A stretch of DNA of 41,955 nucleotides from Bacteroidales bacterium (GTDB lineage Bacteria > Bacteroidota > Bacteroidia > Bacteroidales > UBA3824): positions 1 to 41,955 of the forward strand of contig JAGCRY010000031.1 of assembly GCA_017964465.1 (NCBI GenBank). Direction: 5' to 3'. The notes beneath the pieces were generated by a model. That model saw nothing but the letters and a program-made list of their open reading frames with translations, ran no database searches and was not told the DNA's origin. The position numbers and the translations under genes were made by a program. This document shows positions 1-41,955 of this stretch, piece by piece. How positions within the stretch are numbered: position 1 is the stretch's first letter; each line of letters starts with the position of its first letter.

Positions 1-8
1 ATCTTCAT
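1..8 (-). CDS. Start of a further leftward gene, cut by window edge
   Basis: An ATG on the minus strand at 8-6 follows the stop codon of the 117-residue gene by 12 bases. AAAGGA lies just before it. Only two codons are visible, so nothing can be said about the product. It would continue the polysaccharide locus. Confidence 0.3.
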
Positions 9-20
9 TATCCTTTCACA

Positions 21-374
21 TTAAAACAAGCAACAATTTGGCGGAAAAGATTCGTCTGTTTTAGCAACATAACCATTGCTATTAACATACAAGTACTTAT
101 CGTATTTCGTCAATACTTTATCAATCCAACTATTGTCAATGTCAGGAATCTGTGTCATCAGGTCATTCACTAAAACATCTTTTTGACAGACATATCCATA
201 TTTTGACAAAACACCTTTCAATTTGTCAAAAATGCTGACACATATGAAATGTTCAATTTCTTCCTCCGACAACTCAGAATTGTTTACTTTTAAATTCGCA
301 TATTTGCCACTGATAGATGGACAATTCTCTATCCTATTCAGAATGTGAGACGGATGTTCAATGCTATTAGTCAT
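21..374 (-). CDS. Unknown 117-residue protein, coupled to FrhB-like gene
   Basis: I do not recognise this small cytoplasmic-looking protein. It has no signal peptide or membrane segment. It is acidic in the middle (SELSEEEIEHF) and ends in a Cys-Cys pair (PPNCCLF). The ATG lies inside the 3' end of the preceding FrhB-like gene (8-base overlap), which supports both the start and co-translation. Residues 45-100 look like a small helical, possibly winged-helix-like region, but no motif is clear. Its position suggests a role tied to the polysaccharide locus; that is inference only. Confidence 0.6.
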   Translation of the reverse strand: MTNSIEHPSHILNRIENCPSISGKYANLKVNNSELSEEEIEHFICVSIFDKLKGVLSKYGYVCQKDVLVNDLMTQIPDIDNSWIDKVLTKYDKYLYVNSNGYVAKTDESFPPNCCLF

Positions 375-1581
375 ATTTAACGTATTTTTTTAGTTTGTGA
401 CTCAATTTTTCTCCAAATATTTTTTTTATTACTTTCTTGACAAAATGCTTTGTTTGTTTCTTTTCAACTATTATTAATTTCTTTATTCCAAGCAATCCGT
501 ATTTCTTCATCGTTTTTTCAAAACCTAATTTTGAATAGTCATTTTCCAAATCTATCCTGTATTTTGGTAAAAGCGCAGGTTTATACAAATTGTGTTGCAT
601 AACGTTTATCAGTTGAGCATTGATAGTGTTCATTTGATGTTTTACAATTTCAAAAATTTTTTTGCCTTTTTCTGTATTGCACAACACAAGAGAACAACCT
701 TTATTGTCCGCACCAAACTCTGAATCAGTGCGTTCTACGCCCCAAAAATCGCCAATAGTTATATCAGAAGGTCTAACTAAATTAGTGTAATGACAAATTC
801 CACATGATAGCCTATACGTTGCACAGGAATTGAATATGTATGCATAATTGTCAAAACTTTTTGGAGTGTCAAATCCTTTGAAACTAATCGTTTCAAAGTG
901 TTTTTCCCATCCGAAATGCTCTTTATCTCTAAAATTTACTGTAATTATTTTTTTTTTGTATTTTTTTTCAAGATATGCTAGATAATCGCGCCATACATAT
1001 GGTCCAGGAACACCATGACAAATAATGTCAACAAGATATAAATTTTGTCTCAATGCTTTTCCTATAAAAGAATTTAGTCCCGCTGTTTGACACGGAGTTC
1101 CCGAAAACAACACTGTCAGCCCTTCTTTTAAGTCCTCTTTTATCTGTTGGAAAATCCCCGATAAATCGCTTTGTACATATTTTGAACCGCGAAATTCATC
1201 TCTTTCTTCTTTCGTGGTAGCTTGCTTATGTTTAACAACAAAGTGTCCCTCGTAACCTGCACCGTAAACGACACCTCCATTTCCCAATATATAATCAGAC
1301 AAAACAGCAAATGCTCCACCGCTACGACTTTTCATCATTTCAGACATATCCTTGTGTCTTGCAGCGTATGCAATTGGCTCTGAGATGTTTAATGTCTTAT
1401 CGTAATTATCATTGAATGCACAAACCTTGTCGCACAACCCACAATTTGTACATTTTGTTTTATCAACTTTGGGATACAGAAACCCAAGGTCGTCAGGCTT
1501 CATAGTAATAGCCTTTTGCGGACAGACACTTGAACACGCCGTGCAACCACAGCAATCGTGCTTGTCTTTTATGTCAATCAT
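367..1581 (-). CDS. FrhB/FdhB-like iron-sulfur oxidoreductase (coenzyme F420 hydrogenase beta-subunit family)
   Basis: The 404-residue protein opens with a two-cluster ferredoxin domain: C10-x2-C13-x2-C16-x3-C20-P and C44-x2-C47-x2-C50-x3-C54. An FrhB N- and C-terminal-like region follows, with the conserved LFSGTPCQTAGL (about 155-170) and the C-terminal cluster region around SCGICHY and DITIGDFWG. In Bacteroidota this family is common in surface-polysaccharide loci, often beside polysaccharide pyruvyl transferases. These bacteria do not make F420, so the electron donor is unknown. Its start codon overlaps the flippase stop by four bases (ATGA). Two long A runs (10 and 8) in the Lys-rich stretch around KKYKKK could slip during replication. 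Confidence 0.9.
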   Translation of the reverse strand: MIDIKDKHDCCGCTACSSVCPQKAITMKPDDLGFLYPKVDKTKCTNCGLCDKVCAFNDNYDKTLNISEPIAYAARHKDMSEMMKSRSGGAFAVLSDYILGNGGVVYGAGYEGHFVVKHKQATTKEERDEFRGSKYVQSDLSGIFQQIKEDLKEGLTVLFSGTPCQTAGLNSFIGKALRQNLYLVDIICHGVPGPYVWRDYLAYLEKKYKKKIITVNFRDKEHFGWEKHFETISFKGFDTPKSFDNYAYIFNSCATYRLSCGICHYTNLVRPSDITIGDFWGVERTDSEFGADNKGCSLVLCNTEKGKKIFEIVKHQMNTINAQLINVMQHNLYKPALLPKYRIDLENDYSKLGFEKTMKKYGLLGIKKLIIVEKKQTKHFVKKVIKKIFGEKLSHKLKKYVKYD

Positions 1582-3110
1582 CTAAAAAATTTGTTTTTTA
1601 TTTTTGCGAATTGTGTTGCAATAACTGCCTTATCATGTTTGTCGCAACCAACAAAATATGTGAATGTTGCAGCACTCACTACTGAAATCGCTGCGAGAAT
1701 TAAAAACGCGGAAAAAGTAGGTTTATATAGTCTAAATACAGTTAAAACAGGAACAATCATGGAAAGAGTTGCAACTATAATCACCCTTAAATACACGCTT
1801 ATAAAAAAATGACGCGCGGACAAGCCAACCATCTTTTGTGCCATAAAAATTCGGATTATTTCACAAAAGATAGAAATAATTATTGCTATTACAAAAACTA
1901 TTTCCGATGCCATACCAAAATGTAGACAAAACCAACTTATAGGCAAATTCAATAATTGACAACTTCCTAAAATCAATTGGTACGTTTTTATTTTGCCAGT
2001 GGCTAAAAGCATGGTGATTAGCGAGTTTTGCAATACTTCACTCATCGAAAACAAAATCACCAACCTAACAAAATTTACGGTATGTTCAGGGACATCTACT
2101 AACCATAAATTTAACAAAAAAGGTGTCGTTATTAATATTGGCAGCGAAATAATCCACATAATAAAAAATGAAAATTTTGTACTCTGAAAAGCAAGTTTCA
2201 ACATATACTCCTTGTCTCCTGATGCGTAACTTTTTGTTATTTGCGGATTAACAGCCATTGTGAAACTATTAACAAAACTTATTATTGCATTACTAACCTG
2301 TGTTGCCACGCCCTTTGCTGCATTAACTGTTGGACCATAATAAATATTTATCAACAAATTGCCACCTTGCTCTCGCAATACCGCAGATGATGTCCCAAAC
2401 ATACTCCACCCCGCAAAACCAAACATCTCCTTCATCAATCCCTTATCAAAGATCATTCGATAAGTCGCTTCCTCAAAATGCTTTTTAGAATATATTGCGT
2501 ACATCATTCGGTTAATCAATCCTACAATCATTATCAACAATCCATAATAAACAAGCCTGTCAAAAGGATTGTAAGCAATTATAAATGCAACGATTAACTT
2601 CAACGTGCAGTCGATGATGCTGATATACGCAAACGCCGACATTTTTTCGTGGGCGATGATTACTGCATTGTATGGAACACTTAGAAGGTTTAATGCAAAC
2701 GTTATTACTGAAAACTGAAACACCCAATTCGCGGCAGAAAGTCGTTCTTCGGGAATCACCATTTTGTTGTTAAGAAACCAAATGCCGATTGTCTCCATCA
2801 AAATGGTAACGATCGCTATTAAAATTACTTGGATGTTTACCGATGTGCAAAATATTCTTTTTAGTTTATCTAAATCTCCTTTGCCGAGTTCAAAGGTTAT
2901 GAATCTACTTATCGCTGCCGATAATGAGCCGCTCAATATACCACACATCGCCACCACTCCGCCAACTACATTGTAAATTCCATAGTCTTCTACACCGAGG
3001 ACATTTAAGATGACGCGACTCGTGTATAACGACACGCCCATCGTCAGAAGCATCCGGAAATATAGTAACAATGTATTTTTCGCTATCCTTGAAGTGGGCG
3101 ATGTGGACAT
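1578..3110 (-). CDS. Polysaccharide flippase (Wzx-like, MATE/MOP superfamily)
   Basis: A 510-residue integral membrane protein with about 12-14 hydrophobic helices. Its N-terminus (SRIAKNTLLLYFRMLLTM, then SLYTSRVILNVLGVEDYGIY) is typical of Bacteroidota oligosaccharide flippases. These move undecaprenyl-linked repeat units across the inner membrane before polymerisation. A conserved FAGWSMFGTSSAVLREQG segment lies mid-protein. It is followed by the FrhB-like gene with an ATGA overlap and preceded, 27 bases away, by the 43-residue ORF. The whole run from the CotH gene to the left edge may be one transcript. Confidence 0.93.
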   Translation of the reverse strand: MSTSPTSRIAKNTLLLYFRMLLTMGVSLYTSRVILNVLGVEDYGIYNVVGGVVAMCGILSGSLSAAISRFITFELGKGDLDKLKRIFCTSVNIQVILIAIVTILMETIGIWFLNNKMVIPEERLSAANWVFQFSVITFALNLLSVPYNAVIIAHEKMSAFAYISIIDCTLKLIVAFIIAYNPFDRLVYYGLLIMIVGLINRMMYAIYSKKHFEEATYRMIFDKGLMKEMFGFAGWSMFGTSSAVLREQGGNLLINIYYGPTVNAAKGVATQVSNAIISFVNSFTMAVNPQITKSYASGDKEYMLKLAFQSTKFSFFIMWIISLPILITTPFLLNLWLVDVPEHTVNFVRLVILFSMSEVLQNSLITMLLATGKIKTYQLILGSCQLLNLPISWFCLHFGMASEIVFVIAIIISIFCEIIRIFMAQKMVGLSARHFFISVYLRVIIVATLSMIVPVLTVFRLYKPTFSAFLILAAISVVSAATFTYFVGCDKHDKAVIATQFAKIKNKFFR

Positions 3111-3137
3111 ATTATTTGGTTGTTGCTTGCTGATTTA

Positions 3138-3269
3138 TTAGCCAAGATCATCTATAAATTCAGGTACATATTTTTTGTTGGGACTTCCTGGGTTTAACAG
3201 CATTTGTTGTTCCAATTCAATTACCTGAATTTCAGGGGTCTCGTATGTTTTCTTTTCCACAGTTTCCAT
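3138..3269 (-). CDS. 43-residue peptide gene between CotH protein and flippase
   Basis: A short ORF begins 6 bases after the CotH stop codon and ends 27 bases before the flippase start. The translation starts METVEKKTYETPEIQVIELE and ends FIDDLG. The pattern (basic start, Y-x-x-P, then a hydrophobic/acidic I-x-V-I-E-L-E stretch and a Pro/Gly/Ser-rich tail) recalls small Bacteroidota proteins I have seen in similar places, but I cannot name a family with a known function. It has no signal peptide. Tight spacing on both sides supports a real co-transcribed gene. Confidence 0.6.
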   Translation of the reverse strand: METVEKKTYETPEIQVIELEQQMLLNPGSPNKKYVPEFIDDLG

Positions 3270-3275
3270 GATTTT

Positions 3276-6257
3276 TTAGTATTTTACTTTATATGATTTG
3301 TTTGCTATTCTTACTATCGCGATGCCTCCAACGTTGTGGCTTAGAGATACCTCGTCGTGGTCAGAGCTTGTAACGGCAGTTTTGAGGATTCTGCCGTTGA
3401 TGTCGAAGATTTGATAGTCGGTTTTGGGCTGAGCCTCAATGAAAATTGTCTTACCATAAGACCAAACCTTTGTGTCGTTGTTGTGAGATATTTCCGATAT
3501 TGGAGTGAGAATATCTTCTTCGAAAGCGTCTGCCGATGTTCCTTCTTCGGAAATTTCCACAGACTCTACTGTTGCAACAGGTTCCACTATACGGACTTCA
3601 ATGCTTGATGGCAGTTCAATGGCTGACTTGCTGAGACTTCCACCGTTGAAAGTAAGATAACAACGGAACGGCTTAATCTTGGCTCCTGCACCAATATGCA
3701 CAAAGTCGCCGATTGCAATGTCAATGTTGCCATCCTTTGCCTCCTTGCCTGCAAAACCATATTCTTTACCTGTAACAGTTTCAAAAACGTTGTAGGCATA
3801 GACACCCTTGAATGTCCAATTTGTATTCTTTCCTGGTGTAATCATTTCTTTCTCAGGTGACTTTTCTATCGTTACACCGCTAGAGAACGTCAATGATTCT
3901 GCGCTCGGAATGAAAATATAAGGCTTGTGTGCTACAATTTCAGAAGTTTCTTCAGTCAGGTCGGCGTACCACTTGCTATCGTCTTCATCGTATGACACAT
4001 CAGTAAATGTGTAGAACGTGCCGCCAGAATAACTGCTTGTAGAGAATGGTAAAACAATTGTTGACGGCTTGCCAACAGAAAATTGACGTTCAAAAACTAC
4101 ATCTTTAACAGCAATTGGCGATGTAATTTCTGACAATTCAGATGTGCTGTTGCCGTCAAGAACTGCATGTTTGCCGTCTTGGTCGATTAAGATAGTCAAT
4201 GCACCGTAAGAATCAATGTTTGGATTGATGGTGAATGTCTTTTCAACAGTGCCTTCATAGGCATCCTTACCAGTAATCTCTATGACATAATCTCCAGTAT
4301 TGATACGACCTCCAGGCATAGAAACTGTATAATCCGTATTTTCAACGAGTGTGTAGTCTCCATCTTTAACAATAATTGTAGGGGTAATTGCAGTACCACT
4401 ATATTTAAATTCTGTTGCAGATAATTTAACTTCACAAAAATCCAAGTCCCTATTCCAATTTGCCGTGAACAATTTATTACCACCATTGTCGTCGGTAACC
4501 TTTACTGATTTTGACAAACCTGAGATACCAGTTCCACTCCAACCTGCAAAAACATAACCTTCCTTTGTAGGATTATTGAGAGTAAACTCGGATGTCTTTT
4601 GAGGAAGAAACACCTTTGTGTTAGGGGTAGACAAAGTTCCACCTTTGAGATTGTAGGTTATAAAAAAAGATTTATTAAGTACATCATCCATCCATGCGAA
4701 GCGAGTTGTAATCCAATTTTTCATGTAATCAATTTCGCTCTGATAAGTTTTACGATCCTCCGCACCACTGTTATTAGGCCAAATATATCGACCAAGGATG
4801 TCCCATTTTATGAAATTACAATCGGCAGAAACCACATTCATATCTGCAAGTTCTTGTATTCTGATATCTATTACATTCTGTAACTCATCCTTTTTATCAT
4901 TCCATCGTTTAATAAAATTTGTAACAAATAGTGAATCCGTAAGCATTTGATTAATCCATTCATTACTATACCAACGTGCGGGATCTTCCCAAATTGGTTT
5001 GGTGCCATTCTCTGACCTATTTCCGAAACAACTGTCAAAATCCCAATTGGGTCCGAAATGTATTTTTCCATCCTTTGGATTGTAAAATCTGTAAATAGAT
5101 GAAAAATTCATGTCAGGATTAGTTGCAAATAAATTAACTATATACCAATCAATTGCAGAATATTCATCAAAATATTTGCGCCATCCCTCCTCTAAATCTG
5201 TATAATTTGAACCATACAAAACATCCTCCGCCCCTTGAACAATATTTTTGATATGATTTTGCATTTCTTCCGTCACATCTTCTGGGTCTTTCAATGTTAC
5301 GTGTCTTTCATGAGTTGTCAAAAATGCAAATGATGCATCATCACGTTGATCTATCTCCAAAACGAATCCGCCGTCATATAAATCAACTACGTTATCTCCA
5401 TTTTGATCCGAAAACTTTCCTGCAACAACATTTTCTTCGCTGTAATCAGCAATGTCCTGAATGTCAATTCTTCCTGTACCAATAACGTTGCGTTCACAAA
5501 GAATATAGTTTCCTTGATAATTACCATTCCAAATTACATCAACATTGATAAACGTTCCGTTCCAATCTGAATTAAAAATTTCAATTCCAAGTATGGATGC
5601 AATTTTATTATGCAAAAGTGTTTTGTCCGTGTAGTTAGCAACAATACACCATTTTTTTGATTCGGGAAGTCCAAACAGTGATTGTTTCTTGTCGAATTTG
5701 ATACTATAGCCTTTTTTGGGCCAACTCCAACTTGAATTACCGCGACCTTTTATGCCTTCTTTTTTTTCACCGTCCTTTTCTTTTTTGAATGTGTATTTAA
5801 ATTCTTCACCTGATTCATAAATAAGATTCATATCGCCAAAAACGTATGCTTCTTTTGTAATTGATGCTATTGGTTCTTCCGTATTGATATAAAGCAACGG
5901 CAATCCCGTATATGCTGCCGCTGCAACATCAGACGTTACGCTTTCATCCTCAACAGTTGCAACGCAATAGTAGTAACGAATCTCCCTGTTGGAAAAGACA
6001 TCAGTAGTGTACTCGAATGAATTTGCTCCATCAATTGCGACTCCGTCGAAGTTTTTCTTTTCTGTGGTTATATACCACTGATAGGCGATGGTGCTTTCTC
6101 CCTTTTCTGCGGTGCATGTAAGAGTTACAGATTTGTTTTTCTGTGCAATTGTTACTAATGCTGGTTGTGTCGTGATTGTTAGCTCAGAGGAATTGTTTTG
6201 GGCTAATGCCACAAGATTTGACATTATCAGAGATAATAATATTAGTAGCTTTTTCAT
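3276..6257 (-). CDS. Secreted CotH-kinase family protein with Ig-like, InlB-type repeat and T9SS sorting domain
   Basis: A 993-residue modular secreted protein. The signal peptide is residues 1-20 (cut after LVALAQ). An Ig-like domain spans about 25-115. A CotH kinase-like domain spans about 120-530, with the loop GIKGRGNSSWSWPKKGYSIKF, LLHNKIA, and the acidic metal/catalytic segment GPNWDFDSCFGN (D406, D408). A Listeria-Bacteroides (InlB B) repeat follows at about 531-601 (YNLKGG, GYVFAGWSG), then an MBG-like beta domain (612-678), an uncharacterised beta-rich region and a type IX secretion C-terminal domain (about 930-993, YQIFDINGRILKT). CotH proteins phosphorylate secreted proteins in spore formers; the target here is unknown. 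No promoter matching the Bacteroides consensus was seen in the 138 bases upstream. Confidence 0.92.
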   Translation of the reverse strand: MKKLLILLSLIMSNLVALAQNNSSELTITTQPALVTIAQKNKSVTLTCTAEKGESTIAYQWYITTEKKNFDGVAIDGANSFEYTTDVFSNREIRYYYCVATVEDESVTSDVAAAAYTGLPLLYINTEEPIASITKEAYVFGDMNLIYESGEEFKYTFKKEKDGEKKEGIKGRGNSSWSWPKKGYSIKFDKKQSLFGLPESKKWCIVANYTDKTLLHNKIASILGIEIFNSDWNGTFINVDVIWNGNYQGNYILCERNVIGTGRIDIQDIADYSEENVVAGKFSDQNGDNVVDLYDGGFVLEIDQRDDASFAFLTTHERHVTLKDPEDVTEEMQNHIKNIVQGAEDVLYGSNYTDLEEGWRKYFDEYSAIDWYIVNLFATNPDMNFSSIYRFYNPKDGKIHFGPNWDFDSCFGNRSENGTKPIWEDPARWYSNEWINQMLTDSLFVTNFIKRWNDKKDELQNVIDIRIQELADMNVVSADCNFIKWDILGRYIWPNNSGAEDRKTYQSEIDYMKNWITTRFAWMDDVLNKSFFITYNLKGGTLSTPNTKVFLPQKTSEFTLNNPTKEGYVFAGWSGTGISGLSKSVKVTDDNGGNKLFTANWNRDLDFCEVKLSATEFKYSGTAITPTIIVKDGDYTLVENTDYTVSMPGGRINTGDYVIEITGKDAYEGTVEKTFTINPNIDSYGALTILIDQDGKHAVLDGNSTSELSEITSPIAVKDVVFERQFSVGKPSTIVLPFSTSSYSGGTFYTFTDVSYDEDDSKWYADLTEETSEIVAHKPYIFIPSAESLTFSSGVTIEKSPEKEMITPGKNTNWTFKGVYAYNVFETVTGKEYGFAGKEAKDGNIDIAIGDFVHIGAGAKIKPFRCYLTFNGGSLSKSAIELPSSIEVRIVEPVATVESVEISEEGTSADAFEEDILTPISEISHNNDTKVWSYGKTIFIEAQPKTDYQIFDINGRILKTAVTSSDHDEVSLSHNVGGIAIVRIANKSYKVKY

Positions 6258-6321
6258 AACTGATTATATTAGAGTAAATTATTCTATTGATAATGCTTCC
6301 CTCGACAAATGCGTAATATTT

Positions 6322-6345
6322 CTTTGTAATTCGATTGTTACAAAG
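6322..6345. repeat. Perfect 8-base inverted repeat upstream of CotH gene
   Basis: CTTTGTAA and TTACAAAG are separated by 8 bases, in the 138-base gap between the CotH gene and the toxin-like gene. It could be an operator, or part of a transcript hairpin after the toxin-like gene. No T run follows it. Confidence 0.35.
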
Positions 6346-6395
6346 AGTATAGCACATATTTTCGCTATGCGCGAAGTGGAAGATGTTTCGGGCAT

Positions 6396-6821
6396 CTAAA
6401 ACAATTTCTTAATGTTTTCTGGTACGGTTTTACTTAATTTGATACCCTTGACAATCTGTTGCATGGCATTATCAGAAATGATGCCTTGCAATTTATAAAC
6501 CTTGTTCTCTTTGATTTGATTAAGGAATTCGGTTTTGCCAAACTCGATTATGTTGTTGCAGTTGATGTATGTCAATTGCTTGAAACAATTGATGCTGTCT
6601 GGTGCAAAACACGGGAATGTGTTAGGGTCGGCGTTTGTTCGCGTAACAAACTTGAAAATAGTGTCTGTTTGTGATGTACAAGCTGTAAACAATATGAATT
6701 TATCGCCCTTTCGCACACAGACATGTATATGTCCTGGAACACCTTTGTCTGTATTCTTTGTAAAGAAGTACAACTCTGTTTCATTGACTGTTTCTTCTAT
6801 CAGCGACAATGGCAACTCCAT
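6396..6821 (-). CDS. Putative toxin of a Panacea-type toxin-antitoxin pair (PemK/MazF-like features)
   Basis: A 141-residue protein starting 6 bases after the DUF4065 gene. It matches no toxin by obvious motif. Its layout does resemble the small beta-barrel PemK/MazF fold: a strand pair GHIHVCVRKGDKFILFTAC, a later KQLTYINCNNIIEFGK strand, and a C-terminal helix preceded by a Leu/Gly turn (LQGIISDNAMQQIVKGI). DUF4065 (Panacea) antitoxin domains are known to pair with many unrelated toxins, usually in a two-gene operon like this one. The assignment as toxin rests mainly on that context. Conserved catalytic residues were not identified. Confidence 0.55.
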   Translation of the reverse strand: MELPLSLIEETVNETELYFFTKNTDKGVPGHIHVCVRKGDKFILFTACTSQTDTIFKFVTRTNADPNTFPCFAPDSINCFKQLTYINCNNIIEFGKTEFLNQIKENKVYKLQGIISDNAMQQIVKGIKLSKTVPENIKKLF

Positions 6822-6827
6822 AACATA

Positions 6828-7394
6828 CTACTTGTACAGATGAAACATTTCCTTGGCTAAATCCAAATTCTCTTTCTCATCAACGAAAAGTCCGCTGCCG
6901 TCGTCATAGTTTTCAAAAAACAAATCCAAATTAATGTTGAAACTATTTTTTGAATTGACGTCATCAATCTTTTGCTTGTAAGCCTTCCACTCAGGAAATT
7001 GATGCGAAAGATTCGACAATTGCCATTGGGTCATATTTCCGTATGTATTCCAAATCAATTGTAGCACTTCAATGTCGCTTTGAGAAAAGCAATCTTTGTC
7101 AATGTCTTTTTTAAAGGTATATGTAAAATTATCTTTGTTTTCTTGGATAGCTGAATAATCGTATCCTTCCATATCTTTCAATGGCAGACCTTCCACGATA
7201 CTTTTTGCAGCGGAAGGTACAACACCTTTCTGCATCGCAAAATAACTATCACCGGTGATAGTTCTGCCGTACTTTCTAAGGTGATACCTGTCTGCGAGCC
7301 AAATAAGTTTGTATGCCTTCATACAGTTGATGGTCTTATCGTCCTGCATCAAAGCATAAAAACCTAATGTGTTGATTATCTTTCCCGTATTCAT
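6828..7394 (-). CDS. Panacea (DUF4065/SocA-like) domain antitoxin
   Basis: The protein has 188 residues from the ATG at 7394. The N-terminal half carries the DUF4065 signature: KAYKLIWLADRYHLRKYGRTITGDSYFAMQKGVVPS (about 20-55), with the family's K-L-x-W-x-A-D and Y-G-x-x-I-x-G-D-x-Y-x-A features. A C-terminal helical region includes WQLSNLSHQFPEW (T/S-H-x-x-P-x-W is typical). Such domains neutralise toxins by direct binding. A TTG codon upstream (7415) could extend the frame by seven residues, but it lies upstream of the predicted transcription start, so the ATG is preferred. It lies between upxY and the CotH gene with its own promoter, so it looks like an independent insertion in the polysaccharide locus. 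Confidence 0.85.
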   Translation of the reverse strand: MNTGKIINTLGFYALMQDDKTINCMKAYKLIWLADRYHLRKYGRTITGDSYFAMQKGVVPSAAKSIVEGLPLKDMEGYDYSAIQENKDNFTYTFKKDIDKDCFSQSDIEVLQLIWNTYGNMTQWQLSNLSHQFPEWKAYKQKIDDVNSKNSFNINLDLFFENYDDGSGLFVDEKENLDLAKEMFHLYK

Positions 7395-7412
7395 TGCATT
7401 AACTTTTGCTCG

Positions 7413-7443
7413 CAAATTTAAAACAATTATTTAATGCTGCAAA
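7413..7443 (-). promoter_or_regulatory. Bacteroides-type promoter for the DUF4065/toxin pair
   Basis: On the minus strand a -33 TTTG (7443-7440) is followed after 19 bases by TAAATTTG (7420-7413), matching TAnnTTTG. The predicted start of transcription falls near 7406, leaving a very short leader before the ATG at 7394. Confidence 0.65.
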
Positions 7444-7470
7444 ATTTTTTTTCGGTGCGGACGCCCAATT

Positions 7471-7491
7471 GTGCATTATGCATTATGCATT
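7471..7491 (-). repeat. 7-base tandem repeat (AATGCAT family) on the upxY stop codon
   Basis: On the minus strand the units are AATGCAT, AATGCAT, AATGCAC, and the next seven bases begin AATT. The upxY stop codon TAA uses the last base of unit one and the first two of unit two, so the repeat encodes the end of UpxY (Asn-Ala-stop). The same unit occurs after argG. Confidence 0.8.
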
Positions 7492-8181
7492 GCCAACCCT
7501 CCTTATCCATGCCCCGGGCACATACGCCGTTGCGTACCTTCCCACGCCTTGCAGCTCCACGAACACCCGCTTTTGATGCTTGTACTTCATCACAATTCCC
7601 TCAACACCTGCAAACGGTCCACCGATGACGACCACTGAATCACCGACTAAGAAGTCGGGGACTTCGTTTTGATCGACGATGATATTTTCGTTGCCGGATT
7701 CGACGATGATTCGGAAACTATCCATTTGTCTTTCGGGGATTGTGAGGAAGTCGTTTGTGCCGTATGAGTTCCTTGAAAAATGATTATAATAAGGTGTCAT
7801 GCCGGCAAGAAGTGTGCGGAATTGGAGCAGGGCGCGGAAGTCGTTCAAAGTCGATCGCAGAAACAGCAATCCTGCGTCGAGCGGCTTGTCCGCAATGTAT
7901 TGTGTGGGGTTGTTGAAGTCCTCGTTTGTATATTCAATGTGGCGAAGAGTTGGGAGATAAGGTTCAAAGCTGCCGTCGTTTATGGCGACGAGTTTGTCAT
8001 AAATCTTTTGGGCGCGGTGGTGCGTTGCACGGATTGGAAACCAATATTTTTCATTTGGCAAAAGGGCAATTCTAACCGACTTCCCGAAATTGACAGACTC
8101 TCTCTCGGGATTTGCACAGACACTCTGATTTTGTACTGTGCCTTCGGACGCGCCGCTATGGAATTGGTTCAAAATCGCCAT
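7483..8181 (-). CDS. upxY: UpxY-family NusG-like transcription antiterminator of a polysaccharide locus
   Basis: The protein has 232 residues from the ATG at 8181; an upstream TTG at 8193 would add four residues and is less likely. A NusG N-terminal-like domain (about 35-150) begins NEKYWFPIRATHHRAQKIYDKL. A KOW domain follows at the C-terminus (VGDSVVVIGGPFAGVEGIV). UpxY proteins are NusG paralogues that let RNA polymerase read through the long leader of their own capsule operon. As first gene of the leftward polysaccharide region it fits that role. No UpxZ partner, which normally follows and inhibits other loci's UpxY, is present: a toxin-antitoxin pair takes that place. A promoter is visible upstream. 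Confidence 0.88.
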   Translation of the reverse strand: MAILNQFHSGASEGTVQNQSVCANPERESVNFGKSVRIALLPNEKYWFPIRATHHRAQKIYDKLVAINDGSFEPYLPTLRHIEYTNEDFNNPTQYIADKPLDAGLLFLRSTLNDFRALLQFRTLLAGMTPYYNHFSRNSYGTNDFLTIPERQMDSFRIIVESGNENIIVDQNEVPDFLVGDSVVVIGGPFAGVEGIVMKYKHQKRVFVELQGVGRYATAYVPGAWIRRVGNA

Positions 8182-8251
8182 TTTGGGGGACAAAATTGAT
8201 TACCGACAAAAAAATATGTCATGGAAAACTCCATCAATCTTTTTGCCGCTG

Positions 8252-8282
8252 CAAAGGTATGTAATAATTTTAAAAAAGTCAA
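8252..8282 (-). promoter_or_regulatory. Likely upxY promoter
   Basis: On the minus strand TTGAC (8282-8278) is followed after 18 bases by TACCTTTG (8259-8252), a match to TAnnTTTG. A 14-base T run on the plus strand (8286-8299), A14 on the coding strand, lies immediately upstream of the -33 element. Confidence 0.6.
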
Positions 8283-8285
8283 CTG

Positions 8286-8299
8286 TTTTTTTTTTTTTT
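8286..8299. repeat. 14-base homopolymer next to the upxY promoter
   Basis: An uninterrupted run of 14 T (plus strand) sits three bases upstream of the upxY -33 element. It may act as an A-tract upstream element. Runs this long also change length during replication. Confidence 0.7.
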
Positions 8300-8412
8300 G
8301 TACGCCGCGCTTTACATTGATTTTGAAATGTTCTTTGAATCAATAAATTAGATATGGTTATCTTGATGAAGATTTTTTTTGTAGTTTTTTTTATTTTCAG
8401 CATAAAAATATA

Positions 8413-8420
8413 TAGTTTTG
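8413..8420 (+). promoter_or_regulatory. -7 element for the helix-hairpin-helix gene
   Basis: TAGTTTTG matches TAnnTTTG and lies 22 bases before the ATG at 8443. No good TTTG lies 19-21 bases upstream. Further up in the same intergenic region is a 7-base inverted repeat, ATTGATT (8316-8322) and AATCAAT (8338-8344). Confidence 0.45.
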
Positions 8421-8442
8421 TATCAAAACTTCAAAACCGATT

Positions 8443-10440
8443 ATGCACAAGGCTTTTTTCATATTAATTTTTATATCATTGACGTTGAGGACGTTGGCAC
8501 AGGATGTGGGGAATGTTGTGGACGAGGTGCTTGCTGATGTGGCTGAAGCGGGCGATGAAGAGTCCGAGGAAACTGCCGAAATGGATTTTGAATATTGGGA
8601 GAATCTTGTGGAGACGAAGATCGATATTAACACCGACAATATCAATGAGTTACGGTCATTGCCGTTGTTGAATGACATTCAGATTGGCGACATAATTGAT
8701 TATCGAAAAAAATATGGCGACCTTGCCTCGATTGGTGAATTGAAGGGCATTCTGTCGTTGAGCCCAGAAAACATCAGGCGGCTTTCTCATTTTATTACGG
8801 TCAATAATGCATCGTTGCGCCCTCAATATACTCTGCGTGAGCTACTTACAAAAGGTTCTCATTCAGTTTCATCCAACAACAAGATGGTTTTTGAGCGTCA
8901 GAAAGCCTACATTTCCGACAGCACCGGCAATGCAAAATATAATGGCGGCAGGATGAAATGGAGCGTGAAATACCGTTATAAATTTCGCGACCGCATCGCG
9001 TGGGGCATCACTTGTGAAAAGGATGCTGGTGAAAGTTTCGGTTTTGGCGACCGAAGATATGGTTTTGATTATTATTCTATGTTCTTGAGAATCCGAAAGT
9101 TAGGTATTGTTGACAATCTCATTCTTGGTGATTATATTGTCAGGTTTGGGCAGGGTTTGATGCTTGGCGGCGGGTTTTCAATGGGCAAGTTGATGTCGGG
9201 CGGCGGTGCTGGTGGTATGCAAATCCGCGAATACGGTTCTGTGAATGAAAATCGGTTCTATCGTGGCGCAGCTGCTACCATGAAAATTTCTAAACGCTTG
9301 TCTGTCAGTGCTTTCGCAAGTGCAAATCTAATTGATGCGACGTGTGAGGGCAATGTTTTCCATTCTTTGAGGACGGATGGCTATCATCGCTCAGACCGTG
9401 AACTCGCCAATAAGGACAACCTTAGAGAGTGCATTGGAGGCGTGATGGGGGAGTGCCGCGTTGGTGATTTTCTGTTTGGGGCGGCTGCGTACTATTTCAA
9501 TTATGACAAAACTTTTGTCCCACGCTCTCAACTCCGCTATGCAAGTATGTATGAGTGTCGGGATGGGGTAGGGGCGTCGCTGAGTTACCGTTATGCGGTC
9601 CGAAAAGTGAGTTTCTACGGCGAGACGGCGGTCGATAAGCGTGGAAATTTCTCCACAATCAACACTGCCGATTTCCAACCTGCCCCGAATTACAATCTGC
9701 GTCTAAGTTATCGTAATTATTCTCCACATTATCAAGCATTTAAGGCGTTGTCATTTGGTCAGGCGTCACGAGCGAGTAATGAGGAAGGTCTTTATGCGGG
9801 ACTTGCGGCAGAGCCTTGCAAATGGTTGAGCATTGAGGCATGGACGGATGTTTTCAGGCTTCCATGGGCGGGCGCGTTCAATCGGATGCCGGCGACGGGA
9901 AATGAGTCGATGATGCGTTTTGATTTCCATTTTAATCGCCGTTATGACTTGATTGTCAGGCTCAAACACAAAGAACGCAACAATTCAGATCGTGACGATG
10001 GAATCGCAAAAACCGGCTATTTGCGGTTGAACAGCGTGTATAAGCCTTCTGAAAAATTATCACTCGTAACGTGTTTGCAGTTCAGTCGTGCGGGCGGCGA
10101 AGACGCTGTGCATGGATATTTGGCGTATCAGGATTTGAAGTTTGAAGCTGCAAAAATTCCGCTCAAGCTTTCTTTGCGATATGCCTTGTTTTCAGCGCCT
10201 TACGATGCGCGTATTTATGCAATGGAGAGCGATGTGACCGGCACTTTTGCCATTCCTGGGTATTTCTATGACGGGCAACGGGTGTATATGACTTTGGGGT
10301 ATAAGATGGGGAAAATGACTTTACAATTAAAAATTTCTCAGTGGCATTACTTTGACCGACAGCGAGTTAGTAGTGGAGATTCTGAAATTGACGGCAACCG
10401 AAAAACAGAATTGAGCATGTTTTTCAAATTTAATTTTTAA
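8443..10440 (+). CDS. Helix-hairpin-helix protein with outer-membrane beta-barrel-like domain
   Basis: The protein has 665 residues. A signal peptide (1-20, ending RTLAQ) is followed by an acidic linker. Next come two ComEA-like helix-hairpin-helix units at about 52-115 (IDINTDNINELRSLPLL, then GDIIDYRKKYGDLASIGEL). The long remaining part (130-665) is built of alternating strands rich in aromatic ends and closes with a terminal phenylalanine (MFFKFNF), as outer-membrane barrels do. Bacteroidota carry a conserved family with this architecture whose function is not established. DNA binding by the HhH part during uptake is possible but unproven. The serine hydrolase gene follows 38 bases later and is likely co-transcribed. 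Confidence 0.8.
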   Translation: MHKAFFILIFISLTLRTLAQDVGNVVDEVLADVAEAGDEESEETAEMDFEYWENLVETKIDINTDNINELRSLPLLNDIQIGDIIDYRKKYGDLASIGELKGILSLSPENIRRLSHFITVNNASLRPQYTLRELLTKGSHSVSSNNKMVFERQKAYISDSTGNAKYNGGRMKWSVKYRYKFRDRIAWGITCEKDAGESFGFGDRRYGFDYYSMFLRIRKLGIVDNLILGDYIVRFGQGLMLGGGFSMGKLMSGGGAGGMQIREYGSVNENRFYRGAAATMKISKRLSVSAFASANLIDATCEGNVFHSLRTDGYHRSDRELANKDNLRECIGGVMGECRVGDFLFGAAAYYFNYDKTFVPRSQLRYASMYECRDGVGASLSYRYAVRKVSFYGETAVDKRGNFSTINTADFQPAPNYNLRLSYRNYSPHYQAFKALSFGQASRASNEEGLYAGLAAEPCKWLSIEAWTDVFRLPWAGAFNRMPATGNESMMRFDFHFNRRYDLIVRLKHKERNNSDRDDGIAKTGYLRLNSVYKPSEKLSLVTCLQFSRAGGEDAVHGYLAYQDLKFEAAKIPLKLSLRYALFSAPYDARIYAMESDVTGTFAIPGYFYDGQRVYMTLGYKMGKMTLQLKISQWHYFDRQRVSSGDSEIDGNRKTELSMFFKFNF

Positions 10441-10478
10441 TTTTGCTTTCAGATTTTATAAACCAAATTTTTTGACAA

Positions 10479-11708
10479 ATGAAAATGAAAAATGTAATAT
10501 TTTCAATGATGTTGACGGTTATGGCTTTGACTTTTGTGTGTTGTCAGGCACAGGAGCGGAGCACAACGCTCATTTATGGTCGTAAGTCATTGAATCCCAA
10601 ATATGTCCGCGTTATCGACAGCCTTGTCAATGATGCAATTTCCCAACGCGCAATGCCAGGATGCAGAATTTTGGCTGTGAAGGATCAGTACGTAATTTTC
10701 AATAAATCATACGGTTATCTCACATACGACAGCATACGACCCGTCAATGATTCAACGATGTATGACATAGCTTCCGTTACAAAAATGGCGGGGTCTGCTT
10801 TGATGCTTGTGAAGCTTTATGAGGACAGAAAACTCGATTTGGATAAAAAAATTAGTGAATATTTTCCTGGTTTTACTGACAATGGTGCGACAATCCGTGA
10901 TGCTTTGGCGCATCAGGCAGGCTTCAGACCGGGCATCGACATCAAAAGGATTGAACCTGATTTGTATAAATCGTGTGTCACCGACCCAAATTATGTTCCG
11001 AGCGTGGCGCGGCGTAAAATCTTGCAGGACGTCATGGCGCAGCCGATGAAAAATCCGGGCGAATACCTTTATTCTGACATTGGTTTTTATTTTTATCCTG
11101 AATTTACAAGCCGTTTTTATGGGCTTGGATTCATAAATTTTCTGAATGAATGGTTCTATTATCCATTGGGTGTCAAGCTGTTATTCAATCCATTGGAAAA
11201 ATATCCGCTCAGTAACATTGCGCCCACGGAAGTGGATACAGTGTGGCGGAAACGTGTCGTTCAAGGCACTGTGCATGATGAAATGGCGGCGATGATGGGT
11301 GGAGTTTCGGGTCATGCAGGGCTGTTTTCAAACGCAAATGATTTGGCTGTGATAATGCAGATGCTGCTCAGTGGCGGCGAATATGGCGGCATAAAATTCC
11401 TCAAGCCTGAAACCGTCAATCTCTTTACGTCACAGGCTTTTGAGGGCAACCGTCGCGGTCTTGTTTTCGACAAGCCTGTCATTGACACAACCCTCAACGG
11501 CACTCCAAGCAAACAGGCAAGCCATCTGAGTTTTGGACATACGGGTTTCACAGGTCCATTCGTGTGGGCTGACCCGCGCAACCGCCTAATTCTCGTTTTC
11601 CTCACGAACAGCACTTACCCAAACCGCTCAATGACAATCACAAAACTCGACCTGCGCACAAAAATCCATGACGTCTTCTATGCGGAGGATTTGGTGGAGA
11701 AGAATTAG
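10479..11708 (+). CDS. Periplasmic serine hydrolase, class C beta-lactamase/PBP family
   Basis: The protein has 409 residues with an N-terminal export signal. The Cys-Cys at 21-22 could be a poor lipobox, or cleavage may follow CQAQ. The family's three motifs are visible: S99-V-T-K102 (nucleophile and general base), Y198-S-D200 in place of Y-x-N, and H354-T-G356 in place of K-T-G. The usual GGVSGHAGLFSNANDLA segment lies at about 274-290. In Bacteroidota similar domains are found fused to glycoside hydrolase family 3 N-acetylglucosaminidases, which suggests a cell-wall peptide role, but here the domain stands alone. Its stop codon overlaps that of the convergent MBOAT gene by four bases. Confidence 0.88.
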   Translation: MKMKNVIFSMMLTVMALTFVCCQAQERSTTLIYGRKSLNPKYVRVIDSLVNDAISQRAMPGCRILAVKDQYVIFNKSYGYLTYDSIRPVNDSTMYDIASVTKMAGSALMLVKLYEDRKLDLDKKISEYFPGFTDNGATIRDALAHQAGFRPGIDIKRIEPDLYKSCVTDPNYVPSVARRKILQDVMAQPMKNPGEYLYSDIGFYFYPEFTSRFYGLGFINFLNEWFYYPLGVKLLFNPLEKYPLSNIAPTEVDTVWRKRVVQGTVHDEMAAMMGGVSGHAGLFSNANDLAVIMQMLLSGGEYGGIKFLKPETVNLFTSQAFEGNRRGLVFDKPVIDTTLNGTPSKQASHLSFGHTGFTGPFVWADPRNRLILVFLTNSTYPNRSMTITKLDLRTKIHDVFYAEDLVEKN

Positions 11709-13477
11709 AATTGGAAGTAGATGAATGGCTGCACGGTCTCTCCTTGTAACTGAACCACGAGTTGCATCACAACAACGAGAATGAGGATTTTTATCGCGAT
11801 GTTGCAGCGGATGAACAGGTTTTCAATTTTTTCAGCCATTTTTTCCGGCACGGCGTGACACGCAAATCCAAACGCCACCAAAATCACCCACAGCATCCTC
11901 GCATCCCAAAAATGCGTTGCAAATGTGATGTCGAAATTGGTGAAAATCTGTTGTAACATTATCAGAGGCACTTGGAAGGCATCGACGGACACTGTGCCGT
12001 CTTCGGTCTCAACTGTGATGTCCGACGCGCGGAAAAACATCCACAGCACCACAACGACTATGAACGTGCCAAACCATGTCAATGTTTTTGTCAGGCGGTT
12101 GACGGGCAGGATTTTTTTCAATATTTTGTCGATGCCGAGTGCAACGCCATGCGCACCGCCCCAAAGTACAAATTTCCATGCCGCGCCGTGCCAAAGTCCG
12201 CCGATGAGCATGGTGAGCAATAGGTTCACGTCCGTGCGAATCATTTTCACGGTCTCCGGGAATGCAATCGTCACAACCCACGCAATGATGCACACACTTA
12301 TTATAATAGGTGCAATCAAAAATCCTTTCATGAACAATGCAACCGCAATCACCGTCGCACCAACGAGCGTCAAGGAAATGATTATCTTGTTGTCTGTATG
12401 ATAGGCGATTAAGCCCAATATTCCCACAACAATCAATGCTATCACCCAAGCATTTACGCCACAGGTCAGCACGGCAGCAAGCACCACAAGCACTGGCACT
12501 GAAATCACGGAAAATTTGGAGACTTCACGGTTGCCGCCGAGCGGAATATAGAGGTATTCCATCAGCCATGAGGACAACGAAATGTGCCATCGTTTCCAGA
12601 ACTCACTGACTGTCAAACTTTTGTATGGAGACTTGAAGTTTATGCCCAAGTCATAACCCATGATGCGCCCGATGCCTATCGCCATGTCGGAATATCCCGC
12701 AAAGTCACAGAAAATCTGCAAGGCGTAACCCAATACCGCCATCAAGTTTTCAAAACCGCTGTATGTTTGAGGCGCGGCAAATATCAAGTCATTGTATTGT
12801 GCTATGTAGTTGGCAATCACGGCTTTTTTGAATAATCCTGTGATTATCAGCCACAATCCCGAATACGCTTTTTCGCGGGTGAGGGTCGGAGTGTTGTCCA
12901 ATTGTGGCAAAAATAAATTAGCTTTGACGATAGGGCCCGCCACTAACTGTGGGAAGAATGTAAGGTAGAACGCAAAATCTATCAAACTCTTTGCAGGCGG
13001 TACGCGCCGCCAATATATGTCGATTATGTAGCTTACACTCTGGAAGGTATAGAAGGAAATGCCCACCGGCAGGAATATCTCCATGAAGTCGAAATTTGAG
13101 CCGATGATTTTGTCAATATTGAAAATGATGAAGTTTGTATATTTGAAGTATGCCAATAGCAACATGCTTGGCACGACGCCAGCCACAACCCACCATTTGC
13201 GTTTGCGCGTGTCTTCGGTTGCGGCGAGACGGTTGCCGATGATATAATCGAGGATTGTCGTAGCAACCAAAATCACAACATAATTGCCGCTGCTTTTATA
13301 ATAGAAAAACAGGCTGAACAGCGTGATGTAGATTGATACAAGTTGTTTGCGCTTGTATATCAGGTTATAGACCGTCAGAAACACCAGGAACAACAGCAGA
13401 AACTGCCCGCTGTTGAACAATAATGGTGCCTCAGGGTCATAAACAAATATCCGTGCAAGATTGCGAAAAAATTCCAT
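11705..13477 (-). CDS. MBOAT-family O-acyltransferase (AlgI-like) with extra membrane segment
   Basis: A 590-residue polytopic membrane protein of the AlgI/DltB type, which passes acyl groups across the inner membrane to polysaccharides. Signatures are LPVGISFYTFQSVSYIID (136-153), SEFWKRWHISLSSW (291-304), YLYIPLGGNR (308-317) and the catalytic-histidine segment GGLWHGAAW with H430. AlgI-type proteins are usually about 470-500 residues and run from LGGNR almost directly into NLLLTMLxxGLWHG. Here about 100 residues (318-415) holding about four hydrophobic helices intervene. No SGNH/AlgJ-X-like partner gene, which normally completes the transfer, lies nearby. The gene follows the Crp-like regulator by 47 bases and ends overlapping the convergent serine hydrolase. 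Confidence 0.93.
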   Translation of the reverse strand: MEFFRNLARIFVYDPEAPLLFNSGQFLLLFLVFLTVYNLIYKRKQLVSIYITLFSLFFYYKSSGNYVVILVATTILDYIIGNRLAATEDTRKRKWWVVAGVVPSMLLLAYFKYTNFIIFNIDKIIGSNFDFMEIFLPVGISFYTFQSVSYIIDIYWRRVPPAKSLIDFAFYLTFFPQLVAGPIVKANLFLPQLDNTPTLTREKAYSGLWLIITGLFKKAVIANYIAQYNDLIFAAPQTYSGFENLMAVLGYALQIFCDFAGYSDMAIGIGRIMGYDLGINFKSPYKSLTVSEFWKRWHISLSSWLMEYLYIPLGGNREVSKFSVISVPVLVVLAAVLTCGVNAWVIALIVVGILGLIAYHTDNKIIISLTLVGATVIAVALFMKGFLIAPIIISVCIIAWVVTIAFPETVKMIRTDVNLLLTMLIGGLWHGAAWKFVLWGGAHGVALGIDKILKKILPVNRLTKTLTWFGTFIVVVVLWMFFRASDITVETEDGTVSVDAFQVPLIMLQQIFTNFDITFATHFWDARMLWVILVAFGFACHAVPEKMAEKIENLFIRCNIAIKILILVVVMQLVVQLQGETVQPFIYFQF

Positions 13478-13490
13478 TTTTCAATTTTTT

Positions 13491-13525
13491 GATTTTCGAT
13501 TTTCTCTCTCCTCTTTCTTCTTTCC
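13491..13525 (-). repeat. Degenerate 7-base tandem repeat on the crp-like stop codon
   Basis: On the minus strand the units run AGGAAAG, AAGAAAG, AGGAGAG, AGAAAAT, CGAAAAT from the last two bases of the TAG stop codon towards the MBOAT start. It is more degenerate than the other arrays in the window but keeps the same register relative to the stop. Confidence 0.55.
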
Positions 13526-14214
13526 TATCCCACTCTGCTGATTGTCAGTAATTTGTCATAGTCCAAAATCTCCACGTTTTTGCCGGAGACGCGGATAATG
13601 CCGTCGCTGGAGAATGCGCGGAGGGTGTGGATGATTTGTTCACGGCTACATCCGGCGTATTCCGCGAGTTCCTGACGTGAAAGTCCAAGGCTGAACGACC
13701 GCGATTCATATATTTTGTCTGACAGATATAACAGCACGTCGGCGACACGTCCGTTGCTCTGTTTGCGAGCCACGGAGATGAAGTTGAAAATAGCCGCGCG
13801 GAACATCTGCGTCGAAAGTCCCATGATTTCAAACATGAACTGCCTGTTTGACATGATGAACAACTTGAACCTGTTGAGGTTTATCATGCAGCCGTGGCAC
13901 TCTTCCACTGCGACAATCGAAAACAGGTTTATGTCTTCGTTCAGGATGTTCGCGAGGCCGAGGAGCGTCTGCGCCTTGTCTATGGCGACGATGAACTCCT
14001 TGCCGTTGTTGTTCGTGACGAACTTCACGATACCTTCGGTGAGGAATATCAGTTCGGTGCATTTGGAGCCCTGTTTGAAGATTGTCTCACCTTTCTTGAA
14101 CGTGTATTGTCTGGTCTGATCAAAGATGGAGCGAAATTCGTCCTCCGAGAGGCCTTTACAAAGTCCGTTCTTGAAAAAACATGTTTCGCATTTCGGCGAT
14201 GGTACGTTTGGCAT
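13525..14214 (-). CDS. Crp/Fnr-family transcriptional regulator
   Basis: A 229-residue protein with a cyclic-nucleotide-binding-type beta-roll (about 35-120; KKGETIFKQGSKCTELIFL), a dimerisation helix, and a C-terminal winged helix whose recognition region reads LSRQELAEYAGCSREQIIHT (about 174-193). Three cysteines near the start (C9, C12, C19) are arranged like those of FNR-type proteins that hold an oxygen-sensing iron-sulfur cluster. A fourth ligand is not certain (C105 and C108 are candidates). It lies 33 bases after the relA-like gene and may belong to the same transcript, an arrangement that would join stringent and redox/nutrient signals; this is inference. Confidence 0.9.
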   Translation of the reverse strand: MPNVPSPKCETCFFKNGLCKGLSEDEFRSIFDQTRQYTFKKGETIFKQGSKCTELIFLTEGIVKFVTNNNGKEFIVAIDKAQTLLGLANILNEDINLFSIVAVEECHGCMINLNRFKLFIMSNRQFMFEIMGLSTQMFRAAIFNFISVARKQSNGRVADVLLYLSDKIYESRSFSLGLSRQELAEYAGCSREQIIHTLRAFSSDGIIRVSGKNVEILDYDKLLTISRVG

Positions 14215-14247
14215 TTTCTGTCAAGTGTTTTCGTTAATAATCCATTT

Positions 14248-16470
14248 TTAATATATTTCTTCGCCCTCCACCATGATGTTCAGTATTCCATTCAGGTCGG
14301 AGAGTTTGTTGACGAGTTTTTCGAGATGCTCCTGGTTGCGCACGTACACTTCCAGCATGCATGAAAAACAGTTTCCGTCGGTCTCGATGTTTACGGTCTT
14401 GAGGTTCAAGTCGAACTCTTGGGAGACCACGGTTATTATCTTGTGGGCGATTCCTTTTATGTCTATGCCGTCCATTGTCAGTTTTGCAACGCCCGACTGC
14501 TCTTTTATGGTCTTCCATGACACCGGGACGAGTGACAATGGGTGCTCCTTGATTTTTATCGCGGCGTAGAGGCAGTCTTTTTTGTGGATGAAGACACATG
14601 AATTGTCGTCCGCCTTTATGCCTATCGTCTCGTCGCCCGGCATCGGCTGACAGCATCCCGCGAGTTCATAATTTATGGTGTCGGAGTCGCCGTTGTCATC
14701 CTTTTCGCCGCCGCCAAATTGTAGTTTCCAGAACCTTACAATTGTGTTTCCAACCGATTTCCTCACGAAATTTTCAACATCCGAACTTGGAATCGTCTGT
14801 TTGCTGATTTTTTGGTAGAGTTCCGATTTGTTCAGGCAGCCGAACTCCGACATCATGGCGGTCGTCACCTCGTTCTCGTTGCGGATTTTGTATTTCGCAA
14901 GGAGGTTGTGGAGGATGGTCTGACCTTCGGCGATGTCTATCTTGATGTAGTTATGGAGTTGTTCTTTCAGGACGTCGTATGCCTCCTTCGTGATGACCAT
15001 GTTCAGCCATTCGGGTTTTGGCTCGGTGTATTTTGATGTGACAGGCTCTACACGGTCGCCGCTGTGCAAGAGTGTAGATATGGGCATCATCTTGTGGTTT
15101 ACCTTCGCGCCGATGCAGTTACGCGCCTTTTCAGGGTCGTTTATGTAGGCATAGTCCAAGACTGACGCGCCGGCGGGCAGAGTCGTGACCGCGCCGTCGG
15201 GTGAATATACTGAAATCTCGTCAGAGAGCAGCAGCTTGAAGTTCTCCATGAAGTCGAAGTTGCTGTTTGCAGGGTCTTCGAGTTTGTCTTTGAGGAGTTT
15301 GAGTTTGTCGTCGAACTCCGCTTTTTTGTCTTTGATGCCTTTATATTTCCAGTGGGCGGCGAATCCGTATTCCGCAATCTCGTCCATGCGCTCGGAACGT
15401 ATCTGGATTTCTACCCAGCGGCTGTTCTCCTTGTCATAGACCGTCATGTGGTACGCTTCGTAGCCGTTTTCTTTCGGCACTGTAATCCAGTCGCGGGTGC
15501 GCTCGGGGTGAACGTAGAAGTCCTTGGAAATCAGCTCAACAATCTTCAGGCACTCCTCTTTCTCTTTGCTCGGGTCGTTAGGAGTGAAGATTATGCGTAT
15601 GGCGAAACGGTCGTACACTTGGTCGAATGTGACGTGTTTTTTCTTCATCTTCTGATAGATGGAGTAGATGCTTTTGGGGCGTCCCTTCACGTCGAACTTT
15701 ATGCCGTTTTGGAGCAGTTTCGCAATGATAGGCAGTGTGAATTTGTTGATGTAGTTTTTGGATTCATTTTCCGTCAGCTGCATCAGCGAGTTTATTTCGT
15801 CATACTCCTTGCGGTTGAGGTATTTGAAGGAGAGGGTTTCGAGTTCTGTCTTTATTTTGTTCAATCCGATTCGGTGCGCGAGTCGGACGTAGATTTGCAT
15901 TGTTTCGTATGCAACCTTATATTGCGATTCGGGCGAGCGCACCTCGAGCGTGCGGAGGTTTGTGAGGCGGTCGGCGAATTTGATGAGTATGACGCGGAAG
16001 TCGCCGGTCAGACCGTAAATCATGTTTTCATAGACTTTGGGGTCCATGTCCTTGAAATATTCGCTCGTGCCTTTTATGCGTACTAAGGAATCCACAATCA
16101 CCGCTATTTTCTCGCCGAAAAGGTTGGCTATGTCCTCTTTCTTGTAGTCGGTCTGGAATGTGATTTCATGGAGAAGTGCAGCCGCCGCGCCTATTGCGTC
16201 GAGTCCGATGTCCTGCACTACAATGCTCATCACGTCGAAAAGATGGTAGATGAAACTGTCGCCGGTGTGCCTTTTCTGACCATGATAGACATCACGCGCT
16301 AAGGCATACGCCTTGCGTACAAGAGACTTGTCCTCGTCGGTCTTGAAGTGACGGTCGCCCACCAACAGCTGTTCAAACATCCTGTCGGTGTCCTCCTCCG
16401 TGTAAGGCTTGCGGTGGAGTATGATCTCCGCCGGTGTCTTTTCGTGACTTTCTATGTTGACATCTGCCAT
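14248..16470 (-). CDS. relA: RelA/SpoT-family (p)ppGpp synthetase with degenerate hydrolase domain
   Basis: The 740-residue protein has full long-RSH architecture. An HD-like domain (about 45-180) is followed by the synthetase (about 255-375; VKGRPKSIYSIYQKM, YDRFAIRIIF, RTRDWITVPKENGY, VEIQIRSERMDEIAEYGFAA). Next come TGS (about 418-478), a Cys/His zinc-finger region (C606, C607, H629, C633) and a C-terminal ACT domain (662-735). In active hydrolases the metal site reads H-D-x-x-E-D. Here it reads H101-E-I-T-F-Q-T, so the E-D pair is lost, and D-R-L-H-N-M is D-R-L-T-N-L. This should be a synthetase-only, RelA-type enzyme, and the cell should carry a separate SpoT-like hydrolase. It is flanked by the K+ channel (39 bases) and crp-like (33 bases) genes. 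Confidence 0.95.
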   Translation of the reverse strand: MADVNIESHEKTPAEIILHRKPYTEEDTDRMFEQLLVGDRHFKTDEDKSLVRKAYALARDVYHGQKRHTGDSFIYHLFDVMSIVVQDIGLDAIGAAAALLHEITFQTDYKKEDIANLFGEKIAVIVDSLVRIKGTSEYFKDMDPKVYENMIYGLTGDFRVILIKFADRLTNLRTLEVRSPESQYKVAYETMQIYVRLAHRIGLNKIKTELETLSFKYLNRKEYDEINSLMQLTENESKNYINKFTLPIIAKLLQNGIKFDVKGRPKSIYSIYQKMKKKHVTFDQVYDRFAIRIIFTPNDPSKEKEECLKIVELISKDFYVHPERTRDWITVPKENGYEAYHMTVYDKENSRWVEIQIRSERMDEIAEYGFAAHWKYKGIKDKKAEFDDKLKLLKDKLEDPANSNFDFMENFKLLLSDEISVYSPDGAVTTLPAGASVLDYAYINDPEKARNCIGAKVNHKMMPISTLLHSGDRVEPVTSKYTEPKPEWLNMVITKEAYDVLKEQLHNYIKIDIAEGQTILHNLLAKYKIRNENEVTTAMMSEFGCLNKSELYQKISKQTIPSSDVENFVRKSVGNTIVRFWKLQFGGGEKDDNGDSDTINYELAGCCQPMPGDETIGIKADDNSCVFIHKKDCLYAAIKIKEHPLSLVPVSWKTIKEQSGVAKLTMDGIDIKGIAHKIITVVSQEFDLNLKTVNIETDGNCFSCMLEVYVRNQEHLEKLVNKLSDLNGILNIMVEGEEIY

Positions 16471-16509
16471 GTTTATGGTAATGGTTGTTAAAGTTCTACA
16501 TTTCTAATC

Positions 16510-17394
16510 TCAGTCCAAGCGGTGTCCGCAATACGGGCAGAAGTGCTTTTTGTCGTCGTCGCTCGTTGCGCCTTGTTCGGCTTCTTCCGTTTTTCCATCG
16601 CTTTTTTTGTTCTCCGCGAGTTTTTTCTCCTTCCTTTCATTGACTTTCTCCAGAAATCCCGCGCTGATGATACCTGTGGGCATGGCTACAAGTCCTATGC
16701 CGAGCAGAGCCATCGTGGAGCCCACTATTTTGCCGACCATTGTGACCGGATAGACGTCGCCGTAGCCTATCGTGGTCATCGTCACTACAGCCCACCATAG
16801 GCATCCCAGTACGTTCGGGAATTGATCTGGCTGTGCATCATGCTCTGCATAGAACATGATGAATGAACTGATTATCATTATGATAATAATCAATCCCATA
16901 ATGACGCCTATCTCCGAACTCTTGTCTTTTATGACGTCCACAACGAGTTTCATCGAATTGTTGTAGCGCGTTATCTTGAACACTCTCAAGAACCTCATCA
17001 ACCTTATCATCCTCAGAACGCGGAGGTCTATTTTGGTGAATGTGAGGTAGAACGGGAGAATCGAGACCAAATCGACAATGCCCGCAAAGGAGAACATGTA
17101 GCTCCTGATGCTTTGCCACCGAGTCTTGCCGGCGTTCTCGGGGTCGAGGTGCGCCGTCATGATGCGTATGATGTATTCCACAGAAAACACCATCACTGTG
17201 AAGATGTCGAAAACTGTGAAATACCACATGTACGGCAAAAAAATGCTGTCGTCAGTCTCCAGAGCCATTTCGCCGACGGACAATGTTATCAAAACCATCA
17301 AAAAGTAGTTGAAACTCTTTGACAGCCTGTTGCTTTCGTCCTTTTCATCGACGATGTAGTATAATGCCCTTTCAAACTTTTGATATCCCGTCAT
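16510..17394 (-). CDS. Voltage-gated-type potassium channel (6 TM) with C-terminal zinc-ribbon tail
   Basis: The protein has 294 residues from the ATG at 17394; the reading frame stays open upstream through tsaD but that part is not coding. The layout is Kv-like: S1-S4 (about 27-140), with S4 positive charges every third residue (R125, R128, R131, R134, R137, K140), then S5, pore and S6. The selectivity filter is TTIGYGD (207-213). A charged cytoplasmic tail follows and ends in a CPYCGHRL motif that resembles half of a zinc ribbon. Two such halves from different subunits could bind one zinc in the tetramer (inference). It follows tsaD by 23 bases. Confidence 0.93.
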   Translation of the reverse strand: MTGYQKFERALYYIVDEKDESNRLSKSFNYFLMVLITLSVGEMALETDDSIFLPYMWYFTVFDIFTVMVFSVEYIIRIMTAHLDPENAGKTRWQSIRSYMFSFAGIVDLVSILPFYLTFTKIDLRVLRMIRLMRFLRVFKITRYNNSMKLVVDVIKDKSSEIGVIMGLIIIIMIISSFIMFYAEHDAQPDQFPNVLGCLWWAVVTMTTIGYGDVYPVTMVGKIVGSTMALLGIGLVAMPTGIISAGFLEKVNERKEKKLAENKKSDGKTEEAEQGATSDDDKKHFCPYCGHRLD

Positions 17395-17417
17395 GTCTGT
17401 GTAAGTAATCAAAAATA

Positions 17418-18437
17418 CTAAAATTTCAACCTCGCGTCCGGCGCCAAGTCCATCGCCGCAAATTCGCCTTTCAGATATTTGTAATAGCCCGCGCCCGCTA
17501 TCATCGCCGCATTGTCGGTGGTGAATTTGCGCTCGGGTATGAAGACCTTCCATCCCCTGCGCTTTGCGGTCTCGGAGAGGGTGTCGCGGAGTTCGGAGTT
17601 TGCAGCAACGCCGCCGCCGATGGTTATCTGACGGATGCCGGTCTCTCGGACAGCCTTTGCGAGTTTTTCGATGAGGATGCTCACTATAGTATATTGTAAC
17701 GACGCGCAAAGGTCGTCCAAATGCGTGTCGATGAAGTCCGGCTCTTCCTTCATCCTGTCCCTCAATGTATAGAGGAAGGATGTCTTCAGCCCCGAAAAAC
17801 TGAAATCCAGCCCGGGAATGTTTGGTTTTGCAAAATGGAAGGCTTCATGGTTGCCCTGGTGCGCGTGCTTGTCGATGACAGGGCCGCCCGGATAGCCGAG
17901 ACCCATCACTTTTGCGCACTTGTCGAATGCTTCGCCCGCCGCGTCGTCTATCGTTGTGCCGATGATTTCCATATCAAAATAGTCCTTCACCTTGATTATC
18001 TGCGTGTGTCCGCCCGATACGAGAAGGGTCAGGAAGGGGAATTGAGGGTCTTCCTTCGGCTTGTCTTTCTCATGCACAAACTGGCTGAGGACGTGCCCCT
18101 GCAAATGGTTGACTTCAATCATCGGAATCCCGCCCGCCAATGCAAATCCTTTGGCAAACGAGCATCCCACAATCAGAGAACCCAAAAGTCCGGGTCCCCG
18201 AGTGAACGCCACAGCCGAAATGTCGTTGGCTGTAAGCCCCGCCTGTTTCAACGCCTGGTCAACCACGGGGATTATGTTTTGCTGATGCGCTCTCGACGCT
18301 AATTCCGGCACAACGCCGCCGTAAGCCGAGTGCACAGCCTGACTTGCAATCACGTTTGACAACAATACGCCGCCGCTCACAACAGCCGCCGACGTATCAT
18401 CGCATGATGATTCGATTCCTAATATATTGACTTCCAA
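17418..18437 (-). CDS. tsaD: tRNA N6-adenosine threonylcarbamoyltransferase TsaD
   Basis: The 339-residue enzyme is of the usual length for TsaD. With TsaB and TsaE it attaches threonylcarbamoyl to A37 of ANN-decoding tRNAs. Visible are the N-terminal ILGIESSCDDTSAAV, the ASRAHQQNIIPVV region, the metal-binding H111-x3-H115 in EVNHLQGH, TLLVSGGHTQI, and the C-terminal GGGVAANSELR with FTTDNAAMIA. It appears to be the first gene of the leftward group tsaD, K+ channel, relA-like, crp-like, MBOAT. TsaB and TsaE are not in the window. Confidence 0.97.
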   Translation of the reverse strand: MEVNILGIESSCDDTSAAVVSGGVLLSNVIASQAVHSAYGGVVPELASRAHQQNIIPVVDQALKQAGLTANDISAVAFTRGPGLLGSLIVGCSFAKGFALAGGIPMIEVNHLQGHVLSQFVHEKDKPKEDPQFPFLTLLVSGGHTQIIKVKDYFDMEIIGTTIDDAAGEAFDKCAKVMGLGYPGGPVIDKHAHQGNHEAFHFAKPNIPGLDFSFSGLKTSFLYTLRDRMKEEPDFIDTHLDDLCASLQYTIVSILIEKLAKAVRETGIRQITIGGGVAANSELRDTLSETAKRRGWKVFIPERKFTTDNAAMIAGAGYYKYLKGEFAAMDLAPDARLKF

Positions 18438-18512
18438 TTTATTATAAATTTATATCTTTCATTTTTTCCAAATCCCTAAATTATAGGTAATTTGTCAGAG
18501 AAAAAAACATTT

Positions 18513-18535
18513 GAGGTTTTTTAACAAAAAGCCTC
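18513..18535 (-). terminator. Hairpin terminator after mqnA
   Basis: On the minus strand GAGGC-TTTTT-GTT-AAAAA-ACCTC forms a 10-base-pair stem (one G-U). A run of seven T follows a few bases further on (18507-18501). It directly follows the mqnA stop codon. Confidence 0.6.
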
Positions 18536-18536
18536 T

Positions 18537-19340
18537 CTAATTCTGCGCGTACAACTGCCTCACAGCGGGGTCGGCGTTTGCGCGGTCTTCCATGTTGATA
18601 TACTTGATGAACGCGCTCATGCCTCGGCTCTTGCCGTCATTGAGGTAGTAGCTGATGTTTTTGGTGTAATATTCGCGGGCGTTGAAGTTAGGATTGAATG
18701 CAAACTTGTGCTTGTATTCCTGAATCACGCTGTCGATGTTTGAGATGCCATATTCGAGGGCGTCGTTAAGTTCTTTTTTCAGTTCGGCTTTCACGGGTTT
18801 GAGCGACAGCCACGCCGCGAATACGAATGGATAGCCCGTGAAGTTTATCCACTCCTCGGCGAGGTCGTATTTGTACTTGAAGTTTGTGTATTCAAAGCAC
18901 CTGTCTCCAATGATAACGCCGGCGGTTGTGCCTTTGATTGTTTTTTCATATCCAGGCTCGGCGGCGACAAATTCGGGGTTTATGTTCCAGTGATGGCGTG
19001 CGAGGATTTTCACGAGCCTCACGCTTGTAGCCGACTGATAGTCGAGGTATATTTTTGTTATCATTTCCAGCGGCACTTGGCTCACTAAAAGCACCGACCT
19101 CACGCAGCCTTCCGCACCGATGCAGAATTTTGAGACTATGTAGCTGATTTTCAGTTGAGGGATGATGCCTACTGGGACGAGGGCGATGTCGCATTCTCCA
19201 TTCGTGAGCATTTCCGCGCCTTTGGACGGATATTCCGTGATGATTTCACAATTCTGCGAGATGTAATCCGAATGTTGCAGTCCATAGAGGAACGGCAGCG
19301 AATTGTGATATGAAACGAGGACTATCTTGGTCTTTTCCAT
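18537..19340 (-). CDS. mqnA: Chorismate dehydratase MqnA-like, futalosine menaquinone pathway
   Basis: A 267-residue protein of the MqnA/MqnD (VitK2 biosynthesis) family, a periplasmic-binding-protein-like fold. It begins KIVLVSYHNSLPFLYGL, the family's V-S-Y-x-N-x-x-P start, followed by GECDIALVPVGIIP and a C-terminal half with AEEWINFTGYPFVFAAW. MqnA turns chorismate into 3-enolpyruvylbenzoate, the first futalosine-pathway step. No other mqn gene lies in the window, so the assignment to that pathway depends on the family alone. It follows the EI24-like gene by 8 bases and is closed by a hairpin. Confidence 0.85.
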   Translation of the reverse strand: MEKTKIVLVSYHNSLPFLYGLQHSDYISQNCEIITEYPSKGAEMLTNGECDIALVPVGIIPQLKISYIVSKFCIGAEGCVRSVLLVSQVPLEMITKIYLDYQSATSVRLVKILARHHWNINPEFVAAEPGYEKTIKGTTAGVIIGDRCFEYTNFKYKYDLAEEWINFTGYPFVFAAWLSLKPVKAELKKELNDALEYGISNIDSVIQEYKHKFAFNPNFNAREYYTKNISYYLNDGKSRGMSAFIKYINMEDRANADPAVRQLYAQN

Positions 19341-19348
19341 GTTTTGTT

Positions 19349-20125
19349 TTAGTTTTGGTTGATACCGCTGAGATTTTGGTCTTGGCTTTCGAGTTGAATC
19401 TGCGCTTTAGTCGCCGCGACAGTGCAGACGCCGCCTACATACGCAGCCAAAAACGTGCCACAAAGTACATACATCGGCAGCGCGTAAATTGCGCCGATTG
19501 TTATGGCGAGCCATTTATAACGCCAAACTTCTTCGTTGCTTTCCTTGACGTTCCGGCGGTAGCGTTCGTTTGTGTAGTCCATGAACGAGAAGCCGAAATA
19601 ATAGGAGTTTATGATGAAAATCAACACGAGCGACAGAACCTGCCCGATGAGCGGTATGATGTTGAGCAGCAGGCAGAGAAGCGTCAGCAGGAGTTGTTTT
19701 ATTGTGCTTTTCAGTGCAATCGCCACAGCCCTCCAGATGTCTTTGACGGTCTGTTTTGCGTCGGAGCTGAACTCTCGCCCCGTGAGGAAAGTGTCGGTCT
19801 TTTCGGAGATTATGGTGTAGATAGGCGACATGAGGAGGTTCACGATTGTGCCGCCTATGAAGATGAACAGGAAGAACATCACGATTGGCATAATCCATTG
19901 AACAGCCTTTCCGAGGAAGCCGAGCCAGCCGCCGTGTTCGCTGTCCCACAGGGATGAAATCCAGTCTCCCAGACCCAAGCCGCCCCATATCAGGAGGCCT
20001 GCCAAAATGATGTTGACGATGATGGGGATGACGAAGTATTTCCCCATCTTGTTGCGGCTTATGATTCCAAAGGCGTCGCTAAATGCCTTTAAGCCTGTCG
20101 ATATCTGTTCTGTTGCTGTTGCCAT
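19349..20125 (-). CDS. EI24/CysZ-like inner-membrane protein
   Basis: A 258-residue membrane protein with about five hydrophobic segments (around 28-48, 75-100, 140-175, 205-235). The opening TGLKAFSDAFGIISRNKM and the central LLLTLLCLLLNIIPLIGQV match the CysZ/EI24 family. CysZ of enterobacteria takes up sulfate. In Bacteroidota the role of this family is not known to me, and no sulfate genes are near. The downstream mqnA gene starts 8 bases on, so the two are co-transcribed. Confidence 0.8.
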   Translation of the reverse strand: MATATEQISTGLKAFSDAFGIISRNKMGKYFVIPIIVNIILAGLLIWGGLGLGDWISSLWDSEHGGWLGFLGKAVQWIMPIVMFFLFIFIGGTIVNLLMSPIYTIISEKTDTFLTGREFSSDAKQTVKDIWRAVAIALKSTIKQLLLTLLCLLLNIIPLIGQVLSLVLIFIINSYYFGFSFMDYTNERYRRNVKESNEEVWRYKWLAITIGAIYALPMYVLCGTFLAAYVGGVCTVAATKAQIQLESQDQNLSGINQN

Positions 20126-20146
20126 TTTCTTTCATGAAATTATATG

Positions 20147-20177
20147 CGAAATTACTGTATTTATTTTTACAAACAAA
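20147..20177 (-). promoter_or_regulatory. Promoter of the EI24-like/mqnA operon
   Basis: On the minus strand TTTG (20177-20174), a 19-base spacer and TAATTTCG (20154-20147), one base off TAnnTTTG. It ends 22 bases before the start codon. Confidence 0.5.
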
Positions 20178-20215
20178 ATTTTTACATATTTTTTCACTTG
20201 AAAAAAACTTTTTTT

Positions 20216-20223
20216 TAAATTTG
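20216..20223 (+). promoter_or_regulatory. -7 element for the zinc metallopeptidase gene
   Basis: TAAATTTG matches TAnnTTTG, 49 bases before the ATG. A T-rich TTTTC at about 20191-20195 is at the right distance for a weak -33 element. Confidence 0.5.
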
Positions 20224-20272
20224 CGGCATAATAGACGTTAAATAATTTCTAACAATATAAAACCTAAGAAAA

Positions 20273-21196
20273 ATGAGATTAGACGGACGTAGAGAGAGCA
20301 GCAACGTGGAAGACCGCCGTGGCGGTGGTTTCTCGTCAGGCTCGGGTTCAAGGATGTCAGCCGGTAAAAAGGGCGGTTGTTTTACAATCATTTTGGCGAT
20401 TGTAGGCCTGTTTATTGGCATGAAGACAGGAAACTGGGGATTGTTCCAGAGTTCTGCGGGAGATTTGATAGGTGGTGGCACGGCTACTACTACACAGTCT
20501 CCGGCAACGCGCACAAATTCAGGTAGTACGATGCAGAGTGATGAACTCAAAACTTTTGCATCCCGGATTCTCGCCTCCACTGAGGACGTGTGGACCAATA
20601 TTTTCAAACAGAACGGCAGGCAGTACCGCTGCCCGAAGATGGTGATTTTCTCCGACGGCGTTAACACTGCATGTGGCAGCGCCTCGTCTTCCACAGGCCC
20701 GTTCTATTGTTCTGGTGACCAGAGCCTCTATCTTGACCTTTCATTCTTCGCGACGATGAAACAGCAGCTCGGCGTAAGTGGCGACTTTGCATACGCTTAC
20801 GTCATCGCCCATGAGGTCGGACACCATGTGGAGAATGAACTCGGTCTCCTCGCACAACTCCACCGCCAGATGGACCAGTGCCGCACGGAAGCCGAAGCCA
20901 ATAAGATTTCAGTCCGCATCGAGCTTCTCGCGGATTTCTATGCTGGAATCTGGGGCTTTTATGAGAATAAAACCTTCAAATCGCTCGAAGATGGCGACCT
21001 CGAGGAAGCCATCAACTGTGCGCATCAGATTGGCGACGACTATCTCCAGAAATCCGCCGGATACCGCACGGTTAAGGAGGAAGCCTTCACGCACGGCACA
21101 TCGCAGCAGCGTATGAAATGGCTAAAACTCGGTCTGACAACCGGCGACATTTCAAAAGGCAACCAAATCCTTACATGTCCCGAGAGCCAGCTGTAA
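20273..21196 (+). CDS. ypfJ: YpfJ-type neutral zinc metallopeptidase, membrane anchored
   Basis: The protein has 307 residues. A short charged cytoplasmic start (MRLDGRRESSNVEDRRGGG) is followed by one membrane helix (about 36-52) and a periplasmic peptidase domain. The zinc site is HEVGHHVENELG (about residues 180-191). Further conserved features are CPKMVIFSDGVNTACGSASS, GPFYCSGDQSLYLDLSFF and an ELLADFYAGIW segment that should supply the third ligand. This is the PF04228 family, found in many phyla, with unknown substrate. Its start is fixed by the ATG after an A-rich leader. The next gene follows after 50 bases. Confidence 0.95.
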   Translation: MRLDGRRESSNVEDRRGGGFSSGSGSRMSAGKKGGCFTIILAIVGLFIGMKTGNWGLFQSSAGDLIGGGTATTTQSPATRTNSGSTMQSDELKTFASRILASTEDVWTNIFKQNGRQYRCPKMVIFSDGVNTACGSASSSTGPFYCSGDQSLYLDLSFFATMKQQLGVSGDFAYAYVIAHEVGHHVENELGLLAQLHRQMDQCRTEAEANKISVRIELLADFYAGIWGFYENKTFKSLEDGDLEEAINCAHQIGDDYLQKSAGYRTVKEEAFTHGTSQQRMKWLKLGLTTGDISKGNQILTCPESQL

Positions 21197-21246
21197 GCAA
21201 TTGCTGAAGTAATTGAATTTAATCAACAAATCAACAAATCAAAAAA

Positions 21247-21990
21247 ATGGCAGAAGAAAATTCTTTCAAAGAGAACCTCAATTGGAAAAAGATTTCCATT
21301 GATGCAGTGAACACCATCATTGCGACTGCGATTGGTATCATCATCGGTCTCCTTGTTGACAAATGGCGCGAGAACATCTCTAACCAGGAGAACTACCAGA
21401 AGGTGATTGTTGCCACCATCAACAACCTAGAAAACTACCAGAATCAGATTTCAAAGATTCAGGGCTACCTCCAGGCCGCCGAAGACGTGTATGACAACAT
21501 GACTTCGGATGAATATGAACCTTCAGATGAAACTCTGGACGAACTTGGCGACATGATTTTTGAGTCGGACTTCATGCAGCAGGATCGCTGGATAGAGGAA
21601 AACTTCATCACCAATGGCGGCTTCATCGAAAACACCGACCTGCGCCTCAAAATCGGTAATGTCTATTCGCTCATCGACCTCTGCAAAAGCAAAATTGTAG
21701 CAATGAAGGAGAGCGGCAAAATCTATTTGGAAAAATACGCCGACATTTACATCAAATATCAGGATGACAAGATGAAAGGTGCGCAGAAGTTCATGATGTC
21801 AAAAGACTTCCTGACCTATTACGCACAGTTGACAACTACCAACAGTGACGTAGAATCCAGTATTGCTATCATCAAGGATCTCACAAACGAAATCATAAGT
21901 ATGTCTGATGCCGACCAGGACGAACTCAACAAGATGCGTGAATCGTCGAAGCGAATTAATGACATCATCATCAAGAATCGTGGTGAGTAG
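21247..21990 (+). CDS. Single-span membrane protein with long helical domain (DUF6090-like layout)
   Basis: A 247-residue protein with one N-terminal membrane helix (about 18-36, VNTIIATAIGIIIGLLVDKW) followed by R-E-N and a long, mostly helical soluble part. The W-R/N-E-x after a single helix is the pattern of Bacteroidota DUF6090 proteins, but I would not insist on the family. The C-terminal half has Lys/Glu/Asp-rich amphipathic helices. It follows the metallopeptidase by 50 bases, a gap that contains an imperfect 8-base repeat (AATCAACA, 21221-21240), and is closed by a strong hairpin. Confidence 0.7.
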   Translation: MAEENSFKENLNWKKISIDAVNTIIATAIGIIIGLLVDKWRENISNQENYQKVIVATINNLENYQNQISKIQGYLQAAEDVYDNMTSDEYEPSDETLDELGDMIFESDFMQQDRWIEENFITNGGFIENTDLRLKIGNVYSLIDLCKSKIVAMKESGKIYLEKYADIYIKYQDDKMKGAQKFMMSKDFLTYYAQLTTTNSDVESSIAIIKDLTNEIISMSDADQDELNKMRESSKRINDIIIKNRGE

Positions 21991-22010
21991 TAATTGAACT
22001 TCGCATTAAT

Positions 22011-22051
22011 AAAAAATACCGTAAAATTCCCCATAATTTACGGTATTTTTT
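22011..22051 (+). terminator. Strong symmetrical terminator hairpin
   Basis: AAAAAATACCGTAAA (22011-22025) and TTTACGGTATTTTTT (22037-22051) form a perfect 15-base-pair stem with an 11-base loop, ending in six T. It follows the gene ending at 21990. Confidence 0.88.
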
Positions 22052-22085
22052 ATACCTTAACGCCAAATTATTAACCACAAAAGGT

Positions 22086-22472
22086 ATGAAAATGAGAAAA
22101 ATGTTTGCATTTATGATGCTGTTTGTCAGCATCTTCACAAATTGTGGCGGTCAGAATTTCCGCTCCGTGAACGCCGCCGATTTCGAGCAGTTCATTCAGC
22201 AGCCTGATGTCATTGTCCTCGATTCCCGCACCGCGCAGGAATATGCCGACGGACATATAAAAGATGCTGTGAATATTGATGTAAAAGCTGATGACTTTGA
22301 GCAGAAAGCCATCTCAACCCTCGACAAGTCCAAGACAATCGCCGTATATTGTCGCAGCGGCCGCCGCAGTAAAATAGCAGCCGCAACCCTCGCCAAAAAC
22401 GGTTTCACCGTCATTGAGTTGGATTGCGGCATAATATGCTGGACTTCAGCGGGAAAGGAAGTGGTCAAATAA
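22086..22472 (+). CDS. Exported rhodanese-like sulfurtransferase, probable lipoprotein
   Basis: The protein has 128 residues. An N-terminal hydrophobic signal ends in FTNCGG, so C20 may be lipidated, though the lipobox is not classical. A single rhodanese domain follows: VIVLDSRTAQEYADGHIKDAVNID, then the active loop VYCRSGRRSKIAA with the catalytic cysteine in C-R-S-G-R-R, and LDCGIICW at the end. Such periplasmic rhodaneses are frequent in Bacteroidota and handle sulfane sulfur or thiol redox; the substrate is unknown. The gene ends in a heptad repeat array shared with the convergent alcohol dehydrogenase. Confidence 0.9.
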   Translation: MKMRKMFAFMMLFVSIFTNCGGQNFRSVNAADFEQFIQQPDVIVLDSRTAQEYADGHIKDAVNIDVKADDFEQKAISTLDKSKTIAVYCRSGRRSKIAAATLAKNGFTVIELDCGIICWTSAGKEVVK

Positions 22473-22538
22473 TTGACAATGAACAATTGACAATTAATAT
22501 TTTAATTGTCAATTGTCAACTGTCAATTGTCAATTATT
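22471..22538. repeat. Inverted 7-base repeat array (AATTGAC/AATTGTC) between convergent genes
   Basis: On the plus strand the units AATTGAC, AATGAAC, AATTGAC, AATTAAT start at the last two bases of the rhodanese stop. They are followed by AATTGTC, AATTGTC, AACTGTC, AATTGTC up to the alcohol dehydrogenase stop. The two halves are reverse complements over about 25 bases with a short loop, so the array can also form a hairpin and may end transcription from both sides. Confidence 0.85.
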
Positions 22539-23688
22539 AAAGCCTGTCCCTCAAAATTGCTTCAACTTTTTCGGGCGTAACGATGCCATGTTCGCCGAGT
22601 TTTGAGCCGCGCTCACGGAAACGCCTAACAATCTCATTGACAACATCTTCGCCGATGCCGTAGTCAGAAAGGCGGGTCTTGATGCCGAGTGAATTGAAGA
22701 AGGATTCAGATTTCTGGATTGCGACTTTGACAGCCTCGTCGCCCTTGGCATCAACGCCCCAAACATTCTTGCAGAACATTTCGAGTTTCTTCATCTTGGC
22801 TTCGCGCATTACGCTCATTGTGCCGGGCAGGACGATAGCGAGTGTAACGCCGTGGTCGAGTCCGCAAAGTGCGGTGAGTTCGTGACCAATCATGTGGGTG
22901 CTCCAATCCTGGTTTACGCCCGGGCAGATGAAGAAATTGAGTGCGCAAGTGGCTGACCACATGTAGTTTGCACAGGCATCATACGTCGGTTTGTCCGCCA
23001 TCACTTCGGGCGCAATTTCAACGATTGTCTTGAAAACGCCTTCTGCCCACCTGTCCTGAATCTTGGCGTTGATGTCGTCGGTGAGGTACTGTTCAAAAAC
23101 GTGGATGAACGAGTCTGTCAGACCGTTTGCGCGTTGTTTCTTGGGGATTGAATATACAACTTCGGGATCGAGAATTGAGAAAACGGGGTAGTACTTGTCG
23201 TTGCCCATTGCGAATTTCTCTTTTGTTGCACGGCGCGAGATTACGGCGTTGCAGTTCATTTCTGAGCCTGTCGCGGGCATTGTCAATACCGTTGCAATCG
23301 GGAGCACCTCGTCCGGCACTGCGCCTTTCACGAGAATGTCATTCCACGGATCGCCTTTGAAATCAACGGCTGCTGCAATGAGTTTTGTGCCGTCGATTAC
23401 CGAGCCGCCGCCAACTGCGAGCAGCATGCCGACAGATTCCTTGCGGCAGATTTCCACAGCCTTCATCAGTGTGTCATAGTCGGGATTCGGCTCGATGCCG
23501 CCAAATTCAATCACTGTGAAACCTTTGAGAGCCTTCATAACCTGGTCATAGACGCCGTTCTTCTTGATGGAGCCGCCGCCGTAGGTCATCATGATTTTTT
23601 CGCCCTTGTACATCAGTTCGCCGAGTTTGGCGATTGAACCCTTGCCAAAGACAATCTTGGTTGGATTTTGAAATTCAAAATTGTTCAT
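22537..23688 (-). CDS. Iron-containing alcohol dehydrogenase, YqhD/BDH type
   Basis: The 383-residue protein is close to YqhD in length. The N-terminal nucleotide domain has FGKGSIAKLGELM and GGGSVIDGTK, with the family's N-P after PNPDYDTL. The metal-binding C-terminal domain shows D and H in NGLTDSFIHVFEQYL and two further histidines in HMIGHELTALCGLDHG, the expected four ligands. It should reduce aldehydes to alcohols with NAD(P)H in the cytoplasm; the physiological substrate cannot be read from sequence. It has its own promoter and ends in the shared heptad array. Confidence 0.95.
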   Translation of the reverse strand: MNNFEFQNPTKIVFGKGSIAKLGELMYKGEKIMMTYGGGSIKKNGVYDQVMKALKGFTVIEFGGIEPNPDYDTLMKAVEICRKESVGMLLAVGGGSVIDGTKLIAAAVDFKGDPWNDILVKGAVPDEVLPIATVLTMPATGSEMNCNAVISRRATKEKFAMGNDKYYPVFSILDPEVVYSIPKKQRANGLTDSFIHVFEQYLTDDINAKIQDRWAEGVFKTIVEIAPEVMADKPTYDACANYMWSATCALNFFICPGVNQDWSTHMIGHELTALCGLDHGVTLAIVLPGTMSVMREAKMKKLEMFCKNVWGVDAKGDEAVKVAIQKSESFFNSLGIKTRLSDYGIGEDVVNEIVRRFRERGSKLGEHGIVTPEKVEAILRDRL

Positions 23689-23730
23689 TTGATTAGTGCT
23701 TGTTAAGAATTAGATTTTTTAATGTCGGTA

Positions 23731-23760
23731 CAAATATAAACATTTTCCACGAAACTCAAA
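23731..23760 (-). promoter_or_regulatory. Promoter of the iron alcohol dehydrogenase gene
   Basis: On the minus strand TTTG (23760-23757), 18 bases, TATATTTG (23738-23731). The element ends 42 bases before the start codon. Confidence 0.6.
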
Positions 23761-23785
23761 ATCTTTTTCGTAAAAATTTTCTAAA

Positions 23786-23836
23786 CTCTCAACATTCAAC
23801 ATTCAACATTCAACTCTCAACTCTCAACTTTCAACT
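23786..23836 (-). repeat. Exact 7-base tandem array (AGTTGAA/TGTTGAA) on the NSS symporter stop codon
   Basis: On the plus strand seven consecutive 7-base units are CTCTCAA, CATTCAA three times, CTCTCAA twice and CTTTCAA (23786-23834). They end directly at the TAG stop of the NSS gene (23837-23835 read leftwards). Read on the transcript, each unit is A/T-G-T-T-G-A-A/G and the AG of TAG begins the first one. Confidence 0.9.
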
Positions 23837-25232
23837 AAATCACCCCTACCGATTTCAGCAGCAGCAAAAGCAGCATCGCCGGAGCGACAAATCTGACCAT
23901 GAGGACATAAAGTCCGCGACGTGAAAATATTTCTCCATTGCGGGTCAGTTCATCGGTGATGATGTCGGGTTTCAAAACCCATCCAATCAATATGCAAGTG
24001 CCAATGGCGACGAGAGGCATGAAGACGTTGTTGCTGACATAATCCATAACGTCGAGGATTTGAGCCGTGACGCCGTTTGGCAACGGAAGTTCAAAATATA
24101 ATACGTTGTAGCCCAAGCACACCAAAACCGCCAAAATCAACGCCAAAATGCCTTCATACACAATGGAACGGCGGCGCGAAATCTGAAACCTGTCCATGAA
24201 ACTCGACACAATCGCCTCTAACATGGAGACCGCGCTCGTCAACGCCGCAAAAAACGCCATCACGAAAAATATCGCGCCTACAAAGCCGCCTGCCGCGCCC
24301 ATGGACGCAAACACTTTGGGTATTGATATGAACATCAATCCCGGTCCCGATGCGCTCATGCCTTCGTGACCCATGAAGACAAACACAGCAGGGATTATCA
24401 TCACGCCAGCCAAAAATGCGACTGCGGTGTCAAATACCTCGATTTTGTTGATGTCCTTGACGAGATTGTCGTTTTCGCTCACGTAACTGCCATACGAAAT
24501 CATGATGCCCATTGCAACGCTCAGGCTATAAAAAAGCTGTCCCATCGCGTCCATGAGTGTTATGATTATTTTTTGGAAGGTGACACCCTCCAAGTCGGGC
24601 ACTACCAGTACTTTAAGTCCGTCCATGCCGGTACGTGTAACTCCGGTTTCGTCGGTGTAGCTAAGCGTCAGAGAGTATAATGAAATGCCAATTACAAGCA
24701 AAATCATCAACGGCATCAATATTTTGGACGAAAGTTCTATGCCCTTGTTGACGCCAAGATAGACTATGCACGAGGTAATCAACAGAAACATAACTGTATA
24801 TACAATCGGTTCCACTTCGCCGGTGATAAAACCACTGAAATATCCGTCGTCTGAAGCGTCGATGCCGCCGCCACATAAAAAGACGACCATATATTTCATT
24901 ACCCAGCCGCCCACGACAAAATAATACGGCAAGATTACCATTGGCACAAGGCAGGCGAGTTTTCCGAGGGGCTTCCATCGCGGATGGAGCCTACGGTAAG
25001 CCATCAGGGGGCTGAGTTTGGTTTTGCGGCCGATTGCAATTTCAGTGGTGAGGAGCGCAAAGCCAAATGTAAGCACAAGCACCAAGTAAATCACCAAAAA
25101 CAATCCGCCTCCGTCCTTTGCCGCAAGGTACGGAAACCTCCATATATTACCCAGACCGACGGCACTGCCCGCCGCCGCCAATACAAATCCTATGCTGCCC
25201 CTAAATGAGCTGCGCCTGTTTTCGTTTTTCAT
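23835..25232 (-). CDS. Sodium-dependent transporter, neurotransmitter:sodium symporter (NSS/SNF) family
   Basis: A 465-residue membrane protein with about 12 helices. The N-terminus has the family signature SIGFVLAAAGSAVGLGNIWR and FPYLAAKDGGG, which forms the sodium and substrate sites of LeuT-type proteins. Later conserved parts are ALTSAVSMLEAIVS and the FGFALLTTEIAIGRKTK segment. Bacterial members import amino acids with sodium; the exact substrate is not readable here. The THUMP-like gene is upstream at 50 bases, with a good -7 element between, so this gene can be transcribed alone. A heptad array abuts its stop codon. Confidence 0.95.
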   Translation of the reverse strand: MKNENRRSSFRGSIGFVLAAAGSAVGLGNIWRFPYLAAKDGGGLFLVIYLVLVLTFGFALLTTEIAIGRKTKLSPLMAYRRLHPRWKPLGKLACLVPMVILPYYFVVGGWVMKYMVVFLCGGGIDASDDGYFSGFITGEVEPIVYTVMFLLITSCIVYLGVNKGIELSSKILMPLMILLVIGISLYSLTLSYTDETGVTRTGMDGLKVLVVPDLEGVTFQKIIITLMDAMGQLFYSLSVAMGIMISYGSYVSENDNLVKDINKIEVFDTAVAFLAGVMIIPAVFVFMGHEGMSASGPGLMFISIPKVFASMGAAGGFVGAIFFVMAFFAALTSAVSMLEAIVSSFMDRFQISRRRSIVYEGILALILAVLVCLGYNVLYFELPLPNGVTAQILDVMDYVSNNVFMPLVAIGTCILIGWVLKPDIITDELTRNGEIFSRRGLYVLMVRFVAPAMLLLLLLKSVGVI

Positions 25233-25248
25233 TTATTAATATTTTTCG

Positions 25249-25281
25249 CAAAGATAGTTTATTTTCCGCATATTTCGACAA
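25249..25281 (-). promoter_or_regulatory. Probable promoter of the NSS symporter gene
   Basis: On the minus strand TATCTTTG (25256-25249) matches TAnnTTTG, 16 bases before the start codon. TTG at 25281-25279 is a weak -33 candidate at 22 bases. Confidence 0.45.
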
Positions 25282-25282
25282 T

Positions 25283-26467
25283 CTAAAAACGTGCAGTTTC
25301 CAACATAATTTTCCTGCCGTCCGCCATTGTCGTTGCAAACAGATAAATGTCGCCGCCGTCCTTGATTTTCATTTTTTTACGCAGTTCATCGGCTTTCATC
25401 GGAAAATTGCGGACTGTGATGTTGGCTTTTTCGATGTGTTTAAAGTCCTTCACGCCTCCTATTTTCATGATTTTGAATCTGCGCCCGGGAAAATCGTCAA
25501 TCAATTTTTTTGAAACGTACAGATGGCTGTTGTCGCTTATTTTTTCTAAGAAATAATGCTCCGCCAAAAGGTTGAATGGTGCGGCTTTCATAATCGCGGC
25601 GTTTGGCTCGTAGAGGTACATTCCAGTTTCCAAATTTGTGGCGGTTTCGGCATCGCTGTTGGCTTCGTCGCTTCTTAGGAAAATGTGAATGTATCTGTCT
25701 GTGTCATACACAAATATCTTTGGTTCTTCATTGAATCCGGGAATCAGGACGGCGAGTAATTCCTTACATTCTCCATCAACTCCAACGACATGGATTTCTG
25801 CAACGTTTTTGAGTTGGGACGTACATTCTGAAATGTCCAACATCGGCGAGAGTTTTATGATTGCTATGTCAGTTTTTTCTAACAAAACATCCTGAAATCC
25901 AACAACATCCGGCTCGCAATCACTGATGCGGACAGTTTTTGAGCCGCTTTTGCTCCGGCGTGCTGGGTCTATGAAAACCGCGCCAAAATGACCGTCAAAA
26001 TTCTTCAAAAATTCCACGCCATCGCCGTTTATAATTTCATAATTTTCAAGCTTGAGCGCATGGAAATTGTTAGCGGCGATTTCGCAAAGTTCACTGTTGC
26101 GCTCTACATAATACGACCGTCCAAAACCCGCCGACATTACTGAAAAATCAACGCCAAATCCGCCTGTCAAGTCGGCATAATTTTTTTCGGAAATCTTGTC
26201 GCAATATCGTCTGATGATGTCGCTTTTTGGGCGTGTGGTAAATTCCGACGAACATTGCTCCAACGACAGATGCACAGGATATATGATGTCCTCATTTTCA
26301 GCCCATTGAGGCATTTTGCGTTTCATTGCTTGTATGCCTGCAATTTGTTGAAGTACAAACTTTGGACGGAAATCCTCATTTTCTTTCATGCGCAATGCGA
26401 GGTCGCGCACATCGTTGTCGATGTGTTCATGAATATATTTTTTCTCTGTCGTCGTCACCAATACCAT
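25283..26467 (-). CDS. THUMP-like domain class I SAM-dependent methyltransferase
   Basis: A 394-residue protein typical of Bacteroidota. An N-terminal helical region (KFVLQQIAGIQAMKRKMPQW) is followed by a Rossmann methyltransferase core with YADLTGGFGVDF (SAM loop, about 117-128) and VFIDPARRSKSG (about 165-176, the D-P-A-R-R motif). The C-terminal half is the THUMP-like region (GRRFKIMKIGGVKDFKHIEKANITVRNFP). THUMP enzymes act on RNA, so a tRNA or rRNA base is the likely substrate, but this branch has not been characterised to my knowledge. The gene lies directly downstream of tRNA-Leu. Confidence 0.88.
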   Translation of the reverse strand: MVLVTTTEKKYIHEHIDNDVRDLALRMKENEDFRPKFVLQQIAGIQAMKRKMPQWAENEDIIYPVHLSLEQCSSEFTTRPKSDIIRRYCDKISEKNYADLTGGFGVDFSVMSAGFGRSYYVERNSELCEIAANNFHALKLENYEIINGDGVEFLKNFDGHFGAVFIDPARRSKSGSKTVRISDCEPDVVGFQDVLLEKTDIAIIKLSPMLDISECTSQLKNVAEIHVVGVDGECKELLAVLIPGFNEEPKIFVYDTDRYIHIFLRSDEANSDAETATNLETGMYLYEPNAAIMKAAPFNLLAEHYFLEKISDNSHLYVSKKLIDDFPGRRFKIMKIGGVKDFKHIEKANITVRNFPMKADELRKKMKIKDGGDIYLFATTMADGRKIMLETARF

Positions 26468-26493
26468 CTCAATTACTTCAATTACTTACAAAA

Positions 26494-26525
26494 AAAGGAA
26501 TCTGCCATAACCGACAAATTCCTTT
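26494..26525 (-). terminator. Terminator of tRNA-Leu
   Basis: On the minus strand AAAGGAAT (26525-26518), a 16-base loop, ATTCCTTT (26501-26494) and then further T. It lies just after the tRNA 3' end. Confidence 0.8.
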
Positions 26526-26537
26526 GAAAATTCTTTG

Positions 26538-26619
26538 TACCCGGGACAGGAATCGAACCTGCATGCCTCTCAGCACTAGAACCTGAAACTAGCGCGTCTA
26601 CCAATTTCGCCACCCGGGC
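26538..26619 (-). tRNA. tRNA-Leu, anticodon CAG
   Basis: The 82-nucleotide gene reads from 26619. The acceptor stem GCCCGGG pairs with CCCGGGT (one G-U), with discriminator A. The D-arm is GCG...CGC with TTGGTAGA. The anticodon loop TTCAGGT gives CAG at 34-36 with G37. A short class II variable arm TGC...GCA follows, and a T-arm with TTCGATT. The anticodon stem has one U-U opposition at 31-39. CCA is not encoded. It has a strong promoter and terminator of its own. Confidence 0.95.
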
Positions 26620-26659
26620 GTACCACTATGGGAAACAAGTTCGCTCTTAAAAAGCGTTG

Positions 26660-26691
26660 CAAAGTTAAATATGTTTCGCCAATAAAACAAA
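26660..26691 (-). promoter_or_regulatory. Promoter of tRNA-Leu
   Basis: On the minus strand TTTG (26691-26688), 20 bases, TAACTTTG (26667-26660), a full match to the Bacteroides consensus. Transcription would start roughly 30 bases before the tRNA. Confidence 0.8.
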
Positions 26692-26714
26692 TTTTTTTGC
26701 AACTTTTTTCTTGG

Positions 26715-28694
26715 CTACTTTGCTACGAGCCGTTGTGCCGTCAGTTTGTTTTGCTTCATGCCTTCCACGTATGTCTGCATGATGGCTTTGATTTGTGATT
26801 CCATGAAAGGCAATTGTGGAAAGTTGTCGCGGCGGTCGATGAGGTTGTTTTTCAACTGGAAATCCTTCTGATATTCAAAAATGCCAGTCAGTTTCTCGTT
26901 TTTATATTCAATCATCAGTGTATCAAGATAATACATCGACTGACCGTTCAAGTCGTTGAAGACATAATTGACAAATTTTGAGGAATCCTGTTCAAAAACG
27001 TTTTTGCCAAATGAAAAATATGGCTTGTCATACCCAATCATTGAGAGTAGGGTAGGGGTGATGTCCATCTGTTGCATCAGGCGTGTCGAGTCGCATTTGA
27101 TGGGCAGTTGACCGCCCGGCGTGTAGAAAAATATCGGAATCCTGAATTTACCATATTCGTTTGCATATTCGTCACGCGAGCCGGGTCCAGTGTGGTCGGC
27201 TGTGAAGACAAATATTGTGTTTTTGAACCAGTCCATTTTGCTTACTGTCTCAAAATATTTCTTCAAAGAATAGTCTGCGTATCTCACAGCCTTGTGCATC
27301 GGGATTGTGCCGTCGGGGAATCGCCCGTCGTCATATTTGGATGGAATTTTGAACGGATTGTGGGATGAGGCTGAAAATATGGTCAGCAAAAACGGTTTGC
27401 CGCTTTTCGCAATGCGGTCGCTTTCATTGGCGAAATATTGGAAGAATGGCTCGTCCCAAATCGACCACGTGCCGTCAAACTCGCTGTCGTTGTTGTACTC
27501 GTCCATTCCGTAATAATTGGGGAAGCCGATGGAGTTCGTGAAGCCTTTGAATCCCAAAGTCGTGTTTGGTGCGCCGTGGAAAAATGCACATTCATATCCC
27601 TCATTACCAAGCATTTCGGGAAGTCCTTGGAGAGTGTTGTTGGAATAGAAATAATAGCAATATGGCTCGATGTATCTCGGTATGCCCGCAAAAACGCCCG
27701 GCATACAATCTACGGAGCGGATGCCGTTTGCAAATGAATTCATGAAACAATAACTCTGCCCCAGTAGTGAATCCAAAAATGGAGTGTAGCCTTCAAAATT
27801 TCCGTTGTCCAAATCCCTGTTGAAATATCCGACGTATTCACTGCTGAAGCTTTCCATCAAAATTACCACAATGTTCGGTTTCTTCATTTCAGCCGTGTCG
27901 GAAGGCTCGTGAATGGGGTTGAAGATTGTCGTGAGCTGTTCCGATGGGTAGAAATCGAGGTTTTTATATCCGGTCTTGTGGATTGTCGTGATGACTGTGA
28001 ACGGTGTATTCAATACAATAGCCGCCTGCACGGGCTTTTTACAATAAATGTCCGCCGAATCTTGGCGCATCGGGTGCATTTTCAGTCCAAATCCGCCCCT
28101 CAGTCCGCCGATTGCCAATGTCATTGCAAGGACGAACAGTATCGGATGTACAGTATAATATACACCATTTGGCGCGTAGTCGTCGGCGTGTTTGTTGCGT
28201 TTGATGGGGTTGTAGTAGAATTTCCATAGCAGGAATATGCTTCCCGCGCCAAAAATCCAAACAGGCCAGTATTGCGTCACAGACTCCATGAGGATTTTGC
28301 CGATGTTGTTTTCATTACCAAATTCGGCGAAGAATGTCGCGGTCGTGCGCCGTCCGCCGAAATCGAAATATACAACGTCCGCGACGTTCATGAAAATGCC
28401 TATCGTGTTGATGATGAGATAGATATATTTAACGACACGTTGATAACTTACGGTGTCGCGGAATTTTGCGGGGACGGTCTGCATGGCAATGCAAAGGATG
28501 TTGAGGTAGCACAGTGCGCTGATGTCGAACCTGATGCCGCCGCCGCAGATTGTCATCATGTCGGAGAATGTGACGTCCTGGAATGTCGAGTGGTTCATCC
28601 AAAAGAAAAACCATCTTTCCGCCATGTACAGCAACATTGCAAATGCAAAGTTGACTGCCATTATCAATATTGGTTGCTTCCTGATGTTTTCCAT
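26715..28694 (-). CDS. LTA-synthase-family (sulfatase-fold) phosphotransferase, membrane bound
   Basis: The 659-residue protein has five N-terminal membrane helices (about 8-30, 52-72, 88-105, 142-160, 182-200) and a large periplasmic alkaline-phosphatase-fold domain from about 270. Metal and active-site features are NIVVILMESFSSEYVG (E281) and NGIRSVDCMPGVFAGIP, where S327 takes the place of the LtaS threonine. TADHTGPGS supplies further ligands. Family members move phosphoglycerol or phosphoethanolamine onto glycans or lipids. A diderm has no lipoteichoic acid, so the acceptor is probably a periplasmic glucan, lipid A or capsule. It follows the HD gene by 5 bases as last gene of the kelch operon. 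Confidence 0.92.
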   Translation of the reverse strand: MENIRKQPILIMAVNFAFAMLLYMAERWFFFWMNHSTFQDVTFSDMMTICGGGIRFDISALCYLNILCIAMQTVPAKFRDTVSYQRVVKYIYLIINTIGIFMNVADVVYFDFGGRRTTATFFAEFGNENNIGKILMESVTQYWPVWIFGAGSIFLLWKFYYNPIKRNKHADDYAPNGVYYTVHPILFVLAMTLAIGGLRGGFGLKMHPMRQDSADIYCKKPVQAAIVLNTPFTVITTIHKTGYKNLDFYPSEQLTTIFNPIHEPSDTAEMKKPNIVVILMESFSSEYVGYFNRDLDNGNFEGYTPFLDSLLGQSYCFMNSFANGIRSVDCMPGVFAGIPRYIEPYCYYFYSNNTLQGLPEMLGNEGYECAFFHGAPNTTLGFKGFTNSIGFPNYYGMDEYNNDSEFDGTWSIWDEPFFQYFANESDRIAKSGKPFLLTIFSASSHNPFKIPSKYDDGRFPDGTIPMHKAVRYADYSLKKYFETVSKMDWFKNTIFVFTADHTGPGSRDEYANEYGKFRIPIFFYTPGGQLPIKCDSTRLMQQMDITPTLLSMIGYDKPYFSFGKNVFEQDSSKFVNYVFNDLNGQSMYYLDTLMIEYKNEKLTGIFEYQKDFQLKNNLIDRRDNFPQLPFMESQIKAIMQTYVEGMKQNKLTAQRLVAK

Positions 28695-28699
28695 TTTTT

Positions 28700-29341
28700 T
28701 TAGTCAACCCATAAGAAATCTTCGTCGTCGTCGATGTTCTTGCGTTCAAGGATGTTTGTAGCGAGAGTGTCAGCAGTTTGAATCACGGCGCACAGCGGAC
28801 AGATGTCCCGCGCATTGTTGAGATTTTCCTTGATGTCCGCGCTCTGGAATGGCAGGTCCCATGCCGCCATGTGCCAGCGGATTGCCATTATCTCAAAGTC
28901 GCTCATTGAAAGACCGGCACGCAGGAGCACAATTACGGATTTTTCACCGTGTCCGAGCGGGAAGTTTGTATAGTCGAGTTTGAAGCCCTGTTTGGTCTGT
29001 ATCATTCCAAACTTGTCCTTCTTTTTCTTTGTGATTTTCTTGTAGATGTCAGCCTTGCAAACGTCATGGAGGAGCGCCGCAATCTTCACGCTGTCCTCGG
29101 GCAGATATTCCGCCATGTTTTTATTGAAGCCTATCATCTGTTCGCGTATTCCGAGAGCCACGCGGCAAACATTGAGCGAATGTTCAACAAGTCCGCCGTC
29201 GTAGTTGAGATGGAAGGACGATGAAGCCGGAGCGTCGAAAAAGCCGAGTTCCTGCAGTTCTTCAATCACGTCGTCCACGCCTTCGCGCTCGGTGGATTTG
29301 AGAAGATTTATAAATTCTTTTTTGAGGTTTTGATCGATCAT
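28700..29341 (-). CDS. HD-domain phosphohydrolase
   Basis: A 213-residue cytoplasmic protein. The HD metal site is readable: H54 in GGLVEHSLNV, H92-D93 in ALLHDVCKAD, and D191 in QTADTLATN. Extra histidines lie at H131 (GHGEKS) and H157 (RWHMAAW). This resembles the HD part of YhaM-type 3'-5' exonucleases, but it lacks their nucleic-acid-binding OB domain, and the substrate is unknown. Its ATG overlaps the DUF4907 stop by four bases (ATGA), and the LTA-synthase-like gene begins 5 bases after it, so it is translated with both envelope proteins. Confidence 0.9.
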   Translation of the reverse strand: MIDQNLKKEFINLLKSTEREGVDDVIEELQELGFFDAPASSSFHLNYDGGLVEHSLNVCRVALGIREQMIGFNKNMAEYLPEDSVKIAALLHDVCKADIYKKITKKKKDKFGMIQTKQGFKLDYTNFPLGHGEKSVIVLLRAGLSMSDFEIMAIRWHMAAWDLPFQSADIKENLNNARDICPLCAVIQTADTLATNILERKNIDDDEDFLWVD

Positions 29342-29724
29342 TTTTTTGATTTTATTGAGCCGTCTTGCGATAGGATTCCAAGTTTAATGAGGTCTTCCGT
29401 GGTGAGAGCTGGCATGTTGGATGTGTTCATCATCTTGAATACCACCACTTTGCCTGTATTGAGCGCGTCTTCTGCCGTTTCAAAATGATGGAATCCTTCT
29501 ACGACGGGTATTATTGTTTGGTGAATGAATTTGCGTCCATTTACGGATATTGTGTATGAGTATCCGTCGGTTGTGTCCAAAGGCTGTGCCTCGACGGAAA
29601 ATGTTGTCCCTTGGGCTGTTGTGTCAAATTTCAGGTGTGTGGGCTGTTCCTGCCCTTGTTTTCCGCCGGCGCAACCCATTGCTAATGCCGCGATTATCAG
29701 TGATGAAGTTATCAGGCGTCGCAT
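29338..29724 (-). CDS. DUF4907-domain lipoprotein
   Basis: The protein has 128 residues from the ATG at 29724 (the frame is open upstream but that part overlaps the preceding gene). A signal peptide with lipobox LAMGC makes it an exported lipoprotein. The body matches DUF4907: YSYTISVNGRKFIHQTIIP, FHHFETAEDALNTGKVV and a closing LTTEDLIKLGI, with the family's I-H-Q-x-x-I-P core. Function is unknown. It sits 14 bases after the barrel protein gene and overlaps the HD gene, within the operon that begins with a kelch-like lipoprotein. Confidence 0.88.
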   Translation of the reverse strand: MRRLITSSLIIAALAMGCAGGKQGQEQPTHLKFDTTAQGTTFSVEAQPLDTTDGYSYTISVNGRKFIHQTIIPVVEGFHHFETAEDALNTGKVVVFKMMNTSNMPALTTEDLIKLGILSQDGSIKSKK

Positions 29725-29738
29725 GTTCCTTCGTTTTT

Positions 29739-30500
29739 TTAGAAAATTCTGCTCAGGAAGTAAGACCTCTTTACTGTCCACTGCGAGAGCGGTATCGTGA
29801 ATGCAAAGTTTGCAAAGAAGGTCATGTTGTTCATGTCCTTGAATGGTTTGGACTCCTGACCGCCGCCCAATGTTATTTCGTAGTCCTTGTTAAAAATGGA
29901 CATGGGCGTCATGCCAATTCTGAAGTTGATGATTGTGAAGTTGAAACCAACGATGATTGGCACGTTAATTTTGTTGCGGGCTTCGTTGTAGTCCTTTGCG
30001 CTGAGTTTTTTGCCGTCAACTTTTTGGGTTGTGGTTATGTTGAGATTGAAGTCCACTTGAGTTCCAAAATAGAAGTAAGCCTGGCGGTTGTAGAGTTCGT
30101 CGCTGAGTTTGATGTAGAGCGGGACGCCGAGAGAGAGAACGCGGTTACATTCAGTGAGTTCCACGTCTTTTTTCGGCGTTTCGTATTTGTAGGAATTGCC
30201 CCACCAGTGAGCTGTGATGCCGGTTATGAAACCTATATTGTCATTCTTGCAGTCGTGGTGGAATTGCAGGCCGAGATTGAAGCCCGGTGTGTATCCGAGG
30301 GATTCGATTGGCTCGAGGTGCACGAGGCCTTCGCCGCCTTTGAAATATTTGTTATTGCAGCGTTCCGACGGTCCGCCGTTGAAACTGTTGCTGAAGCCGA
30401 GTTCAAGTACAAAATAGTCAAACTCGAAGTGCCTGCCCTTCTGCGCTGAGGCGATGCAGGGCAGTATCGCCAGCAATAATATGATGATTTTCTTGTTCAT
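29739..30500 (-). CDS. Outer-membrane beta-barrel protein (PorT-like size)
   Basis: A 253-residue protein with a clear signal peptide (1-19, CIASAQ). It then consists of alternating strands with aromatic girdle residues (FNLGLQFHHDC, GVPLYIKLSDELYNRQAYFYFGTQVDFNL, VGFNFTIINFRIGM) and ends in a phenylalanine (FLSRIF). That fits an eight-to-ten-stranded outer-membrane barrel. No specific family can be named. It is placed 17 bases after the kelch-like lipoprotein and before the DUF4907 lipoprotein, suggesting that these three form a surface complex (inference). Confidence 0.8.
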   Translation of the reverse strand: MNKKIIILLLAILPCIASAQKGRHFEFDYFVLELGFSNSFNGGPSERCNNKYFKGGEGLVHLEPIESLGYTPGFNLGLQFHHDCKNDNIGFITGITAHWWGNSYKYETPKKDVELTECNRVLSLGVPLYIKLSDELYNRQAYFYFGTQVDFNLNITTTQKVDGKKLSAKDYNEARNKINVPIIVGFNFTIINFRIGMTPMSIFNKDYEITLGGGQESKPFKDMNNMTFFANFAFTIPLSQWTVKRSYFLSRIF

Positions 30501-30517
30501 GTCTTTTCGATATTATA

Positions 30518-32140
30518 TTATGGACGATAAACCCATTCTGAATTGTTGTAAATTACATAGTCGCCATCGCCTTGTTGTGCGCCGCCCACTACGAACGCCC
30601 TGTCGCCGCCATTGATGACCGTGGCGCGTGATACACGGCTGTTCAGTCCGTCTTCATTCATGTATGGAGCGCGTAATTCGGGAACGAAATTGGTGCTCAT
30701 GTCATATTTTAGCATGTCGGAATAATATTCAATCTTGCCGTTTTCGTCCACGCCTTCGCCCATGCCGTAGTAGATTATTCCATCTACCGAAAATGCTGAT
30801 CCGAAAGCGCGTGGCTTGAAGTTGTATTCCATGTTGTATTCATCGCGGAGGTTGTCATTGAAATGACGTGGGTTTTTGCTTGTTGGCCATGAGAACGTGT
30901 AGGAATCGGGATGGCTGTTGACGGGCATATTGAAGTGGCAGGGGATGAACTCGTCATAATATTTGGTCTTGCCGTTTTCGCCTTCGCCCTTGCCGCCGAT
31001 GATGTAGGCGTCGTTTTCCACAACAACCACCGATGCGCCAGAACGCCGTCCAAAGCCGAAGTCTTCGGTCATTTGGAGGAAGTAGCCGCTTGTCGGGCTG
31101 TATTCCTTCTTTTCGTCCCTGTCCATCATGAAGAGGTAGATGTCTGAATGATAATGGGTTTGTCCGTTGTGTTGGTATTCGCCAAGTCCCATGAATCCCC
31201 ATTCCTGTATTGAGAAGCCTATGCCGCCGGTGCGTGGAAGGCCTTGGAACGGTTGAAGGAGTATTACATCGCTGTCTTCGCCACGGTATGATACTTTTGC
31301 CCAAAGGCGTGTGTCAATGTCATAAACGAAGAAATCCTGGTTGTAGTCGGTGATTTTGAGTGCGTCGTCAGTTGTTTTGCAACCGCAGCCGACATAGAGG
31401 AGATGGTGTGCAACGCTGCCGTTGTCAACATAGTTGAGACCGAAACCTACTGCGCCCCACAATGCCATTACTTCATTGCGGATTTTGAGGGTCGGGATTT
31501 GTTCGTAGGTCTTTTTCTTTGAACTGTAGCACCACAGGTCGTTATAGAGTGTTGCGCCGGCGCGTCCCATGCCGAAGAATGTGAGTGTGTCGCCGTCCAC
31601 TATTGTCATGATGTTCAGGCAGTCGGAGCGTCCGCAGAGGATTGAATTGTTTTGTAATCCATTGGTTTCAAACCATTTGTTGTGCGGATGGTCGGTAGTT
31701 ACTACGAGAGTTTCGGGATTGTAGGCAATTCGTCCGTCGGATGTTTTTACGTAACTGCGTATTGAATATTCTGTTTCACATTCGAGGTCGTTGATTCTTG
31801 TGAAGAACGGTTCGCTTGGGTTTACGTTGCCATTATGAGGGCTGAAGTTGTCGTTGATTGTAGGTACGTTGTTACCCTTGACCCAGCAGTGGCCATATTC
31901 AACGATGTCGGATGTCGCGACGTATTCAAAACCGCCTTTAATGTTCAGCCATACGTCCCAAACTTTATCCGCGCTGTCTGGTCTTGCGGCGCAGGGGAGC
32001 ACGGCGTTTGTGCTGTCTGTGGTGAATGCAGTCTCGTAATATACGTCAAAGACTGTGTGCATCTCGTCGTCTGTCTTGCAGGCGTCAAGTAATGCAGCGC
32101 AGAGCGTGGTGGCTATTAAAGCAGAAATAAATCTTTTCAT
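30518..32140 (-). CDS. Kelch-like beta-propeller lipoprotein with fibronectin-like N-terminal domain
   Basis: The protein has 540 residues from the ATG at 32140. The frame continues upstream, but the strong promoter at 32208-32177 places the transcript start downstream of those codons. The signal peptide ends in LLDAC (lipid on C21). A fibronectin-III-like domain common in Bacteroidota surface proteins follows (EYGHCWVKGNNVPT, CETEYSIRSYVKTSDG). Then come repeated kelch-type blades (TFFGMGRAGATLYNDLWCY, GFMGLGEYQHNGQTHYHSDI, AYIIGGKGEG, IIYYGMGEGVDENG, AFVVGGAQQG). It likely faces the cell surface and binds a ligand or glycan; no catalytic residues are evident. Confidence 0.85.
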   Translation of the reverse strand: MKRFISALIATTLCAALLDACKTDDEMHTVFDVYYETAFTTDSTNAVLPCAARPDSADKVWDVWLNIKGGFEYVATSDIVEYGHCWVKGNNVPTINDNFSPHNGNVNPSEPFFTRINDLECETEYSIRSYVKTSDGRIAYNPETLVVTTDHPHNKWFETNGLQNNSILCGRSDCLNIMTIVDGDTLTFFGMGRAGATLYNDLWCYSSKKKTYEQIPTLKIRNEVMALWGAVGFGLNYVDNGSVAHHLLYVGCGCKTTDDALKITDYNQDFFVYDIDTRLWAKVSYRGEDSDVILLQPFQGLPRTGGIGFSIQEWGFMGLGEYQHNGQTHYHSDIYLFMMDRDEKKEYSPTSGYFLQMTEDFGFGRRSGASVVVVENDAYIIGGKGEGENGKTKYYDEFIPCHFNMPVNSHPDSYTFSWPTSKNPRHFNDNLRDEYNMEYNFKPRAFGSAFSVDGIIYYGMGEGVDENGKIEYYSDMLKYDMSTNFVPELRAPYMNEDGLNSRVSRATVINGGDRAFVVGGAQQGDGDYVIYNNSEWVYRP

Positions 32141-32176
32141 TGTTTTGTGGTCAAACAAGTAATATATTACAGGCTG

Positions 32177-32208
32177 CAAAATTAGTCTAAAATTGCTTAA
32201 AACACAAA
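32177..32208 (-). promoter_or_regulatory. Promoter of the kelch/barrel/DUF4907/HD/LTA operon
   Basis: On the minus strand TTTG (32208-32205), exactly 20 bases, TAATTTTG (32184-32177), a full consensus match. Transcription would begin about 30 bases before the ATG at 32140. Confidence 0.8.
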
Positions 32209-32240
32209 AAATTAGGAAACTTTTTGCAAAAAAAATCGTT

Positions 32241-33578
32241 TTAGTTCTCTTTTTCTGTAAGATGCTGGGCAGCAAGTCGTTTCCTGCGCATTTTGTGGCG
32301 GCGGTAGATTCTCATTTTCCTGATGATGATGAACATCAAGACTATGACCGTGACGCTTATTATGAAAGTCACCATCTTCCAGTTGAGGTGGTTGCCCTTC
32401 ACTCTCGACCACATTTCAATCAACGCCTCGTTTCTGTCGCCCGCGTCGCGCATAAGCACACAGCGGTCAATGATGGACTTGTCGGGGAATTGTATGGGAT
32501 TGATACACACGCTGTCAGCGTCTTCGCCGAAAAAATATGAAACGTCGTGAGGCTCATATTCTTCCTCGTCGATGAGTTCTTCGAGGACTTCCGGCGTGGC
32601 AATCGTTGAAACGTCGCCGGCATAATCCATGTTGCGCAGTGCATTTTCACTGCTGCATAGGAAGTTTATGAAATAGGACGCCGCCTTTACGTTTTTGGCG
32701 TATTTTGGAATGACCCAGCCGTCAATCCAGGCGTTGCTGCCTTCTTCGGGGATTGAATAGTCGAGTTCCACGCCATCCTCCGCCTCCTCGAGTGCCCATT
32801 GAGCGTCGCCAGCCCATGTGAGGTTCAACCACACTTTGCCCTGACATACGCGGTCTTTGCCGAAGTCCGCCTCCCATCCTGCAACCTGCGGTTTTGCCAT
32901 GAACAGCACCTTTTCCACGGCTTCGAGGTTTTCGTCCGAGATGTCGCAGGCGAGTTGCTGACGGTCGGCTTTCCCGTCCATAATTTCCTGATGTTTAGCG
33001 TATTGTATCATCACTGAATACACGTCGCGGAAGGCGTCTTTGATGAAAATCTGACCACGGAATTTTGGGTTTTGGATTGCGCCCCATGTCTTTACTTCCT
33101 CCTCGTCAACGTATGCCTTGTTATAGAGGAAACCTGTCGTTCCCCAAAAATATCCAACGGCATAGTCAGCGACACGGATTGTGTCGGAGGGCGAAATGAG
33201 TTCCATTTTTTCACGTATCCACGGCGAGACGTTCATGAAGTTGTTTTCTGTGGTCTCCACGAAGTTTGTGTCGATTTTTTGTAACAAACCTTTCCTCAGC
33301 ATCCTCTCAATGATGTATTCTGACGGGCATACAACGTCATAGTCTTCATGCCCGACTTCAATTTCGGTAAGCATGTTTTCATTTATGTCGTAGGTTTGAT
33401 ATATGATTTTCACGGGTTCGCCGGTCTCCTTTTCATAATATTCCTCAAACTCGGGAATCAGTTCCAAGTCCATGTAATCCGCCCAGTTATAGACTTTGAG
33501 CGTGTGGGCGCGGTCGGTCTGCGCGGCGGCTGATAGCGTCGCAAGCATGAGAGTGGATATTATAAAAAACTTCTTCAC
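32241..33578 (-). CDS. potD: Spermidine/putrescine-binding protein PotD with C-terminal membrane anchor
   Basis: The protein has 445 residues. A signal peptide (1-20, SAAAQ) is followed by a PotD/PotF-type binding domain: LKVYNWADYMD, YDVVCPSEYIIERM, LDYSIPEEGSNAWIDGWVIPK. These proteins capture polyamines in the periplasm. The usual length is about 350 residues. Here the protein runs on through a hydrophobic helix (about 401-419, MVTFIISVTVIVLMFIII) into a very basic tail (about 420-445, RKMRIYRRHKMRRKR). That predicts an inner-membrane anchored binding protein with the tail in the cytoplasm. Its start overlaps potC by four bases. Confidence 0.93.
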   Translation of the reverse strand: MKKFFIISTLMLATLSAAAQTDRAHTLKVYNWADYMDLELIPEFEEYYEKETGEPVKIIYQTYDINENMLTEIEVGHEDYDVVCPSEYIIERMLRKGLLQKIDTNFVETTENNFMNVSPWIREKMELISPSDTIRVADYAVGYFWGTTGFLYNKAYVDEEEVKTWGAIQNPKFRGQIFIKDAFRDVYSVMIQYAKHQEIMDGKADRQQLACDISDENLEAVEKVLFMAKPQVAGWEADFGKDRVCQGKVWLNLTWAGDAQWALEEAEDGVELDYSIPEEGSNAWIDGWVIPKYAKNVKAASYFINFLCSSENALRNMDYAGDVSTIATPEVLEELIDEEEYEPHDVSYFFGEDADSVCINPIQFPDKSIIDRCVLMRDAGDRNEALIEMWSRVKGNHLNWKMVTFIISVTVIVLMFIIIRKMRIYRRHKMRRKRLAAQHLTEKEN

Positions 33579-34366
33579 TTTTTGTCGTTTTGTTTAGCGT
33601 TCCTGATGTTGAAAATCACCAGGAGGATGAGTATTGTCAAAAATATAATGGAAAACAGCGGTCTGAGTTCCGGAGTAAGTCCGCCCTTTCGGGCGTCGGC
33701 GTAGATGAATGTGGAGAGCGTTTCGATGCCGCCCGAGCCTTTGTTGAAAAGTGTCACGGCGAAGTCGTCGATGCTGAGCGTCACAGCAAGTATGAAGCCC
33801 GACAATATTCCTGGTTTGAGTTCCGGGAAAAGCACTTTCCTCAATGCTACAAATGGCGTCGCGCCGAGGTCTATGGCGGCTTCATAGAGGTTGGGGTTCA
33901 TTTTCATCAGCCTCGGCATCACTGAAAGCACAACGTATGGTGTGCAGAACGCTACGTGTGCGCATATCACCGTCCCCATGCCGCGTGTTATGCCACAGAA
34001 CACGTACAACAGGAATATCGAAATGCCCGTGATGATGTCGGGATTGATGATTGGAACGGAGTTTACGAAGTTGATGGCGCGTCGCGTCGAGGAGCGCATG
34101 TTGTAGATGCCTATTGCGGCGAGAGAACCTAATATTGTGCTTATTGTCGCGCTTACGAGGGCGATGACGACAGTGTTGATGATTGCAGACGTGAGTAATG
34201 GTCCTGCCTCACCTTTGAAGAAGTTGGAATAGAGATTCAATGAAAATCCGTTCCAGCTTCCCAGGACTTTGCCTTCGGTGAAACTGAAAATGAAGATTAT
34301 CAAAACCGGCGCATACAATATCAGGAGCAGCGTCCAGAGATAGAGGTTTGCAAAAATCTTTTTCAT
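33575..34366 (-). CDS. potC: Polyamine ABC transporter permease PotC
   Basis: A 263-residue inner-membrane permease with about six helices. The EAA loop that docks onto the ATPase is present (EAAIDLGATPFVALRKVLFP). Family features include YAPVLIIFIFSF near the start and the SIDDFAVTLF segment of PotC/PotI proteins. Start and stop overlap its potB and potD neighbours by four bases each, so the four pot genes are one translationally coupled unit. Confidence 0.95.
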   Translation of the reverse strand: MKKIFANLYLWTLLLILYAPVLIIFIFSFTEGKVLGSWNGFSLNLYSNFFKGEAGPLLTSAIINTVVIALVSATISTILGSLAAIGIYNMRSSTRRAINFVNSVPIINPDIITGISIFLLYVFCGITRGMGTVICAHVAFCTPYVVLSVMPRLMKMNPNLYEAAIDLGATPFVALRKVLFPELKPGILSGFILAVTLSIDDFAVTLFNKGSGGIETLSTFIYADARKGGLTPELRPLFSIIFLTILILLVIFNIRNAKQNDKK

Positions 34367-35133
34367 TTTGTGTCGTCCTCCCCGCCGAGAAATGATGTCA
34401 ATCCTATGATTACTAATAATATCAATGACAATGCCGAGCCGTAGTTTATGAGTCCGACATTGATATTCTCTTGGATTATTGAGCCAAAGAGTTTTACATT
34501 GTTCATGGTCAGGAGTTCAGAGATTGCAAATGTGGAGATTGTGGGCATGAAGACCATGAGTATTCCAGAATAGACGCCCGGCATCGAGAGCGGCAGAACC
34601 ACGTCGAAGAACACACGCGCCGGTTTTGCGCCCAAATCTTTTGCGGCGTCGATGAGCGAGGAGTCCATTTTCTGGAGTGTGTTGTAGATTGGGTAGATCA
34701 TGAAAGGCAGAAAGTCATACACCATGCCGAAAACTAATGCGCCTTCGTCAAGCGGAAGATGCAGGAAGTCGAACAGCGCGACAGTGGCTAATGTCCTGAG
34801 CAATAGGTTTATCCACATTGGCAATATGAACAGCAACGCCATGACTTTTGGCGTCGAAAACTGTCGGCTCGCCATGAAGTATGCCGCCGGATAGCCTATC
34901 AGGATGCATATCAATGTAGTTATCATGGCAATGCCAATACTATATACAAAGGTGTTCAGGCTGTCTGAGGAGCTGAAGAACTTTTCAAAATATTTGAGCG
35001 TGAATCCTTCATCGTCAACAAACGAATACCATCCCAAAAGCAACAGCGGAATCACTACAAACACCGCCATCACAACGACGTATGGAGAAGCCCAGACCTT
35101 ACGCCGTCCCAAAAATTCCATTATCCTGTTCAT
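34363..35133 (-). CDS. potB: Polyamine ABC transporter permease PotB
   Basis: A 256-residue inner-membrane permease, partner of PotC. Visible features are the N-terminal VVIPLLLLGWYSF, six hydrophobic helices, and the EAA-like loop DAAKDLGAKPARVFFDVVLP followed by SMPGVYSGILMVFMP. It is coupled by four-base overlaps to potA upstream and potC downstream. Confidence 0.95.
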   Translation of the reverse strand: MNRIMEFLGRRKVWASPYVVVMAVFVVIPLLLLGWYSFVDDEGFTLKYFEKFFSSSDSLNTFVYSIGIAMITTLICILIGYPAAYFMASRQFSTPKVMALLFILPMWINLLLRTLATVALFDFLHLPLDEGALVFGMVYDFLPFMIYPIYNTLQKMDSSLIDAAKDLGAKPARVFFDVVLPLSMPGVYSGILMVFMPTISTFAISELLTMNNVKLFGSIIQENINVGLINYGSALSLILLVIIGLTSFLGGEDDTK

Positions 35134-36182
35134 TGGCGCTTGATTACATGAAGGTCAATTGGTAATATGTTTACGCTGACCGTTGAGCCTGGCTCAAAGT
35201 ATGCGTAGTTCTGACACTGCAAGTCGCAGCCGTCGGCAACTTCCACAATCATCTCGTTGTGCACGCCTTTGAATATGCAACTTTTCACCTTCCCCTGCCA
35301 GATGCCAACTTCCAAGTTTTTTGAAAGTTTGATGTCTTCGGGTCTGATGATGACAAATACGGGTTCGTCAGGCGCGAAGCCCTCGTCCACACATTCAACC
35401 GACTTGCCATAGAAATTCACGAGGAAATCTTTGGGCATGACGCCTTCGATGATGTTGGATTCGCCAATGAAGTCCGCCACAAATGTGTTTACAGGTTCTT
35501 CATAGATGAATTTTGGCGTGCCTTGCTGTTGGATTATGCCGTCGTTCATCACTACAACCGTGTCGCTCATCGTCAGAGCTTCCTCTTGGTCGTGAGTGAC
35601 GAAAATGAATGTGATGCCGAGTTCCTGGTGCATACGTTTCAGCTCCATCTGCATTTCCTTGCGGAGTTTGAGGTCGAGGGCTGAGAGCGGCTCGTCCAAT
35701 AACAGGACTTCGGGTTTGTTCACTACGGCGCGGGCTATGGCGACCCTCTGCTGCTGTCCTCCTGAAAGGCTTGTGACGTCACGATCCTCAAAACCGTCAA
35801 GCCCCACTAAATGAAGTGCTTGCACGACTTCCCTGTCGGTCTCCTCCTCGCTAAGATGTCGGAGTTTTAGTCCGAAGGCGATGTTGTCATACACGTCCAA
35901 ATGCGGGAAAAGTGCATACTTTTGGAACACTGTGTTCATTGGTCGGTTGTACGGCGGGATTTTGGTTATGTCGTTGCCGTTGAGCCGGATAATGCCCGAT
36001 GTAGGCGTTTCGAAACCGGCAATCATCCTCAGAAGCGTGGTTTTGCCGCAGCCGGAGGGTCCGAGAAGCGTTACAAACTCACCCCGCTTTATCGAGAGGC
36101 TGACGTCGCTCAGCACCACTTTGCCGTCGAATGACTTTGTGATGTGTTCGAGCGCGATTATGTCGTCGGGTATTTCTTTCAT
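35130..36182 (-). CDS. potA: Polyamine ABC transporter ATP-binding protein PotA
   Basis: A 350-residue ATPase. It has Walker A GPSGCGKTT (residues about 38-46), Q-loop FQKYALFPHLDVYDNIAFGL, signature LSGGQQQR, Walker B LLLDEPLSALD and switch FVTHDQEEAL. The C-terminal third is a TOBE-type regulatory region (VFVIIRPEDIKLS). First gene of potABCD, it starts 46 bases after the outer-membrane protein gene. No consensus promoter is visible in that gap, so the transcript may begin further upstream. Confidence 0.96.
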   Translation of the reverse strand: MKEIPDDIIALEHITKSFDGKVVLSDVSLSIKRGEFVTLLGPSGCGKTTLLRMIAGFETPTSGIIRLNGNDITKIPPYNRPMNTVFQKYALFPHLDVYDNIAFGLKLRHLSEEETDREVVQALHLVGLDGFEDRDVTSLSGGQQQRVAIARAVVNKPEVLLLDEPLSALDLKLRKEMQMELKRMHQELGITFIFVTHDQEEALTMSDTVVVMNDGIIQQQGTPKFIYEEPVNTFVADFIGESNIIEGVMPKDFLVNFYGKSVECVDEGFAPDEPVFVIIRPEDIKLSKNLEVGIWQGKVKSCIFKGVHNEMIVEVADGCDLQCQNYAYFEPGSTVSVNILPIDLHVIKRQ

Positions 36183-36228
36183 AAATGCTTTTTGTAGTAT
36201 TTAGAAAATATTTTTGTTGTTTTCATTC

Positions 36229-37047
36229 TTAACGCCGTCCGCCCCATTCGTATGCAATTTTGAACATCAGGCTGCTCTGCCATTTGACGGTTGTGTATCG
36301 GTGCTCAAGGTTGAAGAGCAGTTCGTCATAGTACCACGGGTCGGCGAGTTTCACGAGGTCGAGGCCTACCGCAAAATTGAAAGCCTTGTATCGGATTCCC
36401 ACGCTTGGATTGAAGTATGCGCCGGAATAGTCGTTTGCGTCGTCGAGTCCGAGGGCGTATCCGGCTTTCATGGAGACAAATGGTGAAAATTTGGACGGTT
36501 TTATGTCGTAGCGCACTTCTGCAAACAGCGGCACTTGTGCATAGAGCTCTGGTTCGTCTTCCCTGCGTTCGGTGTAGTACCAATAGTCGATGTATGCCTG
36601 CACAGCGATGCCAAGCCCTGCATAGAATTTTGGTGAAAGCTGATGCCCGAATGTTGCTGAATAGCTCACCGCGCTGCATGTGTAGTAGCTTGTCTGAGCC
36701 ATTATGGATAAGTCGGCGAAAATCCTCAGCCCGTTTGTGAGGTCGTGGTAGTTACTGCGTTTTATGTTTTGTTTTTCTTTCCATTCGGCGACAGGGTCGG
36801 TGTATGCGTCGATGTCGATGTCTTCATTGCTGTTTTCCACAGGCTCTGATGTGATTTTGTCAATTTCGTCTTGTTCAAATACCAACATGCTGCCGTTAGA
36901 TGTGCGAATTTTCACTTTTGGCACTTGTTCAATCAATGTGCCGCGCACGACGCTTCCATTTTGGAGATAGACGACATCCTGGAGAGTCTGTGCTGTGACG
37001 GAGACGGCGGTCAGTATGGCAATCAACAATATGACAATCTTTTTCAT
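36229..37047 (-). CDS. Outer-membrane beta-barrel protein with small N-terminal domain
   Basis: The protein has 272 residues. A signal peptide (1-19, SVTAQ) is followed by a short beta-rich module (about 24-68) of the kind VVYLQNGSVVRGTLIEQVP then SNGSMLVFEQDEIDKI, which resembles an Sm-like fold in layout. A barrel domain of alternating aromatic strands follows (FYAGLGIAVQAYIDYWYY, FNFAVGLDLVKLADPWYY). Between the FucP-like gene (44 bases) and potA (46 bases), all in one direction, it could serve as outer-membrane pore for the same substrates; this is inference. Confidence 0.75.
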   Translation of the reverse strand: MKKIVILLIAILTAVSVTAQTLQDVVYLQNGSVVRGTLIEQVPKVKIRTSNGSMLVFEQDEIDKITSEPVENSNEDIDIDAYTDPVAEWKEKQNIKRSNYHDLTNGLRIFADLSIMAQTSYYTCSAVSYSATFGHQLSPKFYAGLGIAVQAYIDYWYYTERREDEPELYAQVPLFAEVRYDIKPSKFSPFVSMKAGYALGLDDANDYSGAYFNPSVGIRYKAFNFAVGLDLVKLADPWYYDELLFNLEHRYTTVKWQSSLMFKIAYEWGGRR

Positions 37048-37091
37048 TTATGTTTATATGTTTTTTTTGATGAATGTTTTTTATGTGTTTT

Positions 37092-38348
37092 CTATGCGGT
37101 GCCCTTTTTGTCGGACAGTAGCAATGCAAATGATGAGTAAGCTACAAGTCCTAAGAAGCATATCGCGGGAACTATGTATGACATTTGTGCGCTGAGTTTA
37201 GTGGCGAGTATGCTTTGGACGATGAAAAGCAGTGCACCGCCCACAACCATCATCACTAAAATCGCGCCGCCGGTCTGTGTGTCTTGTCCCGTTTCTTCCA
37301 GTGCCATGCCGAATATCGTGGGGAACATCGGAGCCATGCAGCACGAGATGCCAATTATCGCCACGACGACGCTCGTGCCTTCGCCAAAGATGACTAAAAG
37401 TGCAAATACTAAGGCGAAGATTGATGCCCAAAGTTGGATTTTCTGATAGCGGCAGTGTTTCATGAGCCACGTGAACAAGAACCTCGACACCGCAAATCCT
37501 ATCATGGAGCACATGTATAAATATGCAGAATCGAATGTCCCGCCCTGTTCGCTGATTGTCGGTATTGTGTGCCTCCATACTCCAATCTGTGCGCCGACAT
37601 AGATGAATACAGCCAATGCGCCGCGCCTAAAACTGTGGATATGGAAAAGCCGTCGGATTGAGCCTCCGAGGTCTTTTACCGTGTGTCCTATCATCACGTT
37701 TTCTATCGTGGGGATGCTTACGAACATCACCGTGACGAGCAACACAAGCAGAAATTCGCCGAGTCCGGCGTAGAGTATTGTGATTGAATCGAGTTCCTCG
37801 CGTATGATTTCGGGGTTTTCGGCTACTGCGGCGTCATATATTGCGTCGTCGGTCATGATGTATTGGCAGAGGATGATGCCGAGGATTGAGCCGAGCGGAT
37901 TGAAAGATTGAGCGAGGTTGAGCCTATATACGCCTTTGTCGTGCGTCGGCGCACTCGCCACAATGTAGGTATTTGCCACGGTCTCCAGCACTGCACATCC
38001 TGTCGCCATGACGTATATCGCTATGAGGTAGATTGCGTAGCTTTCCAGGCTCGCGGCTGGGAAAAAGAACATCGAGCCGATAGCGTAGAGCATCAGTCCG
38101 AGCAATATGCACGTGCGGTAGGAGCGTTTTTTATACAAATATATGACGGCTGGCAGCGCAGCAAACAAGTATGCCGCGTGGAAGGCAGACTTGATGATGC
38201 CTTCCTGGATGTCGTCCATGTTGATGATGTGCCTGAAGTTCTGGAGCATCGTGCCGGTCATGTTGTTGGCAAGTCCCCATAGAAACATCAAGAGCGTAAG
38301 CATCACCAGCGCCGAGGTCTTACTGTTGTTGTCGTTTGATGTTGTCAT
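37092..38348 (-). CDS. FucP-like major facilitator sugar permease
   Basis: A 418-residue membrane protein with 12 predicted helices, of the fucose/glucose-galactose permease branch: MFLWGLANNMTGTMLQNF in helix 1, CAVLETVANTYIV in helix 4 and LAQSFNPLGSILG in helix 5. E. coli FucP uses D46 and E135 for proton and sugar coupling. The glutamate is kept here (LETVANTY), but the aspartate position reads Gly (N-M-T-G-T-M). The substrate and energy coupling may therefore differ from FucP. It is the upstream gene of the run leading into potABCD and has a -7 element. Confidence 0.88.
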   Translation of the reverse strand: MTTSNDNNSKTSALVMLTLLMFLWGLANNMTGTMLQNFRHIINMDDIQEGIIKSAFHAAYLFAALPAVIYLYKKRSYRTCILLGLMLYAIGSMFFFPAASLESYAIYLIAIYVMATGCAVLETVANTYIVASAPTHDKGVYRLNLAQSFNPLGSILGIILCQYIMTDDAIYDAAVAENPEIIREELDSITILYAGLGEFLLVLLVTVMFVSIPTIENVMIGHTVKDLGGSIRRLFHIHSFRRGALAVFIYVGAQIGVWRHTIPTISEQGGTFDSAYLYMCSMIGFAVSRFLFTWLMKHCRYQKIQLWASIFALVFALLVIFGEGTSVVVAIIGISCCMAPMFPTIFGMALEETGQDTQTGGAILVMMVVGGALLFIVQSILATKLSAQMSYIVPAICFLGLVAYSSFALLLSDKKGTA

Positions 38349-38368
38349 AGTGTTTCTTTTACAATCTG

Positions 38369-38376
38369 CAAATATA
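38369..38376 (-). promoter_or_regulatory. -7 element for the FucP-like gene
   Basis: On the minus strand TATATTTG matches TAnnTTTG and ends 20 bases before the start codon. No TTTG at 19-21 bases; only T-rich sequence there. Confidence 0.4.
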
Positions 38377-38451
38377 AAAGATTTTCACGTTTGTAAAAAA
38401 TAAACGCAAATAATTTTTTGTTGAATTTTGTTGCAGCGTTTGGGTGAAAAA

Positions 38452-38469
38452 TATGAATATTTATTTAGA
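38452..38469. promoter_or_regulatory. ARG-box-like sequence upstream of the arginine operon
   Basis: TATGAATATTTATTTAGA differs at one defined position from the E. coli ARG box consensus (TNTGNATWWWWATNCANA). It lies 66 bases upstream of the -33 element of the GNAT/argG promoter. The region is very A+T rich, so a chance match is possible. A 9-base inverted repeat, ATTTTCATA (38469-38477) with TATGAAAAT (38514-38522), follows it. Nothing else was recognised in the 297-base gap. Confidence 0.25.
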
Positions 38470-38535
38470 TTTTCATACTATAATCCACTGACATTCAACA
38501 AAAAGAAAAATATTATGAAAATTTAATGTCAAAAG

Positions 38536-38568
38536 TTTGTATATATTCTAATATAAAAGTTAACTTTG
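38536..38568 (+). promoter_or_regulatory. Promoter of the GNAT/lipoprotein/argG operon
   Basis: TTTG (38536-38539), 21 bases, TAACTTTG (38561-38568), a full consensus match. It leaves a leader of about 70 bases before the GNAT start codon. Confidence 0.75.
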
Positions 38569-38645
38569 CATTGTTTTTCGTGACAGAAAAAAACAGGAAA
38601 TTAAAAATATTCAAAAATACATAAAGTAATAACACACAGGTCATT

Positions 38646-39272
38646 ATGGATAACATAATCGTTAGAATAGCGAATGAGGGTGACAGCAAATACTCTCAGG
38701 AGATAGTTGACGAGATGGCAAGTTCCGCCAAGGCACGTGGCACTGGCATTGCCAAGCGCACACCGGAGTATGTGTCCGGCAAGATGAAAGAGGGCAAAGC
38801 GGTCATAGCCATTACTGAAGGCGGACAGTGGGTAGGCTTCTGCTACATCGAATGTTGGGGACACGAGAAGTTTGTCGCCAATTCGGGATTGATTGTAAGT
38901 CCTGAGTTCAGGGGCAGGGGTGTGGCTAAAGCCATAAAATTCACTGCGTTCCGTCTGAGCCGCAAAAAATTCCCGGGAGCAAAGATTTTTGGCTTGACAA
39001 CCGGATTGCAGGTGATGAAAATTAATAACGAACTCGGATACAGCCCCGTGCCGTTCTCTGAGCTCACCGACGACGATGAGTTTTGGAAGGGCTGCGGCAG
39101 TTGTGTCAACTTCCCGATCCTCACCTCCAAAAACCGCAAAAACTGCCTTTGCACTGGTATGCTCTACGACCCCGAGTGGGAGAAGGAAAACGGTCCAAAG
39201 GACTGGAACAAACTCTACGAAAAGGCAAAGTTCGCCGAGAAGAACGTTGTCATAGAATTTGATGAAAACTAA
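38646..39272 (+). CDS. GNAT-family N-acyltransferase, probable N-acylglutamate synthase of arginine biosynthesis
   Basis: A 208-residue GNAT protein. The acyl-CoA binding core is SGLIVSPEFRGRGVAKAIKF (R-G-R-G-V-A as the Q/R-x-x-G-x-A loop, about 90-97). A Cys-rich C-terminal part carries GCGSC and CLCTGMLYDPEW, unlike most GNATs. In Bacteroides a GNAT gene next to argG has, as I recall, been linked to making N-acyl(succinyl)-glutamate, the first step of arginine synthesis. Its position here, first in an operon ending with argG, fits that role. It is separated from the next gene by 17 bases. Confidence 0.85.
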   Translation: MDNIIVRIANEGDSKYSQEIVDEMASSAKARGTGIAKRTPEYVSGKMKEGKAVIAITEGGQWVGFCYIECWGHEKFVANSGLIVSPEFRGRGVAKAIKFTAFRLSRKKFPGAKIFGLTTGLQVMKINNELGYSPVPFSELTDDDEFWKGCGSCVNFPILTSKNRKNCLCTGMLYDPEWEKENGPKDWNKLYEKAKFAEKNVVIEFDEN

Positions 39273-39289
39273 ATAAAAAAACTATAATC

Positions 39290-39991
39290 ATGAAAACTTT
39301 CACCAAAATTTTGGCGGTGTCGGTGTTGGGCATATTGACAGCATGCTCCAGCCAGACCGCCAATCAGAACAACGGCAACGCTCAGGGCGAGTCGCAAGCA
39401 AAGGAACAGGCAAGTTCCACCAACACCAAAGCCGAAGAATTTCCTAACATCGATGAAAAGGAACTCAACAAGTTTTTTTCCGACGTTGCGAGTGCGCACC
39501 TCAGTTCGTTTGAGGCTGGAAAACTCCACGACACAATCATGATTGACTATTCCGTACTTTATTCGTGGATACATGCGTTTGAGTCCTTCAAAATGGGAGA
39601 AGATGGCGGTGCATACGCTCATCTTTCCGACAAGGAGGTTGACAAGGTGTGCCTGAAATTCTTCGGCCAAAAGCCCACCAAGCACCAGTCGGTGGAGGAA
39701 GGCTACATCAAGTATGAAAACGGCGAGTACCTATTCCCGTGCAGCGACGGCGAGGGAATTACATTTGCAATTGTTGACAAGTTGATCGCTAAAAAAGGTG
39801 CAACCGCCGAATACTCCGTGACACTTTATGGTGGTCCCGACGATGAACTTGACAATCTTCTCAACCGTTCTAAATGGAACGAACTCTATGAAGAGGGCGA
39901 GCGTCCCGAGAAGGTTAGCAACGTCAAAGCGACTTTGACATACAAGGACGGCAAATACTATGTGTCGGGCTGGCAGTGGCTTGACAATTAA
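39290..39991 (+). CDS. Unknown lipoprotein in the arginine operon
   Basis: A 233-residue exported lipoprotein. The signal peptide ends with lipobox ILTAC (C19), followed by a Gln/Asn/Ser/Ala-rich linker (about 20-48) and then a folded domain (about 50-233) that I do not recognise. The later part has strand-like sequence (AEYSVTLYGGPDD, VKATLTYKDGKYYVSGWQW), suggesting a small beta-rich domain. Gaps of 17 and 23 bases to the GNAT and argG genes make co-transcription very likely. An envelope protein between two amino-acid biosynthesis genes is unexpected. Confidence 0.85.
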   Translation: MKTFTKILAVSVLGILTACSSQTANQNNGNAQGESQAKEQASSTNTKAEEFPNIDEKELNKFFSDVASAHLSSFEAGKLHDTIMIDYSVLYSWIHAFESFKMGEDGGAYAHLSDKEVDKVCLKFFGQKPTKHQSVEEGYIKYENGEYLFPCSDGEGITFAIVDKLIAKKGATAEYSVTLYGGPDDELDNLLNRSKWNELYEEGERPEKVSNVKATLTYKDGKYYVSGWQWLDN

Positions 39992-40014
39992 CAAATGGAA
40001 AAACACAACAATAA

Positions 40015-41202
40015 ATGAAGACATTAGTAGCATACAGCGGCGGACTTGACACCACATGGGTCACCACGTTGCTTTCCTCTCAGGGCGAGGACGTTACAGC
40101 CCTGATGATCAATTCGGGCGCATTCTCCGACGAGGAAATTGCCTCCGCAAAAGACCGCGCATTCCAGGGCGGCGCAAAGAAATTTGAGTGCATCGACGTT
40201 TCCAAGGAATACTACGACAAGACTGTCAAGTATATGATTTTTGGCAACATGCTCAAAAACAATACTTACCCGATGTCGGTATCGAGCGAGCGCATCATTC
40301 AGGCTATTACAGTCGCCAACTATGCCAAGGCAAACGGCTACGACAAGATAGCCCACGGCTGCACCGGCGCAGGCAACGACCAAGTGCGTTTTGAGATGGT
40401 TTTCGACATTCTCTGCCCCGAAATCAAGGTTCAGGCATTGGTGCGCGAGACCAACATCCAGCGCGTTGACGAAATCGCCTTCCTCAAAGAGAAGGGCATC
40501 AAGATGAACTTCGACAAGGCCAAATATTCCATCAACAAGGGTCTTTGGGGTACGTCAATCGGCGGCCGCGAAACCCTCAATTCGGCTCAGCCGCTTCCCG
40601 AGGAGGCTTACCCGACCCACTGCACAAAGTCGGAAGAGAGCGTAATCACCCTCGAATTTGAGAAGGGCGAGTTGGTAGGTGTCAACGGCAAAAAATTTGA
40701 CAACAAGGTGGACGCCATCCGCGAAGTTGAGGCACTTGCCGGCGCATACGCTATCGGTCGCGATATGCACATTGGCGATACCATCATCGGCATCAAGGGT
40801 CGTGTAGGCTTTGAGGCTGCCGCTCCGATGGTAATCATCAAGGCTCACCACGCCCTCGAAAAACACACCCTCACCAAGTGGCAGATTTATTGGAAGGACA
40901 ATATTTCGCAGTGGTACGGCAACCGTCTCCACGAAGGTATGCTCCTCGAACCCGAAATGCGTGATATGGAGAAATTCCTCGAAAGCACCCAACAGAAGGT
41001 GTCGGGCAAGGTGTTTGTTGCACTCCGTCCCTACACATTCTTCATCAACGGCATCGAATCCGAGCACGACCTGATGACCTCTAAGTTTGGCGTTTACGGC
41101 GAAGACAACAAGGCGTTCACCGCCGACGACATCGCTGGCTTCACCAAGGTTGCGGGCGTTCAGTCAAAGATTTGGTACGCTGTCAATGGTGAGAAATATT
41201 AA
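40015..41202 (+). CDS. argG: Argininosuccinate synthase
   Basis: The 395-residue cytoplasmic enzyme joins citrulline and aspartate with ATP in the penultimate step of arginine synthesis. The N-terminal nucleotide loop is LVAYSGGLDTTW (S-G-G-L-D-T). The citrulline/aspartate region shows IAHGCTGAGNDQVRFE, and further conserved parts are INKGLWGTSIGGRE and GIKGRVGFEAAAPMVIIKAHHALE. Length and motifs are complete. The stop codon begins a heptad repeat and a terminator follows, so argC and other arginine genes are not in this transcript. Confidence 0.97.
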   Translation: MKTLVAYSGGLDTTWVTTLLSSQGEDVTALMINSGAFSDEEIASAKDRAFQGGAKKFECIDVSKEYYDKTVKYMIFGNMLKNNTYPMSVSSERIIQAITVANYAKANGYDKIAHGCTGAGNDQVRFEMVFDILCPEIKVQALVRETNIQRVDEIAFLKEKGIKMNFDKAKYSINKGLWGTSIGGRETLNSAQPLPEEAYPTHCTKSEESVITLEFEKGELVGVNGKKFDNKVDAIREVEALAGAYAIGRDMHIGDTIIGIKGRVGFEAAAPMVIIKAHHALEKHTLTKWQIYWKDNISQWYGNRLHEGMLLEPEMRDMEKFLESTQQKVSGKVFVALRPYTFFINGIESEHDLMTSKFGVYGEDNKAFTADDIAGFTKVAGVQSKIWYAVNGEKY

Positions 41203-41221
41203 TGCATAATGCATAATTATT
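41201..41221 (+). repeat. 7-base tandem repeat (AATGCAT family) on the argG stop codon
   Basis: Units AATGCAT, AATGCAT, AATTATT start with the last two bases of the TAA stop codon (41200-41202). The first two units are identical to those on the upxY stop codon 34 kb away. Confidence 0.8.
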
Positions 41222-41227
41222 ATAAAG

Positions 41228-41260
41228 TGCGGAATCTATATATCAGGTTCCGCATTTTTT
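41228..41260. terminator. Terminator between argG and the convergent DUF6434 gene
   Basis: TGCGGAA (41228-41234) and TTCCGCA (41248-41254) form a 7-base-pair stem with a 13-base loop, followed by six T on the plus strand. The final T bases overlap the stop codon of the convergent gene. Confidence 0.85.
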
Positions 41261-41861
41261 ATTTTATTAATTCTCCAAACTCCTCCAACAACTCTGTCGT
41301 ATAGACCTTTTCGCGGGTGGAATTGCGGACTTGCGCCCAAAGGATTGAGGCGGTTTTGATTTTGTCGGGGAAATGTGCGGTGGCGGGGTCGGCGCAAAAA
41401 TCTTTTACAAAACGATTCCATTGCAACATCGATTTGTCATATTGTGCATAGACTTTGTTGCCAAGATAGACATCAAGTAAATCGCCAAGTGTGAACGAAA
41501 CATCATTGTCGGCTTTCACTTTTTTCACTGTTGCCACCATATCCACATTGAATTTGAAATTTTCTTTGCCGGTGATTTCCGCAAAAAATGCGCGGAATCG
41601 TGGACCAAATGTAAAACCACATTCAATCAGCGAAGTTTGCAGAGTAAGATTTGTGGCGGTTGGTTTGGGTGATGAGGCTTTCTTTTGGGGCTTTACCATC
41701 GTGCCTGAATAATATAGTCGAATGGTCTCCATCAGTTCTATCTTTGTGCCGGATGGGTTGATATTGAGCGATTTGCATATTTTGATTAGTTCGTCGCGAT
41801 ACCAATAGTATCGGGCGAACTCTTCATACGATGATATTTGGGCGAAGTCTGGGCGGGGCAT
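41259..41861 (-). CDS. SAP-like/DUF6434 domain protein
   Basis: A 200-residue protein. The N-terminus (about 1-55) is a SAP-like helix pair: YWYRDELIKICKSLNINPSGTKIELMETI, a pattern used for DNA or RNA binding. A basic linker (KPQKKASSPKP) follows, then a DUF6434-like domain with ECGFTFGPRFRAFFAE, FTLGDLLDVYLG and SMLQWNRFVKDFCAD. The function is unknown; the layout is found in single-gene units in several phyla. It has its own consensus promoter and meets argG at a shared terminator. Confidence 0.85.
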   Translation of the reverse strand: MPRPDFAQISSYEEFARYYWYRDELIKICKSLNINPSGTKIELMETIRLYYSGTMVKPQKKASSPKPTATNLTLQTSLIECGFTFGPRFRAFFAEITGKENFKFNVDMVATVKKVKADNDVSFTLGDLLDVYLGNKVYAQYDKSMLQWNRFVKDFCADPATAHFPDKIKTASILWAQVRNSTREKVYTTELLEEFGELIK

Positions 41862-41883
41862 AATTGTGATTGATTTGTCGATG

Positions 41884-41914
41884 CAAAGTTATCAAAACGC
41901 CATTCCATAACAAA
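41884..41914 (-). promoter_or_regulatory. Promoter of the SAP/DUF6434 gene
   Basis: On the minus strand TTTG (41914-41911), 19 bases, TAACTTTG (41891-41884), a full consensus match 22 bases before the start codon. Confidence 0.75.
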
Positions 41915-41955
41915 AAATTTTTTTTCACAATCGAAATAATTATTTACATTTGCCA

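Follow-up and report, generated by a model that had tools for sequence, protein, structure and literature searches.

A conserved Bacteroidales operon of modular origin that joins kelch and DUF4907 lipoproteins and a small barrel with an LtaS-like enzyme

The described systems closest to the locus reported here fall among head-group transferases of the cell envelope and among propeller proteins that are paired with outer-membrane barrels. The lipoteichoic acid (LTA) synthase LtaS, which uses Thr300, and the OpgB (MdoB) family represent the former, while in Escherichia coli the kelch epimerase NanM pairs with the porin NanC, and BtuG-type propeller lipoproteins likewise have an outer-membrane barrel partner. 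Lipoproteins of Bacteroidota are exported to the cell surface when the lipid-bearing cysteine is followed by acidic residues (PMC5080379), and DUF4465 is a B12-binding family often found near beta-propellers (PMC13398666). The earlier note on this DNA knew of no described system with the content of the present operon, and our search of the literature on kelch and surface lipoproteins, propellers, LtaS/MdoB in Bacteroidetes, DUF4270 and cobalamin also found no description of a kelch-barrel-DUF4907-LtaS set; in the literature searched, no paper naming the DUF4907 family and none on an LTA synthase with phosphoglycerol in Bacteroides was found.

The window, i.e. the whole stretch of 41,955 nucleotides that was analysed, is contig 150 of a draft genome (2.37 Mb, 64% complete). 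Within it, five adjacent genes on the minus strand encode, in transcription order, a kelch protein, a barrel, a DUF4907 protein, an HD phosphohydrolase and an LtaS-like enzyme, and the features of the region are as follows:

26537 to 26619, minus strand: tRNA-Leu(CAG) (ARAGORN), a downstream neighbour outside the operon.
26715 to 28694, minus strand: LtaS/OPG-transferase-type sulfatase-fold enzyme, 659 aa (PF00884, E = 2.6e-30; catalytic domain at about 270-570).
28700 to 29341, minus strand: phage-type HD phosphohydrolase, 213 aa, with no signal peptide (PF01966, E = 3e-7).
29338 to 29724, minus strand: DUF4907 lipoprotein, 128 aa (PF16250, E = 2.6e-14).
29739 to 30500, minus strand: predicted outer-membrane beta-barrel, 253 aa, with a signal peptide (weak Pfam barrel matches and a 12-member alignment).
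30518 to 32140, minus strand: kelch beta-propeller lipoprotein, 540 aa (Pfam kelch PF13418, E = 1.1e-10).
32176 to 32207, minus strand: putative promoter of Bacteroidota type, TTG-N20-TAATTTTGC, 36-67 nt upstream of the kelch ATG.
32241 to 33578, minus strand: PotD-like spermidine-binding protein (NCBIfam), a neighbour only, being the last gene of an upstream potABCD-type operon.

The gaps calculated from these coordinates (17, 14, -4 and 5 bases) and the gene positions themselves agree with those given in the earlier note. Its suggestion of one promoter is also borne out, in that the Bacteroidota -33/-7 consensus, TTG-N17-23-TAnnTTTG, has its sole match on the coding strand of the 5.5-kb region at 32207-32176. 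Within the genus, each of the 11 loci whose sequence extends past the kelch start has a TAnnTTTG -7 box 31-45 nt ahead of the ATG; the twelfth kelch locus (L035) begins inside the kelch gene and was left out of this count.

The product of the last gene, which the earlier note had called phosphoglycerol-type, is supported as an enzyme of the LtaS/OPG-transferase type. Its sulfatase domain scores 106.2 bits against a Pfam cut-off of 25 for PF00884, which places it in the LtaS-like sulfatase-fold superfamily, and its closest relatives in the PDB are VP1736 (3lxq, E = 2e-38) and LtaS (2w5r, E = 1e-17). The nearest NCBIfam families are lipoteichoic acid synthase and OPG phosphoglycerol transferase, with scores below the equivalog cut-offs of both (72.1 vs 970 bits for LtaS; 46.6 vs 572 and 44 vs 574 bits for the OPG transferases). 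Five residues of catalytic type (E281, S327, H445, D500 and H501), taken as the metal and nucleophile positions, are invariant in the LtaS-like proteins of 18/18 genomes of the genus. Judging from the sequence, S327 would be the nucleophile, around which the HMMER alignment to 2w5r is shifted. A hydropathy scan revealed hydrophobic stretches in the N-terminal third (approximately residues 7-27, 53-76, 87-110 and 177-204), and we read the protein as a putative inner-membrane phospho-alcohol transferase with a periplasmic catalytic domain.

The first gene encodes a protein with several kelch repeats (Kelch_4, Kelch_6 and Kelch_1 all exceed their Pfam cut-offs) and an additional N-terminal domain of about 150 aa. 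Its lipobox cysteine, Cys21, is followed by KTDDE, a surface-export-like sequence, and both Cys21 and Asp25 are invariant in an 11-member alignment from the genus. When a lipoprotein export signal (LES) is defined as at least two acids at positions +2 to +6 after the lipobox cysteine, it is present in 11/11 complete kelch sequences of this alignment, the window's included; the machine lipobox rule scored 9/11, having taken the wrong cysteine in the window and L034 sequences, which were then read by eye from the alignment. Outside the genus, the acidic export signal is not universal among kelch proteins, since by the machine rule it was found in 8/19 kelch members of kelch-barrel pairs (no lipobox was found in five) and in 9/14 lipobox-bearing kelch neighbours of DUF4907. 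In the DUF4907 protein (PF16250, 53 bits vs a cut-off of 25, matched by 18/18 genus members), the lipobox Cys18 is invariant in all 18 and is followed in the window by AGGKQ, with no export-like acids; the acidic signal occurs in none of 17 machine-read genus sequences and in one of 29 from outside the genus. Because the kelch lipobox is acid-rich and the DUF4907 lipobox is not, it is likely that the kelch protein sits at the cell surface and DUF4907 on the periplasmic side.

The barrel has a conserved C-terminus (SQWTxxRSYxLSxIF in a 12-member alignment) and weak Pfam matches below cut-off to PorP_SprF (E = 0.005) and OMP_b-brl_2 (E = 0.013). Its predicted structure, calculated from a two-row alignment, reached a pLDDT of 29.6 and is unusable. 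The corresponding DUF4907 model, also from a two-row alignment, reached a pLDDT of 60.1, and its best matches were at E = 0.25 in Foldseek and at Z 4.0, to unrelated folds, in VIA-align. Sequence searches of the PDB with the barrel, DUF4907 and HD profiles gave chance-level matches only. The HD phosphohydrolase is a rare phage-type gene: its nearest viral families are PHROG 28876 (E = 4.6e-32) and PHROG 5889, its profile (E<=1e-20) matched 2/119 genomes of the order, one of them the window's own, and it occurs in 11/18 genomes of the genus and is missing from 7/18. For a role of the gene in phage defence, PADLOC gave just a weak Cas3-HD match (15.7 bits).

Across the order, the parts of the operon have different distributions. 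The barrel profile (E<=1e-6) matched 36/393 genomes, five of them in the genus, and 20 of the 41 barrel places listed outside the genus (in 18 genomes) were examined. In 19 of these 20, the gene immediately upstream, in the same orientation, encodes a kelch protein; since the remaining locus (L065) is cut there by the contig end, the kelch-barrel pair is a real conserved module. DUF4907 was found in 60/393 genomes, 55 of them outside the genus, where 54 of the 55 loci (all but G135) were examined; the DUF4907 gene could be read in 52. In 23/52 of these, kelch is the immediate same-strand neighbour, either as a gene of 320-401 aa that overlaps or touches DUF4907 or as a giant of 1925-3004 aa just downstream; the 54 loci hold 25 kelch ORFs among 534 ORFs, so that nearly all kelch ORFs are the neighbour of DUF4907. 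A kelch-barrel pair elsewhere in the genome was seen in 19/29 genomes in which DUF4907 has no kelch neighbour vs 1/23 in which it has one (Fisher p = 7e-6, a test that treats genomes as independent and ignores phylogeny), and 10 DUF4907 genomes have neither. At the genome level, DUF4907 is present in 20/26 non-genus genomes with a strong barrel match vs 35/362 without one, again with genomes taken as independent, phylogeny ignored and family totals of 110 and 119 assumed in the test. These neighbour counts, the complementary pairs elsewhere and the co-occurrence together argue for a probable functional partnership of DUF4907 with kelch proteins, whether in cis or in trans. As a side observation, proteins of 279-290 aa and 145 aa adjoin the kelch-barrel pair in two genomes, and another two genomes have them next to DUF4907; the 279-290 aa protein belongs to a large multi-copy family present in 162/393 genomes, and we gave it little weight as a shared partner.

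The distribution of the LtaS-type enzyme does not follow that of the kelch-barrel module: the genus LtaS profile (E<=1e-40), run on 51 chosen genomes, matched 20, namely 10/26 with kelch-barrel, 7/14 with DUF4907 and no barrel, and 3/11 with neither. In the DUF4907 loci examined outside the genus, none of the three nearest genes to each side matched the LtaS profile. On the distribution of DUF4907, barrel, LtaS and HD in the genomes sampled, a shared five-gene origin is rejected, and the LtaS-type and HD genes appear to have been added within this genus. Of the earlier proposal, the part in which the two lipoproteins and the barrel belong together is supported, and the part in which all five genes form one system is not supported, given the distribution of the two enzymes.

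Inside the genus, the picture is one of retention. In our sample of 18 genomes, which is also the whole family sample, the LtaS-like orthologue is present in 18/18 at 62-90% identity, as is DUF4907, which always adjoins the LtaS-like gene or is separated from it by HD alone. Kelch and barrel genes of the window type lie upstream of DUF4907-LtaS in 12/18, and the remaining 6/18 carry DUF4907-LtaS without them; one genome (G126) has kelch and barrel and no HD. The genus kelch proteins are only 35-66% identical, yet gene order and short gaps are retained (10-26 nt for kelch-barrel, 3-15 for barrel-DUF4907, -4 to 45 for DUF4907-HD and 1-43 for HD-LtaS). The upstream flanks vary by clade and include PotD, a 278-aa protein, a cysK-like gene, tRNAs and an eno-like gene (the cysK-like and eno-like labels come from protein starts, not from a family search); in most relatives, the kelch gene is preceded by genes other than potD, and in some kelch-barrel-free genomes purL-like genes directly precede DUF4907. 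Since the flanking genes differ between clades, the cassette is a retained unit, and the five genes of the window constitute a genuine, conserved operon of modular origin. The single operon proposed in the earlier note is supported, and its own test, that the genes be kept together in related genomes, gave a positive answer within the genus. On the LtaS tree, which was read for in-genus clades alone (the outgroup row, L125, is a very long branch), the genomes that lack kelch-barrel fall into two clades close to G126, so that two losses from an ancestral kelch-barrel-DUF4907-LtaS cassette provide a simple account.

The observed genes, their order and conservation, their modular history, the promoter match and the conserved catalytic-type residues lead us to a reading that we prefer and hold tentatively, in which one transcription unit specifies an outer-membrane kelch/barrel/DUF4907 complex that in this genus is coupled to a phospholipid-head-group transferase. 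The single transcription unit would encode an envelope-spanning surface module, with the kelch lipoprotein exposed at the cell surface, the co-inherited barrel holding it in the outer membrane, and with the DUF4907 lipoprotein as a partner on the periplasmic side of that membrane. The LtaS-like enzyme, in the inner membrane, would take a head group (phosphoglycerol or phosphoethanolamine) from a membrane phospholipid and transfer it to a glycan or lipid of the envelope, one that the kelch-barrel-DUF4907 complex would bind or carry. No acceptor gene (glycosyltransferase or O-antigen gene) is found in the operon. The kelch-barrel module evidently works without an LtaS-type enzyme, since just 10/26 module genomes have one, and the HD protein would be a later, dispensable phage-type addition that acts on a cytoplasmic phosphorylated compound.

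The foremost alternative would have kelch, barrel and DUF4907 capture or take up a small, vitamin-like or micronutrient ligand at the surface by a BtuG-like logic, with the LtaS-like and HD genes as mere co-transcribed neighbours. We consider it doubtful for this locus, and nonetheless give it substantial weight because of the genomic context in one family of the order, f45. There, the kelch-barrel pair ends a tight operon of overlapping genes in the order cobalamin riboswitch, DUF4465 with a T9SS tail, a T9SS-tail protein, a 229-aa lipoprotein, kelch and barrel, with families named by searches on the L072 proteins. The riboswitch scores 124.3, 126.4 and 122.9 bits in L071, L072 and L075, i.e. 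in 3/3 f45 loci that reach the region (the fourth, L067, ends before it). Since this pair is under a cobalamin riboswitch together with a DUF4465 protein, at least one family can employ the module to capture a ligand. Against such a role in the window, scans of it, of other genus loci and of 17 other kelch-barrel loci found no cobalamin riboswitch, no TonB-dependent receptor was identified beside the operon, and the constant adjacency of DUF4907 and LtaS in the genus is at odds with the enzyme as a bystander.

The same adjacency invites another explanation, which we regard as improbable, that the functional core is DUF4907, as a periplasmic accessory lipoprotein, together with the LtaS-like phosphotransferase, and that kelch and barrel were inserted upstream of this core and are now disappearing. 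The wider retention of DUF4907-LtaS (18/18 vs 12/18 for kelch-barrel) and the absence of the pair from two clades of the LtaS tree would fit it, but elsewhere in the order DUF4907 goes with kelch genes, and the loci mapped there have no LtaS match within three genes of it. Chance adjacency of ordinary co-directional housekeeping genes, for which the upstream pot operon and the downstream tRNA-Leu offer a precedent as unrelated same-strand neighbours, is contradicted as a source of the cluster by the recurrence of order and gaps amid differing flanks and diverged kelch proteins, and with the single promoter match we consider this reading very improbable. An outer-membrane complex coupled in the genus to a head-group transferase remains our preferred reading.

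The wider finding is the order-wide kelch-barrel-DUF4907 association, of which the five-gene assembly is a genus-specific form. More speculatively, and with some doubt, kelch, small barrel and DUF4907 may constitute an order-wide outer-membrane machine of Bacteroidales for the capture or presentation of surface ligands, its parts scattered in most families, that in this genus has been wired to an LtaS-type enzyme so that a phosphoglycerol-like decoration of an envelope polymer would be coupled across both membranes to a surface propeller. The link of DUF4907 to kelch lipoproteins and a specific barrel makes a testable outer-membrane complex of three widespread families whose function has been obscure, and it would prompt one to ask which envelope component of these Gram-negative bacteria an LtaS-type enzyme modifies.

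Compared with known systems, the window operon shares individual features with several. Like the BtuG-type systems with DUF4465, it combines a propeller lipoprotein with an outer-membrane barrel partner, and in f45 the kelch-barrel pair adjoins DUF4465 itself under the riboswitch; it differs in that the partner of its kelch propeller is a small barrel (about 255 aa) rather than a TonB-dependent receptor, and in that the genus loci scanned have no cobalamin riboswitch. The pairing of a kelch propeller with a small barrel recalls NanM/NanC of E. coli, but the window protein is a lipoprotein and scores 14.5 bits with the NANM profile (cut-off 45, E = 0.016), outside NanM membership. The window barrel (barrel 1) weakly resembles the PorP/SprF barrels of type IX secretion, and a second kelch-barrel pair of these genomes lies next to TPR-PD40-OmpA proteins, a type that resembles PorE of that system; however, the match to PF11751 (16.8 vs 22.3 bits) falls below the family cut-off and the operon has no type IX core gene. 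Finally, the last enzyme has in common with the LtaS and OpgB (MdoB) family the sulfatase fold, a membrane-embedded N-terminal part and the conserved E281, D500 and H501, and differs from it in scores far under the equivalog cut-offs, in an operon without LTA or OPG genes, and in a Ser327 set within GxRSVDCMP where LtaS has Thr300.

Within the genus, a further, distant kelch-barrel pair adjoins a protein of the TPR-PD40-OmpA type (L050-L052 and L054-L058, loci of these genomes); the scan of this setting covered two such proteins and one barrel, all from L050. LtaS-type paralogues, approximately 40% identical, are also encoded in the genus (G000:C101, which is locus L062, and L059, L060 and L061), and in all three of those tested (L059, L060 and L061) the motif GxRSVDCMP is replaced by GRKSIDxMP.

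Opposite the barrel gene of the operon, the window contains the following open frame:

29550-30449, + strand, open frame of 299 aa, antisense to the barrel

L018 and L036 likewise contain long antisense frames. The frame in the window is probably an effect of composition.

Giant kelch proteins (1925-3004 aa) are encoded immediately downstream of DUF4907 in L022, L090, L104, L110, L114 and L118. A kelch protein overlaps or touches DUF4907 in L084, L085, L088, L095, L096, L098, L100, L108, L109, L111 and L113, and divergent from it, the same 11 loci encode a protein of 430 aa together with a FadL-like barrel of 415 aa; the barrel match was checked in L095, where it is weak. Two proteins of 279-290 and 144-148 aa, without a clear Pfam match, form a pair (L064, L076, L029 and L031). 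Two genomes have this pair next to kelch-barrel, and another two have it next to DUF4907; its larger member comes from a big multi-copy family.

In three family f45 loci outside the genus, the kelch-barrel pair supplies the terminal genes of DUF4465 operons, each headed by a cobalamin riboswitch:

L071:2611-2789, cobalamin riboswitch heading the DUF4465 operon
L072:407-585, cobalamin riboswitch heading the DUF4465 operon
L075:7417-7599, cobalamin riboswitch heading the DUF4465 operon

This riboswitch-DUF4465-kelch-barrel arrangement may possibly represent a new type of B12 acquisition operon.
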